Assembly (NCBI GenBank): GCA_021462855.1
Contig: JAJTXQ010000065.1
Location: 1-64,000 of the forward strand
Origin: Dehalococcoidia bacterium
Lineage (GTDB): Bacteria; Chloroflexota; Dehalococcoidia; DSTF01; JACRBR01
Length of the DNA stretch: 64,000 nt
Reading direction: 5' to 3'
Made by a program: the position numbers and the translations under genes. Of this stretch, positions 1 to 64,000 are shown piece by piece (within the stretch, counting starts at the first letter, position 1; the number at the start of each line of letters is the position of its first letter). Under the pieces are notes generated by a model. It had not been told where the DNA came from. It saw only the letters and a list, made by a program, of their open reading frames with translations, and did no database searches.

Positions 1-1022
1 TGCCGGACCACCTCGGCAGCACCTCCACCGTCCTCGACGCGAACGGCGCTATCGTCTCCAGCCAGCGCTACTGGCCGTACGGCGCGACGCGTTCCGGCAG
101 CGTGACGCAGACCGACCGGCTCTACACCGGCCAGCGCCAGGAGCCCGGCGATGCGGCCATGGGCCTCTACAACTACAAGGCCCGGTTCTATAGCACGACG
201 CTCGGGCGGTTTGTGAGTGCGGATCCGGTCGGGCGATGGGCAACTTCGCAATCGGTCAACAGATACACGTACGTTCTTGGGAATCCTCTTCGCTACGAAG
301 ACGGTAGCGGGCACGAACCGAGATGCCCGACGGGCATACCGTGTCCAGCCGCGGCGCCAACGCCCCCACCGACTCCAGTAACTTACGGCACGCCCGTGCC
401 CGGTGTCGACCAGCTGTCTTGGGATGCCTGCAACCGAACCCCCGCCGCGTGCCTGTTCTGGGCAGCCGGCGGCGATTGGTCGCAGTACATCGGCCTGGTC
501 GCTGACAGATTCGCGATCCAGCCCGACCTTCTGTCGGCGATAATCTTGAACGAGATGGATTCCCGAAACGGGGGTGGGCTCGCGGAATTGAAGGACGATC
601 TCATCGAGTCGATCGGAGCAAGGCTCGAGGTCGAATGTCTTGGTCCAAAGTGCATCAGTTATGGCATCGCACAGATACAGGCAAAGACGGCAAGAATACT
701 CGAGGAGAAGGACATGGTGCCGGATGCTGGGGGAACCGCACAGCGAATAGCGCGGCTTCAGAACCCTCAGTGGGCGCTCTATTACGCATCCGCGTTGCTC
801 GCCGATGTGCGTGACCTCCACGTTCGATACGCCGGAAGACTCGGCCTCGACTACACCAACGATCTCATCATCCTCTACTTTGCTGACCCGGACACCTACT
901 TCGTCTGGGTTGATCAAGGCGCGAAGCCTGTAGGAGGGCAAACGACCGGACCTCAGATAGAGAAAGTACGAAGGTATCTGCCGTATTCGGTGGATGAGTT
1001 GGCAGTTCGCTTAACGCAGTGA
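1..1022 (+). CDS. Rhs/YD-repeat protein, 3' end only, with a transglycosylase-like C-terminal tip
   Basis: The gene enters from before base 1 and is open in frame from base 3, leaving about 339 residues. The first 80 visible residues are the Rhs-associated core: DHLGST, a YWPYGA element, TGQRQE, and GLYNYKARFY...LGRFVSADP. In Rhs and polymorphic toxins this core closes the shell and is followed by a variable toxin tip. Here the tip (about 200 residues) contains ILNEMDSR and, about 45 residues later, SYGIAQIQAKTA. These resemble the catalytic-Glu and GLMQI-type motifs of lytic transglycosylase/lysozyme folds. I infer a peptidoglycan-cleaving tip. The Rhs part is certain and the enzymatic reading is moderate. 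A small membrane protein follows at once and may be its immunity partner. Confidence 0.85.
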   Translation, partial: PDHLGSTSTVLDANGAIVSSQRYWPYGATRSGSVTQTDRLYTGQRQEPGDAAMGLYNYKARFYSTTLGRFVSADPVGRWATSQSVNRYTYVLGNPLRYEDGSGHEPRCPTGIPCPAAAPTPPPTPVTYGTPVPGVDQLSWDACNRTPAACLFWAAGGDWSQYIGLVADRFAIQPDLLSAIILNEMDSRNGGGLAELKDDLIESIGARLEVECLGPKCISYGIAQIQAKTARILEEKDMVPDAGGTAQRIARLQNPQWALYYASALLADVRDLHVRYAGRLGLDYTNDLIILYFADPDTYFVWVDQGAKPVGGQTTGPQIEKVRRYLPYSVDELAVRLTQ

Positions 1023-1036
1023 ATATGGGGGGTGAA

Positions 1037-1528
1037 ATGGGTCCTCGCTCTGCCACTTCGAGGTTAGCCGTTTGGATCATCCTAGCCATCGTCCTCGTGT
1101 TCTTCTTAGTCGCCGCTCCTACTTGCGAGGACCAGGTTACCCGGACGGATGAGAGCATTCCCCTCCCAAATAGCGGCGTAGGATTGGAGCCGATTGCAAG
1201 TGGAGTTGTCGTTCTCGGGCGCAACGGCGACCACAAGTACTGGATCTACGGAAGCGCTTCGTTTTCGATGACTGACCTCATCGCCGATGTTGAAGTGCGC
1301 CTACGCGAACGCCACTGGGAGATCTACCCAATTAGCGATTCCCGTCCGCCCGTCGGCGTGCGCGCGACCAACGGGGCGACGTGTCTTTCATATAGCGATT
1401 TATCCCGCACAGACAACGCCGTGGTGGCGAGCACGCGGTCTGCGATACTGGAACAAGATCCGGATCTCTCCATCGAATCGGAGAAGTTCCGCGCGTTACT
1501 TCTGATCGGGGAGTTCCCCTGCCCGTGA
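1037..1528 (+). CDS. small membrane-anchored protein, candidate immunity partner of the Rhs tip
   Basis: About 163 residues. A GTG at 1019 would overlap the Rhs stop and an ATG lies at 1025, but the G-rich stretch 1027-1034 is a usable ribosome binding site only for the ATG at 1037, so I chose that one. One strongly hydrophobic helix near the N terminus ends at a Cys, either as a membrane anchor or a poor lipobox. The remainder is a predicted extracellular domain with no family I recognise. Genes directly downstream of polymorphic toxin tips are usually immunity genes, and an outward-facing anchored protein would suit protection against a cell-wall hydrolase. That function is inference from position only. 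Confidence 0.7.
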   Translation: MGPRSATSRLAVWIILAIVLVFFLVAAPTCEDQVTRTDESIPLPNSGVGLEPIASGVVVLGRNGDHKYWIYGSASFSMTDLIADVEVRLRERHWEIYPISDSRPPVGVRATNGATCLSYSDLSRTDNAVVASTRSAILEQDPDLSIESEKFRALLLIGEFPCP

Positions 1529-2007
1529 AGCGCGCTGGCAGTAGCTTCGATCTACCTCCGCGCAAGGACGGCAAACGTTTCATTTGACCAATCCTGTTGG
1601 AGCTGATCTAATCCATCGGTCAGATGCCGGCGGGGCATGACCGTTGGATTCGTCTGCGTTGCGCGCATCGTCCGGGCTTGCCCAGATTCGCGGTGGACTG
1701 GCGGGCTACCGAATCGGGCCGAGGGACTTTTAATCCGTCGGTCCAGGGTTCGAATCCCTGAGGGCCCACCAATCTTCCCTCCTTCGCTGCGGATCTCGCT
1801 GCACCCACGCCTGATTTCGAAATCTGGCGCGGACTGGTTATCTCGAAGGATGTGTGCGCCCGTGGTGCGCCTGCGGTGCGATGGTGTCGCGCCCGCCGAG
1901 TCCGTTCGTGCGATGGGTGACTTCAGGCCGTGAAGCGACTCGTGGGCGCAGACGTTCGCGCATGGCATGTCATGCTGGTGGGACTATGTTGTGGCGCGCC
2001 GCCGCGC
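1529..2007. other. noncoding gap between Rhs module and next gene
   Basis: I find no convincing gene here. The only recognisable content is the 3' portion of a tRNA-Lys at 1723-1771. Open frames in the gap lack start signals and family resemblance. Confidence 0.6.
1723..1771 (+). pseudogene. tRNA-Lys (anticodon TTT) 3' remnant or divergent tRNA
   Basis: An anticodon loop CTTTTAA (1727-1733) is followed by a 5-nt variable loop, a perfect 5-bp T stem around TTCGAAT (1744-1760), a 3' acceptor strand, discriminator A and an encoded CCA (1769-1771). The 5' half is not tRNA-like at the expected distance: the D loop lacks the usual GG, the acceptor strand at 1695-1701 mispairs, and the anticodon stem has a G-G mismatch. 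This is what a 3' tRNA fragment duplicated at an integration site looks like. A degraded full tRNA is the alternative. Confidence 0.55.
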
Positions 2008-2712
2008 TCAGTTGGCGCAGGGCCAGTCGGGGGCGCGGTCGCGCTGCGTGGGGCACGTCGGGTACGTGTAGTGCGCGAGCCCGGGGCTTTCGCCGCCGAA
2101 GTACACCGCGACGAGGTCCACGTCGAGTTGCACCGTGACGCGGCACGTGAGGTCTGTGGGCGCGCCCTGTCCTCCCGTGTCGATGTTGCACTCGCCGCCC
2201 TTGACCCACTCCAGGTCCGGCCACCAGAAGGCGCGCGAGTCGCCGGCCGAGACCGTCAGCTGCGTCCCGGGCTTTACGACGTAGTAGTAGACGCACGGGT
2301 CGGGGTACGTCTCGCGGAGGCATTGCCGTTGAAAGCCCTCGGCGTAGATGTCGTCGGGGTTTGCGGCCGTGGCGCTGACGCGCGGCGGCTGGCCGTAGAG
2401 GGTCATCACCAGGACTGCGCTGTCGTCGGGATAGCCTTCCTTCAGCGCCTCCTTGTCGACCGGGGCGGGCCCGTGCGCGCCCGTTGCGGGCGTCGGCTGC
2501 GCTGTGCGCGTCACGGCCGGGCTCGCATCGGCCACCGTGGCGATGACCTGCGCGGTCGGCGCCGCCGGTGAGTCGCCGCCGCCACCGCCACCCATGATCG
2601 TCCAGGTGATCGACCCTACGACCCCGAGGCCGAGGAGCGTCGCGAGGAGCACGCCCAGCGGCCCGCCCGGCAACCCGCCGCCGCCGCTCGACCCCGACCC
2701 GCCCGATGTCAT
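2008..2712 (-). CDS. hypothetical membrane-anchored extracellular protein
   Basis: 234 residues from the ATG at 2712, which has a GGGAGG site just upstream. The frame stays open further upstream but that part is Arg-rich shadow sequence. The N terminus is Gly/Ser-rich (about residues 1-20), then one transmembrane helix (about 20-38) followed by six glycines and a Pro/Thr/Ala linker. The C-terminal 120 residues contain six or more cysteines, suggesting a disulfide-stabilised secreted domain with a beta-rich look. I do not recognise a family. A -10-like TACAAT lies at 2744-2749. The gene is divergent from the glycosyltransferase-like gene that follows. Confidence 0.7.
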   Translation of the reverse strand: MTSGGSGSSGGGGLPGGPLGVLLATLLGLGVVGSITWTIMGGGGGGDSPAAPTAQVIATVADASPAVTRTAQPTPATGAHGPAPVDKEALKEGYPDDSAVLVMTLYGQPPRVSATAANPDDIYAEGFQRQCLRETYPDPCVYYYVVKPGTQLTVSAGDSRAFWWPDLEWVKGGECNIDTGGQGAPTDLTCRVTVQLDVDLVAVYFGGESPGLAHYTYPTCPTQRDRAPDWPCAN

Positions 2713-2808
2713 GCGCGCCTCCCGGTTTCGTATCCGCCGTCGATTGTAAGGCACTCGCCGGCAGCGGTGTCTAGTGGCGGATTGCGCCAGCTTGTCCGCA
2801 TCGGCGCC

Positions 2809-4698
2809 ATGTCCGCGCCGGGAGCGGTCGCGACGAGTACCATGGTGCCGATGCGGCTCGCGGCGCTGGCGCTGTCGTTCCTCACGATCGTCGTCACGAT
2901 GGTCGCGGCGGAGTTCTACGACCTCTACCTGTTGTCGTGGCAATCGCAGTTGATCTTCACCGACGACTGGAACCTCTGGGACGCCGCCGAGCGGTCAGGC
3001 ACGTACTACCTGCCGTTTACGACGTTCTCCGCGCTGCCGTACGGGCCGCTCTTCTACTATCCGATGGCGGCATGGATGTTTGTCCTCGACACGGTCCGCG
3101 TGATCGATGTCGATGGCTGGACGCAGGTCGACGGACTGTACGGCTCGGTCAGCGCGCCAGCGCTGCTCAAGCTGCCCAACCTCGCCGTCTTTCTTGGCAC
3201 GGCGTGGCTGTTCCGGTCGATCGCGCCGCGTGCGCACGGCGCGTCGCTCGCCATGCTCTGGATGCTAAACCCGGGCGTCATCCTCGCGTTCTTCGTGATG
3301 GGGCAGAACGATGGATGGACGATGCTGCTGGTGCTCGCCGCCTTCCGCCTCGCGCAGCTCACGGCGGAAGGTGGAGCGCGCGCGGAGCGGCATGCGTTCG
3401 CCGCGATGGCCGTGCTGGGGCTCGGCGCGGCGGTGAAGCTGCAGCCGGCGCTGCTGTTCGTGCCGTTCGCGCTTGCGCTCGACACGCGCTGGCCGTGGCG
3501 CGCCGCGCTGCTGGCGGTGGCGGGCGTGGTGTTCCTGGCGCCGGTCGCGCCGTTCATCGGCGACCCGTTCTTCCGGCATCACGCGCTGTTCAACCCCCAG
3601 GGGCAGACGCTGCTCGACCACCGCATCGGCGAGCTGCCGCTGTTCTGGCCGATGTACGCGGCCGCCGCGCTGTGGCCGCTGACCGGGCGCGGCGCGGCGC
3701 GTGGGCTCGTGCCGTCGCTCGTCGCGGTGCACGCGATCCTGTTTGTGCTATCGGACTGGCCGCCGGAGCGGGCGGCGTGGTTCGCGGGCGTCAGCATCAT
3801 CGCCTGCGCGTACGACCGCGCGGGACTGGTCGCGTACGCCGGCGCGACGGTGGCGGCGCTCGTCGTCGCGCTGCCGCTGGGCAACGGGCTCGGAGCGGGC
3901 GTGTTCACCTCGCTCAGCGAGCAGCTCGCCGCGCAGCGCGGGATCGGTGCCGCGATCGACGAGTGGATCGCGCTCGGCACGCTTCACGACGGGGTCGTCC
4001 TCGCCGCGGGCGCGGGCTGGCTCATCACGCTCATCGCGCTCACCCGCAGCGGTGGCGCGGCGCCCGCGCGCGTGCCCGATGCGCTGCTGCTCGCGCTCGC
4101 GCTCGCGCTGCCGGCGTACTTCGCGGTGTCGATCGCCTACGGCGGCGGCGGCGTCTCGGTCGGGAGCGCCAGCGGCAGCGAGCGGCAGGTGGGCGATGCG
4201 CAGGTGGCGCAGCCGTTCCTGTCGGCGCACGAGCGACTGGCGTCGATAGAGCTGGCCGGCAGCGGCGTGCTGTCAGATGCCACGCTCGAGGACGCGCGCG
4301 GACAGCGTCACGCGCTCGAGGCCGAAACGACGTCCGCGGGCTGGCGCCTGCGCCTCGCGGACGGCGGCGCGGCCGAAGGGCGTGCGTTCGTGCTCCGGTT
4401 CGACCTGCGAGGCGGACGCGTGTTGGTCGCGCAGACGGGCGACCGTCCGCCGGCGACGATCGACGGCGTCGCGGTGCCGTATGTGCTGGCGGCGCGCTAC
4501 CACTTTTCGCGCGACTGGAGCGCGCTGGCGGGCGACGCCGCGGCGAACCTCGCGCGCCGGTGGCTGGCCGTGCTCGCCGTGAGTGCGATGCTCGCACCCG
4601 CCTTCGTCTCGCTCGCCCGGCGGGGAGCGCGCGGCTCGGCGGAGCTGCGTCCGCCTGAGCGGACCGCGCGGCCAGCGGATCGCGGGACTCTCGCCTGA
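2809..4698 (+). CDS. GT-C fold glycosyltransferase-like integral membrane protein
   Basis: About 629 residues from ATG 2809. GTG 2767 and ATG 2842/2851 are alternatives, and none has a clear ribosome binding site. The first 430 residues hold many hydrophobic helices. The loop after the first helix has acidic residues (FTDDWN), and later NPGVIL followed by GQNDG and then KLQP match the NP...GQ.D...K.Q pattern seen in GT-C/GT87-like polyprenyl-phosphate-sugar-dependent mannosyltransferases. A beta-rich extracytoplasmic region (about 430-570) and one last helix close the protein. The likely role is transfer of a sugar from a lipid carrier at the outer face of the membrane. The substrate cannot be read from the sequence. 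Confidence 0.75.
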   Translation: MSAPGAVATSTMVPMRLAALALSFLTIVVTMVAAEFYDLYLLSWQSQLIFTDDWNLWDAAERSGTYYLPFTTFSALPYGPLFYYPMAAWMFVLDTVRVIDVDGWTQVDGLYGSVSAPALLKLPNLAVFLGTAWLFRSIAPRAHGASLAMLWMLNPGVILAFFVMGQNDGWTMLLVLAAFRLAQLTAEGGARAERHAFAAMAVLGLGAAVKLQPALLFVPFALALDTRWPWRAALLAVAGVVFLAPVAPFIGDPFFRHHALFNPQGQTLLDHRIGELPLFWPMYAAAALWPLTGRGAARGLVPSLVAVHAILFVLSDWPPERAAWFAGVSIIACAYDRAGLVAYAGATVAALVVALPLGNGLGAGVFTSLSEQLAAQRGIGAAIDEWIALGTLHDGVVLAAGAGWLITLIALTRSGGAAPARVPDALLLALALALPAYFAVSIAYGGGGVSVGSASGSERQVGDAQVAQPFLSAHERLASIELAGSGVLSDATLEDARGQRHALEAETTSAGWRLRLADGGAAEGRAFVLRFDLRGGRVLVAQTGDRPPATIDGVAVPYVLAARYHFSRDWSALAGDAAANLARRWLAVLAVSAMLAPAFVSLARRGARGSAELRPPERTARPADRGTLA

Positions 4699-4878
4699 GC
4701 GCGCGACTCCGGCGCCAGGCGTACAGGATTACGCGCGCGAATCGCAGCCACCGATGATGCCGGCGTCCCGCCCGCGTCCGCGGCCGGCTTCCCTCATGCG
4801 AAGCGCTGGCTACCATTATCGTCTGCGCCCTGGCGTTGCGGGCGCGCGGGGCGCGGGGCGGGATGGCAAGGAGTGCGC

Positions 4879-7134
4879 GTGACAGGAGACGGCTTCGCTG
4901 CGGGACGGTGGCGCGCTCGCTGGATCTGGGCGCGCGGGATCGCCGAAGGGCGGGTCAGCGTCGCGCTGCGCCGGGCGCTGACGCTGCACGATGTGCCGCC
5001 GCACGTGCCCGCGCGGATGTCGGCGGTCGCGCGTTACGTGCTGTACGTGAACGGCGCCGAGATCGCCCGCGGTCCCGTGCGCGCCAACCCGCGCCGCCAG
5101 CCCTGCGACACCGTCGACCTGGCGCCATTCCTGCGTACGGGCGAGAACGTCATCGGCGTCGTCGCCTGGCGTTACGGCGCCGCGACGGCGTGGTGGCTGC
5201 CGCCGCCGCCCGTCAATGACCTGCGCCACGGCGCCTTCGTGTTCGAGGCGCGCGTCGGCGACGAGTGGCTGGCCAGCGATGATTCGTGGAGCGCCGCCAT
5301 GCTCGCGGGCTGGGGCGCGACGCCCGGCAGCGGCATCGGCGCGCGTGGCACGGAGATCGTCGACCTGCGAAGCCTGCCGGACGGCTGGAACACGCCCGAC
5401 GGGATGGACCCCGGTTGGGACAGTGCGGCGGTGCGGCGCGGTACGTCGTGGGCGGACACGAGCACGATGCATCCGCCGTCGTACCCGGGCGGCCCGCTCG
5501 GTGCGCGGCCCATCGCCTATCTCACGGGCGACCTCATCGAACCCGGGGGTGAGCGCGTCGTCGCCGGCACAGTGGTCATCGACGCGGAGATCCCCGCCGG
5601 CGAGACGCTGACCGCGCACGTGTCCGAGCTGGTCGCGAGCGGCACATCCGACGGCTCCGACAACGTGCTCTCGGTGGCGTTCGTCGGCGACGGCAGGCGT
5701 CGCGTCGCCGAGTCGTTCGACCTCTACGGCGGGCGCGACGTCTCAATCGATGCGCCACCGCGGGCGGTGGTGCACTCCGTCCGCGTCCGCGAGCGGCTGT
5801 ACCCGGTGAGCGGAGGCGCATTCTTCGAGTGCAGCGATGCGCGGCTCAACGCGATCTATGCCGTCGGCAGGCGCACGGTCTCGATCTGCTCGCTCGATGC
5901 CTACGTCGATTGTCCGACGCGGGAGCAGCGCGCCTGGACCGGCGACTCCGTCGTGCACCAGATGGTCGACCTGACGACGAACGAGGACTGGCGGCTCGCG
6001 CGTTGGCACCCGGCGCTCGCCGCATCGCCCCGGCCCGATGGCATGCTGCCGATGGCCGTCGCCGGCGACCTGGAGGCGGCCGACGTGACGGTCATCCCTG
6101 ACTGGGCGCTCCACTGGGTGCACTCGGTGCACAACATCTACCGCTACGCCGGCGACCGCGACGAGATAGCGCGCCTGCTGCCGGTGGCCGAAGGCGTGCT
6201 GCGCTGGTTCGACCCGTTTCTCGATGAGCGGGGCTGCGTGGCCGACGTGTTCGGCTGGGTGCTCATCGACTGGGCAGCGGTGCACGTGCAGGGCATAAGC
6301 GGCGCGCTCAACGGGCTGCTGGCGCGCTCACTGCTCGAGTTCGCGGAGATGTCCGCGTGGCTCGGCGACGGCGGCCGCGCGCGCTGGGCGCGGGACCGCC
6401 ACGCGGCGCTGGCCCGCGGCTTTGAGCGGCTGTGGGATGAACGCCGCGGCCGCTACATCGACTCGTGCGTGGCCGGCGAGCCGCTGCCGATGGTCTCGCA
6501 GCACACACAGGCGGCGGCGATCGTCGGCGGGCTCGTGCCGGCGGCGCGCGTGGCGCGCGTCGTGCAGGCGATGACCGACGAGGACAACCTCGTGCACGCG
6601 ATCTTCGACAAGCCGGACGGCCCCGCCGAGCCGAACAGCGAGGTCGGCATCGGCGGCTACCTGGGCCGGGGCGCCGTGCCGCCGCCGTGGTGGGACGTGC
6701 AGCGGCAGGTTGTGCGCGCGCAGCCGTTCTTCCGCTACGTGGTGCACGATGCGCTCGCCGCGGCGGGCCGCGCGGACATGATCGCGGGGCAACTGCTCGA
6801 CTGGGACCGCTGGGCGATGCGGCGATGCGCGACCTCGTGGACGGAATGCTGGGCGGGCGGCACGGTGAGCCACGGCTGGTCGTCGACGCCGACGCGCGAC
6901 CTGGTGCAGCGTGTGCTCGGGATCATGCCGGCGGAGCCGGGATTCGCCGTGGCATCGATCGATCCGGCGCTCGGCGGCCTGGCGTGGGCCCGCGGCGCCG
7001 CGCCGACGCCGGCGGGGGTGATCACGGCCGACATGCGCGCGGACGAGATCAGCGTCGGGAGCCCGGTGCCGTTCGTCTGCGGCGGGCGGCGGTACGACGC
7101 TGGCACGCACACGATCGCGAGACCGTCGTCATGA
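4879..7134 (+). CDS. alpha-L-rhamnosidase, family GH78
   Basis: 751 residues from GTG 4879, chosen because AAGGAG (4868-4873) lies 5 nt upstream; GTG 4873 is inside that site. An N-terminal beta-sandwich region (roughly 1-290) precedes the (alpha/alpha)6 catalytic domain. The GH78 hallmark DCPTREQRAWTGD lies near residue 345 and supplies the acidic catalytic residues, followed by Trp-rich substrate-binding segments. A short C-terminal beta domain ends the protein. It hydrolyses terminal alpha-L-rhamnose from plant glycosides or polysaccharides. No signal peptide is visible, so it probably acts inside the cell on imported oligosaccharides. Its stop overlaps the next start (ATGA), coupling it to the esterase. 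Confidence 0.9.
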   Translation: MTGDGFAAGRWRARWIWARGIAEGRVSVALRRALTLHDVPPHVPARMSAVARYVLYVNGAEIARGPVRANPRRQPCDTVDLAPFLRTGENVIGVVAWRYGAATAWWLPPPPVNDLRHGAFVFEARVGDEWLASDDSWSAAMLAGWGATPGSGIGARGTEIVDLRSLPDGWNTPDGMDPGWDSAAVRRGTSWADTSTMHPPSYPGGPLGARPIAYLTGDLIEPGGERVVAGTVVIDAEIPAGETLTAHVSELVASGTSDGSDNVLSVAFVGDGRRRVAESFDLYGGRDVSIDAPPRAVVHSVRVRERLYPVSGGAFFECSDARLNAIYAVGRRTVSICSLDAYVDCPTREQRAWTGDSVVHQMVDLTTNEDWRLARWHPALAASPRPDGMLPMAVAGDLEAADVTVIPDWALHWVHSVHNIYRYAGDRDEIARLLPVAEGVLRWFDPFLDERGCVADVFGWVLIDWAAVHVQGISGALNGLLARSLLEFAEMSAWLGDGGRARWARDRHAALARGFERLWDERRGRYIDSCVAGEPLPMVSQHTQAAAIVGGLVPAARVARVVQAMTDEDNLVHAIFDKPDGPAEPNSEVGIGGYLGRGAVPPPWWDVQRQVVRAQPFFRYVVHDALAAAGRADMIAGQLLDWDRWAMRRCATSWTECWAGGTVSHGWSSTPTRDLVQRVLGIMPAEPGFAVASIDPALGGLAWARGAAPTPAGVITADMRADEISVGSPVPFVCGGRRYDAGTHTIARPSS

Positions 7135-8066
7135 CCGACGGGATGCCACCGGTCGGGACGCTGGTCGCCTTCCTCGAAGAACACGGACCGCTGCCCGAGA
7201 CCCGGCCCGAAGCGGCCACCGCCGCACTCGTCGAGCGCTACCCGGAACTCGCGGGCGTGGAGACGCAGGACATCACGATCGATGGTCCGCATGGCGATGT
7301 GCCCGCGCGGCTGTACGCTGGCGCGCGACGTTCGGGCGCCGCGCTCGTGTGGTTGCACGGCGGGGCGTGGATCGGCGGCACGCTCGATATGCCGGAAGCG
7401 CACTGGGTGAGCCTCGCGTTCGCGGCGGAGGGCATCCCCATGCTGTCGGCGGACTACCGCAAGGCGCTGAACGGCGCGCGTTACCCCGTGCCGCTCGACG
7501 ACGCCTGCGCGGCATGGCGCTGGGCGGAGGAGCACATGGCGGCCGCGACCGGCGAGGTGCGCGCGCTATACCTCGGAGGCGCGAGCGCGGGCGGCAACCT
7601 TGCGGCCAGCGCGGCCCTGCGGCTGCGCGACGCCGGCGGTGCGATGCCCGCGGGCCTCGTGCTCGCGTATCCGGCGCTGCACGGCGCGCTGCCCGAGTTC
7701 AGCGACGAGCTTCAGTCCATCGTGTCCGGCGCGCCGCCCGGCGCGGTCCTGTTCCCCCGCGCGTGGTATCGCGACATGGCGGTCAACTACGCCGGCAGCG
7801 AGGCGCTGCTCACCGACCCGCGCGCGTTTCCCGGCGCGGCCGGTCTCGCTGGCATGCCGCCCGCGTGCATCATCAACTCGGAGTACGACACGATCCGCGC
7901 ATCGGGCGAGTTGTTCGCCGCGCAGCTCGCGGATGCCGGCGTGGACGTGCACGCCGAAGTGGAACGCGGCTCGACTCACGGCCACCTCGATGCGCCGCTC
8001 AGCCCGTACGGCGAGCGCACGCTGCGGCGCATGGCGGCGTGGATGCGCCGCCGCACGGCTCGATAA
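7131..8066 (+). CDS. alpha/beta hydrolase, HSL-type esterase
   Basis: 311 residues from ATG 7131, which overlaps the rhamnosidase stop by 4 nt. Visible motifs are the oxyanion loop HGGAW, the nucleophile elbow GASAGG (GDSAGG in most relatives), the Asp in EYDTIR and the His in STHGH, so the Ser-Asp-His triad looks complete and typical of hormone-sensitive-lipase family esterases (family IV). It hydrolyses short-chain carboxyl esters. Translational coupling to an alpha-rhamnosidase suggests, as inference, that it removes acyl groups from acylated plant glycosides. Confidence 0.88.
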   Translation: MTDGMPPVGTLVAFLEEHGPLPETRPEAATAALVERYPELAGVETQDITIDGPHGDVPARLYAGARRSGAALVWLHGGAWIGGTLDMPEAHWVSLAFAAEGIPMLSADYRKALNGARYPVPLDDACAAWRWAEEHMAAATGEVRALYLGGASAGGNLAASAALRLRDAGGAMPAGLVLAYPALHGALPEFSDELQSIVSGAPPGAVLFPRAWYRDMAVNYAGSEALLTDPRAFPGAAGLAGMPPACIINSEYDTIRASGELFAAQLADAGVDVHAEVERGSTHGHLDAPLSPYGERTLRRMAAWMRRRTAR

Positions 8067-8103
8067 CCAGATGAGCGATATCATCTCGAAGGAGGATGCG
8101 ACG

Positions 8104-9078
8104 ATGCCTATCGACCTGAGAAACCTGCCGTCGTTCGACCAGTTGCCGGTGAAGCCGGGCGCGCCCGCCGGCTCGGCGTGGGGCCTGTTCGGCGACGACG
8201 ACGAGTACGGCACGTGGAATCTCGCGACGCCGGAGAAGGCGATCGAGGCGGCGCGGTTGGTGCGCCGGGGCGCGACGTTCCCGCTCAATACGCCCATCGA
8301 TGCGATGGACCGCGGGCTGTTCTGGTTCCGTGGCGCGCCACGCAGGACGATGTTCGACTGCAGCGGCGGCATGCGCGTCTCGTACGACGAGTACATCGAC
8401 AACTTCTGCCCGCAATCGTCGGCGCAATGGGACGGGCACCGCCACATCGCCCACCCGGCGATCGGCTTCTACAACGGCGTGCCGCACGACCGCGTGCTCG
8501 CCGAAGGCAGCACGACGCTCGGCATGCAGAACCTCGCGCGGCGCGGGATGGTGACGCGCGGCGTGCTGCTCGATGTCGGGCGGTACCTCGACCGGCGCGG
8601 CACGCCCATCGATTACCACAGTTCGCAGGCGATCGACGTCGCGACGCTCGAGGCGTGCCGCGACGCGCAGGGCGTCGAGATACGGCCGGGCGACATGCTG
8701 ATCGTGCGCACGGGCTGGCTGAGCTGGGTGCTCGGGCAGAGCCGCGCCGTGCAGACGGAGCTCGCCGAGCATCTTGTCGTGCCGGGTCTGCTCGCGGGCG
8801 ACGAGATGGTCGCCTGGTTGTGGAACCAGCACGTTGCGGCGGTCGCGGGCGACCACATCGCCGTGGAGTCGTGGCCGCCGGTGCTCGAGCCCGGTCGCGG
8901 GTTCATGCACGTGCAGCTCGTGGTGATGTTCGGGATGACGCTCGGCGAGATGTGGACGCTCGACCCGCTGGCGGAGGACTGCGCCGGCGACGGCGTCTAC
9001 GAGTTCATGTTCACATCGGCGCCGCTCGATGTGCCGGGTGGCGTGGGTTCGCCGCCGAACGCGCTCGCGATCAAGTAA
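8104..9078 (+). CDS. cyclase-family metal-dependent hydrolase
   Basis: 324 residues. ATG 8104 is preceded 8 nt upstream by AAGGAGG (8089-8095); an in-frame ATG at 8071 would swallow that site. The protein matches the cyclase/kynurenine-formamidase-like family in its longer form: an N-terminal GDDDEYGTWN segment, the metal-site region SSAQWDGHRH (QxDxxxH type), VLLDVGRY and GDMLIVRTGW. Members hydrolyse cyclic imides, amides or lactones with a divalent metal. The substrate is unknown. It lies 37 nt after the esterase and may share its transcript. Confidence 0.85.
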   Translation: MPIDLRNLPSFDQLPVKPGAPAGSAWGLFGDDDEYGTWNLATPEKAIEAARLVRRGATFPLNTPIDAMDRGLFWFRGAPRRTMFDCSGGMRVSYDEYIDNFCPQSSAQWDGHRHIAHPAIGFYNGVPHDRVLAEGSTTLGMQNLARRGMVTRGVLLDVGRYLDRRGTPIDYHSSQAIDVATLEACRDAQGVEIRPGDMLIVRTGWLSWVLGQSRAVQTELAEHLVVPGLLAGDEMVAWLWNQHVAAVAGDHIAVESWPPVLEPGRGFMHVQLVVMFGMTLGEMWTLDPLAEDCAGDGVYEFMFTSAPLDVPGGVGSPPNALAIK

Positions 9079-9102
9079 CGCCGGTTGCCGCGGCGCCCGC
9101 GG

Positions 9103-9711
9103 CTACTCCTCCGGCAGGAAGCGGAGGCGAAGGCGGAGGGCCTCCGGGCGCGCTTCATCGACGAAGATGCGGCGGCCGGTGCCGGCCGTCACGCCCTCGG
9201 CGATGGCGCCGGCGGCCATCGGCTGCGACAGCACGAGCTGGATCGCGGCCTCGTCGTCCTGGTAGCGGCGGACGGCGGCGCTCTGCACCTGCGGCAGGCG
9301 CACGAGCGCGCGCTGCAGTTCCATCAGCCCCTGGAACCCGGGCACGGCGCCAATCGTGACGTCGATCCCCTCGCCGCCGGGCGCGAACGATGGCTCCATT
9401 TCGGGCAGCTGCGGGCGTGCGGGGGCGGGCGGCGCGGCGCCACGCGTATGCGATTCATTGAGCGCGGACACGGAGAGCGCGAGCTCGTTGAGGTTGATGC
9501 CAATCTGCTCGCTGAAGGCGACGAGCCGGTCCAGGACCTTGCTGAACTGCTCGAGCGCGTCGATGATCTGCGCCGTGGCCGCCTGGGCGCGCGCCTCGCG
9601 ATCGGCGGCGATGATCACTTCCGCTTCCTTGAGCCCCTGCGCGAGCGCGCGGGCGATGATCTCGGCGGCGCGCTCCTGTACATCGTCCGCGTCAGAGGGG
9701 GTGTCGTTCAT
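9103..9711 (-). CDS. coiled-coil protein with C-terminal ferredoxin-like domain
   Basis: 202 residues. Residues about 10-85 form amphipathic helices rich in Ala, Glu and Gln without proline, likely coiled coil. Residues 90-110 are a Pro/Ala linker. Residues about 115-165 read as a beta-alpha-beta unit (IDVTIGAVPGFQGLMELQ... then LPQVQSAAV). The same architecture recurs in the protein at 17485-18087. No catalytic motif is visible and I do not recognise a named family. A structural or sensor-adaptor role is possible. Confidence 0.7.
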   Translation of the reverse strand: MNDTPSDADDVQERAAEIIARALAQGLKEAEVIIAADREARAQAATAQIIDALEQFSKVLDRLVAFSEQIGINLNELALSVSALNESHTRGAAPPAPARPQLPEMEPSFAPGGEGIDVTIGAVPGFQGLMELQRALVRLPQVQSAAVRRYQDDEAAIQLVLSQPMAAGAIAEGVTAGTGRRIFVDEARPEALRLRLRFLPEE

Positions 9712-9866
9712 CGCTCATCCGATCGCATCGCACATCTACCCGACACCGCGTCCTGCCGCCTGCCCCGGAAGCATCCGTGCCGTGCGCAGCGCGCCGCGTA
9801 TCGCGATCCGCGCGCGCTGGGGCTGAGCGTAGATGTATCGGCGGGGAGGCGTGCTGGCCGGACACA

Positions 9867-9875
9867 AGTATAGCA
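9867..9875 (-). promoter_or_regulatory. putative extended -10 promoter for the coiled-coil gene
   Basis: On the minus strand TGCTATACT fits an extended -10 element (TGnTATAAT type). No good -35 is present 17 nt upstream. It lies about 155 nt before the start codon at 9711. Confidence 0.35.
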
Positions 9876-9914
9876 GGGTGCCTGCACCGTCCCCGCGATC
9901 GCGCGCCCGGAGCG

Positions 9915-9944
9915 CGCGTCAAGTATCGAATCTATCTTGACGCG
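9915..9944. repeat. perfect 9-bp inverted repeat, 12-nt spacer
   Basis: CGCGTCAAG (9915-9923) and its reverse complement CTTGACGCG (9936-9944) flank 12 AT-richer bases. There is no T-run on either side, so an intrinsic terminator is unlikely. An operator is possible. Confidence 0.5.
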
Positions 9945-10034
9945 ATCGCGACGCGGTGGATGCCGTGCGTACGGGACGTGGTTCGCGTGCCTTAGGGACG
10001 CGCGTTGCGAAGAATCAGTGATTGGCGCGCGGCG

Positions 10035-10781
10035 TCACGCGCGCCCGCCGTGGCGGCCTTCGCCCGACGCGAAACGCTGCGCGCCGGTGGCGGCTTCGCG
10101 GATGACGGCTCGCCCGAGTTCGAGCTCGCGCTGCAGGGCGCCGGCGAGCGGCAGGTCGAGCGATGCGTAGGCGGAGGCGCGGTCGGCGATCACGCAGTCC
10201 CACGGGGACCGGGCGATCTGCGCGGCGAGTTCGAGCGCCGCATCGAGCGCCGCGCCCTTTGGCGCCACGCGCGTGACGAGTCCGATCGCCAGCGCCTCGG
10301 CCGCGTCGATCGTGCGGCCGGTGATGATCAGGTCGAGCGCGCGCCCGAGCCCGACGATCTGCGGCAACCGCACGGTGCCGCCGTCGATCAGCGGAACGCC
10401 CCAGCGCCGTTCGAGGCACCCGAACGTCGAGCCTTCGGCCGCGATCCGGATATCGCACCAGCAGGCGATCTCGAGGCCGCCGGCGACGCACCAGCCGTCG
10501 ATGGCGGCGATCGTTGGCTTGGGCGCGACGGTGCGGGTGAAGCCCATCGGCCCTTCCGCGGCATTGATCGGGCTGTCCATCGCCTTCAGGTCGGCGCCGG
10601 CGCAGAACGCCTGCCCGCCCGCGCCGGTGACGATGAGCACGCGCGCGTCGTCGTCGCCGGTGAACTCGTAGTAGCGGGCGCGCAGTTCCTCGGCGGTCGC
10701 GCGGTCGACGGCGTTGCGCCGGTCGGGCCGGTCGATGGTGATGATCGCGGCGGCGTCGCGCCGCTCGTAGTAGACGGCCAT
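10035..10781 (-). CDS. enoyl-CoA hydratase/isomerase family protein
   Basis: 248 residues from ATG 10781 (an ATG 5 codons upstream is also in frame). Crotonase features are present: ITIDRPDRRNAV near the N terminus, the CoA-binding loop with AFCAGADLKAMD, and the oxyanion-hole segment GWCVAGGLEIACWCDIRIA. The Glu usual in the second catalytic position falls in CLERRWGVPLIDGG. It hydrates or isomerises an acyl-CoA, but the substrate is not evident. TACGCT lies exactly 6 nt before the ATG (10788-10793), suggesting a leaderless mRNA. Confidence 0.88.
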   Translation of the reverse strand: MAVYYERRDAAAIITIDRPDRRNAVDRATAEELRARYYEFTGDDDARVLIVTGAGGQAFCAGADLKAMDSPINAAEGPMGFTRTVAPKPTIAAIDGWCVAGGLEIACWCDIRIAAEGSTFGCLERRWGVPLIDGGTVRLPQIVGLGRALDLIITGRTIDAAEALAIGLVTRVAPKGAALDAALELAAQIARSPWDCVIADRASAYASLDLPLAGALQRELELGRAVIREAATGAQRFASGEGRHGGRA

Positions 10782-10787
10782 GCGCAG

Positions 10788-10793
10788 AGCGTA
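10788..10793 (-). promoter_or_regulatory. -10-like hexamer 6 nt before start (leaderless)
   Basis: TACGCT on the minus strand followed by 6 nt and ATG 10781. The same spacing occurs before three other genes in the window. No -35 match is visible. Confidence 0.35.
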
Positions 10794-10821
10794 CACCCGG
10801 GCGCCGCCGCGCGGAACGGCG

Positions 10822-11298
10822 CTACGCCCGGAACATCCCCGTGATCTCCGTCAACCCGACGCCGGTGTCGGGCCACGGCTCGCAGGCGGCGGCAAGCACG
10901 CGCACGGCCTGCCGCTGCGACGGCCAGACGAAGCGGTCGAGCACGTCGTCGAGCTCGCACCACTCGTAGGCCGTGTGCTCTTCGGACACGGTGACGCCGG
11001 GCGCGCCGGTGACGAAGCCGGCGAATGCCGGCACGAGGTGCACCGCGTCGGTGTGCTCGCTGTAGAACGTTTCGATGTAGTCGATGCGGAAGAAACGCTC
11101 GGGCGCGAGGCCCGTCTCCTCGGTCATCTCGCGCCACGCGGCGTCGTATGCCCTTTCGCCCGGGTCGATCATGCCGTGCACCGCCTGCCACGTGTCGGCG
11201 TGCATGAGCGAGGGCGCGCGGAACAGCGCGAGGACCTGCGGCCGGCCGTGGAGCATCGTGAAGACATAGGTAGAGATCGAGCCGGTGATGACGTTCAT
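10822..11298 (-). CDS. NUDIX hydrolase
   Basis: 158 residues from ATG 11298, which overlaps the upstream DUF885 stop (ATGA). The NUDIX box is intact: G-x5-E-x7-RE-x2-EE-x-G at about residues 42-64 (GMIDPGE...REMTEETGL). NUDIX enzymes cleave nucleoside diphosphates linked to another group, using divalent metal bound by the Glu residues. The substrate is not predictable. Translational coupling to a putative peptidase suggests co-expression, not a known shared pathway. Confidence 0.88.
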   Translation of the reverse strand: MNVITGSISTYVFTMLHGRPQVLALFRAPSLMHADTWQAVHGMIDPGERAYDAAWREMTEETGLAPERFFRIDYIETFYSEHTDAVHLVPAFAGFVTGAPGVTVSEEHTAYEWCELDDVLDRFVWPSQRQAVRVLAAACEPWPDTGVGLTEITGMFRA

Positions 11299-12926
11299 GC
11301 TTGCGCGCCGAGCATGATGCGTTCGATCGAAGCGACGGGAAACGGCAGCTGCATGAACGCGTCGTGAAAGGCGCGCAGGTCGAATGCCGCGCCGTCGCGC
11401 CCGCGCAGCTTCTCGCGCAGGCCGAGGATCTGGTGCTTGCCCATGGTGTACGCGTAGTAGTTCGGCCCGACGACGCCGCGGCGGGTCTCGCGCTCGGCGA
11501 TCACCTGTGTGGCGAAACCCTCGTTGACGAAGAAGTCGACCGCCTGCTGCACGCTCCATCCCTCGGCGTGCAGCCCGAAGGCGCAGCGGTAGCGCGCCAG
11601 GCGAAGCAGCGCCTCGCGGATCTGCATCAGGTGGTAGCGCGGGTCGCCGTCGCCGTAGCCCGCCTCGACCATCACCTGTTCGATGTAATGCGCCCAGCCC
11701 TCGATCGGCGTCGTCGACATGAGGAAGCGGCCGATCCGGCTGGTCGCGCGGTGCAGGTACGTCAGGTGCACGTAGTGCCCGGGGTAGGCCTCGTGGGCGC
11801 TTACGCCAGCGATGCTGTACGTGTTGAAGAACTTCATGTAGGACTCGATGCGGTCGCGCGCCCAGTCAGCGCCGGGCGGCGTGACGTAGTAGTACGCCTC
11901 CTTCGCGACGGTCTCGAACGGGCCGGGGGTGCTGCAGGCGGCCTGGGTGATCATGCGCGAGAACCCCGGCGTCTCGGCGACGGCGATGCGCACGTCGGTC
12001 GGCATCGTGCACAGCCCGGCGTCGATGCAGAACTGCCGCAGCCGCTCGAGCAGCGCCTCGACCTCGCCCAGCAGGCGCGCCGGCACGGGCCGCTCGCGCG
12101 ACACTGCATCGATGACCTCCGCGGGCGACGCCGTGCCGTCGATCTTCGCCGCGACATCGCGCAGCGCCTGTTGATGCGCGCGCAGGTCGTCCTCGCCGCG
12201 CCGGATCAGCGCATCGATCGGCTCGTCGATCGAGTCGGTCTCGCTCAGCAGGCAGCGCATTGCATCGGCGCCCCAGGCGAAGCCGTCGCCCGCTCGCGGC
12301 AGCGCCTCGTTCTGAAGCCAGATGCGGAAGTCGTCGACCGCGGCGATCGCTTCGTCGTCGGCGACGGCGAACTCCTCCTTGAGCGCATCGTCCGACGAGC
12401 GCGAGACGGCGTCTGGCAGATCCTGCAGGAACAACGATCGCATGCCGGCCGCCTGCTCGATCCCCGTCTCGACGTGCGGCCGCAGCGGGTCGGTGAGGTT
12501 CACCTTCGCCTGCGCGATCAGCGCGGGCACCGCGCGCAGCCGGCCGATTAACGCGCGGATGCGGTCATCGAGCGGCGCGAAGTCGCGGATGGCGAGGCCG
12601 TTGCAGGCCCCGCCGACCGTCGCCAGGTAGCCGAGGGGGCTGCGCTCGTGCGACCGGACGTGCGCGTGCTCGCTGAGCTCCCACGAGAGCCGCCGGCGCA
12701 GCAGATCAAGCTCGAACGGCTCGTGGCCGGCGAGCGTAGCCGCGTCGACCGCGTTCGCCCGCTCGAGGAAGCCGCGCACGGCGGACAAGCGCGCTTCGAT
12801 CGCGGGCTGGCTGCGGTCGCCGAGCGCTGCGTCGTGTTCGTGGAACCCGCGCGCCGTCGCAGCGCCGGGCTGCCAGGCGTTCGTCGCGACGATGTAGTCC
12901 TCGGCCAGTGCAGGCAGCTCGCTCAT
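11295..12926 (-). CDS. DUF885 family protein, putative zinc metallopeptidase
   Basis: 543 residues. ATG 12926 is preceded by AAGGGAGG at a good distance; the longer open frame upstream is Arg-rich shadow. The sequence is mostly helical with the DUF885 hallmark SAHEAYPGHYVH (an HExxxGH site) around residue 385, and a second Glu in PIEGWAHYIE about 40 residues later, consistent with gluzincin-like zinc binding. No signal peptide is visible, so it is probably cytoplasmic. The family is thought to be peptidases, but activity is not established for most members. Confidence 0.85.
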   Translation of the reverse strand: MSELPALAEDYIVATNAWQPGAATARGFHEHDAALGDRSQPAIEARLSAVRGFLERANAVDAATLAGHEPFELDLLRRRLSWELSEHAHVRSHERSPLGYLATVGGACNGLAIRDFAPLDDRIRALIGRLRAVPALIAQAKVNLTDPLRPHVETGIEQAAGMRSLFLQDLPDAVSRSSDDALKEEFAVADDEAIAAVDDFRIWLQNEALPRAGDGFAWGADAMRCLLSETDSIDEPIDALIRRGEDDLRAHQQALRDVAAKIDGTASPAEVIDAVSRERPVPARLLGEVEALLERLRQFCIDAGLCTMPTDVRIAVAETPGFSRMITQAACSTPGPFETVAKEAYYYVTPPGADWARDRIESYMKFFNTYSIAGVSAHEAYPGHYVHLTYLHRATSRIGRFLMSTTPIEGWAHYIEQVMVEAGYGDGDPRYHLMQIREALLRLARYRCAFGLHAEGWSVQQAVDFFVNEGFATQVIAERETRRGVVGPNYYAYTMGKHQILGLREKLRGRDGAAFDLRAFHDAFMQLPFPVASIERIMLGAQA

Positions 12927-13080
12927 CGTGCCTCCCTTCAGCGGCACGCTGAGCGTATAGCGCGCGCGTGGCACGCGGAAGCGGCGATCGGCCGCTCGTA
13001 CTACTTCGGGGCTGAACAGCCTGACCGGTGACGACGGAACGGACAGGCGGACAAGGAAGGCCGGCCTTCGCATGCAGCGA

Positions 13081-13959
13081 CTACGACAACGCGATCGCCG
13101 ACGCGCCCGTGCTTGATACCCGTGTGACGAGCGCGCGGCCACTGTAGCCGAGCGAAGCTGCCCGCTCAGTCATCGCACGGGCGATGGCGTCGTGGCGGTC
13201 GGTGGCGAACGCCGCGATCGTCGAGCCGCCGCCGCTGAGGTACGCGCCGTGCGCGCCGGCCTCGCGCGCCGCCTCGAAGATCGCCGGCATCGCGGGAAAG
13301 ATCTTCGTGCGGGCGGGTTGGTGCAGCCGGTCTTGCGTGGCGAGCGCGAGCGCGCTCCAGTCGCCGCGCCCGAGCGCGGCAACCAGCAACGCCGCGCGGC
13401 CGATGTTGTGCACCGCGTCATCCTTCGACAGCGCCTGCGGCAGTAGGCGGCGGCTCTCGGCCGTCGGCATCTCGAAGTCCGGGATGAATACGACGACGCT
13501 CAGGCCACCGGCGACCGGCGCGGCAAGATGCGTGAACCGGTCGCCATCGCGGACGACGACGCGAAGGCCGCCGAACAGCGCCGGCGCCATGTTGTCGGCG
13601 TGCCCCTCGAGCCCGGCGCCGAGCGCGAGCGCCTGGTCGTCGCTCAGCCGCCCGCCCATGAGCGCGTTCGCGCCGACGATGCCCGCGGCCCGCGCCGCCG
13701 CCGACGCGCCGAGGCCGCGGCCGATCGGGATTGTCTGCTCGCCCGCCGCATGCATCTCCGCCGGCACTTCTACGCGCGCAAGGCGGTACGCCGAGCGCGC
13801 GGCATCGAGCACGAGGCGCGCGAGGCCGTTGGTCCCGCCGCCCGGGCCGATCCCGATCGTCACGTCCTGCGTGATCTCCAGCGCCATGCCGAGGCTGTCG
13901 AACCCCGGCCCGAGGTTCGCCGACGTGGCGGGCACGCGCACGGTCACCTGCTGCGGCAT
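13081..13959 (-). CDS. thrB: homoserine kinase
   Basis: 292 residues from ATG 13959. It is a GHMP kinase: the N-terminal PATSANLGPGFDSLG motif, the glycine-rich phosphate loop GRGLGASAAA near residue 90 (GLGSSAA in most) and the C-terminal YLSGGGSTIAAF motif. It phosphorylates homoserine with ATP in threonine synthesis. No thrC or hom is nearby. TACACT ends 6 nt before the ATG (13966-13971), suggesting a leaderless transcript. Confidence 0.92.
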   Translation of the reverse strand: MPQQVTVRVPATSANLGPGFDSLGMALEITQDVTIGIGPGGGTNGLARLVLDAARSAYRLARVEVPAEMHAAGEQTIPIGRGLGASAAARAAGIVGANALMGGRLSDDQALALGAGLEGHADNMAPALFGGLRVVVRDGDRFTHLAAPVAGGLSVVVFIPDFEMPTAESRRLLPQALSKDDAVHNIGRAALLVAALGRGDWSALALATQDRLHQPARTKIFPAMPAIFEAAREAGAHGAYLSGGGSTIAAFATDRHDAIARAMTERAASLGYSGRALVTRVSSTGASAIALS

Positions 13960-13965
13960 GCGGCG

Positions 13966-13971
13966 AGTGTA
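13966..13971 (-). promoter_or_regulatory. -10-like hexamer 6 nt before thrB start (leaderless)
   Basis: TACACT on the minus strand, 6 nt, then ATG 13959. No ribosome binding site lies between, and no clear -35. Confidence 0.4.
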
Positions 13972-14033
13972 GCGAAGGACGCGCACTGGCGCGCTCCGTG
14001 ACGGCTGCCTGCGCTTCGGCGATACTGACGCCC

Positions 14034-15388
14034 ATGGAACCGCAGATCCAGTATGCGAATACCACCGACGGCGCGAAGATCGCGTTCTGGTCACTCGGCG
14101 ATGGTCCGCCACTGATCATGATGCCGCCGCTCCCGGCGAGCCACATTGAGCTCGAATGGGGGATCCGCGAGTGGCGCACGTTCTACGAGCGACTGGCGCA
14201 GCACGTGACGATCTTGCGGTACGACGCGCGCGGCATGGGGCTGTCCAGCCGTGACATCGGGGAGTGGAGCCTCGACGCGTTCGAACGTGACCTCGATGCC
14301 GTGATCCGGCACACGCGGCTCGGGCCGGCGACGCTCTTCGGGCTGATGTACAGCGGACCGGTGGCGTGCATGTATGCGGCGCATCATCCGGAAGCGGTCG
14401 AGCGGCTGCTGCTCTGGGGCACATACGCCCGAAACAACGGGATGGAACTCGACCGCGAGAACTGGGAACTGCAGCTGCTCCAGCAGAACTGGGAGACCTA
14501 TACCGAGCTGATCACGCACCAGGTGCTCGGGTGGTCGTCCGGTTCCATCGCCCGCCAGACCGCGGCGCTGCTGCGCGAGAGCCTCACGCCGGAGGCGATG
14601 AGCCGCTTCATCGAGTTCGCATTCCGCATCGACGTGACGTCACTCCTCCCATCGATCAAGGCGCCGACGCTGATCATGCAACGCCGCAACCAGCAGAAGA
14701 TGGTGGCGAGCGATGCCCGCGACCTCGCCGCGGGCATCGCGGGGTCGCGGCTGATGTTCATGGACGGCGACTCGATGGCTCCGTTCATCGGAGACACACA
14801 GCCGTTCTTCGTGGCGCTCGCGGAGTTCATGGGCATCCCGGAGCTGGCAATCCGCCGCGACCCGGCGCCCGCCACGCCGGCAGCGATCCGGACGATCGTG
14901 TTCACCGACATCGCCGGGTCGACGGCGCTCACCCAGCGTCTCGGCGACGAAGGCGCGCGGACGCTGCTGCGCATGCACGAGCGCATTGTGCGCGACGCGC
15001 TGGCGCGCCACGGCGGGGCCGAAGTGAAGACGCTCGGAGACGGCTTCATGGCGTCGTTCGCCTCGGCGACGCAGGGGTTGCAGTTCGCGATCGCCATCCA
15101 GCAAGCCACGGCCGAGTTCAACCGCCAGGCGCCGGAGCCATTGGCCGTGCGTGTCGGCGTCAACGCCGGCGAGCCGATCGCCGAGCGCGACGACCTGTTC
15201 GGGACCGCCGTGATCGCCGCCGCGCGCCTCGCCGATGCCGCGGCCGGCGGCGAGGTCATCGCGTCGGACGTGGTGCGTCAGCTGACGGCGGGCAAGGGCT
15301 TCCTGTTCGCGGACCGCGGCGAGCGCCAGCTCCGCGGGTTCGACGACCCGGTGCGCGTGTACGAGGTCCGCTGGCAGGACGCCGGCGC

Positions 15389-15392
<4 letters not shown>
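14034..15392 (+). CDS. fusion of alpha/beta-hydrolase-like domain with class III adenylate/guanylate cyclase
   Basis: 452 residues from ATG 14034. Residues 1-270 have an alpha/beta-hydrolase fold (RYDARGMGLS, LLLWGTY), but the nucleophile elbow reads FGLMYSGP where GxSxGG is expected, so Met sits at the Ser position. The hydrolase half is probably inactive and may bind a ligand. Residues about 283-440 are a class III nucleotide cyclase: metal-binding Asp in VFTDIAGST and in LGDGFM, then RVGVNAGEP. It likely makes cAMP in response to a small molecule. The base preference is not settled by the motifs I can see. Its stop overlaps the next gene's GTG start. Confidence 0.85.
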
Positions 15393-16249
<857 letters not shown>

Positions 16250-16350
16250 GGGAACCGGGCGAATCCCGCATGCAGCGCGGCCCCATCCGTCCGATCATCG
16301 TCATGAGACTGCATGCGCGTCCATGGCGGGCGCGCCGCCGGGGGTGTCGC

Positions 16351-17406
16351 ATGGCCACACAACGAACGGTCCCGGGATCCGGGGAGTACCTCGACCCGGT
16401 CACGACGATGATGTCATCGCTGCTGCCGGTGCATGCCGCGCTTACGTTTGACTGGCTTGTGGACGCCGCGTGCACGGCTGCGGAGCGCGGCCTGAATGCG
16501 CCGTACGCCTTCGTATTCCTCGAGGACCAGGAGGGGCGGGTCGAGCACCGCATGCCGGCAGGCGATCTGCGCCGCCGCGGCGTGCAGCGCGCGGTCGATG
16601 CGTTCGGCGAGAACCCGTTCCGCGGCAAGCTCGACCCGAACGAACTGCCGCTCGTCGCCGAGGCGCTCGACACGCGCACGCCCGTGCGGGCCAGCACGAG
16701 CGCGTTTTTCACGCCGCTCGTCGGCGCGTCACGCGCGGACATGGCGGAGAAGAAGCTCGGGCTTCCGGTGACCTACCTGACGGCGCTTGAAACCGCAGGC
16801 GAGCGCATCGGCGCCATCCTGCTGTTGATGCAGGATGACGTGAACCCGCAGCACGTCAAGCTCCTTGCCGAGCATATCGCCTGCGCCGCCGTCAACCTGC
16901 GGCAGTCGCACGTCGCGCGCGAGCAGGGCGTCATCGACGTCGTCCGCTCGGTGTTCGATGCGCGGAAGCTGGAGATGGAGCTGCAGCGCGAGCTCGCGCG
17001 TGCCGGCCGGTACCAGCGGGAGACGTCGATCTGCGTGATCGAAGCGACGAACCTGCGCCTGCTGCGCGAGAAGTTCGGCCGGTTCCTCACAGACCAGCTG
17101 TTGCAGCGCCTCGGCGAGCGGCTCGCGCAGCACGCGCGTGACATCGACGTCATCGGCGCGTACAAGGAGAGCGGCTACACGATGATCCTCACCGAGGCCT
17201 CGGGCGAGGGCGCCGCGGTCGCGGCCCGCCGGCTGTTCGCGCACGCGCAGGACTCGCGCCTCGATGGGGACAACGTGCCAGGGCTCGAGTTGCACCTGGT
17301 CGTGGGGTATGCGACGGCCCCCCACGACGGGCAGACGAGCGACGCGCTGTTCGCAGTCGCCGAGCGGCGGATGTACAGCCGCGCCACCGACGAACAGGTA
17401 GCCTGA
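16351..17406 (+). CDS. GAF-like and degenerate GGDEF domain protein
   Basis: 351 residues from ATG 16351; an in-frame ATG at 16270 is possible. The N-terminal half (about 30-185) has a GAF-like pattern. The C-terminal half (about 205-345) aligns with GGDEF domains, but the active-site loop reads GAYKESGYTMI where R-GGDEF should be and the metal Asp is not evident. It should not make c-di-GMP; it may bind a nucleotide or act as an adaptor. It sits 100 nt after the cyclase/hydrolase pair and before a strong bidirectional terminator. Confidence 0.75.
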   Translation: MATQRTVPGSGEYLDPVTTMMSSLLPVHAALTFDWLVDAACTAAERGLNAPYAFVFLEDQEGRVEHRMPAGDLRRRGVQRAVDAFGENPFRGKLDPNELPLVAEALDTRTPVRASTSAFFTPLVGASRADMAEKKLGLPVTYLTALETAGERIGAILLLMQDDVNPQHVKLLAEHIACAAVNLRQSHVAREQGVIDVVRSVFDARKLEMELQRELARAGRYQRETSICVIEATNLRLLREKFGRFLTDQLLQRLGERLAQHARDIDVIGAYKESGYTMILTEASGEGAAVAARRLFAHAQDSRLDGDNVPGLELHLVVGYATAPHDGQTSDALFAVAERRMYSRATDEQVA

Positions 17407-17430
17407 GCGCACGCAACCCAGGACATATGA

Positions 17431-17462
17431 AGAGGGGCTTCCCCCCGCGGGGAAGCCCCTCT
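17431..17462. terminator. bidirectional intrinsic terminator
   Basis: A 14-bp perfect stem (AGAGGGGCTTCCCC paired with its complement) closes a 4-nt loop between convergent genes ending at 17406 and 17485. T-rich sequence follows and A-rich sequence precedes the stem, so it can serve both strands. Confidence 0.85.
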
Positions 17463-17484
17463 TCCGTTCTACTGCGGAACAGGC

Positions 17485-18087
17485 TCAGGCGACGTCGTCG
17501 AGTCCGACCACGCTGAACGCGTGCCCATCCGGGAGGGCGCCCTCGGTGGCGAGCCAGGTCTCGACATCGGACGCGCTCGACGCCTGGTCGACCCAGAGCT
17601 TGAGCGTCGCGCGGTGCCCGTCGTAGTCGAGCAGCGCTACATCGTTCACGTCCGGGTGCCGGCTCATCGCGTCGTCGACCGCGCGCAGGTCGAGCTGACC
17701 GGCGGCGTTCTCGATCTCGATGCGCATCAGGCGCTTGTCGGTGTCGTTGGCGACTGCGGGCGACTCGCCGAATGCGACCGCGCCCTGCGGTACGGGCGTC
17801 ACCTCGGCCGTCTCCTGCGGCACCACGAGCGTCGGGCGCGGGCGCGGCTCAAACCCGTAGGCGTGCCCGCCGAACGCCGCCGTGGCGGCGCCGAGCCGCT
17901 CGCGCCCGGTCCGCAGCGCCGTCTCGATGTCGTCGAACACGCCCGCGATGGCGTCGATCCGCGGCAGGATGCCGCGGAGCACGGCCGTGGCGTCTGTCGC
18001 GTGCTGCAGCGTCGTCCCCAGGTCCTCGATGGCTCTCGCGAGATCCTGTCCGAGGCCGGTCGTCCGGGAATCACGATCCATGGCCAT
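17485..18087 (-). CDS. coiled-coil protein with C-terminal ferredoxin-like domain (similar architecture to 9103-9711)
   Basis: 200 residues. A GGAGG site precedes ATG 18087; an ATG at 18081 is also possible. Residues 10-75 are helical and probably coiled coil, 75-120 a Pro/Val-rich linker, and about 125-175 a beta-alpha-beta unit (MRIEIENAAGQLDLRAV, then HPDVNDVALLDYDG). The order matches the protein at 9103-9711, so the two may be distant paralogues. No catalytic residues stand out and the function is unknown. Confidence 0.7.
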   Translation of the reverse strand: MAMDRDSRTTGLGQDLARAIEDLGTTLQHATDATAVLRGILPRIDAIAGVFDDIETALRTGRERLGAATAAFGGHAYGFEPRPRPTLVVPQETAEVTPVPQGAVAFGESPAVANDTDKRLMRIEIENAAGQLDLRAVDDAMSRHPDVNDVALLDYDGHRATLKLWVDQASSASDVETWLATEGALPDGHAFSVVGLDDVA

Positions 18088-18216
18088 AGTCCCTCCTTTT
18101 CTGGGAGAGGTATCGGCCTCGCGGGGGCGCGCCGGGAGCGGCGAGCGGCGGATTTTCGGTGAATCGCCGCGGCCTGCACGGGAACCGGCGTAAGGGACGC
18201 GCGCCGGCGGCGCTGG

Positions 18217-20364
18217 CTACGCCCCCTCGCCCGGCTCCGTTGCGGCGGCGGGGGCGGCGGCGGCAGCCGCGGTGGCGCCGTCCTGCTTGCCGATCACCGT
18301 GATCTCGAGGAGCTCGGCGACGTCGAGCGTCTTCATGCGCTTGTCCTCATCGGGCTCCACAGTCGGGATGCCGTCATCGAACATCTGGATGCAGAACGGG
18401 CAGGCGGTGGCGATGACCTGCGCGCCGGTGGCGACGGCCTCCTCCGTCCGAGCGACGTTGATGCGCTTGCCCTTCGACTCCTCCATCCACATGTGGGCGC
18501 CGCCGGCGCCGCAGCAGAAGCTGTTTTCGCGGCTGCGCGGCATCTCCACGCGCGAGCCGCCGGGCAGCGCATCGACGATGTCGCGGGGGCTGTCGTAGTT
18601 GCTGTTGTGGCGGCCGAGGTAGCACGAGTCGTGGTACGTGACGGCGAGCGGCAGCTCGTGCTTCGGGCGGAGCGCGCCGCGCTGCAGGAGCTGTGAGAGG
18701 AACGTCGTGTGGTGGATGACCTCGTACGTGCCCTCGAACATCGGGTACTCGTTGGCCATCGTGTTGAAGCAGTGCGGGCAGTTGGTGATGATCTTGCGCA
18801 CGCCCTTGCTGTTGAGGAGCTCGATGAGCGCGGTGGCCTGCATCTGGTACAGGTACTCGTTGCCGAGCCGCCGCGCCGGGTCGCCGTTGCACGTCTCTTC
18901 TTCGCCGAGGCAGCCCCAGCTCACGCCCGCTTCGTTCAGCAGCCGCGCCACCGCGCGCGTGATGGGGATGTTGCGGTCCACGAGCGCACCTGAGCAGCCG
19001 ACCCAGTAGAGGTAGTCCTGCGATCCGTCGAACGCCGGGACGTCGAGCCCCTCCATCCACGATGTCCGGGTGTGGGGGGTGCCGCGCCACGGGTGGCCGC
19101 GCTGCTCAATCTGCATGAGCGTGGCGGCAGCCGTCTCGGGCATGTTCGCCTCGTTCATCGTCAGGAAGCGGCGCATGTCCTGCAGCGCCGGGATGTGCTC
19201 GATGAACACGGGGCACTGGTACTGGCAGGCGCCGCAGGTCACGCAGTCCCAGATCGGGTTGAACCCGACGGCGTCGATCAGCGTCAGGTTCTCGATGACG
19301 CCGTGGCCGCCGCCGTGGCCGTTGCCATCGCCGTGCCCGTCGCCGTTGCCGTTGGCCGGCGCCGGGCGCAGCGCATCCCAGACGAACAGCGGCGAGCTGA
19401 TCTTGCGCACCTCGTTCTCGAGCACGCTGCGCATGTCGTGCATGACCTTCTTCGGCGACAGCTCCTTGCCGGTGAGGAAGGCCGGGCAGTTGATCTCGCA
19501 GCGCCCGCACTCGGTGCAGGTGTACGGGTCGAGCATCTGCTTCCACGTCAGGTCCTGCGCGATGCCGGCGCCGAACCGCTCGGCGTTCTCGAAGTCGCGG
19601 ATCGGCTGCAGCTGCCCGGTCGGCGCGATGCGGCGGAAGAGGATGTTGAACGCGACCGTGAGCACGTGGGAGTGCTTGCTGTACGGCAGGTAGTTCAGGA
19701 AGAAGAGGAAGTCGTACAGGTGCGCATACCACCAGAACGTCAGGAACCCCTCCTGCACGCCGGTCGACATGCCGGCGCCGTCCCACACCTGCGCGAGCGT
19801 CCAGGCGACGAACGAGAAGCCGTCGCCCGACTCCGGGTGCAGCGCGATCTCGAAGCTGTTGACGAACATGTCGCTGACCATCATGCCCGCGATCAGCGAG
19901 AGGATGACCCACGCATCGAAGTTGAACGTGAGGCGCGCCGGCTTCCAGAAGCGGCGCTGCCACGCCGCCATGGCGCAGCCGACGAGCACGAGGATGTTGA
20001 ACAGGTCCATCGGCGCGCGGACGAGCACGTCGTACACGACGCCGCCGAGGTGCTGGAGCGAGATGTCTTCGTCGATGCCGAGGAGGAGGAAGTTGAGGGT
20101 GCGGACCTGGAGGACGATGAACCCCCAGTAGATCATCGAGTGGAGGACGCCGCTGTACCAGTAGCGCCGCCGCGCCACGCGGGCGTTGCCGACGAGGTAC
20201 GGCACCAGCGACACGAGCCGGTCGATGAGCTTGTCGAGCCGGTTGTCGCCCTTGCCGGTGGCGAACCCCCGCACCTTGACCGAGACGGAGTAGATGAAGA
20301 ACGCGAGCCCGGCGATGAAGGAGATGTAGTAGATGTAGTTGCCCGGGAATTCGTGTGAGGGCAC
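18217..20364 (-). CDS. membrane Fe-S oxidoreductase, FadF/EtfD-like (heterodisulfide reductase related)
   Basis: 715 residues. The N-terminal 250 residues hold five or six membrane helices of the nitrate-reductase-gamma/HdrE type. Two [4Fe-4S] ferredoxin motifs follow: CTECGRCEINCP near 280 and CVTCGACQYQCP near 373. Two cysteine-rich CCG-type regions follow, including FCCGAGGAH near 616. The order and length match Bacillus FadF and mycobacterial EtfD, which pass electrons from electron-transfer flavoprotein to the quinone pool during acyl-CoA oxidation. The nearby acyl-CoA dehydrogenase and bkd genes fit that role. An Ala-rich tail ends the protein. Dedicated heterodisulfide or lactate oxidation is a less likely alternative. 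Confidence 0.85.
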   Translation of the reverse strand: MPSHEFPGNYIYYISFIAGLAFFIYSVSVKVRGFATGKGDNRLDKLIDRLVSLVPYLVGNARVARRRYWYSGVLHSMIYWGFIVLQVRTLNFLLLGIDEDISLQHLGGVVYDVLVRAPMDLFNILVLVGCAMAAWQRRFWKPARLTFNFDAWVILSLIAGMMVSDMFVNSFEIALHPESGDGFSFVAWTLAQVWDGAGMSTGVQEGFLTFWWYAHLYDFLFFLNYLPYSKHSHVLTVAFNILFRRIAPTGQLQPIRDFENAERFGAGIAQDLTWKQMLDPYTCTECGRCEINCPAFLTGKELSPKKVMHDMRSVLENEVRKISSPLFVWDALRPAPANGNGDGHGDGNGHGGGHGVIENLTLIDAVGFNPIWDCVTCGACQYQCPVFIEHIPALQDMRRFLTMNEANMPETAAATLMQIEQRGHPWRGTPHTRTSWMEGLDVPAFDGSQDYLYWVGCSGALVDRNIPITRAVARLLNEAGVSWGCLGEEETCNGDPARRLGNEYLYQMQATALIELLNSKGVRKIITNCPHCFNTMANEYPMFEGTYEVIHHTTFLSQLLQRGALRPKHELPLAVTYHDSCYLGRHNSNYDSPRDIVDALPGGSRVEMPRSRENSFCCGAGGAHMWMEESKGKRINVARTEEAVATGAQVIATACPFCIQMFDDGIPTVEPDEDKRMKTLDVAELLEITVIGKQDGATAAAAAAPAAATEPGEGA

Positions 20365-20498
20365 GAAAGGCCTCCTCGCGTCGCCGCCTTCAGATTCGCG
20401 CAGGGATCATATCCCTGCGGTTTTCGTAGGGCAATCGCGCCGGGGAGTCCGGACGCCCTCGCGGCGATGGTGCTGGCGGGCGGTGGAGCGGGCGCCGG

Positions 20499-21794
20499 TC
20501 AGGGTTCCCGGGGCGACTCCACGCGCTGGCGCAGCGCCTGCATGAAGCGGCCGGCGTCGGCGCCGTCGACCGCGCGGTGGTCGAAGCTGATGCAGAGGTT
20601 GATTACCGACCGCACGCCGAACGCATCGTCGCCGCCCGGGCGCAGCTCGCGGCGGATCAGCTCCGTCGTCACGATCGCCACCTGGCCCACGGGCACGATC
20701 GGCTTGGAGATGACCGAGCCGAACGCGCCGGTATTGTCAATCGTGCACGTCGCGCCGCGCATCTCCTCGATGGTGAGCTTGCGTGCCTGGGCCTTTCCGG
20801 CGAGCCGCGCAACCTCGCGCGCGATGCCGGCGAGCGAAAGGTCGCCGGCGTTTCGCAGCACGGGCACGAGCAACCCGCTGTCCGTCGCCACCGCCACGCC
20901 GATGTGCGCCTGGTCGTGCATGCGCAGCCCGGCGTCCTCGTACGTGGCGTTCAGCAGAGGGTGCTCGCGCAGCGCCGCCGCCAGCGCCTCGATGAAGAAC
21001 GGCAGGAACGTCAGCCGTACGCCCTCGCGCTGCTCGAACGCCTGCTTCGCGCGCTCGCGCATCTGCACCAGCGCGGTGACATCGGCCTCGACCATCATCC
21101 ATGCGACGGGGATCGACTGGTGCGACCGCAGCATGTGCGCGGCGATCGTGCGGCGCGTCGCGCTCAGCGGCACGACGTCGCCGTCTGCCGCGCCCGGCGC
21201 GGGGGCGGCCGTCGCGGCAGTTGGCGCCGCGCGCTGCGGCCGCTCCGCGCCGACGACGCCGGCGGTGCTCGGCGGCGGCACGGTGTACATCGACGGATTG
21301 TCGATGTAGCGCAGCACGTCCTGCTTGGTCACGCGACCCTCGATGCCGGTGCCCTGCACGAGGGCCAGGTCGATGTTGTGCTCGGCGGCGAGCTTCAACA
21401 CGACCGGGGAGTAGCCGCGCGTGCGGCGGAACTCGCCCGCGGGCGTGTGGCCGTTGCCGCCTGCGCCCGTGCCTCGCGCATCGGACGCGGCGCGCGATGT
21501 GCTCGCCTGCGCGGCGGGCGCGGTGGCGGCGGCTGTTGCCGCCTCACGCGGGGTCGCGCCGCTGCCATCGAACTCCGCGAGCGGCTCACCGATGGGCACC
21601 GCCGTCCCTTCCGGGACGATGATGCGGGTGAGCACGCCGGCGAACGGTGACGGGATCTCGACGATCGCCTTGTCGGTCTCGACCTCTACCACCGGCTCAT
21701 CGAGCGCGACGCTGTCGCCCTCGGCCTTCAGCCACTTGGTGACCGTGCCTTCCGTGACGCCTTCGCCGATGTTGGGCATCGTGAGCGCGGGCAT
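20499..21794 (-). CDS. bkdB: 2-oxoacid dehydrogenase E2, probably branched-chain (dihydrolipoyl acyltransferase)
   Basis: 431 residues. The lipoyl domain carries Lys42 in ETDKA. An Ala/Pro linker and an E3-binding domain (about 122-165) follow. The catalytic acyltransferase domain ends with SFDHRAVDG, the active-site His near 406. It transfers the acyl group from E1 to CoA through lipoamide. The start is 9 nt after the E1beta stop with a GGAGC site. The E1alpha partner is closest to branched-chain enzymes, so this is probably the branched-chain E2. No E3 (lipoamide dehydrogenase) is in the window. Confidence 0.88.
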   Translation of the reverse strand: MPALTMPNIGEGVTEGTVTKWLKAEGDSVALDEPVVEVETDKAIVEIPSPFAGVLTRIIVPEGTAVPIGEPLAEFDGSGATPREAATAAATAPAAQASTSRAASDARGTGAGGNGHTPAGEFRRTRGYSPVVLKLAAEHNIDLALVQGTGIEGRVTKQDVLRYIDNPSMYTVPPPSTAGVVGAERPQRAAPTAATAAPAPGAADGDVVPLSATRRTIAAHMLRSHQSIPVAWMMVEADVTALVQMRERAKQAFEQREGVRLTFLPFFIEALAAALREHPLLNATYEDAGLRMHDQAHIGVAVATDSGLLVPVLRNAGDLSLAGIAREVARLAGKAQARKLTIEEMRGATCTIDNTGAFGSVISKPIVPVGQVAIVTTELIRRELRPGGDDAFGVRSVINLCISFDHRAVDGADAGRFMQALRQRVESPREP

Positions 21795-21803
21795 GGTCTG
21801 CTC

Positions 21804-22784
21804 CTAGTACGCCGCCAGGTCGCGCATGGCGTCGGCGATCTTCTCGCGTGATGGCAGGAGGAAGTCCTCGAGCGCGCCGTTGAACGGCATGGCGGGCACG
21901 TCGGGCGTAGCGAGGCGGCGCACCGGTGCGTCGAGGTCATCGAACGCGTGCTCGGCGATGATCGCCGCGATCTCGCCGCCGAACCCGCCGGTGAGGTTGT
22001 CCTCGTGCACGATCAGCGCCTTGCCGGTGCGGCGCGCGGCGGCGACGATCGCGTCGCGGTCGAGCGGCGCCAGCGTGCGCAGGTCGAGCACGGTCGCGTC
22101 GATGCCCTCGGCGGCGAGTTCCTCGGCGGCCTGCAGGCACTCGTGCGCCATCAACCCGTAGGAGATGACCGTAATGTCGTCGCCCTCGCGCCGCAGCCGC
22201 GCCGGGCCGATGGGCACGGTGTAGTCCCCGTCGGGGAGCTCTTCCTTGAGCATGCGGTAGGCCCTCTTGTGCTCCAGGTAGATCACCGGGTCTGGGTCGC
22301 GGATTGCCGCCTTCAGCATGCCCTTGGCGTCGTACGGCGTCGACGGCATGACGACCTTGAGCCCGGGCACGTGCGCGAGCATCGCCTCGATCGACTGCGA
22401 GTGGTACATCGCGCCGCGGATGCCGGCGCCGTAGGGAATGCGCACGACCATCGGGCAGCCCCAGCCGTTGTACGAGCGATAGCGCCAGCGCGCCGCCTCG
22501 CTGATCAGCTGGTTGAACGCGGGATAGGCGAAGTCGGCGAACTGGAGCTCGGCCACGGGCAGGCAGCCGTTCGTCGCCATGCCAATGCTGACGCCGACGA
22601 TGCTCGATTCGGCGAGCGGCGTATCGAGCACGCGCTGCGGTCCGAAGCGCTCGAGCATGCCATCGGTCGCGCGGAACACGCCACCCTCCTGGATGTCCTC
22701 GCCGAGCACGAGCATGTTCGGCGCGCGGTCCATCTCCTCGATGAGCGCGTCGCGGATCGCCTCGATGTACGTCTTGAGCGCCAT
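21804..22784 (-). CDS. bkdA2: 2-oxoacid dehydrogenase E1 beta subunit, probably branched-chain
   Basis: 326 residues from ATG 22784, which overlaps the E1alpha stop by one base (TGATG); a GTG one codon upstream is possible. GGAGG lies inside the end of the E1alpha gene. Family features: an ALIEEMDRAPNMLVLGEDI start, then GFGGEIAAII and VRRLATPDVPAMPF near the C terminus. With the alpha subunit it forms the thiamine-diphosphate-dependent decarboxylase. Pyruvate or acetoin dehydrogenase beta is the alternative assignment. Confidence 0.88.
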   Translation of the reverse strand: MALKTYIEAIRDALIEEMDRAPNMLVLGEDIQEGGVFRATDGMLERFGPQRVLDTPLAESSIVGVSIGMATNGCLPVAELQFADFAYPAFNQLISEAARWRYRSYNGWGCPMVVRIPYGAGIRGAMYHSQSIEAMLAHVPGLKVVMPSTPYDAKGMLKAAIRDPDPVIYLEHKRAYRMLKEELPDGDYTVPIGPARLRREGDDITVISYGLMAHECLQAAEELAAEGIDATVLDLRTLAPLDRDAIVAAARRTGKALIVHEDNLTGGFGGEIAAIIAEHAFDDLDAPVRRLATPDVPAMPFNGALEDFLLPSREKIADAMRDLAAY

Positions 22785-23782
22785 CACGCATCCTCCGCGA
22801 AGACGTAGCGGAACGCGTCGTCATCGGGCGGGTCAGGCGCGCGCTCGGCGGCCTCGACCGCCTCATCGATCTCGCGCTGGGCGGCGGCGCGGATCGCGCC
22901 ATCGGCGTCGGGCGTGAGGACGCCGTCTGCGAGCAAGCGGTTGCGCAGGCGGTCGATCGGGTCTTTCCTGGTCCACTCCTCGAGCTCGGCGCGCGTGCGG
23001 TAGCGGCGGTCGTCGTCCGACGACGTGTGCGGGGCGTAGCGGTACGTCTTCGCTTCGATCAGCTTCGGGCCGAGGCCGCGGCGGCATTCCTCGATCACCC
23101 AGCGCGTCGTCTGCAGCACGGTGAGCGCGTCGTTGCCGTCGACGGTCTGCCCCTCGATGCCATATCCCCTGGCGCGGTCGGCGACGTGCAGGATCGCCAT
23201 CTGCTTTTCCTGCGACTCGGAGATCGCGTACCCGTTGTTCTCGCAGAAGAAGACGACGGGCAGCTGGTGGATCGCCGCGAAGTTCACCGCTTCGTGGAAG
23301 TCGCCCTCGCTCGTCGCGCCCTCGCCGAAGTAGACGATTGTCACCTCGCCGCGCCCGAGCAGCTTCGACGCGTAGGCGATGCCGGCGGCGTGCGGCAGGT
23401 TCGCGGCGATGACGCTCGACCGCGTGACGACGCGCATCTCCGGCCACGACCAGTGGCACGGCATCTGCCGCCCGCCCGACGTTGGATCGCCGGCCTTCGC
23501 GAACAGCCCGAGGAGGATGTCGTATGGCTTCATCCCGAGCGCGACCAGCACGCCGACGTCGCGGTAGTACGGGAGCACCCAGTCGGCGCCGGCGGTCAGC
23601 GCGTACGCGGAGCCGACCTGCGCCGCCTCGTGCCCCTGGCCGGTGACGGCGAACGCGGCGCGTCCCTGCCGGTTCAGGGCGAACATGCGGTCGCTGAGGA
23701 CGCGGGAGCGGACCATGTCGCGGTACATCGAGAGGTACAGGTCCGATGTGCCGGATTCGAGACGGGTATCCGTGGTGGTCAC
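22784..23782 (-). CDS. bkdA1: branched-chain 2-oxoacid dehydrogenase E1 alpha subunit
   Basis: 332 residues from GTG 23782 (GTG 23788 is two codons earlier); AGGCAGG lies upstream. The sequence tracks the Bacillus BkdAA protein closely: GQGHEAAQVGSAYAL, VLPYYRDVGVLVALGMKP, GDPTSGGRQMP, the thiamine-diphosphate motif GEGATSEGDFHEA...NNGYAIS and TPHTSSDDD-type spacing. It decarboxylates the 2-oxoacids of Leu, Ile and Val. It is first in a three-gene operon with E1beta and E2. TATACT at 23826-23831 on the minus strand could be its -10. Isovaleryl-CoA made here feeds the cluster at 31.4-39.3 kb. Confidence 0.88.
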   Translation of the reverse strand: MTTTDTRLESGTSDLYLSMYRDMVRSRVLSDRMFALNRQGRAAFAVTGQGHEAAQVGSAYALTAGADWVLPYYRDVGVLVALGMKPYDILLGLFAKAGDPTSGGRQMPCHWSWPEMRVVTRSSVIAANLPHAAGIAYASKLLGRGEVTIVYFGEGATSEGDFHEAVNFAAIHQLPVVFFCENNGYAISESQEKQMAILHVADRARGYGIEGQTVDGNDALTVLQTTRWVIEECRRGLGPKLIEAKTYRYAPHTSSDDDRRYRTRAELEEWTRKDPIDRLRNRLLADGVLTPDADGAIRAAAQREIDEAVEAAERAPDPPDDDAFRYVFAEDA

Positions 23783-23948
23783 GCACACCTGCCTTTCGCG
23801 GCGGCCGCGGGGGCCACCTGATCGGAGTATATGCGCACGCCGGCCCGGGACCCGGCCACGGCGGGCGCGCGCCCTCCACTGCAAGAGTATCGACACGGCG
23901 AGGCGGCCCCGGAAGGCGGACCGGAAGCCGAGGCCGGGCGTTTTGTGC

Positions 23949-24743
23949 TTAGCCGACGCGCAGCGTCTGGCCGCCATCGACCGGCAGGAGCACGCCGGTG
24001 ATGAACCGCGCCTCGTCGGAGGCGAGGAACAGCGCGGCGTTCGCCACGTCGTCGGCGGCGCCCATCTTGCCTAGCGGCACCTGGCGGTCGCGCTCCGCGA
24101 TCAGCGTCTCGCGGGGGATGCCGCGGACGGCGCTGATGCCTTCGATCGCCATCGGCGTATTGATCAGGCCGGGGAGGATCGCGTTGACGCGGATGCCGAA
24201 GCGGGCGTTGGCGAGGGCGAGCGTCTGGGTCAGCGCGTTGAGCGCGGCCTTCGACGTCTTGTAGCCGATCATGTTCGTCATGCCGGCGATCGAGGCGATC
24301 GACGAGACGTTGATGATCGCGCCGCTGCCCTGTTCGCGCATCGCCGGGATCGCGTGCTTGCACATGAGCAGCGGGCCTTCGAGGTTGACGCGCATGATGC
24401 GCTCGTAGTTCGCGACATCGACGCGGTGCGGCGGCGCATCGCCGGCGCCGATGCCGACGTTGTTGTGCAGGACATCGATGCGGCCGTACATGTCGAGCGC
24501 GCGGCGTACGGTGGCCTCGCACGCCGCCTCGTCCGCGACATCCATCTCGATCGCCGCTGCGTCGCCGCCGGCGCCGATGATCATGCGTGCCGTGTCTTCG
24601 GCCGAGGCGAGGACGCGGTCGGCGACGAGCACGCGCGCACCTTCGCGGGCGAACAGCAGCGCCGTCGCGCGCCCGTTGCCCATCGTCTCGCCGGGCGTCT
24701 GTCCGCCGCCTACGACGATCGCCGTCTTCTCCGCGAGCCGCAT
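23949..24743 (-). CDS. short-chain dehydrogenase/reductase
   Basis: 264 residues from ATG 24743. It is a classical SDR: catalytic Ser in NVSSIAS near 145, YKTSK for the Tyr and Lys, NNVG after strand 4 and a C-terminal LPVDGGQTLR. The cofactor loop reads GGGQTPGETMGNG, longer than the usual TGxxxGxG, which is uncommon. It oxidises or reduces an alcohol/ketone with NAD(P). The substrate is unknown. TATCAT sits exactly 6 nt before the ATG, so the transcript may be leaderless. Confidence 0.88.
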   Translation of the reverse strand: MRLAEKTAIVVGGGQTPGETMGNGRATALLFAREGARVLVADRVLASAEDTARMIIGAGGDAAAIEMDVADEAACEATVRRALDMYGRIDVLHNNVGIGAGDAPPHRVDVANYERIMRVNLEGPLLMCKHAIPAMREQGSGAIINVSSIASIAGMTNMIGYKTSKAALNALTQTLALANARFGIRVNAILPGLINTPMAIEGISAVRGIPRETLIAERDRQVPLGKMGAADDVANAALFLASDEARFITGVLLPVDGGQTLRVG

Positions 24744-24749
24744 GGGCGC

Positions 24750-24755
24750 ATGATA
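24750..24755 (-). promoter_or_regulatory. -10 hexamer 6 nt before SDR start (leaderless)
   Basis: TATCAT on the minus strand followed by 6 nt and ATG 24743. No ribosome binding site fits between. Confidence 0.45.
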
Positions 24756-24820
24756 CGCGACGATGGCTGGCGACGGCGCCGCTCGAGACAGTTCCCGGGC
24801 GCGCGGCCGTCACGCGCAAA

Positions 24821-24844
24821 GACGCCGGCCCGCGGGCCGGCGTC
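24821..24844 (-). terminator. GC-rich palindromic terminator after the sulfide:quinone oxidoreductase gene
   Basis: A perfect 24-nt palindrome (arms GACGCCGGCCC and complement, 2-nt turn) lies 24 nt past the stop of the minus-strand gene. Only three T residues follow, so it may be a weak intrinsic terminator or an mRNA-stabilising hairpin. Confidence 0.6.
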
Positions 24845-24867
24845 CGCTGCTTGCCGCTTCCCGGGCG

Positions 24868-26100
<1,233 letters not shown>

Positions 26101-26295
26101 GCGTACCTCCGGCAACAAAGTTGATTGGCTTGGTACAGTACAGCCCATCATCGCCCCGTGACCGGTGGCGGCGCATCGGCCAATCATCACGAGCGCCAGT
26201 GCCGATCGGCAGGGGTAGGGCAGGGTTCACCGCTTGACCGGGGCCGCGGGCGAGGCGACGACGCGAACCGGCGGGCATCATTCTGTGAGGCGGGC

Positions 26296-26763
26296 ATGGT
26301 CGCACTCCGGATCAACGGCACGACGTACGAGGCGCCGGACCCCGGCCGAAACCTCCTCAGCTTCATCCGCTTCGATGCCGGTCTGACCGGCACCAAGTAC
26401 GCGTGCGGCGAAGGCGAGTGCGGCGCCTGCACCGTGCTGGTCGACGGCGGATCGCTGCGCGCCTGCCAGGCGACCGTCGGCGCGGTCGCGGACGGCGAGA
26501 TCACGACGATCGAAGGCATCGCGCGGGGCGGTGAGCTGCACGCGGTGCAGCAGGCGTTCATCGACGCGTCGGCCACGCAGTGCGGATACTGCACGCCCGG
26601 GTTCATCATGAGCGCCGTGGCCCTGCTCGGCCGCCAGCCGCGCCCGACGGACGAGCAGATCCTTGACGCGCTCGCGCTCAACATCTGCCGGTGCGGCGCC
26701 TACCAGCGCATCGTCCGTGCAGTCCACGAAGCGGCGGCGCGCATGTCGGAGCCCGCGGGATGA
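26296..26763 (+). CDS. [2Fe-2S] small subunit of a molybdenum hydroxylase
   Basis: 155 residues from ATG 26296. The N-terminal plant-type [2Fe-2S] site is CGEGECGACTVLVDG; the C-terminal helical domain holds the second [2Fe-2S] site in QCGYCTPGF and NICRCGAYQRI. This is the electron-transfer subunit of the xanthine dehydrogenase/CoxS/IorA family. It overlaps the large subunit by 4 nt (ATGA). The gene is divergent from sqr. Confidence 0.92.
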   Translation: MVALRINGTTYEAPDPGRNLLSFIRFDAGLTGTKYACGEGECGACTVLVDGGSLRACQATVGAVADGEITTIEGIARGGELHAVQQAFIDASATQCGYCTPGFIMSAVALLGRQPRPTDEQILDALALNICRCGAYQRIVRAVHEAAARMSEPAG

Positions 26764-28790
26764 ACGAGGCGCCGGAGCATGGCCTGCACATCGTCGGTCC
26801 GGTGGCCACCACGCCGGGCGCGCCGCCGGCCGCGACGCGGCCATCGCGCTGGGTGTCGGTGCTCGCCGATGGCTCGGTCGTGGCGTATGCCGGCAAGGTT
26901 GAGTTCGGCCAGGGCATCCGCACCGGCTTCGCGATCGAAGTCGCGGACGAGTTGCGCGTGCCGCTCGAGCGCGTGCGGGTGGTGCTCGGCGACACGGCGC
27001 TCGTGCCGTGGGACATGGGCACGTTCGGCAGCCAGTCGACGGCGCGCACGGGGTTGCAGCTGCGTCGCGCGGCGGCGACCGCGCGCGAGGCGCTGCTCGA
27101 GATGGCGGCGGACCGCCTCGACCTGCCGGCGGACACGCTGATCGCCCGCGGCGGGCGCATCGCGCCGGCTGGCGGCGGCCGCGGCGTGGCGTACGAGGAG
27201 CTCGTCGCCGGCACGGAGCAGGAGCGCGACGTCGACGATGCGGCGTTGCTGACGCGGGCCGACGAGTTCAGCATCATGGGCCGCGACCACGCGCGCTGCG
27301 ACGCGCTCGAGCGCGTGACGGGCCGCGCCATCTTCGCGCAGGACACCGTCATCGATGGCATGCTGTTCGCCGCCGTGTTGCGCGCGCCGTCCCACGGCGC
27401 GACGCTGTCGGCGCTCGACGTCACAGCGGCGGAGCGCATGCCCGGCGTCGCGGCCGTCGTCCGCGACGGCGACCTCGTCGCTGCGCTCGCGGACACCGAC
27501 GAGCACGCGGAAGCAGCGGCCGCCGCGCTGCAGGCGACGTGGGACGAGGCGCCGGCGACCGCATCGACGCTCGACCTGCCGGAGCTGCTGCTCCGCAGCG
27601 CGCGCGACGCGTTCGTCACGCAGGAGGCCGGCGCGCTCGACGACGGCTTCCGCACCGCCGACGCGGTCCTCGAAGGGCAGTACTATGTGCCGTACGTGTC
27701 GAACGCGCCGATGGAGCCGCGCGCCGCCGTCGCGCGCTGGGACGGCGACCGGCTCACGGTCTGGGCGGGCACGCAGCGGCCGTTCGGCATACGCACCGAA
27801 CTGGCGCAACGGTTCGGGCTCGAGGAAGACGCCGTGCGCGTGATCGCGCCGGAGATCGGCGGCGGGTTCGGCAGCAAGTCGCCGTACCCGGCGGCGCACG
27901 AGGCGGCGCGCCTGGCGCGGGTCGCCGGGCGGCCGGTGCGCGTCGCCTACAGCCGGCTCGATGAGATGCAGACGGCGACGGTGCGGCCGGCGGCGCTGTT
28001 CAATGTGAAGAGCGGTTTCACGAACGACGGCCGCATCGTCGCGTGGCAGTTCGATGCGTACCACGCCGGCGACCGCCCGTTCCTCGGCCGGCGCGGGTCG
28101 GAGACGCCGTACGACATCACGAACGCGCGCGTGACGACGTACACATGTGACAGCCCGCTCGCGGCGGGCTCGTACCGCTCGCTCGGCGGCGCGGCGAACC
28201 ACTTCGCGCGCGAGGTGCACATCGACGAGATCGCCGAGGCGACCGGCCTGGACCCGGTCGAACTGCGGCTGCGCAACCTGGCGCATCCGCGCTTTCGGCG
28301 CGTGCTCGAGCGCGCGGCCGAGGCGCACGGCTGGCGGCCGGCGGCAGCGCCGTCGCGCCGCGGCGCCGGCGTCGCGCTCGGGCTCGACGTCGGGAGCTAC
28401 GCGGCAACCGTCGTGCAGGCTTCGGTGCGGGGTGGCGAGGCGCGGGTCGAGCGCGTGACGGCCGCGCTCGACTGCGGGCTCGTCGTCAACCCCGAAGGCG
28501 TGCGGAACCAGGTCGAGGGCTCAATCGTCATGGGGCTCGGCACGGCGCTGTCCGAGATCGTCGAGTTCCATGGCGGGCGGGTGCTGAGCAACGGCTTCGC
28601 GCGGTACCGCGTGCCGCGCGCGGCTGATGCGCCGGTGGTCGAGACGGTGCTCGTCGGCGACGCGGACACGCCGTCGACCGGCGCGGGCGAGCCGGCGATT
28701 GTGCCCATCGCGGCGGCGATCGCCAACGCCGTGTCCGACGCGACCGGCGAGCGCCAACGCGAATTGCCGATCAACCGCCATCTGCGTTGA
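26760..28790 (+). CDS. molybdopterin large subunit of a two-subunit hydroxylase (IorB/NdhB-like)
   Basis: 676 residues from ATG 26760. The first 140 residues (VEFGQGIRTG, DTALVPWDMGTFGSQSTARTG) correspond to a region that lies late in xanthine dehydrogenase. A hammerhead domain follows (about 160-270), then the main Mo-cofactor-binding part with GGGFGSKSPYP and a catalytic Glu in GAGEPAIVPIA. This permuted order is that of isoquinoline 1-oxidoreductase and nicotinate dehydrogenase large subunits, enzymes with no FAD subunit. Indeed no coxM-like gene is adjacent. It likely hydroxylates an N-heterocycle or aldehyde. The substrate is unknown. Confidence 0.88.
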   Translation: MNEAPEHGLHIVGPVATTPGAPPAATRPSRWVSVLADGSVVAYAGKVEFGQGIRTGFAIEVADELRVPLERVRVVLGDTALVPWDMGTFGSQSTARTGLQLRRAAATAREALLEMAADRLDLPADTLIARGGRIAPAGGGRGVAYEELVAGTEQERDVDDAALLTRADEFSIMGRDHARCDALERVTGRAIFAQDTVIDGMLFAAVLRAPSHGATLSALDVTAAERMPGVAAVVRDGDLVAALADTDEHAEAAAAALQATWDEAPATASTLDLPELLLRSARDAFVTQEAGALDDGFRTADAVLEGQYYVPYVSNAPMEPRAAVARWDGDRLTVWAGTQRPFGIRTELAQRFGLEEDAVRVIAPEIGGGFGSKSPYPAAHEAARLARVAGRPVRVAYSRLDEMQTATVRPAALFNVKSGFTNDGRIVAWQFDAYHAGDRPFLGRRGSETPYDITNARVTTYTCDSPLAAGSYRSLGGAANHFAREVHIDEIAEATGLDPVELRLRNLAHPRFRRVLERAAEAHGWRPAAAPSRRGAGVALGLDVGSYAATVVQASVRGGEARVERVTAALDCGLVVNPEGVRNQVEGSIVMGLGTALSEIVEFHGGRVLSNGFARYRVPRAADAPVVETVLVGDADTPSTGAGEPAIVPIAAAIANAVSDATGERQRELPINRHLR

Positions 28791-29007
28791 GCGCGCGGGG
28801 GCGCCGCACGTCTCGCGCGCCCGGGCGAAAAACCCTGCCCGCGCGCGCGAAACTCCCTGATAACGCCCTGCGCCGGTCCGGCAGCCCCGCAGCCGGCGCC
28901 CGGGCCGCCCGATACTCCAGCGTTGGCGCGGCGGCGCGCGCACGTTGCGCCTGCCCGCGCGATGGCGCGTATGCTGGGCGGCGCGCCCGAGAGTGCGGGA
29001 ACGGTTG

Positions 29008-29547
29008 ATGGCGAAGGGACTGGCGCTGGGCATGTTCGCGTACGTCGCGCTGGCGGCGGCGCTGTTTTTCGCCGCCATGCTGCTCGCCGCCTATACCGAC
29101 GACGATGCCACCAGCGCGCCGCATCCGCTGCCGAGCGCCACGGCGACCGTCGCGCGCACGCCGACGGCTGCCGCGACGGCGACGGCATTCCCTACGGCCG
29201 GTGTGCAGCCGACGCCTACGCTCGCCGTCCCGACGGCGGCCCAGGAGGTCACGGTGGCGACGTTCTGGCCGGGGACCGAGACGACGCCCTCGGGTGCGCA
29301 GCGGCGGTTGTTTTACTCGCTCCGGTGCGACGGCCGCACGCTCGCTGTCTCGACGACGCGCGAGGCGTTTTTCGCTGAGCTCGACTGCTCCTCGTACTGG
29401 CTGGTGGACGAGGTGGTGCGCCCGTACCTGGGCAAGGCGGTGAGCGTCACCTACACGACGTCCGGCACGCCGACGCTCAGTTTCGAGGTCGCCGGCACCC
29501 TCCCGATGCGGTTCCAGGTCGTGCGCGTCTGGCGTCTGCCTGGCTGA
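29008..29547 (+). CDS. hypothetical protein with membrane anchor and Thr/Pro/Ala linker
   Basis: 179 residues from ATG 29008. One transmembrane helix (about 5-30), then a 50-residue linker of Thr, Ala and Pro, then a compact domain (about 80-179) with two cysteines (LRCDGR and LDCSSYW) and beta-strand pattern. The topology implies the C-terminal domain is outside the cell. I do not recognise a family. TATGCT at 28969-28974 could be its -10. Confidence 0.65.
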   Translation: MAKGLALGMFAYVALAAALFFAAMLLAAYTDDDATSAPHPLPSATATVARTPTAAATATAFPTAGVQPTPTLAVPTAAQEVTVATFWPGTETTPSGAQRRLFYSLRCDGRTLAVSTTREAFFAELDCSSYWLVDEVVRPYLGKAVSVTYTTSGTPTLSFEVAGTLPMRFQVVRVWRLPG

Positions 29548-29671
29548 TCTGCGGCCGCCACGGTTGCAAAGCCGTTGCCGGAGCGCGATTCTCGCACATT
29601 CGATGCTGCTGGCGCTCGAAGCGGGCCGCGTCGTGTGACTAACCTGTGTGCATGCACAGGAGGCACCCGCT

Positions 29672-30178
29672 ATGAGCACGGTCACACAACCGCTGCGCGA
29701 CGAGCACAAGGAACTGCTCCCGCACATCGAGGAGCTGCGCACGGCCGCCGACCAGGTGGGCGACGCCGGGCTGGATGTGCTGCGGGCGAGCGTCGCGGCG
29801 GCGCACGACTTCCTTGTGCAGCATCTCGTCCCGCACGCGGAGGCGGAGGAGAAGGTGCTGTATCCGGTCGTCGCCAGCGTGCTCGGCGCGCCCGAAGCGA
29901 CGCGCACGATGAGCCGCGATCATCTCGAGGTGGGCGCGCTCACGCAGGAGCTCGGCGCGCTGCGCCGGCAGATCGCCACCGCCGCGCCGACAGCCGCGCA
30001 GGAGCGCGACCTGCGGCGCGTGCTTTACGGCCTGTACGCGCTGGTCAAGGTGCACTTCGTGAAGGAGGAGGAGGTGTACCTGCCGATCCTCGACGAGCGC
30101 CTGCCGGCGAGCGACGCGGCGAAGATGTTCGAGGCGATGGGCCACGCCGCCGGGGACGCGAAGGCGCACGCCCACTGA
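29672..30178 (+). CDS. hemerythrin (HHE) domain protein
   Basis: 168 residues from ATG 29672; AGGAGG lies upstream (29658-29663). The four-helix bundle shows the metal ligands in order: DEHKEL near 10, LVPHAEAEEKVLYP near 58-68, SRDHLEV and VKVHFVKEEEVYLP near 115-125, giving the His/Glu set for a di-iron site. Such proteins bind oxygen, nitric oxide or iron in the cytoplasm. No partner domain or regulator is attached. Confidence 0.88.
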   Translation: MSTVTQPLRDEHKELLPHIEELRTAADQVGDAGLDVLRASVAAAHDFLVQHLVPHAEAEEKVLYPVVASVLGAPEATRTMSRDHLEVGALTQELGALRRQIATAAPTAAQERDLRRVLYGLYALVKVHFVKEEEVYLPILDERLPASDAAKMFEAMGHAAGDAKAHAH

Positions 30179-30247
30179 GCGCGCAACGCGGCCGCCGTGG
30201 CAGCGTCTGCGCCGCCGCCAGGAGCGTTGCGGGACCAAGCCGTCAGA

Positions 30248-31315
30248 TCACGGCCCGCGGACACACCAGTTCAGCGCGAGGTCTGTGCCGAGGACGAGCG
30301 GCATTGCCCAGCCGGGCTGTCCGCTCGAGATACCCAGAAACACGACACCGGCGCTTCCACCAGGGTAGCTCGGGGTGCTGCTCCAGTACGAACTGGCCCC
30401 GGAGACGTTCAAGAACGGGTGACCTGACGGGAGTGACAACGCCGGGGCCACGACCGATCGGTCGAGCAGGCTCGACAGCTCGTCGGCATGCGGGACGCGC
30501 CAACCGGTGACGCCCAGTGGCGCGAGCGCGAGCGAAGCGCAGTACGTTTCGGCGGGCGCGAACGTGCCGCCGAGGCCGAGAGCATTGGCGTCGCGTGTCC
30601 AGACGAGGCCGGTCGTACGGTCCAGCACAGCGCTGCTGTTCCAGATGCAGAGGAAGCGCTCCGAGTTGCAGCCGCCGGTGGCGTCGAGCACGCGCGCCCA
30701 CGCCGGGAGCGCTCCCTGCGACTGTGCGTTCTGCGCGCTGCCGCCGCGGACGCACCAGTACCCCGCTGCCGCCGCACCCTTCGGGGCGCTCTGCTCGTTA
30801 CTCGCGCCGAACGAGAACGTGATGTGCCGGGCGCGCGTCTCGTCGTTGTCGTCGGGCGTCGAACTCCAGTACGTGTGGCCCGGCGCGCTGGCGAACGGAT
30901 GCCCGCTGACGATGTCGAGCGTGGTGGAGTCCTTGAGGGTCAGCAGTTCCTGCACGGTCGGCAGCCGCCAGCCGTAGCGTCCGCCGGTGCCTGTGCTGCT
31001 GCAGACCAGCGCCGCATTCGGCCAGGTATCGACTCCTGCCCACGACGGATCCTTCTGCCAGACGAGCCCTGTCTCGTGGTCGAGCACGGCCTCGTCGTTC
31101 ATGATGCAGTCCCACCGCTCGGACCCGCATCCGGACGACGGCAGCTGGCGGTGCCACGCCGGCACCAGGTCGCCGAGCGTCTTCATCGTCGAACCAACGG
31201 GGCCGGGCGGCGGATCGAGCGAACCTGCTTCCAGCCCTCGCGCCAGCACCGCGACGAGCGCCAGCGCCAGCGCGCCGGCAAGCGCCCACCCCAGACGTGC
31301 GCGAATCGACCCCAT
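30248..31315 (-). CDS. surface protein with two tandem DUF1566 (Lcl C-terminal) domains
   Basis: 355 residues from ATG 31315, with GGAGG upstream. A signal/anchor helix (about 8-27) is followed by two copies of the same unit: about 45-190 and about 205-355. Each has CxSERxxCI, AVLD..TGLVW, a GWRLP/GWRVP segment, GHPF, YWSSTP and a terminal WCVRG. DUF1566 domains are found in bacterial surface and adhesin-like proteins. The copies are diverged, so the duplication is old. Its promoter is at 31342-31369. Confidence 0.85.
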   Translation of the reverse strand: MGSIRARLGWALAGALALALVAVLARGLEAGSLDPPPGPVGSTMKTLGDLVPAWHRQLPSSGCGSERWDCIMNDEAVLDHETGLVWQKDPSWAGVDTWPNAALVCSSTGTGGRYGWRLPTVQELLTLKDSTTLDIVSGHPFASAPGHTYWSSTPDDNDETRARHITFSFGASNEQSAPKGAAAAGYWCVRGGSAQNAQSQGALPAWARVLDATGGCNSERFLCIWNSSAVLDRTTGLVWTRDANALGLGGTFAPAETYCASLALAPLGVTGWRVPHADELSSLLDRSVVAPALSLPSGHPFLNVSGASSYWSSTPSYPGGSAGVVFLGISSGQPGWAMPLVLGTDLALNWCVRGP

Positions 31316-31341
31316 ATCGGCACCTCCGCCTCTGCGGGTCG

Positions 31342-31369
31342 ATCATACACTCGTTACTGAACTTGTAAA
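31342..31369 (-). promoter_or_regulatory. promoter of the DUF1566 gene
   Basis: On the minus strand TTTACA (31364-31369), a 16-nt spacer, then TATGAT (31342-31347), each one base off consensus, 27 nt before ATG 31315. Confidence 0.6.
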
Positions 31370-31416
31370 GCGGTCGTCAAGCGCGGGCGCGGCCGGCGCG
31401 GCGCCGTCCGTGCTGC

Positions 31417-32556
31417 CTACTTCATCAGCTCGCGGCCGATGATCAGGCGGCGGATCTCCGACGTGCCGGCGCCGATTTCGAGCAGCTTGGCGTCGCGGAC
31501 GAGGCGGCCGAGCGGCAGCTCGTTGAGGTAGCCGTAGCCGCCGTGGATCTGCATCGCGTCGAGCGCCACGCGCGTCGACATCTCGGCGGCGAAGAGGATG
31601 GCCGCGGCCGCTTCCTTGTGCACAGGTGCGCTCTCGGCGAGCACGGCGGTGCGATAGACGAGCGCGCGCGCGGCCTCGACCTGCGTGAACATGTCGGCGA
31701 GCTTGCCCTGCACGAGCTGGAAGTCGCCGATGCGCTGGCCGAACTGCTTGCGCTCTCGCGCATAGGCGACGGCCAGCGCCAGCGCCTCGGCGCCGATGCC
31801 GACCGACTCACCGGCGAGGAAGACGCGCTCGGAATCGAGCCCGCGCATCATGATGCCGGCGCCGGCGTCGACGGGGCCGAGCACGTTGGCGCGCGGCACG
31901 CGCACGTCATCGAGCCGCAGCTCCGCGGTGGGCGAGCCGCGGTGCCCCCACTTGTCGAGCTTGCGTTCCACGCTGAACCCCGCGAAACCGCGCTCGACGA
32001 TGAACGCGGTGATGCCCTTCGCGCCTTTCCCCGGCGATGTCTTGGCGTACAGCACGAACACGCCGGCGATCGTGCCGTTGGTGATGAACATCTTGCTGCC
32101 GTTGAGCACGAAGTCGTCGCCGTCGGCGACGGCTGTCGTGCGGATGCCCATGGCGTCGGAGCCGGCGTCGGGCTCGGTGAGGGCGAGCGCGCCGACCTGC
32201 TCGCCGGAGCAGAGCTTCGGCAGGTAGGCGCGCCGCTGCGCCTCGCTGCCGTTGGCGTAGATATTGTTGACGCAGAGGTTCGCGTGCGCCCCGTACGACA
32301 GCGCGACCGATGCGGAGACGCGCGCCAGCTGCTCGATCACCAGCACGCCCGACAGCAGGTCGGCGCCGGCGCCCCCGTACTCGCGCGGCACGGTGACCCC
32401 GAGCACCCCCAGGTCGCCGAGCTTGCGGAAGACGTCCGGGGGGAATTCATCGCCGCGGTCGATGTCGTCGGCGATGGGGCCGAGCTCCTTGCGCGCCCAG
32501 GCGAGCGTTGCGTCGCGGAGCAGGCGGTGTTCGTCGGTCAGCAGGTCGTTCGGCAT
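31417..32556 (-). CDS. liuA: isovaleryl-CoA dehydrogenase
   Basis: 379 residues from ATG 32556. Acyl-CoA dehydrogenase signatures are present: [10 protein letters not shown] and KMFITNG in the middle domain, and [22 protein letters not shown] at the C-terminal end. The catalytic Glu is at 243 in [11 protein letters not shown], the position used by isovaleryl-CoA dehydrogenases and not the C-terminal site of other members. It oxidises isovaleryl-CoA to 3-methylcrotonyl-CoA, passing electrons to electron-transfer flavoprotein. The gene is divergent from the liuBCDE operon. A TACACA hexamer stands 6 nt before its ATG. Confidence 0.92.
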
Positions 32557-32593
32557 GCCCTATGTGTACCGCGCGCGGCCGCGGCGTGACACC

Positions 32594-32622
32594 GGGACAC
32601 TCGCCGCCCCGCGGGCTACAAT
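32594..32622 (+). promoter_or_regulatory. putative promoter of the leucine catabolic operon
   Basis: GGGACA (32594-32599), a 17-nt spacer, then TACAAT (32617-32622), located 29 nt before the TTG start of liuB. The -35 is weak and the -10 is good. Confidence 0.45.
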
Positions 32623-32650
32623 TGCGGCGGTCGCATCGAAGGAGGCGCCG

Positions 32651-34300
32651 TTGGACTTCGCAACGCCCGGTTCCGCGCCCGACGCCGCGGCCGTCCCCGC
32701 CCTCCGCTCCTCGCTCGACACGGCCTCGCCCGATTACGAGACGAACCGCGCGGCGATGGCCGCTGCCGCAGGCGAACTGCGTGAGCGGCTCGCGCTGGCC
32801 AGCGCGGGCGGCGGCGCCGAGGCGCTCGAGCGGCACCGGTCGCGCGGCAAACGCACGGCGCGCGAGCGCGTCGAGCGGTTGCTCGACCCGGCGACCCCGT
32901 TCCTCGAACTGAGCGCGCTCGCCGCGTGGGAGATGTATGACGGCGATGCCCCGTCGGCTGGCATCGTCACCGGCGTCGGGCGTGTATGCGGCATCGAGTG
33001 CGTGATCGTCGCGAATGACGCGACGGTCAAGGGTGGCACGTACTACCCGATGACCGTGAAGAAGCACCTGCGCGCGCAGGAGATCGCGCGGCAGAATCGC
33101 CTGCCGTGCATCTATCTCGTCGGCTCCGGCGGGGCGTTCCTGCCGCTCCAGGCCGATGTCTTTCCCGACCGCGAGCACTTCGGCCGCATCTTCTTCAACC
33201 AGGCGCAGATGTCGGCCGAGGGCACCACGCAGATCGCCGTGGTGATGGGCTCGTGCACGGCCGGCGGCGCGTACGTGCCCGCGATGAGCGACGAGACGGT
33301 GATCGTCGACGGCGCGGGCACGATCTTCCTCGGCGGGCCGCCGCTGGTGAAGGCGGCGACGGGCGAGGAGGTGTCGGCCGAAGATCTCGGCGGCGCGCGC
33401 GTGCATACCGAGCGCTCGGGCGTGGCGGACCACCGCGCGGCGGACGATGACCACGCGCTCGCGATCGCCCGCAGCATCGTCGCGTCGCTGCCGAACGCGA
33501 AGCGCGCGCCGTGGCCCATCGCGGAACCCGAAGACCCGTTGTACGACCCGGCGGAGTTGTACGGCCTCGTGCCGGCGGACCCGCGCAAGGGTCTCGAAGC
33601 GCGCGAGGTGATCGCCCGCGTCGTCGACGGCAGCCGCTTCCACGAGTTCAAGGCCGATTACGGCTCGACGCTCGTCTGCGGCTTTGCGCGGATCATGGGG
33701 TACCCGGCGGGCATCATCGCCAACAACGGGATCCTGTTCTCCGAGAGCGCGCTCAAGGGCGCGCACTTCATCGAGCTCTGCGCGCAGCGGCGGTATCCAC
33801 TGGTCTTCCTGCAGAACATCACCGGCTTCATGGTCGGCCAGCGCTACGAGGCCGAGGGCATCGCCAAGCACGGCGCGAAGATGGTGATGGCGGTGGCGAA
33901 TGCCGCCGTGCCGAAGTTCACGGTGGTCATCGGCGGGTCGTTCGGCGCCGGCAACTACGCGATGTGCGGCCGCGCCTACGATCCGCGCTTCCTGTGGGCG
34001 TGGCCAAACGCGCGCACGTCGGTGATGGGCGGGCAGCAGGCGGCCAGCGTGCTGCTGACGGTGCGACTCGACAACCTGCGCGCCCGCGGCGAGGACATGA
34101 CGCCGGATCAGCAGGCGGAGTTCATGCGCCCGACGATCGAGAAATACGAGACAGAGGGCAGCGCGTACTACAGCACCGCGCGCCTCTGGGACGACGGGAT
34201 TATCGATCCCGTGGACACGCGCGCCGTGCTCGCGCTTGGCATCAGCGCGTCGCTGAACGCGCCGATCCCGGCGACGAGCTTCGGCGTGTTCCGCATGTGA
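32651..34300 (+). CDS. liuB: 3-methylcrotonyl-CoA carboxylase, carboxyltransferase (beta) subunit
   Basis: 549 residues from TTG 32651, which is the start because AAGGAGG lies 6-7 nt upstream. Carboxyltransferase motifs match methylcrotonyl-CoA carboxylase beta: RARERV-type [60 protein letters not shown] in the N-terminal half and NITGFMVGQ...[11 protein letters not shown]...QQAASVL in the C-terminal half. It transfers CO2 from biotin to 3-methylcrotonyl-CoA. It pairs with the biotin subunit at 35085. Confidence 0.93.
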
Positions 34301-34302
34301 CG

Positions 34303-35085
34303 ATGGCCGAGCAGCACGTCACGCTCGAGCGCGCAGGCGCGGTCGCGACGGTCACGATCCGGCGGCGGGACGTGCACAACGCGTTCAACGAGGATGTGAT
34401 CGCGCAGCTGCACGCGGCGTTTGTGTCGGTCGCCGCCGAGGCGTCCGTGCGCGCCGTCGTGCTCGCGGGCGAGGGGCGTTCGTTCAGCGCCGGCGCCGAC
34501 CTGGACTGGATGCGCCGTGCCGCGGGGTTCAGCGAAGCAGAGAACCAGCGTGACGCCGCCGCGCTCGCGGCGATGCTTGACGCCGTCGCCACCTGCCCGT
34601 GCCCGGTGATCGCGCGCGTGCAGGGCGCGGCATTCGGCGGTGGCGCGGGGCTCGCGGCGGCGGCGGACATCGCGATCGCCGCGGAATCGGCGCGGGTCGC
34701 GTTCAGCGAGGTGCGTCTCGGCATCGTCCCGGCGACGATCGCGCGCCACGTCGTGCGCAAGATCGGCGCGGGTAACGCGCTGGCGCTGTTCCTCACCGGC
34801 GAGCGGTTCGATGCCGCGCGCGCGCATGCCGTCGGCCTGGCGCACCGCGTGGCGGCGGATGACGCGCTCGACGCCGCGGTACGCGAAACACTCGACGCGC
34901 TGCTCGCCGGCGGGCCGGAAGCGCACCGCGCGGTGAAGGAGCTGGTGCGCCGCGTCGCCGCCGAGGACGCCGCAATCGACGCGTATGCCGCGACCCTCAT
35001 CGCCCGCGTGCGCGCGTCCGACGAAGGGCGCGAGGGCGTCGCGGCGTTCGTCGAAAAGCGCGCGCCGCGCTGGGCCGGCGGCTGA
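34303..35085 (+). CDS. liuC: methylglutaconyl-CoA hydratase (enoyl-CoA hydratase family)
   Basis: 260 residues from ATG 34303, 2 nt after the liuB stop. It is a crotonase fold: RSFSAGADLDWMRR for the CoA-binding loop, AFGGGAGLAAAADIAIA for the oxyanion hole, FSEVRLGIVPATIA and a C-terminal SDEGREGVAAFVEKRAP, as in LiuC/AUH-type enzymes. It hydrates 3-methylglutaconyl-CoA to HMG-CoA. The position between the two carboxylase subunits supports this. Its stop overlaps the next start by one base. Confidence 0.9.
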   Translation: MAEQHVTLERAGAVATVTIRRRDVHNAFNEDVIAQLHAAFVSVAAEASVRAVVLAGEGRSFSAGADLDWMRRAAGFSEAENQRDAAALAAMLDAVATCPCPVIARVQGAAFGGGAGLAAAADIAIAAESARVAFSEVRLGIVPATIARHVVRKIGAGNALALFLTGERFDAARAHAVGLAHRVAADDALDAAVRETLDALLAGGPEAHRAVKELVRRVAAEDAAIDAYAATLIARVRASDEGREGVAAFVEKRAPRWAGG

Positions 35086-37004
35086 TGTTCAATAAGGCGC
35101 TGATCGCTAATCGCGGCGAGATCGCGGCGCGGATCATGCGCACCTGCGACCGCATGGGCATCGCCACGGTGGCGGTGTACTCGGATGCCGACTGGAACGC
35201 GCCGCACGTCCGCATGGCCGGCGAGGCGGTGCGTCTCGGGCCGCCTCGCCCGTCGGCGAGCTACCTCGACATCGGCAAGATCGTCGCCGCGGCGGTCGCG
35301 ACCGGCGCGCAGGCGGTGCATCCCGGCTACGGATTCGTGTCGGAGAACCCCGCGTTGCCCGAGGCGTGCGCCGCCGCGGCCATCGCGTTCGTCGGGCCAC
35401 CGGCGGCGGCGATGCGTGCGCTCGGCGACAAGATCGCCGCGCGCCGGCTCGCGGAGGCGCACGGCGTGCCGGTGCTGCCCGGCTTCGACATCGGCGATCG
35501 CGACGAGCTGCCCGATGTGGGCGCGGCGGCGTTCCCGTTGATGCTGAAGGCAGCCGCCGGCGGTGGCGGCCGGGGCATGCGCGTCGTCGAGGACCGCGCG
35601 GCGCTGCCCGAGGCGCTCGCCGCCGCCCGCCGCGAGGCGGCCGCCGCGTTCGGCGATGGCCGGCTGTTCGCCGAGCGCGCCGTGGTCGGCGGCCGTCATA
35701 TCGAGGTGCAGGTGATCGCGGACCGCCACGGGAACGTGATCCACCTCGGCGAGCGCGACTGCTCAACGCAGCGGCGTCATCAAAAAGTGATCGAGGAGAC
35801 GCCGGCGCCATCGCTGGCGCCGGAGGCTCGAGCGCGCATGCACGAGGCGGCGCTGACGATGGCGCGCGCCGCCGGGTACGAGAACGCCGGCACGGTGGAG
35901 TTCCTCGTCGACCGCGACGGGGCGTTCTACTTCCTCGAAGTGAACGCGCGGCTGCAGGTGGAGCATCCCGTGACCGAGATGGTGACGGGGGTCGACCTGG
36001 TGGAACTGCAGCTGCGCGTCGCCAGCGGCGAGCCGCTGCCGCTGGCGCAAGCAGACGTGCGGTTCGGCGGCCATGCGATCGAGGTGCGCCTGCTTGCCGA
36101 AGATCCGGCGCGCAACTACCTGCCCGCGAGCGGACGCATCGCGCGGTTCGTCGCGCCAGCGATGCCGGGCGTCCGTGTTGACAGCGGCGTGGCGGACGGG
36201 TCAGCGGCGCCGGCGGAGTATGACTCGCTGCTCGCGAAGATCATCGCGCACGCGCCGTCGCGCGATGCGGCGGTCGAGCTTGCCGGGCGCGCGTTGTCGG
36301 CGACCGCGGTCGAAGGTGTCCGCACGAACGCCGGGCTGCTCGCGGCGGTGCTCCGCGAGCCGTCGTTCCGCGCCGGGACGCACGGCCTGGCGCTGCTCGA
36401 GTCGATGCCGCCCGCGTCGTTCGCCCCGGCGTTGCCCGACGACGCGCTGATCGCGGCCGCGGCCGCTGATCTCGCGCCGGTGACGCGCGCCGACCCGTGG
36501 TCGGCTCTCGGCGGGTGGCGCATGCACGGCGCCGTCGCACTCGAGTACGACTACCACGGGCGCACCTTCGCCATCACCGCGACGCGCGAGGGCGGCCTGC
36601 TTCGCGAGGTGGTGATCGATGGACGGCCGGTCGCCGTTCCCGCGCCCGATCCGGCCTGGCGCGTCGAACGCGACCGTGGCCTTGTCACCGTGGCGCGCGG
36701 GCGCGAATGTTACGCGTTGTTGCGGCCTTCGCTCACCGGCGGCGCGCACCCCGGCGGTGCGGCGGCGCGGGCGGGCGAGTTGCGCGCGCCGATGCCGGGG
36801 ATCGTCGTGCGGATCATGGCCGCCGTCGGCGCCCGCGTCGCCGCGCGCCAGCCGCTGGCCGTGATCGAGGCGATGAAGATGGAGCACATCATCGAGTCGA
36901 GCATCGACGGCGTGGTCGTGCGGATCGCCGTCGCCGAGGGCGCCCGCGTGGCGGAAGGTGACATACTGGTGGAAGTCGCCAGCGAAGCGGAGACGGACGA
37001 ATGA
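35085..37004 (+). CDS. liuD: 3-methylcrotonyl-CoA carboxylase, biotin carboxylase/biotin carrier (alpha) subunit
   Basis: 639 residues from ATG 35085 (TGATG overlap with liuC). Biotin carboxylase domain about 1-445: LIANRGEIA, the ATP-grasp loop AAGGGGRGM, ERDCSTQRRHQKVIEE and NARLQVEHPVTEM. A linker domain follows, and the C-terminal biotinyl domain has EAMKMEH with biotin-accepting Lys598. It carboxylates biotin with ATP and bicarbonate for the liuB subunit. Confidence 0.93.
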   Translation: MFNKALIANRGEIAARIMRTCDRMGIATVAVYSDADWNAPHVRMAGEAVRLGPPRPSASYLDIGKIVAAAVATGAQAVHPGYGFVSENPALPEACAAAAIAFVGPPAAAMRALGDKIAARRLAEAHGVPVLPGFDIGDRDELPDVGAAAFPLMLKAAAGGGGRGMRVVEDRAALPEALAAARREAAAAFGDGRLFAERAVVGGRHIEVQVIADRHGNVIHLGERDCSTQRRHQKVIEETPAPSLAPEARARMHEAALTMARAAGYENAGTVEFLVDRDGAFYFLEVNARLQVEHPVTEMVTGVDLVELQLRVASGEPLPLAQADVRFGGHAIEVRLLAEDPARNYLPASGRIARFVAPAMPGVRVDSGVADGSAAPAEYDSLLAKIIAHAPSRDAAVELAGRALSATAVEGVRTNAGLLAAVLREPSFRAGTHGLALLESMPPASFAPALPDDALIAAAAADLAPVTRADPWSALGGWRMHGAVALEYDYHGRTFAITATREGGLLREVVIDGRPVAVPAPDPAWRVERDRGLVTVARGRECYALLRPSLTGGAHPGGAAARAGELRAPMPGIVVRIMAAVGARVAARQPLAVIEAMKMEHIIESSIDGVVVRIAVAEGARVAEGDILVEVASEAETDE

Positions 37005-37915
37005 CCCTCCCCGGGCGCGTCTCGATCACCGAGGTCGGGCCGCGCGATGGCCTGCAGAACGAGGATACGCTGTTCGCGCTCGGCCGAAAGGTCGAGTTCG
37101 TCGATCGGCTGTCGTCGACCGGCCTGCGGCGCATCGAGGCGGCGTCGTTCGTCAGCCCGAAGGCGATCCCGCAGATGCGCGACGCCGGTGAGCTGATGCG
37201 CGGACTCCGCCGCGCGTCCGGCGTGACGTACGTGGCGCTCGTGCCCAATGAGCGCGGCGCGACCGACGCCATCGCCGCCGGCGCGGACGAAATCGCGACC
37301 GTGGTGTCGGCCTCGGAGACGCACAACCAGCGCAACATCAACCGCAGCGTGGCGCAGTCGCTCGATGCGATCGCCGGAGTGGCGCAGCTCGCGGCCGGCG
37401 CGCGGCTGCCGTGGACGGGCTACATCTCCACCGCCTTCGGGTGCCCGTACGAGGGTGCGGTCGACCCGGCGCGCGTGCTCGAGATCGCGGAACGGCTGGT
37501 CGCGCTGGGCGCCGGCGGCATCGCGCTGGGGGACACGATCGGCGCGGCGGAGCCACGGCAGGCCGGCGCGCTCGTCGGGGCGCTTCGCGCCCGGCTGGCG
37601 GGTGTGCCGCTGCGGCTGCACTTCCACGATACGCGCGGGACGGCGCTCGCCAACGTGCTCGCCGCGCTCCAAGCCGGGGCCGACGAGTTCGATGCGTCGG
37701 TTGGCGGGCTGGGTGGTTGCCCGTACGCCCCCGGCGCCGCCGGCAACGTCGCCACGGAAGACCTGGTGTACATGCTGCACCGCATGGGCATCGAGACCGG
37801 TGTGGATCTGGCCGCGCTCATCGAGGTGGCGCGCTGGATCGAGGGCGTGGTCGGGCGCGCGCTGCCCGGCCGCGTGAAGGGCGCCGGCGACGGCGCGCTG
37901 CAGGCCGCCGGATGA
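37001..37915 (+). CDS. liuE: hydroxymethylglutaryl-CoA lyase
   Basis: 304 residues from ATG 37001 (ATGA overlap). TIM-barrel enzyme with TEVGPRDGLQNE at 10-21 (metal-binding Asp16) and the signature loop GGLGGCPYAPGAAGN carrying the catalytic Cys near 240; HFHDTRG supplies metal His residues. It splits HMG-CoA to acetyl-CoA and acetoacetate, the last specific step of leucine breakdown. Confidence 0.94.
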   Translation: MTLPGRVSITEVGPRDGLQNEDTLFALGRKVEFVDRLSSTGLRRIEAASFVSPKAIPQMRDAGELMRGLRRASGVTYVALVPNERGATDAIAAGADEIATVVSASETHNQRNINRSVAQSLDAIAGVAQLAAGARLPWTGYISTAFGCPYEGAVDPARVLEIAERLVALGAGGIALGDTIGAAEPRQAGALVGALRARLAGVPLRLHFHDTRGTALANVLAALQAGADEFDASVGGLGGCPYAPGAAGNVATEDLVYMLHRMGIETGVDLAALIEVARWIEGVVGRALPGRVKGAGDGALQAAG

Positions 37916-38604
37916 ACGGCAACATCTTCGACACGCCCGATGACGCGCTGCACGATGTGTTCGAGGGCGCGACGATCATGTTTGGCGGCTTCGTCTCCGC
38001 CGGCTCGCCGAGCAACCTGATCCTCGCGCTCCAGCGGCGCGGGACATCGGGCATCACCGGCATCGCCAACAACATCGGCCTCGGCGACTTGCTCGACGTG
38101 CTGAACGAGCGGCGGCAACTGGCGAAGTTCATCGCCACGTTCGCCATCCGCGCATCGGGCGGGCGGGCGAGCCGGTTCGAGGAGCTGTACCGCCGCGGCG
38201 AGGTGGAGCTGGAGTTGGTGCCGCAGGGCACGTTCGCCGAGCGCATCCGCGCGGGCGGCGCCGGGCTCGGCGGCGTGCTTACGCGCACCGGGCTCGGCAC
38301 GATGGTGCAGGAGGGCAAGCAGGTGCTGAACGTCGGCGGCGAGGACTATCTGCTCGAGATGCCGCTTCGCGCTGACTTCGCGTTCATCAAGGCGCACCGC
38401 GCCGACCGCATGGGCAACCTGCAGTACCGGCTCGCAGGCCGCAACTTCAACCCCGTGATGGCGACCGCCGCCCGCATCGTGATCGCCGAGGTGGAGGAGA
38501 TCGTTGAGCCGGGCGCGATCGACCCGTCCGATGTCGGCACACCGGCCGTGTACGTCGACCGGATCGTGCGTTGCGACCCGGTGCCGGTGCGATGGGAGGG
38601 ATGA
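37912..38604 (+). CDS. 3-oxoacid CoA-transferase subunit A
   Basis: 230 residues from ATG 37912 (ATGA overlap with the lyase). Family I CoA-transferase alpha features: GATIMFGGF, GSPSNLILAL, VPQGTFAERIRAGGAGLGG and TRTGLGT. With subunit B it activates acetoacetate, the lyase product, to acetoacetyl-CoA by moving CoA from succinyl-CoA or another donor. Position right after HMG-CoA lyase supports acetoacetate as substrate. Confidence 0.9.
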   Translation: MNGNIFDTPDDALHDVFEGATIMFGGFVSAGSPSNLILALQRRGTSGITGIANNIGLGDLLDVLNERRQLAKFIATFAIRASGGRASRFEELYRRGEVELELVPQGTFAERIRAGGAGLGGVLTRTGLGTMVQEGKQVLNVGGEDYLLEMPLRADFAFIKAHRADRMGNLQYRLAGRNFNPVMATAARIVIAEVEEIVEPGAIDPSDVGTPAVYVDRIVRCDPVPVRWEG

Positions 38605-38605
38605 C

Positions 38606-39265
38606 GTGGCGGAGCCGCTGACCCGTGAGCTCATCGCCCTTCGCGTCGCCCGCGAACTGCGCGGCGGCATGGTGGTGAACCTCGGCATCGGACTGCCGAC
38701 GCTCGTCGGCAACTTCCTGCCGGAGGGCGAGCAGGTGCTGCTGCAGTCGGAGAACGGCATCCTCGGGTACGGTCGCATGAGCGACGCGGACTTCGACTCG
38801 GACCTGATCAATGCGGGCGGGCAGCCGGTGACGCTGCTGCCCGGCGCGAGCTTCTTCGACAGCGTCGATTCGTTCGCGATGATCCGCGGCGGCCATGTCG
38901 ATGTCGCGGTACTCGGCGGGCTCGAGGTGTCGGAGCGCGGCGACCTCGCGAACTGGTACCTGCCCGAGCGGGGCGGCGGCTCGATCGGCGGCGCGATGGA
39001 CCTCGCGTGCGGCGCGCGGCGCCTGATCATCGCGATGACCCATACGGCGCGGGGTGACCGGCCGCGCATCCGTACACGCTGCGAGTATCCGCTCACGGCT
39101 GCCGGGGTCGTCGACCTCATCGTTACCGATCTCGCGGTGATCGAGGTGCACCCGGACGGCCTGCTCCTCACCGAAGTCGCGCCCGGATTCGACCCGGCGT
39201 ACGTGCAGGCGCGCACGGAGCCGCGCCTCCGCATCTCGCGGGACCTGCGGGAGATGGACCTGTAG
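38606..39265 (+). CDS. 3-oxoacid CoA-transferase subunit B
   Basis: 219 residues from GTG 38606; GGGAGGG (38595-38601) just before the previous stop serves as its ribosome binding site. VNLGIGLPTLV opens the domain and QSENGILG gives the catalytic Glu49 that forms the glutamyl-CoA thioester. Later GGHVDVAVLGGLEV and TEVAPGF are typical of SCOT/AtoA beta subunits. One base separates the genes, so subunits A and B should be made in equal amounts. Confidence 0.92.
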   Translation: MAEPLTRELIALRVARELRGGMVVNLGIGLPTLVGNFLPEGEQVLLQSENGILGYGRMSDADFDSDLINAGGQPVTLLPGASFFDSVDSFAMIRGGHVDVAVLGGLEVSERGDLANWYLPERGGGSIGGAMDLACGARRLIIAMTHTARGDRPRIRTRCEYPLTAAGVVDLIVTDLAVIEVHPDGLLLTEVAPGFDPAYVQARTEPRLRISRDLREMDL

Positions 39266-39347
39266 CGCCCGACGGGCGGGACGCCCTGCGGCGAGCGCAT
39301 CGCGCCGCGCTGTCCCGTGCGCGGGCGCGCTGCTATCGTTTCCGGCG

Positions 39348-40349
39348 ATGCAGCACGATGCGCCGCCGGCGATGCCGTTCCTCGACCCGGGCGCGACCGG
39401 CCCGCCGGGGCCGGGCAAGCTGATGTCCGCGCGCGAGGCCGTCGGCACGTTCGGGCACGACGGTGACAGTGTGTTCCTCGGCTACACGACGTGGGCGAAC
39501 GCGCTCGAATGGGAGATCGCCCGCCAGCGCAAGAAGCGCCTGACCGCCGTCGGCACGGTGGGCTCGCTGCTGCTGCCGCTCATTGGCTGCGCTGACAGGA
39601 TCATCACCGCGTACGCGCTGGGCGCGCTGTCGCCATGGTTCAAGCGCCGCCTCGCCGCGGGCGAGTGGCAACTCGACGACTACACGAACCAGTCGCTCGC
39701 GTTGATGTTCATGGCCGGCGCGCTCGGCATCCCGTTCATCCCGACGCGGTCGATGCTCGGCACCGACTTCGTCTCGCCGGCGTACCACCCGCAGCCGAAC
39801 GGCGTCCTGGGCGCGGACAAGCTGCGCGTCATCGCATCTCCGTTCGGCGGCGAGCCGCTGGTCGCGCTGCCGGCATTGCGGCCCGACGTTTCGTGCGTGC
39901 ACGTGCAGTGGGCCGACGAGGACGGCAACGCCGCGTTCTGGGGCGGCCACGGCGAAGTGCGCTGGGCGCTCTGGGCATCGAAGCGAATCGTCATCTCGGC
40001 CGAGGAGATCGTGCCGCGGGGCGTGCTGCGCTCGGACCCGCACCGCGTGACCGTGCCGGGGTTCATGGTCGATGCCGTTGTCCACATGCCGTTCGGCGCG
40101 CTGCCGTGGGCGGTGCCGGGATACTACGGGAGCTCGCCGCGCTTCCAGGCGGAGTTCATCGCCGGGCTGCGCGGCGAGGAGACGTTCGACGAGCAGATCG
40201 CGCGCTGGATCGACGGCTGCGCCGACCACGAGGCATTCCTCGCGCTGTTCGAGGAGCGCTACGGCGCGGGCGCGCTCGACGCGCACCGCGTGAACCGCGC
40301 GTGGCAGCCGGCGCGGCCGATCACCTACGGCTGGCGGTCGGCGCGATGA
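39348..40349 (+). CDS. CoA-transferase subunit A, GctA/IpdA-like
   Basis: 333 residues from ATG 39348. It belongs to the glutaconate/IpdA branch of family I: LMSAREAVGTFGHDGDSVFL, IGCADRIITAYA, LGIPFIPTRSMLGTD and a C-terminal GYYGSSPRFQAEF. It is distinct from the SCOT pair upstream. IpdAB itself opens a steroid ring with CoA rather than exchanging it, so the reaction (CoA transfer or ring hydrolysis) is open. TATCGT lies 8 nt before the ATG, so it may start its own near-leaderless transcript. Confidence 0.85.
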   Translation: MQHDAPPAMPFLDPGATGPPGPGKLMSAREAVGTFGHDGDSVFLGYTTWANALEWEIARQRKKRLTAVGTVGSLLLPLIGCADRIITAYALGALSPWFKRRLAAGEWQLDDYTNQSLALMFMAGALGIPFIPTRSMLGTDFVSPAYHPQPNGVLGADKLRVIASPFGGEPLVALPALRPDVSCVHVQWADEDGNAAFWGGHGEVRWALWASKRIVISAEEIVPRGVLRSDPHRVTVPGFMVDAVVHMPFGALPWAVPGYYGSSPRFQAEFIAGLRGEETFDEQIARWIDGCADHEAFLALFEERYGAGALDAHRVNRAWQPARPITYGWRSAR

Positions 40350-41155
40350 CCGGCGACTACACGCTGCCCGAGATGATGGTGGTGCAGGCGGCGCGCGAGA
40401 TCGCCGGCGCCCGCGCGGCGTTCGTCGGCATGGGGTTGCCGATGCTTGCAGCGGCGCTCGCGAAGTTCGCGCATAACCCTGCGCTCATCTTCAGCACCGA
40501 GGTCGGCGTCGGCGACTGGCACCCGCCACTCGACGAGGTCGACCGCGCGCCCGGCACCGTCGGCGACCCCATCCTCGATCGCGGCGCGGCGTACGCCGGC
40601 GACATGGTCGACGCGCTCGGCGCGTGGCTGATGGGCGGGCGCTTCGACTGCGCCGTGCTGACGGCGGCAGAAGTCGACCGCTACGGCAACCTCAACACGC
40701 TGCTCATCGGCGACCCGGCGCGCCCGGACGTGCGGCTGCCGGGCACCGGCGGCAACACCGATGCCGCGTGCCTCGCGCGGCGCGTGGTTACGATCATCTC
40801 ACTCGAACCGCGGCGGTTTGTCGAGCGTGTGTCGTTTCTCGCGAGCCCCGGCTACATCGATGGCCCGGGAGCGCGCCGCCGCGCCGGACTCGACCCGCAG
40901 GGACCGAACATCGTCGTCAGCACGATGGGCGTGTTTCATTTCGACACGCCGGACGGCGGTGACGGCGGGACGTGCGAGATGGTGCTGGCGAAGACCTTCC
41001 CCGGCATCGCCGCGGACGCCGTCGCCGCGCTCGTCCCGTGGCCGCTGCGCGCGGCGCGCGAAGTCGCGGAGTGCGCACCACCGTCGGACGACGAATTGCG
41101 CCTCGTCCGGCATCTCGACCCTGGCCCGATGTATCTCCGGCCCGGCCGGTACTGA
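40346..41155 (+). CDS. CoA-transferase subunit B, GctB/IpdB-like
   Basis: 269 residues from ATG 40346, overlapping subunit A by 4 nt. Features: GARAAFVGMGLPMLAAALA, FSTEVGVGDW (a Glu in the region of the GctB catalytic Glu), DAACLARRVVTI and PGYIDGPGARRRAGL. With the preceding gene it forms a heterodimeric family I enzyme. The substrate is unknown. It ends the plus-strand cluster and converges on trpB. Confidence 0.85.
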   Translation: MTGDYTLPEMMVVQAAREIAGARAAFVGMGLPMLAAALAKFAHNPALIFSTEVGVGDWHPPLDEVDRAPGTVGDPILDRGAAYAGDMVDALGAWLMGGRFDCAVLTAAEVDRYGNLNTLLIGDPARPDVRLPGTGGNTDAACLARRVVTIISLEPRRFVERVSFLASPGYIDGPGARRRAGLDPQGPNIVVSTMGVFHFDTPDGGDGGTCEMVLAKTFPGIAADAVAALVPWPLRAAREVAECAPPSDDELRLVRHLDPGPMYLRPGRY

Positions 41156-41242
41156 GGCGCGTTCCCGGCGGGTGCATCCCTTCCAGGCGGCGGCCCCAGG
41201 CGGTGTGATGGGCGTCCTCCGGGCGAACGCGCCCCCGCGCCG

Positions 41243-42442
41243 CTACGGCTCGATGCCGAGCGCCGAGATCACCGTGTTGATGTCCTTGTCGCCGCGACCC
41301 GAGAGCCCGAGCAGCACGAGCGTGTCTTTTGCCATCGCCGGCGCGATCTTCGCGAGATGCGCGATCGCATGCGAAGGCTCGAGCGCCGGAATGATGCCCT
41401 CGGTCTCGCTCAGGAGACGGAAGCCGTCGAGCGCTTCCGCGTCGGTGACCGAGACGTACTCGGCGCGCCGCGTGTCCTTGTAGAAGCTGTGCTCCGGCCC
41501 GACGCCCGGGTAGTCAAGCCCGGCGGAGATGCTGTGCGCCTCCTGCACCTGTCCGAACTCGTCCTGCAGCAGATACGACTTGGAGCCGTGCAGGATGCCC
41601 GGGCGGCCCTTCGACAGCGTCGCGGCGTGCTTCATCGTCGTCAGTCCCTCGCCCGCCGCCTCGACGCCGATGAAGCGCACGGACGGGTCTTCGGCGAACG
41701 GATGAAACAGGCCGATGGCGTTGCTTCCGCCGCCGACGCAGGCGATCGCGTAGTCCGGCAGCCTGCCCTCCGCCTCGAGGATCTGCGCGCGCGCCTCGCG
41801 CCCGATCACTGACTGGAACTCGCGCACGAGCCAGGGGTAGGGGTGCGGCCCCGCGGCGCTGCCGATGAGGTAGTAGGTGTCGCGCACGTGCGTCACCCAT
41901 CCGCGGATCGCCTCGTTCATCGCGTCCTTCAGCGTGCGCGACCCGCTCTCGACGACCTCGACCCGGGCGCCGAGCAGCTTCATGCGGAAGACGTTGAGTG
42001 ACTGGCGGCGCACATCCTCGGCGCCCATGAACACGGTGCACTCCATGCCGAGCATGGCGCAGACGGTCGCCGTGGCGACACCGTGCTGGCCGGCGCCGGT
42101 CTCGGCGAAGACACGCCGCTTGCCCATCCGCCGGGCGAGCAGGCCCTGCGCGAGCGCGTTGTTGATCTTGTGTGCGCCGGTGTGCGCCAGGTCCTCGCGC
42201 TTGATGTAGATCTTCGCGCCGCCGAGCCGCCGCGCCAGGTTCTCGGCGTAGTACAGCGCCGTCGGCCGCCCGACGTATGTGCGGAGCAGATGGTTCAGCT
42301 CCGCCTGGAATGTCTCGTCGGCGAGCGCTTCGCGGAACGCCGCCGTGAGCTCGTTGAGGGCGACCATCAGCGTTTCCGGCACAAACCGGCCGCCGTACGG
42401 CCCGAAGTGGCCCAGCTCGTCCGGGAACGCGGGTGTCGTCAT
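41243..42442 (-). CDS. trpB: tryptophan synthase beta chain (TrpB1)
   Basis: 399 residues. Pyridoxal-phosphate Lys in GAHKINNA near 90, ETGAGQHGV for the indole-site Glu, and GGGSNAIG for the phosphate cup. It joins indole and serine to tryptophan. It is the last gene of the trp operon, 16 nt after trpF, and no trpA follows before the convergent CoA-transferase genes. This is unusual because TrpB1 normally needs TrpA both for indole supply and activation. Confidence 0.95.
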
Positions 42443-42458
42443 GGGCGCCGCCTTTCCC

Positions 42459-43184
42459 TCACACCGTCACGCCTTTCGCGGCGCGGACGAATGCGGCGAT
42501 CTTCGCCGGATCCTTGGCGCCGTCCGTCTCCACGCCCGATGATACGTCGACGAGCCACGGCCGCACCTCGCGGATCGTCGCCGCGACATTGTCGGGCGAC
42601 AGGCCGCCGGCGAGCCACAGCGGCACGCGCGCGGCGACATCGCGGGCGAGCGCGCGGTCGGCGGCGACGCCGGCGCCGCGGCTCGGGTCGAGCATCAGCG
42701 CGAGCGCGGCACCCGGCTCCGCCGTCGCGAGCAGCGCATCGGCGCTCACGCCGGGACGCGGGCGCAGCGCCTTCACGGCCTGCCGCGTCGCCAGCAGACA
42801 ATCGCTCCACGGCTCGCCGCCGCTCAGTTGCACGAGGTCGAGGCCCGCCTCCTCGGCGACGGCGTTGACCTCGTCGATCGGCTGATCCTCGAACACGCCG
42901 ACGACGAGCGGGCGTTTGCGCGCGAGCAGCCGGTCGAGCGCCTCGGCGCCATGCTGGAACCACGCATCGACGCCCTCGAACCGTCCGGGGTGCAACGGTG
43001 GTGGCTCCTGTTGCTCGATCTCTCGTTGGACCCCGCCGACCGCCGCCGCGATCAGCGCCGCCTCCTCGGGCGACACGCGCCTGCGGCTGCCGGCGAAGAT
43101 GATGCCGATGAAGTCGGCGCCGGCCTCGGCCGCGGCGACGGCGTCGGCGACGCGCATGCAGCCACAGATCTTCACGCGCGTCAC
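42459..43184 (-). CDS. trpF: phosphoribosylanthranilate isomerase
   Basis: 241 residues from GTG 43184, overlapping the kinase stop (GTGA). KICGCMR carries the catalytic Cys, [11 protein letters not shown] and [15 protein letters not shown] the phosphate site and catalytic Asp. It is about 35 residues longer than usual: an insertion after strand 2 (about residues 45-80, [12 protein letters not shown] through LLARKRP) has no counterpart in typical TrpF. Confidence 0.92.
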
Positions 43185-43693
43185 GGCGCCGCCACCGCCG
43201 CGCGGATGTACGCCAGCGCGTCGGCGACGAGGTCGGCGAGCGGACGGGTGGTGTCGAGCGTCAGCCGCGCGCCGCCGACGGCGATCGTGCCGGAGAGCGC
43301 CGATGCGTCGATCGGCTCGCGGGGCTGCGACGAGCGAGCTTCGCGCGTGGCGAGGCGGCGGCGCAGTTCGTCTCGATCCGGGCACACGCATTCGATCAAC
43401 AGCGGCGGCACGCCGGCCGCGCGCGAGATGGCGTGCCAGCCCGCCTCGACCCGCGGCCAGTACACCGGGTTGTCGAGCACCAGGCTCACACCCTGCGCGA
43501 CGATGCTCTCGGCGAGCGCGAAGTACGCCTCGTATGCGCCCGCCGCAGCTGCACGCTCGTCGATGCCGCTGTCCAGCAGCGCCGCCTTGATCACGTCTTT
43601 GTCGAGCGCCAGCGCGCCAGTCCGCGCGCCGATCGCTCGCGCGAGCGTGCTCTTGCCGCTCCCCGGCGCGCCGTGCATCTGCAGCACGAACAT
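43181..43693 (-). CDS. P-loop kinase-like ATPase inside the trp operon
   Basis: 170 residues from ATG 43693, overlapping the trpC stop by one base; its own stop overlaps trpF. Walker A is GAPGSGKST at residues 8-16. An Asp/Asn in VLDNPVY and ECVCPDRDELRRRL follow, a pattern of small zeta-toxin/shikimate- or gluconate-kinase-like proteins. It probably phosphorylates a small molecule. It is not a known tryptophan gene and its tight coupling on both sides is striking. A GntK/AAA-type kinase recruited by chance is the null explanation. Confidence 0.82.
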   Translation of the reverse strand: MFVLQMHGAPGSGKSTLARAIGARTGALALDKDVIKAALLDSGIDERAAAAGAYEAYFALAESIVAQGVSLVLDNPVYWPRVEAGWHAISRAAGVPPLLIECVCPDRDELRRRLATREARSSQPREPIDASALSGTIAVGGARLTLDTTRPLADLVADALAYIRAAVAAP

Positions 43694-44523
43694 CAGATCA
43701 GGAACTCCCGCATCTTCTCGCGCACGTCCGGCGCGACCATCAGCGCCTCTCCCACGAGCACGGCGTGCACGCCGCAGCGCGCCATGCGCTCCGCGTCGGC
43801 GCGCGTGTGGATGCCGCTGAGCGCGACCACGACGCGGTCCTGCGGGATCAGCGGGCGCAGCCGCTCCGTGACGGCGAGGTCTACGCCAAACGTCACCAGG
43901 TCGCGGTTGTTGATGCCGATGAGGTCCGCATCGACGCCGAGCGCGCGCTCGGCCTCCGCCTCCGACGCTATCTCGACCAGGCACTCCAGCTCCAGGCCGT
44001 GCGCCAGTTCGACCAGCTCGCGAAGCGTCGCGTCGTCGAGGATCGCCGCGATGAGCAGGATCGCGTCGGCGCCGTACGCGCGCGATTCGTACACCTGGTA
44101 GGGGTCGAAGATGAAGTCCTTGCGCAGCATCGCCGGCCTGCCGCCGGGGTAGTAGCCATCGATACTGACGCGGCAGTCGGACAGGAAGTCAATCGACCCC
44201 TGGAAGTACTTCGACTCGGTGAGGATAGAGATGCCCGCCGCGCCGCCGATCGTGTATGTCCGCGCGATGGCGCGGTGTTCCAGGACCGGCACGAGCCGCC
44301 CCTTCGACGGCGTGGCCTTCTTGATCTCGGCGATCAGTTGCAGGCGGTGGCCGCCGCTGCTCGGCCCCCGCGGCCCCTCGAGGATGGAGCGCACGAGGCT
44401 CCACTGCGGGGTGGCGATGCGGTCCTGGCGCTTCTTGAGCGCGGCGAGCGGCTCGGCGGTCTTGCGACGCTCGACCTCGGCGCGCTTGTCAGCGACGATC
44501 TGCGCCAGGATGTCGCCGGCCAT
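43693..44523 (-). CDS. trpC: indole-3-glycerol phosphate synthase
   Basis: 276 residues from ATG 44523, 2 nt after trpD. TIM barrel with IAEIKKATPSKG (catalytic Lys and Glu region), LRKDFIFDPYQVYESRAYGADAILLI, GINNRDL and ALSGIHTRADAERM for the phosphate site. It closes the indole ring from the CdRP intermediate. Confidence 0.95.
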   Translation of the reverse strand: MAGDILAQIVADKRAEVERRKTAEPLAALKKRQDRIATPQWSLVRSILEGPRGPSSGGHRLQLIAEIKKATPSKGRLVPVLEHRAIARTYTIGGAAGISILTESKYFQGSIDFLSDCRVSIDGYYPGGRPAMLRKDFIFDPYQVYESRAYGADAILLIAAILDDATLRELVELAHGLELECLVEIASEAEAERALGVDADLIGINNRDLVTFGVDLAVTERLRPLIPQDRVVVALSGIHTRADAERMARCGVHAVLVGEALMVAPDVREKMREFLI

Positions 44524-44525
44524 CG

Positions 44526-45551
44526 CTATACCTCGTTCGTCGCGGCGATGAAGGCGTCCAGCTTCGCCGCCGACGCGCCGCTGTCGACGCTGTCCGCGGC
44601 CAGCGCGGCTCCCGCGGCGATGTCCGGCGCGGCGCCCCACGCGACGAGCGCGGCGCCCGCGTTGATCAGCGCGAAGTCACGCAGCGGGCCGGGCGCGCCC
44701 TCGAGCACGAGGCGCAGCTCGGTGGCGTTCTGCTCCGGCGTGCCGCCGCGCAGGTAGCCGATCTCGTGCGCGGCGAGCCCGGCATCGGCCGGCGTGATGC
44801 GGTACGCGCGCACGCCGTCGGGCGTGAGCTCGGCGACCGTCGTCGGGCCGCTGATGCTCACCTCGTCGAACCCGTCGTCGCCGTGGACGACGAGCGCGCG
44901 CTCGCTGCCGAGCCGCTGCAGCACCGCGGCGATCGTCTCGACGAGATCGCGCCGCGGCACGCCGATGACCTGTCGCCGCGCTCCCGCGGGGTTCGTCAGC
45001 GGGCCGAGCAGGTTGAACACCGTGCGGATGCCGATCTCGCGCCGCGGCTGCGCGACGTGCTTCATCGCCGGATGAAACGCTTGCGCGAACATGAACCCGA
45101 CACCGGCACGCTCGATGCACGCCTTGACCTGGCCCGGTGCGAGGTCGATCTTCGCGCCGAGCGCCTCGAGCACGTCGGCGCTGCCGCTCTTCGACGTCAT
45201 CGCGCGGTTGCCGTGTTTGGCGACGCGTGCGCCGGCGCCGGCGGCGATGAACGCGGCGCACGTGCTGACGTTGAACGAGCCACTTGCGTCGCCGCCCGTG
45301 CCGCACGTGTCGAGCAGCGGGCCATCCATCTCGATGCGGCTCGACTTCTCGCGCATGACGCGCGCCATGCCGGCGATCTCGCCGGCGGATTCGCCCTTCA
45401 TGCGCAGCGCGGCGACGAATGCGCCGAACTGCGCCGGCGTGGCGGCGCCCGTCATCAACTCCTCCATGCACGCCGCTGCCAGCGCCTCGTCGATGTCCTT
45501 GCGCTCGACGAGCGCCGCGATCGCGGTGCGGATGTTTGTGGCTTCGGTCAT
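44526..45551 (-). CDS. trpD: anthranilate phosphoribosyltransferase
   Basis: 341 residues from ATG 45551 (ATGA overlap with trpG). The PRPP-binding loop is [15 protein letters not shown] near 79; [21 protein letters not shown] and [19 protein letters not shown] follow. It attaches the phosphoribosyl group to anthranilate. Confidence 0.95.
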
Positions 45552-46141
45552 GGCCGTGTGCCCGCAACGATAACAGGTTCCAGCCGGAGGAAGTTCCGCA
45601 GGATGTCGTGGCCGTGCTCGGTGAGGATCGACTCCGGGTGAAACTGCACGCCCTCAACCGGCAGCGTGCGGTGCCGGACGCCCATGATCACGCCGTGCTC
45701 GCTCCACGCGCTCACCTCGAGCACATCCGGCACGCTGTCCGGGCGGATCGCCAGCGAGTGGTAGCGCGTCGCCGTGAACGGCGAGGGCAGCCCGGCGAAG
45801 ACGCCGCGGCCGTCGTGCGTCACCTGCGAAAGCTTCCCGTGCAGGATCTCGCCCGCACCCTCGACGATGCCGCCGTACACCTCGCCGATGCACTGGTGGC
45901 CGAGGCAGACGCCGAGCACCGGCGCGCGCCCGGCGAAACGGCGGATCACGTCCTTGCTGATGCCGGCGTCGTCCGGGTTGCCCGGGCCGGGCGAGATGAT
46001 GATCCGTTCGGGCGCCATCTCCTCGATGTCTTCGAGCGTTGCCCGGTCGTTGCGCACGACCTCGGTCTGCGCGCCCAGCTCGCCGAGAAACTGGTACAGG
46101 TTGTACGTGAAGCTGTCGTAGTTGTCGATCAGCAGCAGCAT
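45548..46141 (-). CDS. trpG: anthranilate synthase glutamine amidotransferase component
   Basis: 197 residues from ATG 46141, overlapping the upstream fusion gene's stop by one base. Class I amidotransferase: [13 protein letters not shown] start, [11 protein letters not shown], the nucleophile Cys79 in [11 protein letters not shown] and the His-Glu pair in [13 protein letters not shown]. It feeds ammonia to TrpE. Confidence 0.95.
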
Positions 46142-47382
46142 CAGCGTTTCCTCGCCTTGATGATCAGCGCCTGCGGCACGAGCCGCGCGCGCGCCAGATC
46201 GAACCCCTCGCGTTCGTCTTCGGCGATCGCGTCCTGCCGCGGCTCGCGGATATCCTCGATGGTGAAGCCGGCGCCCGCGAGGGCGCGCACCCACTCCTCG
46301 ATCGTGCGCCGCCATGCGCGGAGGCGCACGGCGCCGTCGCCGGTGTCCCGGTCGAAGTCCACGTAGCGCGCCCAGTACGGGCGCACCGCCGTATACGGCG
46401 GGTCCTCCGTCAGCACCTGGTTCATCGGGTGCAGCACGGCGATGGCGAGCACGCCGCCGCCCCGCAACACGCGCGACGCACCGGCGAGCGCGCGCCCGCC
46501 GTCTTCGACGAAGTCGAGCGCCTGGATGCTGATCGCCAGGTCGAAGCTCGCATCGTCGAACCGCGACAGGTCGGCGATGTCGCCTTCGACGAACGACGCG
46601 TTGTCGGCGCCGGCGTCCGCCGCCCGCCGCTTCGCCGCCGCGACCTGCGCTGGCGAGAAGTCCACGCCGACCGCCACCGCGCCGGCTGCCGCGAGCGCGA
46701 TGACATCAGCGCCGTCGCCGGCGCCGAGCACGATCGCGTGAAGCCCGCGGACGTCGCCGAGCACGCGCAGTTCATCCTCGTACACGCCCCGCGCCCAGCG
46801 GAGACGCCCGGTGTCAAACCGCGCGTGCTCCTTCTGGTACGACCGCGCGAGGCGCTGCCACGCCTCGCGGTTGTCCGGTGGGGGCGGCGCCGGTTCATCG
46901 GCTGCGCGCTCGGCGAGCGGCAGCGCTGCGCCGGCGCCTGGCGGCGTCTCGGCGGGCGCTGCCGGCCCACCGCCCAGGATGCTGATCAACGCGGTGCGCA
47001 GCGCCGGCGGCATCCACACGTTTGGCAACTCGGCCGCCGAGAGCCAGCGCGCGTCGTCGTAGTCGCCGTCCGCTCGAAAGCGCATCGGCGCGCCGCCGAG
47101 TTCGGCGCGGAAGATATTGGCGACATAGCGCCTCCCCTCCGCCGCGTCCTCGAGGTACACCGTCTCGACGAACGTCTCCCGCGCAAGGCTCAGGCCAAAC
47201 TGGTCGCTCGCGTGGCGGCGCAGCGCCTCCTCGGCCGTCTCTTCGCCGCGCACGATGGCGAGCGGCAACACCCACTGTTCGGCGAACGGCCGTCGCCCGG
47301 CGCGCCGGTGCGCTGCGAGCACCGCGGCGTCTTCCTCGAAGAGGGCGGCGCTGACGAGCTCGGGCGTGCCCTGCGCGGCCAC
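46141..47382 (-). CDS. fusion of degenerate NUDIX-like domain and SAM-dependent methyltransferase
   Basis: 413 residues from GTG 47382, one base after the trpE stop. Residues 1-135 follow the NUDIX fold ([20 protein letters not shown]), but the box ends RRHASDQFG where RELxEExG is needed, so the metal-binding Glu residues are lost. A Pro/Ala linker (about 137-170) leads to a class I methyltransferase (about 185-413) with the SAM motif [10 protein letters not shown], an acidic VGVDFSP, and [17 protein letters not shown]. The acceptor substrate is unknown. The gene sits between trpE and trpG, where nothing is usually found. Confidence 0.85.
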
Positions 47383-47383
47383 T

Positions 47384-48867
<1,484 letters not shown>

Positions 48868-48871
<4 letters not shown>

Positions 48872-49893
48872 GGCGCCGCCGCCGCGGGCATGCCGCGCGC
48901 GATGTAGTCGAGCCGCAGCGCCTCGCGCACGCGCGCCATCGTCTCCTCGGCGACGGCGCGTTCCTCGTTGCTGCCCTTCTCCAGCGCTTCTTTCACGAGC
49001 GACGGGTTCGCCTCGAACCGCGCGCGCCGCTCGCGGATCGGGTCGAGCAGGTGATTGAGGGCGACGGCGAGCTTCTTCTTCACCTCGACATCGCCGACGG
49101 CGCCCTTCACGTAGCGTTCCTTCAGGTCGTTGACCTCTGCCACGTCGGGGTTGAACGCGTCGTGGTACATGAACACCGGGTTGCCCTCGACGTGCCCGGG
49201 GTCCGTCGCGCGGAGCCGCGTCGGGTCGGTGTACATGCCCATCACCTTGCGCGTGACGGTCGCAGCGTCGTCCTTCAGGAAGATCGCGTTGTTGAGCGAC
49301 TTGCCCATCTTCGCCTGCCCGTCGGTGCCGACGAGGCGCGGCACGCGACCGACCAGCGCGTCCGGTTCGACGAATACGTCGGCGAAATCGCGGTTGAACC
49401 TGCGCGCCATCTCGCGCGTCATCTCGATATGCGGCAGCTGGTCCTCGCCGACGGGCACGAGGTTCGCGCGCGGCAGCAGGATGTTCGCCACCTGCATCAG
49501 CGGGTAGACGAAGAAGCCGACGGGCACGCCTTTCTTCCCCGTCTCCAGGTCGGCCATTTCGGCCTTCAGCGTCGGGTTGCGCTGCAGGCGGCCGAGCGGC
49601 ATGAACCAGCTGAGCAGCACCGAGAGCTCGGCGTGCTGCGGCACCAGGCTCTCGATGACGAAGTGGTTGTCCTGGGGATCGAGCCCGACCGCCAGCCAGT
49701 CGAGCGCCACCTGCCACACCGAATCGCGCACGCGGTCGATGTCGTCGGCGTAATCCGACACCTGGTAGTCGGCGATGAGGAAGAAGCACTCGTAGTCGTT
49801 CTGCAGCCGCACCCAGTTCTCGAGCGCGCCGGCGAAGTGGCCGAGGTGCAACGACCCCGTCGGCCGGATGCCGGTGAGGATGGTCTTCTTCAC
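48868..49893 (-). CDS. trpS: tryptophanyl-tRNA synthetase
   Basis: 341 residues from GTG 49893 with a weak AAGGTGA upstream. Class I signature SLHLGHFAG (HIGH) at 14-22 and AKMGKS (KMSKS) near 195. It charges tRNA-Trp, the effector sensed by the operon leader. It is placed second in the operon, 45 nt after the TrpB2 gene. Confidence 0.95.
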
Positions 49894-49938
49894 GATGTCA
49901 CCTTCGCGTCCATGCAGTTCCTCCCCTTGCGCATGTCG

Positions 49939-51297
49939 CTAGATCACGGGCACGGAGGCCATCGCCTCGCGGACGCGCTGCGCCGGGTAGGCGAAGTCCT
50001 GCAGCCCGCCGGCGAGGTAGTTGTCGTACGCCGTCATGTCGAAGTAGCCGTGGCCGCTGAGGTTGAACAGGATGACGCGCGCCTCGCCCGCCTCCTTCGC
50101 CGCCAGCGCCTCATCGATCGCCGCGCGGATGGCGTGCGCGCTTTCCGGCGCCGGGACGATCGCTTCCGTGCGGGCGAACTGCACGGCGGCATCGAAGACG
50201 GCGTTCTGGTGGTACGCGCGCGCCTCCATGTACCCCTGGTCGTAGAGCTCGCACACCAGGTTCGCCATGCCGTGATAGCGCAGCCCGCCGGCGTGGATGC
50301 CCTCCGGGATGAACGTGTGGCCGAGCGTGAACATCTTGACCAGCGGCGTCAGACCCGCCGTGTCACCGAAGTCGTACCGGAATTCGCCCTTCGTCAGCGA
50401 CGGGCACGCCTCGGGCTCGGCGGCGATGAAGCGCGTCTTCTTGCCGCCGACGAGCTTGTCGCGCATGAACGGGAACGCGATGCCCGCGTAGTTCGACCCG
50501 CCGCCCGCGCAGCCGATGACGACGTCCGGGTACTCTCCCGCCATCTCCATCTGCTTCAGCGCTTCCTGGCCGATGACGGTCTGGTGCAGCAGCACGTGGT
50601 TCAGCACGCTGCCGAGCGAGTACTTCGTGTCGTCGCGCCCGGCCGCGTCCTCGACCGCCTCGCTGATGGCGATGCCGAGGCTGCCCGGATTGTCGGGCGT
50701 CTCGGCGAGGATGGCCCGGCCCGACTGCGTGTCACTGCTCGGGCTGGCGACGACGTCGGCGCCATAGAGTTGCATCATCGACCGGCGGTACGGCTTCTGC
50801 TGGTAGCTCACCTTGACCATGTACACCTTGAGCTCGATGCCGAAGAAGTTGCACGCCATCGCCAGCGCCGTGCCCCACTGGCCCGCGCCGGTCTCCGTGG
50901 CGATGCGCTTCACCCCGGCTTCCCTGTTGTAGTACGCCTGCGCCACCGCCGTGTTCGGCTTGTGCGAGCCGACGGGTGACGCGCCCTCGTACTTGAAGTA
51001 GATGTGCGCCGGCGTGCCGAGCGCCCGTTCGAGGCGGCGCGCGCGGATCAGCGGCGTCGCCCTCCACAGCCGGTAGACGTCCTGCACTTCATCGGGGATC
51101 TCGATGTAGCGTTCGGCCGACACCTCCTGCTTGATGAGCTCCATCGGGAACAGCGGCGCCAGCGCCTCCGGCCCGAGCGGCTCGTGCGTGCCCGGGTTCA
51201 GCGGCGGAGGCGGCGGCTTCGGCAGGTCGGCCGCGATGTTGTACCAGTGCGTCGGCACATCGGAATCCTGCAACAGGAACTTGGTCTGGTCTGCCAT
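49939..51297 (-). CDS. trpB2: TrpB2-type tryptophan synthase beta-like enzyme
   Basis: 452 residues from ATG 51297 with AGGAGG 7 nt upstream. The long N-terminal extension and the sequence class are those of TrpB2: [14 protein letters not shown] with the pyridoxal-phosphate Lys, [36 protein letters not shown] and a C-terminal [10 protein letters not shown]. TrpB2 proteins make tryptophan from indole and serine without relying on TrpA. It is the first gene after the T-box. Having both TrpB2 and TrpB1 in one operon suggests indole salvage or a division of labour. Confidence 0.93.
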
Positions 51298-51340
51298 CGT
51301 GCTGCCTCCTGTGGCTGCGCCCGCCGCTTGGCGGGCAAAC

Positions 51341-51374
51341 AAAAAAGCTCGCGCCCATCGAGGGGCGAGAGCTT
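51341..51374 (-). terminator. T-box-controlled intrinsic terminator
   Basis: On the minus strand AAGCTCTCGCCC pairs with GGGCGCGAGCTT (11 of 12 pairs) and six T residues follow, 44 nt before the TrpB2 start. It competes with the antiterminator formed by the T-box sequence. Confidence 0.85.
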
Positions 51375-51633
51375 GGCTCGCGGTGCCACCCTGCGTTCGC
51401 TTCCCTCGCGGGAAGCATCTCGGCCCGGCACGGGCGCTGGCGCGCCGATGCCGGGGGCGCTGGTAACGGTGCCCACCCCGTCGGAGACTACTGCCCGCTC
51501 GACGCGGGGTTCGGTCCGAGGCTCCCGGGTCCATTCGGCCTGCCGCGCCGCCGCCGGTTCCCACCTGTCCCGGCTCTCTGCGGGCTCGCTTGCTGGCGTA
51601 CTAGCCCCGATCGTCGCCGATCGTTATGAAGTG
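51341..51633 (-). promoter_or_regulatory. T-box riboswitch leader, specifier UGG (Trp)
   Basis: The conserved T-box AGGGTGGCACCGCG is at 51379-51392 on the minus strand, just upstream of the terminator. Stem I upstream has AGAGAG (about 51573-51578), GGACAGGTGGGAACC, and then GAATGGACC, with TGG at 51531-51533 in the specifier position. Uncharged tRNA-Trp should pair with it and promote antitermination, turning on the whole trpB2-trpS-trpEG-DCF-B operon when tryptophan is short. Confidence 0.9.
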
Positions 51634-51638
51634 CGCAC

Positions 51639-51668
51639 ACTCTAGCCACGCGCGCTTGGGGCTGTCAA
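51639..51668 (-). promoter_or_regulatory. promoter of the trp operon
   Basis: TTGACA (51663-51668), an 18-nt spacer and TAGAGT (51639-51644) on the minus strand. Transcription would begin near 51633, at the foot of the T-box stem I. Confidence 0.75.
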
Positions 51669-51687
51669 GAGCCGCGCGGCCGCGATG

Positions 51688-54372
51688 TCACCCCGCGTGA
51701 AACCGCAGCGTCACGATCTCATTCGGGCGCGCCGCGATGCGCACGCCGTCCGCGCCGCGCGTCTCGCCGGCGATGTGCTCCTCGTCCAGGTTCACGCGCG
51801 TGACGGCGCCGCCGGACGACGGCACGTCGACCGTGGTCCCGGCCGGAGCGTCGAGCGTGTTGTACACCCGCACGATGACGCCGTCGCCGTCTTCGGCGCG
51901 CTTGACGCCGCTCACCTGGAACGCCGGCGAGGCGACCCGGACGAGCGCGCCTTCATCGCCCAGGCGCCCGAGGCCGCGGCGGTTCCAGCGCGCGCGCATT
52001 GGCCGTACGCGCTGCACGGCGAGGACGTGCGCGCCGGCGGCCGCCCAGTCGCCCGCGTGCGGGATGATGCTGTATTCGAAAATGTGTTTGCCGTGCATCT
52101 GCGCGCCGGGGGTTGCGAGCTGCGGTCCCGCGCCGCCGCGCCGCGACGAGATGTCGGCGCGCGACAGCCAGCCGACGCTGCGCAGCAGTGTCACCGCGAT
52201 CTCCGTGCCGTCCGGCGTGTCGAGCGCCTCGTACTCGGGCAGGCCGCGGTTGGCGATCGTCAGCCCGCGCGCGCCGTCGTCGACGCTGGCGAATGCCTTC
52301 TGCGGATACGTTCCCATCGGCTGCTCCATCCACGTCGCCGGGTCCCACGCGGGCAGCGCGACCGGCCGCTGCACGACGCCGAAGTGCTGGTCGGCCTTCG
52401 ATACGCTCGCGCGCACGCCGGATGGGAAGTGCACGCGCAGCCGGTGGTCCTCGGCCTCGTTGTGTACGGTCGTGCGCACGTCGATGCGCGCGACGCCTTC
52501 GGTCAGCGTCACCTCCGACACGACGCGCTCGGCGACCACGCGTCCGCTGCGCGACGCGCGGTCCTCCGCCAGTCCGGCGGGCAGCGCGTACGTGTGCTCG
52601 ATGACCAGCCGCTGTACATCGGCCCCGCGTTCGGCGCGGACAAGGGGCGGCGACGACGGCGCGCCGATGATGGCGTCCTGCTCGGGCGCGCAGTAGTTGT
52701 ACTCGTCGCCGCGGTCGCCGCCGTCGACGAACCGGTTGAGCCCGCGCAGCACGCGTCCGTCGCGCCTGTCCGTGACGGTGAGCGTGCCGTCGTCGGCCGC
52801 CTCGACGCGGAACATCTCGTTCTCGATCGTCCGCGCGCCGGCGGCGGGCCGTGGCGGGGCGCCATCCGCCGTCTCGATGCGGTAGATGCGGTAGCCGTAG
52901 CCCGGAACGTCGCGCGCGACGAAGCCGATCTCGGCGCGCTGCCGGTCGAACCCGGGCGGCGCCCCCTCCGGGATGATGAATGCGACCGGCCCGGAGGCCA
53001 GTTCGGCGGGCGCGCGTTCGCCGTCCGGCGCGACGACGCCGACGATCGGCTGCGCATCGCTCCACGGCACCGCGGCGACGACGTACCCGGTCGCGGGCTG
53101 CGGCGTCGGGTTGAACACGGCGATGGTGCCCATCGCCTCGTCGCGGCCGAGCGCGCCGATCGTGCGGAGCGCCGCGCGCACGATCTCCTCGCCGATCTCG
53201 TGCACCCACTCGTAGCGCTGGCGCATCTCCTCGTGCACCGCATCGACCGAGCAGCCGCAGATCGAGTCGTGGGGCTGGTTTTCGAGCAGGTGCCGCCAGG
53301 CCCGGTCGATGAGTCCGGCGATCGACGCGTCCTCCGTCGGGAACGGCATGTGCGCCGTGGTCGGCGGCACGGGCGGGCGCCATTCGGGGCCCGCGTCGCG
53401 GGCGAGCGTGTCCGCCCAGATGGAGAACGGCTCCGCCCAGTGCGCGAGCAGGTCCTCGCACTCCTGGTTCTGTTGCTTGATCCACATCCGCGCCGAGAGG
53501 ACGCCGGGCAGCAGGTGCGCGCGCTGGCCGCTGCGGAACTCGCCCGTGTGCGACGGCCACTCGTCCTCGCGGCCGCCGATGTGCTCGCGGATACGGGCGA
53601 ACAACTCCGGCAGCGACGAGTGCACCATCTCCGCATCGTCGGTCTCGGCGTTCACCGTGCGCATGATGCCGGGCAGCTCCGGCTGCGGCGGCAGGTGGTC
53701 GCTCCCGTTCATGATCAGCAGGTACGGCGTCGTCGCCAGCGGCTCGAGCGCCTCGCGCGCGGCGCGGATGCGCGCCATCAGCGGCTTCTGCGCGGTTGGC
53801 AGCGTGGCGCAGACGCCGTAGCCGTGCGGCTTGTGCACCGTCAGCACTTCGCTGCCGTCCGGCGAGCGCCAGAAGAACTCGGTCGTCTTCAGCGAGTCGT
53901 CGGCGCCGCGCCACATCGTCGCGTCGCGGATGCCGAAGCCGTTGAGGATCGCCGGCATGTGGGCGATCTGCCCGAACGGGTCGGGGATGTAGCCCACCTT
54001 CATCACCGGGCCGAAGCGCCGCGCCACGCGGTGGCCGCGCAGGAAGTTGCGCACGATCGCCTCGCCCCCGGGCAGCGCCTCGTCCGGGATGATGTACCAC
54101 GGGCCGATGAGCAGCTTGCCTTCTTTCACCACGCGCTCGATGTCATCCGCGCGGTCGGGCCGCACTTCGAGATAGTCCTCGAGCGGGATGGTGTGCCCGT
54201 CGAGCATGAAGTGCCGGTACTCCGGGTCCGTGTCGAAGATCTCGAGCAGCATGTCCATGAGGCCGACCAGGCGGACGCGGAACGACTGGTACGGCAGGTA
54301 CCACTCGCGGTCCCAGTGCGTGTGCGAGACGGTCATGAGCATGCGCTTGTCGCGCGGGGCGTCGGTGGGCAT
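51688..54372 (-). CDS. alpha-mannosidase, family GH38
   Basis: 894 residues from ATG 54372, which has AAGGA 7 nt upstream; ATG 54387 is five codons earlier. GH38 features: SHTHWDREWY (zinc His and Asp) at the N terminus, GYIPDPFGQ with the nucleophile Asp near 150, ATMWRGADD, then a three-helix region with HDSICGCS, and a large beta-rich C-terminal part. It releases alpha-mannose, retaining configuration. No signal peptide is visible, so it likely degrades mannosides inside the cell. TACGAT 20 nt before ATG 54387 could be a -10. Confidence 0.92.
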   Translation of the reverse strand: MPTDAPRDKRMLMTVSHTHWDREWYLPYQSFRVRLVGLMDMLLEIFDTDPEYRHFMLDGHTIPLEDYLEVRPDRADDIERVVKEGKLLIGPWYIIPDEALPGGEAIVRNFLRGHRVARRFGPVMKVGYIPDPFGQIAHMPAILNGFGIRDATMWRGADDSLKTTEFFWRSPDGSEVLTVHKPHGYGVCATLPTAQKPLMARIRAAREALEPLATTPYLLIMNGSDHLPPQPELPGIMRTVNAETDDAEMVHSSLPELFARIREHIGGREDEWPSHTGEFRSGQRAHLLPGVLSARMWIKQQNQECEDLLAHWAEPFSIWADTLARDAGPEWRPPVPPTTAHMPFPTEDASIAGLIDRAWRHLLENQPHDSICGCSVDAVHEEMRQRYEWVHEIGEEIVRAALRTIGALGRDEAMGTIAVFNPTPQPATGYVVAAVPWSDAQPIVGVVAPDGERAPAELASGPVAFIIPEGAPPGFDRQRAEIGFVARDVPGYGYRIYRIETADGAPPRPAAGARTIENEMFRVEAADDGTLTVTDRRDGRVLRGLNRFVDGGDRGDEYNYCAPEQDAIIGAPSSPPLVRAERGADVQRLVIEHTYALPAGLAEDRASRSGRVVAERVVSEVTLTEGVARIDVRTTVHNEAEDHRLRVHFPSGVRASVSKADQHFGVVQRPVALPAWDPATWMEQPMGTYPQKAFASVDDGARGLTIANRGLPEYEALDTPDGTEIAVTLLRSVGWLSRADISSRRGGAGPQLATPGAQMHGKHIFEYSIIPHAGDWAAAGAHVLAVQRVRPMRARWNRRGLGRLGDEGALVRVASPAFQVSGVKRAEDGDGVIVRVYNTLDAPAGTTVDVPSSGGAVTRVNLDEEHIAGETRGADGVRIAARPNEIVTLRFHAG

Positions 54373-54387
54373 GCGGCGATCCTTCAT

Positions 54388-54701
54388 GCGAGCGCGTGAT
54401 TGCGCCGATCGTAGGCGATGCGCGCGTTACGGTGTAGCGCGCGTATGGGTTGGGGCGAGATAAGCCGACGCGATCACCTGCCGCGGGCGGCCGCGCCCCA
54501 GGTCGCGATGCGGCACAGGTGCACCCTCGACGATGTAGCGGCGACGTGGCCGGCGATGTGGTTCACGAGTACGCGCTCAAGATACGAAGAAGGGCCGATC
54601 GGCACTGTGGGGGGGCCACTCGGAGTACTCTGCGGTTGTTCGGTTCCATCATAGTGGAGAATGGTTCAACGAAGCGTAGTTGAACGGGCAGGGAGGCGAA
54701 C
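54388..54701. other. divergent intergenic region
   Basis: No gene seen between the alpha-mannosidase and the next plus-strand gene. It should hold both promoters. The only structure I find is a 7-bp inverted repeat GTTCAAC/GTTGAAC (54664-54670, 54679-54685) just before the ribosome binding site of the downstream gene. Confidence 0.5.
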
Positions 54702-55487
54702 TTGCCAAACCGCCGCGCATTCTTGTTCGTGGCCATCGCGCTGGGCGCGGTCGTCAGCGGCCTTGCCGCGTGGGCGGTCGCGTCGTCGCAGGACGGCGGG
54801 TCGAACTTCGCCGACCCCAGCCTCATCACGACGGTGCCGTTCACGGGGTACCCGACCGACGTCGCCGCGGGGATCAAAACGCCGTTCGCCGAACCCACAT
54901 GCCAGGCGCCCGAAGACGAGCGCCCCGACCCGAACCTGCCCCCGCTTTCCTGCCGGAAATCCGACCTGGAGCCGCCGCCCGGCTCGATCGAGACGGCAGC
55001 GCCGGAAGAACGGCCCGTGATCACACCCGGCCCAAAGGGCGAGGACATCCGCGACAACGTGCTGTTCCGCTACACGTACGCAGTGCCGGAAGGCTGGTAC
55101 TCGAACATGCGGCCGGAAGGCGGCGCGTTCGTGCTTCGTAATCCGGTCGCCACCAAGCAAAGCGTTGAGTTGGGGGACAAGACACCCGGAGGGATCACGA
55201 TGTACTTCACCGCGAGCGAGCTGGTCACTACGCCTTCCGTGGGAGGTGGTCTTCCCGCTGTTGAGGAGCACCTCCTCACACCCAACACTTCCTTCGGCTC
55301 ATTCCCTGGTGTCTGGTGGGACGAAGGGCCGGGCGCGGGCGCGAACGCGTTGCGCGCTGCGTTCACAAGGGACGGTGTGGTCTTCGAGGTCATCGCCCTG
55401 ACTGGCATGTTGGGCCGGACCGAAGACGAGATCGCAGCCGACCTCGCGGTGGTTCACAAGGTCTTCGAATCGATAACTCCGTACTAA
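54702..55487 (+). CDS. hypothetical signal-anchored extracellular protein
   Basis: 261 residues from TTG 54702, supported by GGGAGG 4-5 nt upstream. A hydrophobic N-terminal helix (about 6-27) is a signal peptide or anchor. A Pro/Asp/Glu-rich spacer (about 45-110) with two cysteines follows. Residues 120-261 form a beta-rich domain (FRYTYAVPEGWYSNM... and VVHKVFESI at the end), resembling PsbP/LpqN-like lipoprotein domains in strand pattern only. The function is unknown. It precedes the M23 peptidase gene by 34 nt and may be co-transcribed. Confidence 0.75.
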   Translation: MPNRRAFLFVAIALGAVVSGLAAWAVASSQDGGSNFADPSLITTVPFTGYPTDVAAGIKTPFAEPTCQAPEDERPDPNLPPLSCRKSDLEPPPGSIETAAPEERPVITPGPKGEDIRDNVLFRYTYAVPEGWYSNMRPEGGAFVLRNPVATKQSVELGDKTPGGITMYFTASELVTTPSVGGGLPAVEEHLLTPNTSFGSFPGVWWDEGPGAGANALRAAFTRDGVVFEVIALTGMLGRTEDEIAADLAVVHKVFESITPY

Positions 55488-55521
55488 TCGAGCCCATTCG
55501 GGGGAGTCACGGAGGGAACCT

Positions 55522-56778
55522 ATGCCTCGGTGGCCAGTATGCGCAAGTGCGGTTAGCGCCATGGCGTTGCTTGCTGCCGTGTGCGGATCGATTGTGACGG
55601 TCGAGTCAACGCTTCCCCCCGACGAGTTCTGGAGGCTCCCATGGAAGGCCGGCGTGTCGCACAGCGTGAGCGGCTACGGGTATGGCGAAGGTGACACGCA
55701 CTCGTCCGGAAACGACTATTGGGCCCTCGATTTCCAGGCAGCCGAGGGCGAGTACGTTGTCGCGACGCAGGAAGGCAACGTGTACGACCTGATCCGTACG
55801 GTGACCGGATGCGGACCAGATCTCTCGTACGGGAACTGGGTGGATCTGGGGGACACAGGCGGCTACAGGCACCGGTACGCGCATTTGAGTTCAGTCGATG
55901 TGGTCAGGAACCAGCACGTGCTCCCAGGCCAGATCATTGGGCGCGCGGGCCACACCGGAAATGTCGATCCCTGTGATCCCCCGAATTACGGCACGCACCT
56001 GCATTTCCGGATCACCGACCCGAACAACAGTCCATGTGGGCTCGGGTATTGCATCCCGGAGCCGATGTCAGGGTTCTGTGCTGGCTATCCCGTGAGCTGC
56101 CGCTTCCCGACTCCGTTTTCCGCCGATCCGAGCACCCTCGATCCTGCTCTGAAGTCGAACCCACATCTTTCGAACAACGCGGGCGTTGGCTATCGGCCGT
56201 ACGCAGGATCGCTGCCGGTTACAGATGACGAAGTCGTCGATCGCTACTACGACGAAGGCGACGTCCACAACGACTGGAGCGAGAGGATCGTCGGCAAGCC
56301 GACGAACCCATACGGCGCCGGCTTCTACGTGCACCGCTGGGAGAGCTTCGCCGGGTCAGGCTGGGTGCAGGACTTCGACAGCCCGAGTTCATCGTTCGGC
56401 GCGGGCGCGATCATGGCGGGGGACACGGCGCAGCACAACCCTGCCGACGGGCGCGCCGACATCGACGCCATGTGGGTGTATGGGAAATTCTGGCAGGAGT
56501 ACATCGGGCAGTGTGTGCCGTGGGGTGGTGGCCCCGCGGTGCAGTACATCCACCTGCTCGGCTACCCCACGACGGAGCAGTACGCGGACGGCTTCGGCAC
56601 GGTGCGCCAGCTCTTCCAGCACGGCTCGATGTACTGGCACCAACCCGCTCTCGACCGCGAGCGCGCCGGCGCAAGCGGCGTGCGGCGATACGAGCGACGC
56701 CGACGGCGACCTCATGGTGGCGTTCCGGGAGTCCTGCTACTACGGCAGCGATCCAAACGACAGCAACAGCGACGGTGA
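55522..56778 (+). CDS. secreted M23 family peptidase with LGFP-like repeats, frameshifted near its end
   Basis: In frame 418 residues from ATG 55522, after a signal peptide (about 1-28). The M23 zinc site is visible: HSSGNDYWALDF, YRHRYAHLS and THLHFRI, as in lysostaphin-type peptidoglycan endopeptidases. From about residue 250, AGFYVHRWESF, then LLGYPTTEQYADGFGTVRQLFQHGSMYW reads as LGFP-type wall-binding repeats. After that the frame becomes Arg-rich nonsense, while the next frame continues sensibly from 56639. The real protein therefore probably ends at 56971 and is broken by a +1 shift near 56635-56645, from mutation or assembly error. Confidence 0.85.
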   Translation: MPRWPVCASAVSAMALLAAVCGSIVTVESTLPPDEFWRLPWKAGVSHSVSGYGYGEGDTHSSGNDYWALDFQAAEGEYVVATQEGNVYDLIRTVTGCGPDLSYGNWVDLGDTGGYRHRYAHLSSVDVVRNQHVLPGQIIGRAGHTGNVDPCDPPNYGTHLHFRITDPNNSPCGLGYCIPEPMSGFCAGYPVSCRFPTPFSADPSTLDPALKSNPHLSNNAGVGYRPYAGSLPVTDDEVVDRYYDEGDVHNDWSERIVGKPTNPYGAGFYVHRWESFAGSGWVQDFDSPSSSFGAGAIMAGDTAQHNPADGRADIDAMWVYGKFWQEYIGQCVPWGGGPAVQYIHLLGYPTTEQYADGFGTVRQLFQHGSMYWHQPALDRERAGASGVRRYERRRRRPHGGVPGVLLLRQRSKRQQQRR

Positions 56779-56971
56779 TGGCCGCGAGATGGCGTCCATC
56801 AACAACGACTCCTCGGTGAACGTCGTTGACCAGCAGCAGGTGGCACAGTCGTACGGCGTCTATCCGTTCGGGGCCGAGGCGTACAAGTACGATTTCGACA
56901 TCACCAAAGATGGCGCGATCAACGTCGTCGACCTGCAGCAGTTGACGATACAGCTCGGCGCCTGTCCGTGA
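56639..56971 (+). pseudogene. out-of-frame C-terminal tail of the M23 peptidase, dockerin-like
   Basis: In the +1 frame the sequence reads TNPL, an Ala/Pro-rich linker, CGDTSDADGD, SDPNDSNSDGDG, then NNDSSVNVVDQQQ and DITKDGAINVVDLQQL. These are paired calcium-binding Asp-rich loops of the dockerin/thrombospondin-3 kind, a common ending for secreted Chloroflexota proteins. There is no start codon of its own, so it belongs to the upstream gene. Confidence 0.75.
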
Positions 56972-56999
56972 GCGCGCCCGGCGCGTAGCGCCGCCGCGC

Positions 57000-57524
57000 C
57001 TACCCGTACCGGATGAACGACCGCACGTCGTAGCCGGCGAGCTCGCTCCGGCCGCCGAAGGCCGTCAGCTCGACCAGGAAGACCATTCCCGCGACGACGC
57101 CGCCAACGAGCTCGACGAGCCTGGCCGCGGCGAGCGCGGTGCCGCCCGTCGCCAGCACGTCGTCGATGATCACGGCGCGCTGTCCCTCCCCGACCGCGTC
57201 GGCATGGATGTCGAGCTGGCTGTTGCCGTACTCCAGCGTGTATTCGATGCTCATCCGCGCCGACGGCAGCTTGCCGGGCTTGCGCACCGGCACGAACGGC
57301 AGCGCGAGCGCCTGCGCGACCGGCGCGCCGAAGAGGAAGCCGCGCGACTCGATGGCGACGATGACGTCCGGCCGGAACTCCTCGACGCCCGCCCTGACGA
57401 GCGACAGCGCGCGGGCGAACGCCGGCGGGTGCCGCAGCAGCGGCGTGATATCGCGGAACAGCACGCCCGGCGCCGGAAAGTCCGGCACGTCGCGGATGTA
57501 CGCCTTCAGGTCGACCTCGCTCAC
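57000..57524 (-). CDS. apt: adenine phosphoribosyltransferase
   Basis: 174 residues from GTG 57524. DVPDFPAPGVLFRDITPLL at the start and the PRPP motif VIIDDVLATGGTA near 120 are diagnostic; ESRGFLFGAP is the family's second signature. It salvages adenine to AMP. It lies 37 nt after the end of the large unassigned gene upstream. Confidence 0.95.
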   Translation of the reverse strand: MSEVDLKAYIRDVPDFPAPGVLFRDITPLLRHPPAFARALSLVRAGVEEFRPDVIVAIESRGFLFGAPVAQALALPFVPVRKPGKLPSARMSIEYTLEYGNSQLDIHADAVGEGQRAVIIDDVLATGGTALAAARLVELVGGVVAGMVFLVELTAFGGRSELAGYDVRSFIRYG

Positions 57525-57561
57525 GCGCGCAAGATGCCGCGCGGCGCGCACTGCGGCAAGC

Positions 57562-59769
57562 TCACAGCCCGCGGAACTCGCGCACACCGGCGGCGTCCGG
57601 CGCGAGGAGCGCGTCCGTGACATCGCTGCCGTTGATCGCCAGGCGCGTGCCGTCGGCGGCGCGGATGCGCAGCGCGCCGATCTCGCCGCTCGCCTCGACG
57701 GCGATCGTCCCGGCCGGCTCGTCGACCTCGACGCGCCCGAAGCCGAAGGCGTCGCACTCGACGATCGTCGCCGGCGTCTCGAGCCAGAGCGGGTTGACTT
57801 CGTCCGAAGGGTTCACGAACACATAGCGCCGCGCGTCGGCGTCGGCGAACAGCCACTTGGGCGCACGTCCGGCGAGCAGCGTCGCGCCGGCGAGCTCGAT
57901 CATCGAATCGCGCGAGCGCGCCCACTGCGCGCCGCCGCCGCCGGTCGCGCCGGCGCGGCCCATCGGCGCGGCGAAGGGCACGCCGCCGCACCGCCGTTCG
58001 ATGACGCGCATGTCCCACAGGCTGTAGCGCAACGCGATCGCCCCGCCGCCCGACTCATAGGCGATCTCGCGCACGTACTCCTCGTCGACGCTGTCGGCGA
58101 TGCGCGCGGCGGCGATGTGCGCGCGAAACGCCGCGAAGTCCGCGAAGTCCGCCGCGTCGGCGACCTCGAGCACGAACGCGTTGCGCACGTTCCCCTTGTA
58201 GAACGGGCCGGCCTGCGAGCGATGCTCCCAGAACGACTTCGATGGCCCCGCGTAGTTGTAGATGTCGAGCGCCAGCAGACCGCCGCCGGCGTGCAGCTCG
58301 ATCGGCGCGCCGGCGCCCATGTCCGTCGGCTCAAGCGGGATCAGCGCGACGTATGCCGCCCCGGCGGCGATCGTCACCGGCTCGCCGGGCTCGAGGCGCA
58401 GCGGGTACGCCGCCACGCGCCGGCCGCCAGCCCACACCTCGGCATGCTCGTCGATGCCGAGCGCGCGCACGGAGAGCTTGCAGCTGTGCGCGCCGCGCAG
58501 CCGCGGCCGCAGCCCGTACGCCACGATCGCGCGGTTGCGGTGCTGGGCGCAGGCGTGCACACCTTCGTCCCACAGGTCGCCGTCCGGCCCCGGGTCGCCG
58601 CGGTCATCGACGATGTAGCGCGCGAGGAGCGTGCCATAGCCGGGGGCGGCATCGCGCCGGAAGTGCAGCAGCACGCTGTTCGGCCCCGGCCAGAACTCCG
58701 GCGGTTCGCCGACCCCGTACGACGCCGACGCCGTGCCCAGCGCAAAGCCCTCGCGCAGGTACGTCGTGATGTCGATGCCGCGCGCCGCGTCCGCGGTCTC
58801 GACGCACTCGAACGGGTAGCGCTTTTCGCGCAGCCACGCGGCGATGTACGGCGGGCAGTGCAGCGTCTCCATCGCGACGCCGGTGTGCCCCTCCTCGCGC
58901 CCGCGCGGGTAGTAGGGCGTCGGGCGGCGCCAGCCGTCGTCGCCGGTGAGCTTCCACAGCATGAGCTTCAGGTACCCGCCGGCGCCCGTCCACCCGTCGC
59001 GATACGAGCGCGAGTGCGGCCCGGCGAGCTGCGCCATCCCCGGGTGGACGTGCGCCGCCGCGTGCAGCCACAGCAGCTCCTCCGCGACCCGCGCGCGCAG
59101 GGCGACGTCGTCGTCGAGCGTGTGCCCGGCGAGCGCCGCCATGCGGGCGATGTCGACGGCGAGGTACGTCGGGCTGTTGTACTCGTGCGGCGCGCCGCTG
59201 CGGTTCGTGAACTCGAACCACTCGGCGAGACGCCGCGCGCCGCGTTCGGCGAACTGCGGGGCGCCGAGCGCCTCGCCGCCGAGCACGCTGTTGGCGACAT
59301 CGCTGAGGGCGATGTTCGTGTACGACGGGTGCACGTCGAGCCGGTCGATCTCGTCGAGCCCGAGCGCCATCATCCGTTCGATGAGCGCACGCGCGCGGTC
59401 GCCGAGGGCGGCGATGCCTTCGCGCCACAGGGCGTTGAGGTGATCGAGGATGAACTCCACGGCGTTGAGGTCGTGCACGCCCGGGTCCTCGGAAAACCAG
59501 CGGAAGTTGCCGTAGTGCGCGTCCTGCTCGCGCGTCTCCTGCATTTCCGCTACGGCGGCGATGATGCGCGCCGCCCGGGCGATGTCGTCCGCGCTGCCGC
59601 GCCGGAGCAGCACGCGCGCATAGGCGAGCGACGCGCGGCCGTCGTGGAATGCGCCATGCTGCGCGACGTGGCGGACGAGCCCCGCCTCGTCGTCCCACGC
59701 CTCCTCGAGGAGGCGCGCGCCCTCGTCGTACAGGCGCCGCGCGCGTTCGTCGATGCCGTCGCCCGCCAT
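57562..59769 (-). CDS. large unassigned protein, possibly glycan-active
   Basis: 735 residues from ATG 59769, 3 nt after the thioredoxin-like gene. The N-terminal 350 residues are helix-rich with repeated aromatic and acidic residues (GNFRWFSEDPGVHDLNAVEF, DVHPSYTNIALSD, AGPHSRSYRDGW), the look of an (alpha/alpha)6 toroid as in polysaccharide lyases and some glycosidases. The C-terminal half is beta-rich, consistent with a heparinase/hyaluronidase-type beta-sandwich. No signal peptide. I cannot name a family or residue set with confidence. Confidence 0.7.
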   Translation of the reverse strand: MAGDGIDERARRLYDEGARLLEEAWDDEAGLVRHVAQHGAFHDGRASLAYARVLLRRGSADDIARAARIIAAVAEMQETREQDAHYGNFRWFSEDPGVHDLNAVEFILDHLNALWREGIAALGDRARALIERMMALGLDEIDRLDVHPSYTNIALSDVANSVLGGEALGAPQFAERGARRLAEWFEFTNRSGAPHEYNSPTYLAVDIARMAALAGHTLDDDVALRARVAEELLWLHAAAHVHPGMAQLAGPHSRSYRDGWTGAGGYLKLMLWKLTGDDGWRRPTPYYPRGREEGHTGVAMETLHCPPYIAAWLREKRYPFECVETADAARGIDITTYLREGFALGTASASYGVGEPPEFWPGPNSVLLHFRRDAAPGYGTLLARYIVDDRGDPGPDGDLWDEGVHACAQHRNRAIVAYGLRPRLRGAHSCKLSVRALGIDEHAEVWAGGRRVAAYPLRLEPGEPVTIAAGAAYVALIPLEPTDMGAGAPIELHAGGGLLALDIYNYAGPSKSFWEHRSQAGPFYKGNVRNAFVLEVADAADFADFAAFRAHIAAARIADSVDEEYVREIAYESGGGAIALRYSLWDMRVIERRCGGVPFAAPMGRAGATGGGGAQWARSRDSMIELAGATLLAGRAPKWLFADADARRYVFVNPSDEVNPLWLETPATIVECDAFGFGRVEVDEPAGTIAVEASGEIGALRIRAADGTRLAINGSDVTDALLAPDAAGVREFRGL

Positions 59770-59772
59770 CGG

Positions 59773-60777
59773 CTACGGGATCACGCAGGATGTGAAGGTG
59801 AGCGCGTAGAGCGCCACGCCGTCCGAGGTGGTGGAGAGCGCGAGCTCGTGGCGGCCGATGTCCTGGTTGCTGACGATGCGGTACATCCGCGGCGCGTCGA
59901 CGGTCAGCGTCGACGTGGCGTCGCCCGCCTGCACGTCCTCGCCGGCGTCGCCGGCGGCGAGCGGCGCACCGTCCTGCATGATGCTGAACGTGGCCGCGCC
60001 GCCGTACGACGGCGGGGGCACCACGAGGTTCACGTCCTTCGCCATGTACGGGACGACGAGCGTGCTCGTTCCGCCGGCGTTCGCCGGCCGCGCCAGGTAC
60101 TCCGCCGACAGCAGCCATTCGCCATCGAGGTACGCGCAGCCGTCCATGTGCTTGCCCGGGTCGCGGTACGCGGCCGGCTTGTCCGGCGACAGGTCCGACA
60201 CGTTGCCGACGAGGCCGCGCGCGTATCCCAGGTACAGTTCCGGCGTGACGCGATAGCACGCGGCGCCGGGCGCGTCCTCGGCGCGCAGCGGTTCCATCTT
60301 GCCGGGCAGCAGCAGGTCGGGCGTCTGTTCCTTCAGCAGGAAGCGGATCGCTTCCTCGGTCTCGTCGTACGCGCCCTCGCCGAAGTGGTAGTAGCGCAGG
60401 TAGCCGTTGCCGTCGACGAGGTACTTCGCCGGCCAGTAGCGGTTGGCCCACGCCTGCCACATGGCGTAGTCGTTGTCGAGCAGCACCGGGTATTCGATGA
60501 GGTGCTGCCGCACCGCGCGCAGCACGTTCGACGTCTCGCGCGCGAATGAGAACTCCGGCGTGTGCACGCCGACGACCACGAGCCCGTGCGGCGCGTATCG
60601 CCGATGCCACTCGCGCACGTACGGCAGCGTGTGCAGGCAGTTGACGCAGGTGTAGTCCCAGAAGTCGATGAGCACCGGCCGCCCGCGCAAGTCGGCCATG
60701 CGCAGCGGTCCGCCCTGGAGCCACTGCACCTCCGCCGGGAATTCCGGCGCGTGGATCGGGCCCTGTTCTTCCTGCAT
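59773..60777 (-). CDS. thioredoxin-like protein, DipZ C-terminal type
   Basis: 334 residues from ATG 60777 with a GGAGC site. The thioredoxin-like domain (about 15-150) has the active site DYTCVNCLHTLPYV, as in the periplasmic part of mycobacterial DipZ and related redoxins. A beta-rich domain (about 185-334) follows, also found in the DipZ C terminus. The CcdA-like membrane part is absent and no signal peptide is seen. It reduces or oxidises disulfides or peroxides. TAGAAT upstream may be its -10. Confidence 0.85.
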   Translation of the reverse strand: MQEEQGPIHAPEFPAEVQWLQGGPLRMADLRGRPVLIDFWDYTCVNCLHTLPYVREWHRRYAPHGLVVVGVHTPEFSFARETSNVLRAVRQHLIEYPVLLDNDYAMWQAWANRYWPAKYLVDGNGYLRYYHFGEGAYDETEEAIRFLLKEQTPDLLLPGKMEPLRAEDAPGAACYRVTPELYLGYARGLVGNVSDLSPDKPAAYRDPGKHMDGCAYLDGEWLLSAEYLARPANAGGTSTLVVPYMAKDVNLVVPPPSYGGAATFSIMQDGAPLAAGDAGEDVQAGDATSTLTVDAPRMYRIVSNQDIGRHELALSTTSDGVALYALTFTSCVIP

Positions 60778-60945
60778 CGTCGCTCCTCGGCTGCCGTGAT
60801 TCTACCGCCCGCCCGCCGTGCGCGCTGCGTCAAGCAGGGGATGCGCAGGCGGCGCGCCAGCGTTGTGCAAGGTGGCGCTCGCCGTCTATCGTGGAGCGCG
60901 CCGAAGGGGGAGCTGTGCGGCCACGCGCCGCGGGAGGCCTTCGCG

Positions 60946-61389
60946 TTGCTCCGGTATGCTCTCGGCAGCCTCGTCCTCGCCGCGGTGATCGTCGCCGCGT
61001 TGTTCGCGGTGGTCGCCTGGCGGAACGGCGAACCGGCTTCGTCCGGCCCGCTGCCGGTAATCGTCATCAACGCCGATGACGCCGGCATCGCGCCCGACCG
61101 ATTCGAGTTGCGAGAAGACCAGCTTGCCGAGTTGCGGCTCGTGAACAACGGCACGCGGATGCACTCGATATCCGCCGAGGGCGACCACCTGCTGCAGATG
61201 CCGCTCGAAAGCGCCGCGTACAATCCGCACGGCGCGGCCACCGGCTTCCCGTACATCCGCATCCAGGCGTCGGCGGGCACGACGGCCGCGGCGCTCGTGC
61301 GTTTCAAGGAATCGGGCGACTACGAACTGCGCGTCGAGGTGCCGGGGCAGGACGAGACGCTGCGCGTCGTGCGCGTGACGGTCCGCTGA
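60946..61389 (+). CDS. membrane-anchored cupredoxin-like protein
   Basis: 147 residues from TTG 60946, chosen because GGGAGG lies 8 nt upstream. One N-terminal helix (about 4-26) anchors it. The outer domain has VIVINADDAGIAPDRFEL, LRLVNNGTRMHSIS and GDYELRVEVPGQDET, matching a cupredoxin fold with one likely copper His. The usual C-terminal Cys-x-His-x-Met cluster is missing, so copper binding is doubtful. Confidence 0.7.
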   Translation: MLRYALGSLVLAAVIVAALFAVVAWRNGEPASSGPLPVIVINADDAGIAPDRFELREDQLAELRLVNNGTRMHSISAEGDHLLQMPLESAAYNPHGAATGFPYIRIQASAGTTAAALVRFKESGDYELRVEVPGQDETLRVVRVTVR

Positions 61390-61527
61390 GGCGAAAAAGC
61401 GAACAGCGCCGCAACCGGGGGAGCATGGTGGCGACGCCGTTCACTGCTTGGTACAGGAGCATCCTACGCCGCCGCTGTTAACCTCCATCGCGGAAAGTGT
61501 TAAAGGCGGGCTAAACCTGCCGCCGCC

Positions 61528-61932
61528 ATGAGGCCCACCGCGTTCCTGCGGGACGTCATCGACCGCATAGCCGGCTGGCCGCTGCTGCTGGCGTGGCTCG
61601 CGCTGATCCTCGCGCTGTCGTCGATCCCGTCCACGCCGAAGCCGCCGTCCGAAGTGCCGTACGACAAGCTCGCCCACCTGGCGATCTACGGCGTGCTCGG
61701 GTTCATCGTCGGGTGGATGCTGCGCCGCCGGACTGGCGCGCACGGGGCGAGCGTCATCGCGATGGCGGCGCTGCTGTGCGTGGCATGGGGCGCCGGCGAC
61801 GAGATCTACCAGTCGTCCGTGCCGGGCCGCGACCCGTCGCTCGCCGACCTCGCGGCCGACTTCGCCGGCGCGCTCTCCGGCGCGGCCTGCGCCGTGCTCA
61901 TCGACGCGATTACAGCGCCGCCGCCGCGCTAA
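61528..61932 (+). CDS. VanZ family membrane protein
   Basis: 134 residues from ATG 61528. Four hydrophobic helices with the VanZ pattern: LSSIPSTPKPP after helix 1, YDKLAHLAIYGVLGF, and GAGDEIYQSSVPGRDPSLADLAADFAGA with conserved Asp-Glu. Family members include the teicoplanin-resistance VanZ, but most are of unknown function. Its stop overlaps the convergent sppA stop. Confidence 0.88.
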   Translation: MRPTAFLRDVIDRIAGWPLLLAWLALILALSSIPSTPKPPSEVPYDKLAHLAIYGVLGFIVGWMLRRRTGAHGASVIAMAALLCVAWGAGDEIYQSSVPGRDPSLADLAADFAGALSGAACAVLIDAITAPPPR

Positions 61933-62741
61933 TCCCGCCCGCGGTATTCGATGCGCCGCTCGCGTAGCCGTGCGTCGATCGCCCACGCCGCGCCCTCGAC
62001 GAGCGAGGCGCCGGTGCCCGCCAGCAGCCGCTGCGCCAGCCCCCGGTGCGGGCGGATGTACGTGACCTTGCGCTCGCGCAGGTCCGCCATCGACTGCGCC
62101 ATGTCGATCGCCGCGTCCAGGTCGCCGACCTCGTCGATCAGGCCGGACTCCTTCGCCTGCGCGGCGGTGAACACCTCGCCCGTCGCCAGCTCGCGCGCGC
62201 GATCCGCGGGCAGGTTGCGCGCCGTCGCGACGATCTCGACGAACCGGTCGTAGAACGCGTCGAGCAGCGCCTGCTCTTTCTGCCGCTCCTCGGGCGTCGG
62301 CTCGCGGAAGCTGCTGAACATGTCCTTCAGGCGCCCGGACTTCGTCACGTCCATGCGCACGCCGATCTTCTCCAGCGCCTCGTACAGCATCGGCCGCATG
62401 CTGATGACGCCGATCGACCCGACGAGCGCCATCGGCAGCGCGACTGTCTTCGTCGCGCCGCACGCCACCATGTAGCCGCCCGACGCCGCCATCCCGCGCA
62501 CGAACGCGATGACGGGCTTGGCGCGCGCCACCTTCTGCACCGATCGGTAGATGTACTCGGATGCGCCCGCGCCGCCGCCGGGCGAGTCGATGTCGATCAC
62601 CAGCGCGCGGATGCGCTTGTTCTCCTCGATCGCCCGCAGCATCCGGATGATTTCGGTCGTGCGCGGCGCCGAGCCGATCGAGCCGAACAGCTCGGTGACG
62701 GCGATGCGTTCGGGGTTGATGTTCAGCACGGTCTGCAGCAT
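61929..62741 (-). CDS. sppA: signal peptide peptidase SppA
   Basis: 270 residues from ATG 62741 with GGAGGG upstream. Clan SK serine protease: ALVIDIDSPGGGAGAS, the nucleophile Ser in MAASGGYMVAC near 89 and the general-base Lys in TKSGRLKDMFSSF near 140. It degrades residual signal peptides in the membrane. This short form lacks a clear N-terminal helix, so membrane attachment is uncertain. Confidence 0.92.
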   Translation of the reverse strand: MLQTVLNINPERIAVTELFGSIGSAPRTTEIIRMLRAIEENKRIRALVIDIDSPGGGAGASEYIYRSVQKVARAKPVIAFVRGMAASGGYMVACGATKTVALPMALVGSIGVISMRPMLYEALEKIGVRMDVTKSGRLKDMFSSFREPTPEERQKEQALLDAFYDRFVEIVATARNLPADRARELATGEVFTAAQAKESGLIDEVGDLDAAIDMAQSMADLRERKVTYIRPHRGLAQRLLAGTGASLVEGAAWAIDARLRERRIEYRGRD

Positions 62742-62788
62742 CGGGCCCTCCGGGTGGCACGGTCGCGGTTGGCGTGGGGTGCGTGACG

Positions 62789-62817
62789 AGTGTATGAACG
62801 CGCGCCGGGCGGGTCAA
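62789..62817 (-). promoter_or_regulatory. sppA promoter
   Basis: TTGACC (62812-62817), a 17-nt spacer and TACACT (62789-62794) on the minus strand, 47 nt before the start codon. Confidence 0.6.
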
Positions 62818-62835
62818 TCGGCGGCGCTGTTCAAG

Positions 62836-62864
62836 TGGACGCGCCGCGCGCGCCTGCCTATGAT
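62836..62864 (+). promoter_or_regulatory. promoter of the VIT1/rubrerythrin gene, leaderless
   Basis: TGGACG (62836-62841), a 17-nt spacer and TATGAT (62859-62864). The ATG follows after only 6 nt, so transcription should start at or next to the start codon. Confidence 0.6.
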
Positions 62865-62870
62865 CAAGAC

Positions 62871-64000
62871 ATGAGCACCACACCGGATGCGCGTCCCTCC
62901 GCCGATGACCTGAAACGCTTCCGCGCCAACTACCAGGGCGAAATCGACGGCATCGAGCTGTACCGGCGGCTTGCCGCCGCCGAGAAAGACCCCGAGCGGG
63001 CGCAGATCTTCCGCGACCTGATGGACACCGAAAAGGTCCACGTGGAAGTGTGGGCGAAGCGCCTGCGCGACGCGGGCATCGACCTCGGGCCGCCGCGGCC
63101 GTCGATGCGCGTGCGCATCCTGGGGTTCCTCGCCGACCGGCTCGGCCCGCGCGCCGTGCTGCCGATGGTCAGCGCGATGGAGTCGAGCGGCTTCGACAGC
63201 TACATGGCGCAGGACGAAGCCGGCCCGCCGATGGCGCGCGACGAGCGCCAGCATGCGCGCACGCTCGCCGCGCTATCCGGCGCCGGCGCCGCGTCGCCGA
63301 TGACCGGCGACGCCGACGTCGAAAGCATCGTCCGCGGGGAGCGCTGGCACCGCGTCGACACCGGCGGCCAGCTGCGCGCGGCGATCTTCGGCATCAGCGA
63401 CGGCCTGCTCTCCAACCTCAGCCTCGTGATCGGCGTCGCGGGCGCTGACCCGGACGGGCGCTTCATCATCCTCGCCGGCGTCGCTGGACTGCTCGCGGGC
63501 GCGTTCTCGATGGGCGCCGGCGAGTACATCTCGGTCACATCGCAGCGCGAGCTCTTCGAGCGGCAGATCGAGCTCGAACGCCAGGAGCTCGAGGCGGACC
63601 CCGAGCAGGAGCGCCGTGAGCTCGCGCTGATCTACCGCGCCAAGGGCATCGGCCAGCAGGAGGCCGAGGCGCTTTCCGCGCGGATCATCGCCGACAAGAC
63701 CGTCGCGCTGGAGACGCTGGCGCGCGAGGAGCTCGGACTGAACCCGGAGGGGCTCGGCTCGCCGTGGGGCGCCGCGATCGCGTCGTTCCTGGCGTTCGCC
63801 GCCGGCGCCATCGTGCCCGTGCTTCCCTGGTTCTTCGGTTCGTCGGCCATCCACTTCGCCGCGTCGGTGATCCTCGGTGGCGCGGCGATGTTCGGCGTGG
63901 GCGCGGCGGTGTCGCTCTTCACCGGGCGCAATGCGCTGTACGCGGGCGCCCGGCAGCTGGGCATCGGCCTGGTCGCCGCGGCGATCACCTACGCCATCGG
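62871..64000 (+). CDS. rubrerythrin-VIT1/CCC1 fusion transporter (MbfA-like), 3' end missing
   Basis: 376 residues are visible from ATG 62871; the gene runs past the window. Residues about 15-140 form a ferritin-like domain with metal-ligand Glu/His sets (GEIDGIELY, DTEKVHVEVW, MESSGFDSY, DERQHARTL). From about 160 the VIT1/CCC1 domain begins: AIFGISDGLLSNLSLVIGVAGA, then GAFSMGAGEYISVTSQRELF, an acidic cytoplasmic region, and further helices. MbfA proteins of this design export iron in rhizobia; others move manganese. The leaderless promoter is directly upstream. Confidence 0.92.
   Translation, partial: MSTTPDARPSADDLKRFRANYQGEIDGIELYRRLAAAEKDPERAQIFRDLMDTEKVHVEVWAKRLRDAGIDLGPPRPSMRVRILGFLADRLGPRAVLPMVSAMESSGFDSYMAQDEAGPPMARDERQHARTLAALSGAGAASPMTGDADVESIVRGERWHRVDTGGQLRAAIFGISDGLLSNLSLVIGVAGADPDGRFIILAGVAGLLAGAFSMGAGEYISVTSQRELFERQIELERQELEADPEQERRELALIYRAKGIGQQEAEALSARIIADKTVALETLAREELGLNPEGLGSPWGAAIASFLAFAAGAIVPVLPWFFGSSAIHFAASVILGGAAMFGVGAAVSLFTGRNALYAGARQLGIGLVAAAITYAI

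Follow-up and report, generated by a model that had tools for sequence, protein, structure and literature searches.

A putative Tse3-type muramidase tip on an Rhs protein of a Dehalococcoidia bacterium, beside a candidate exported immunity protein

Tse3 is a cargo of the type VI secretion system (T6SS) of Pseudomonas and is injected into rival cells. According to the available part of its published description, Tse3 is a muramidase with an SLT fold, a catalytic Glu250 and the conserved residues Gln280 and Tyr376; it holds Ca2+ via Asp253, Gln254, Glu258 and Asp262, and it is blocked by the periplasmic protein Tsi3, which occupies the active site with its loops (PMC3792639). In Rhs polymorphic toxins, as treated in the available text of Zhang et al. 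(2012; PMC3482391), a variable tip follows an Rhs core, and extended polyimmunity loci are ascribed there only to certain proteobacteria, bacteroidetes, firmicutes and actinobacteria. We describe here a gene pair that lies at the very start of a stretch of 64,000 nucleotides from a Dehalococcoidia bacterium (Chloroflexota), referred to as the window, and that combines features of both systems.

The window starts at base 1 of its contig (C62 of genome G000; the assembly counts 3.0 Mb in 76 contigs), and the contig edge cuts the Rhs gene at its 5' side. The assembly did not yield the remainder of the gene: there was no PF05593 match, and the core of the window matched only itself within its own genome. 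The part that is present consists of an Rhs core immediately followed by a variable tip, as in an Rhs polymorphic toxin and as initially annotated: the Rhs_assc_core model TIGR03696 matches residues 23-104 of the open reading frame (E 8.2e-17), and the tip, of about 230 residues, starts directly behind it and keeps an intact reading frame up to the stop. Against a GC content of 0.705 for the whole window, the core has 0.654, the tip 0.593 and the following gene 0.583. In further genomes of the order the same Rhs core is followed by other tips; the tip position is swappable. The related Rhs genes carried RHS repeats (3/3) and an SpvB domain that scored above the cut-off in one of the three and just under it in another, and two of them started with a hydrophobic segment. 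More Rhs tips or tip fragments, unrelated to the tip described here, are clustered on one contig at L033 (G401:C340) and at L034 (G402:C230). Just 3' of the gene pair, where the GC content rises back to the level of the window, positions 1703-1760 (+) hold a fragment that is like part of a tRNA, with an anticodon loop containing TTT and then GGGTTCGAATCCC; it scores 22.2 bits with the Rfam tRNA model (cut-off 29) and ARAGORN reports no tRNA. This fragment could be an integration scar. The coordinates of the features are collected in Table 1.

Table 1. Features of the Rhs gene end and the adjacent gene, in window coordinates.
Feature	Position	Strand	Basis or remark
3' part of Rhs gene	3-1022	+	open reading frame open at contig start, stop 1020-1022
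Rhs core, C-terminal part	3-314	+	TIGR03696 match
Variable tip: linker, then predicted lysozyme/SLT-like (Tse3-type) domain	315-1019	+	profile comparisons
Tip part matched by HMM A10 (from other genomes)	486-848	+	tip residues 34-154, 16.9 bits
Glu184 codon, candidate catalytic acid	552-554	+	aligned with Glu of other tips, which match Tse3
Gln224 codon, in S-Y-G-I-A-Q	672-674	+	aligned with SIGxGQ of other tips
Candidate immunity protein	1037-1528	+	163 residues from ATG 1037; homologues beside the L048 tip
Hydrophobic N-terminal anchor, ending near Cys30	1070-1126	+	Kyte-Doolittle 3.33 over 15 residues
Cys116 codon, conserved among window-type partners	1382-1384	+	partner comparison
Cys162 codon, conserved among window-type partners	1520-1522	+	partner comparison

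The initial annotation had likened the tip to a lytic transglycosylase on the basis of two motifs, ILNEMDSR and SYGIAQIQAKTA, spaced as in SLT/lysozyme folds. Both motifs were recovered in the tip, around Glu184 and Gln224, respectively, and the residues that correspond to the catalytic Glu and to the Gly and Gln of motif 2 (Glu184, Gly221 and Gln224) are all kept. The argument from spacing fails for the canonical SLT domain, because the stretch from Glu to Gln, counted inclusively, spans 41 residues in the tip versus 19 in 26 out of 30 SLT domains taken from the class (a distance of 40 versus 18). Where the other tips have a GYNxG motif, the window has only 'LYF', with Tyr292 close by, and the residues that come after Glu184, MDSRNGGG, did not follow the pattern of the Ca2+ ligands of Tse3 when judged by eye. 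Searched alone, the tip had no match in Pfam (PF01464 SLT included), NCBIfam or PHROGs, and a sequence search of the PDB yielded only chance matches (antibodies and others), among which Tse3 was absent. Structure prediction, which had been proposed as a check on the fold, gave no usable result: AlphaFold2, run on an alignment of two sequences (the tip and one close relative), reached a pLDDT of 38.5. A control profile was built from 30 canonical SLT domains found in the class. In hhalign it aligned only with the helix preceding Glu184, the match ending on that Glu (P 0.011, probability 4), and its score for the tip was reached by 27 of 500 shuffles (6 of 500 for the L032 tip, from the L032/L048 locus on G402:C151); we consider this match too weak to serve as proof by itself.

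The 18 genomes of the order contained one true relative of the tip (L048, on G402:C151), and a scan of genome contigs had as its sole match JAGWOC010000117.1 ('Chloroflexota bacterium isolate REEB247'), at the same match place as G402:C151. A profile of the two tips (A3), run at E ≤ 0.01 against 393 genomes of the class, retrieved no third one. With a similar profile (A5), 49 of 400 genomes of the phylum gave matches at E ≤ 1; of 11 matches that were inspected one was a true relative (L095, in G088), and the other ten were weak and were discarded upon inspection of the sequences. The L095 tip, used as query against 220 genomes of the class of G088 (E ≤ 0.05), matched seven genomes: G088 itself, three with real relatives (L113, L114 and L115) and three with chance matches (L116, L117 and L118), discarded after inspection as were the weak matches L003 and L004. 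No relative was confirmed among the viral contigs that were scanned, and tblastn of plasmids and phages found none. The tip of L095 is preceded by an Rhs-core ending (NRYAYVNNNPLRYSDPSGH), and a gene whose product begins like a lipoprotein overlaps its stop. L114 likewise has an Rhs-core end upstream (a partial TIGR03696 match, E 5.8e-5, below the cut-off) and its tip carries the motifs 'VDPVMLASIVYYESDAIERL', 'SSIGLGQVRIDTA' and 'GYNVG'. L115 is the only one among the relatives and the window tip to reach the Pfam cut-off for PF01464 SLT (21.9 versus 21.3 bits, E 1.4e-4), and it has other repeats in place of the Rhs core. At this locus (976-2958 (-) on G747:C782) the SLT-type tip comes after long repeats of the VAYTAYRRVTRWV kind and is flanked by an anchored partner; the repeats are possibly another polymorphic-toxin stalk.

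These relatives made it possible to connect the window tip to known families. A profile of five tip rows from four other genomes (A10; L113 entered as two pieces, the window and L048 excluded) was aligned by hhalign with the tips of the window and L048 over 115 columns (probability 97.1, P 7.5e-11), with Glu184 falling on the Glu of 'YYESDA'. As an HMM, A10 gave the window tip its score in Table 1 and L048 14.2 bits; none of 1000 shuffles of either tip reached the score of that tip (maximum for the window tip 5.2), and 12 other Rhs tips, chosen for comparison, scored -0.8 bits or less or nothing. In the PDB, A10 matched all six distinct Tse3 sequences listed (E 3.3e-7 to 3.8e-7), and the same profile extended with the window and L048 (A9) did so at E 1.8e-8 to 2e-8. 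Through the other tips Glu184 is aligned with the catalytic Glu of Tse3. Because these intermediate tips link the window to Tse3 and to PF01464, the predicted membership of the tip in the lysozyme/SLT superfamily is supported; this part of the initial annotation therefore stands. As to its more specific part, the predicted chemistry of a Tse3-type muramidase fits the tip better than that of a lytic transglycosylase.

The gene behind the tip is intact, and its product was confirmed as the anchored protein of 163 residues that had been placed within 15 nt of the Rhs gene: its ATG at 1037 lies 14 nt after the Rhs stop and the N-terminus is strongly hydrophobic (an alternative in-frame start, GTG 1019, overlaps the stop as GTGA and would yield 169 residues). 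An anchored partner adjoins all six tips examined, the window included, and in L095, L113, L114 and L115 its start overlaps the tip stop as ATGA. The nine partners examined all show a hydrophobic N-terminus, a Cys near the end of it and at least two further Cys. The L048 tip is followed by two full homologues of the window partner and a broken one, a more divergent full homologue lies upstream of it, and G401 has one more homologue without such a tip; two other candidates from the search of 393 genomes (L052 and L053) were chance matches. A gene of the window type is thus found beside both tips of the window's clade (2/2) and a different family beside the tips elsewhere (4/4), where the partners of L095, L113 and L114 are homologous to each other and that of L115 is divergent. 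Homology between the two families was unsupported (hhalign P 0.36). It had been argued beforehand that unrelated genes downstream of homologous tips would speak against the pairing, and this objection holds by half, because two unrelated families exist, yet each is consistent inside its clade. A model of the window partner (pLDDT 67.4) gave 432 Foldseek matches in the PDB at E ≤ 10 and none at E ≤ 0.001. The proposal of the initial annotation that the second gene is a partner of the tip, with immunity as its candidate role, is supported by the occurrence of an exported, anchored protein at every tip examined, and the protein probably shields its producer.

We consider it probable, judging from the sequence comparisons, that the tip is a peptidoglycan muramidase of the Tse3 type, in the SLT/goose-lysozyme superfamily, on an Rhs stalk and that the partner is its exported immunity protein, with muramidase activity and neutralisation as predicted properties. 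An exported partner fits a target that lies outside of the cytoplasm, and the homology of the tip points to peptidoglycan. Peptidoglycan transpeptidases (PF00905) are encoded in all 18 genomes of the order, with three matches in the genome of the window. In the proposed mechanism, the missing N-terminal part would be an exported SpvB/Rhs-like shell as in the related genomes; the secreted shell would release the tip at the wall of a neighbouring cell, where it would cut the glycan strands of peptidoglycan; Glu184 would act as general acid and Gln224 would lie in the substrate groove. The partner, predicted to be exported and tethered to the membrane, would be placed outside of the cytoplasm, on the side of the wall, block the tip and in this way guard the producer's own wall space. 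Catalytic activity and toxicity of the tip, its delivery and its neutralisation by the partner are inferred.

The signs of decay among the relatives bear on a different reading, in which the tip is related to the muramidase domain but degenerate and inactive, an old cassette that is kept for binding or is being lost. The nearest tip, L048, has Gln at the place of the catalytic Glu, it lies in a disrupted array and it seems frame-broken near its C-terminus; disrupted tip frames were found in three of the five relatives (L048, L095 and L113), and the GYNxG motif is missing from the window tip. The tip frame of the window, however, is intact to the stop, the partner is intact as well, and Glu184, Gly221 and Gln224 have been kept, and we deem inactivity unlikely for this tip. 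As a separate observation, positions 1-3250 of L032/L048 (G402:C151) contain tandem units of a C-terminal tip remnant plus a partner gene, with pieces of Rhs core on both sides, an arrangement suggestive of an orphan tip/immunity array in decay. It is still less probable that the domain is no toxin and remodels the wall, helping the Rhs protein to cross or to anchor to the cell's own wall: SLT domains are widespread as housekeeping enzymes (40 of 119 genomes of the class), but this one sits behind the Rhs core, at the swappable tip position, and has a tightly linked partner gene, repeated in L048, as would be expected of immunity genes. A chance resemblance of the motifs, with the tip as an unrelated toxin fold, would agree with the missing direct family match, the poor model and the weak match to canonical SLT, and is highly improbable given the hhalign probability of 97.1 to other tips, which themselves match Tse3 and SLT.

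Taking the muramidase reading as the preferred one, a family known as T6SS cargo of Pseudomonas would occur here as a swappable Rhs tip in a poorly cultured phylum, each time beside an exported partner. If true, Chloroflexota would possess contact weapons aimed at the wall, with immunity located outside the cytoplasm, and concrete candidate pairs would be at hand in the window, L114 and L115. A wider proposal, which we put forward as speculative, is that Chloroflexota may deliver a Tse3-type muramidase on a secreted SpvB/Rhs-like shell without a T6SS, that two families of anchored, exported proteins with cysteines, unrelated to each other, may have been recruited independently as immunity against one and the same catalytic domain, and that the tandem partner arrays may form an immunity reserve. 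Rhs tips are known and so is Tse3; of their combination, a Tse3-type tip on Rhs in Chloroflexota/Dehalococcoidia, we found no earlier description in the open-access literature searched.

The locus thus relates to the described systems as follows. With Pfam PF01464 SLT the tip shares the superfamily and the order of the motifs, and its relative L115 passes the cut-off, whereas the window tip itself has no Pfam match and a Glu-to-Gln distance more than twice that of the canonical domain. Goose-type lysozyme (PDB 3gxk) was the next PDB match of A9 after Tse3, yet at E 0.2 it was not significant. With the Rhs polymorphic toxins the locus has in common the Rhs core, the variable C-terminal tip and the adjacent partner, and the tandem partner copies resemble a polyimmunity locus; it differs in that the only lysozyme-like toxin given in the available text of Zhang et al. 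is Tox-Glucosaminidase (PF01832), from Firmicutes and linked to T6SS/PVC (PMC3482391). In comparison with Tse3/Tsi3 of Pseudomonas aeruginosa, the window partner matched no fold in the PDB at E ≤ 0.001, and the window domain is mounted on an Rhs core, whereas Tse3 is a free T6SS effector; the two systems are alike in a homologous catalytic domain (profile E 1.8e-8) with aligned Glu and Gln, and in the exported protein that adjoins the toxin.
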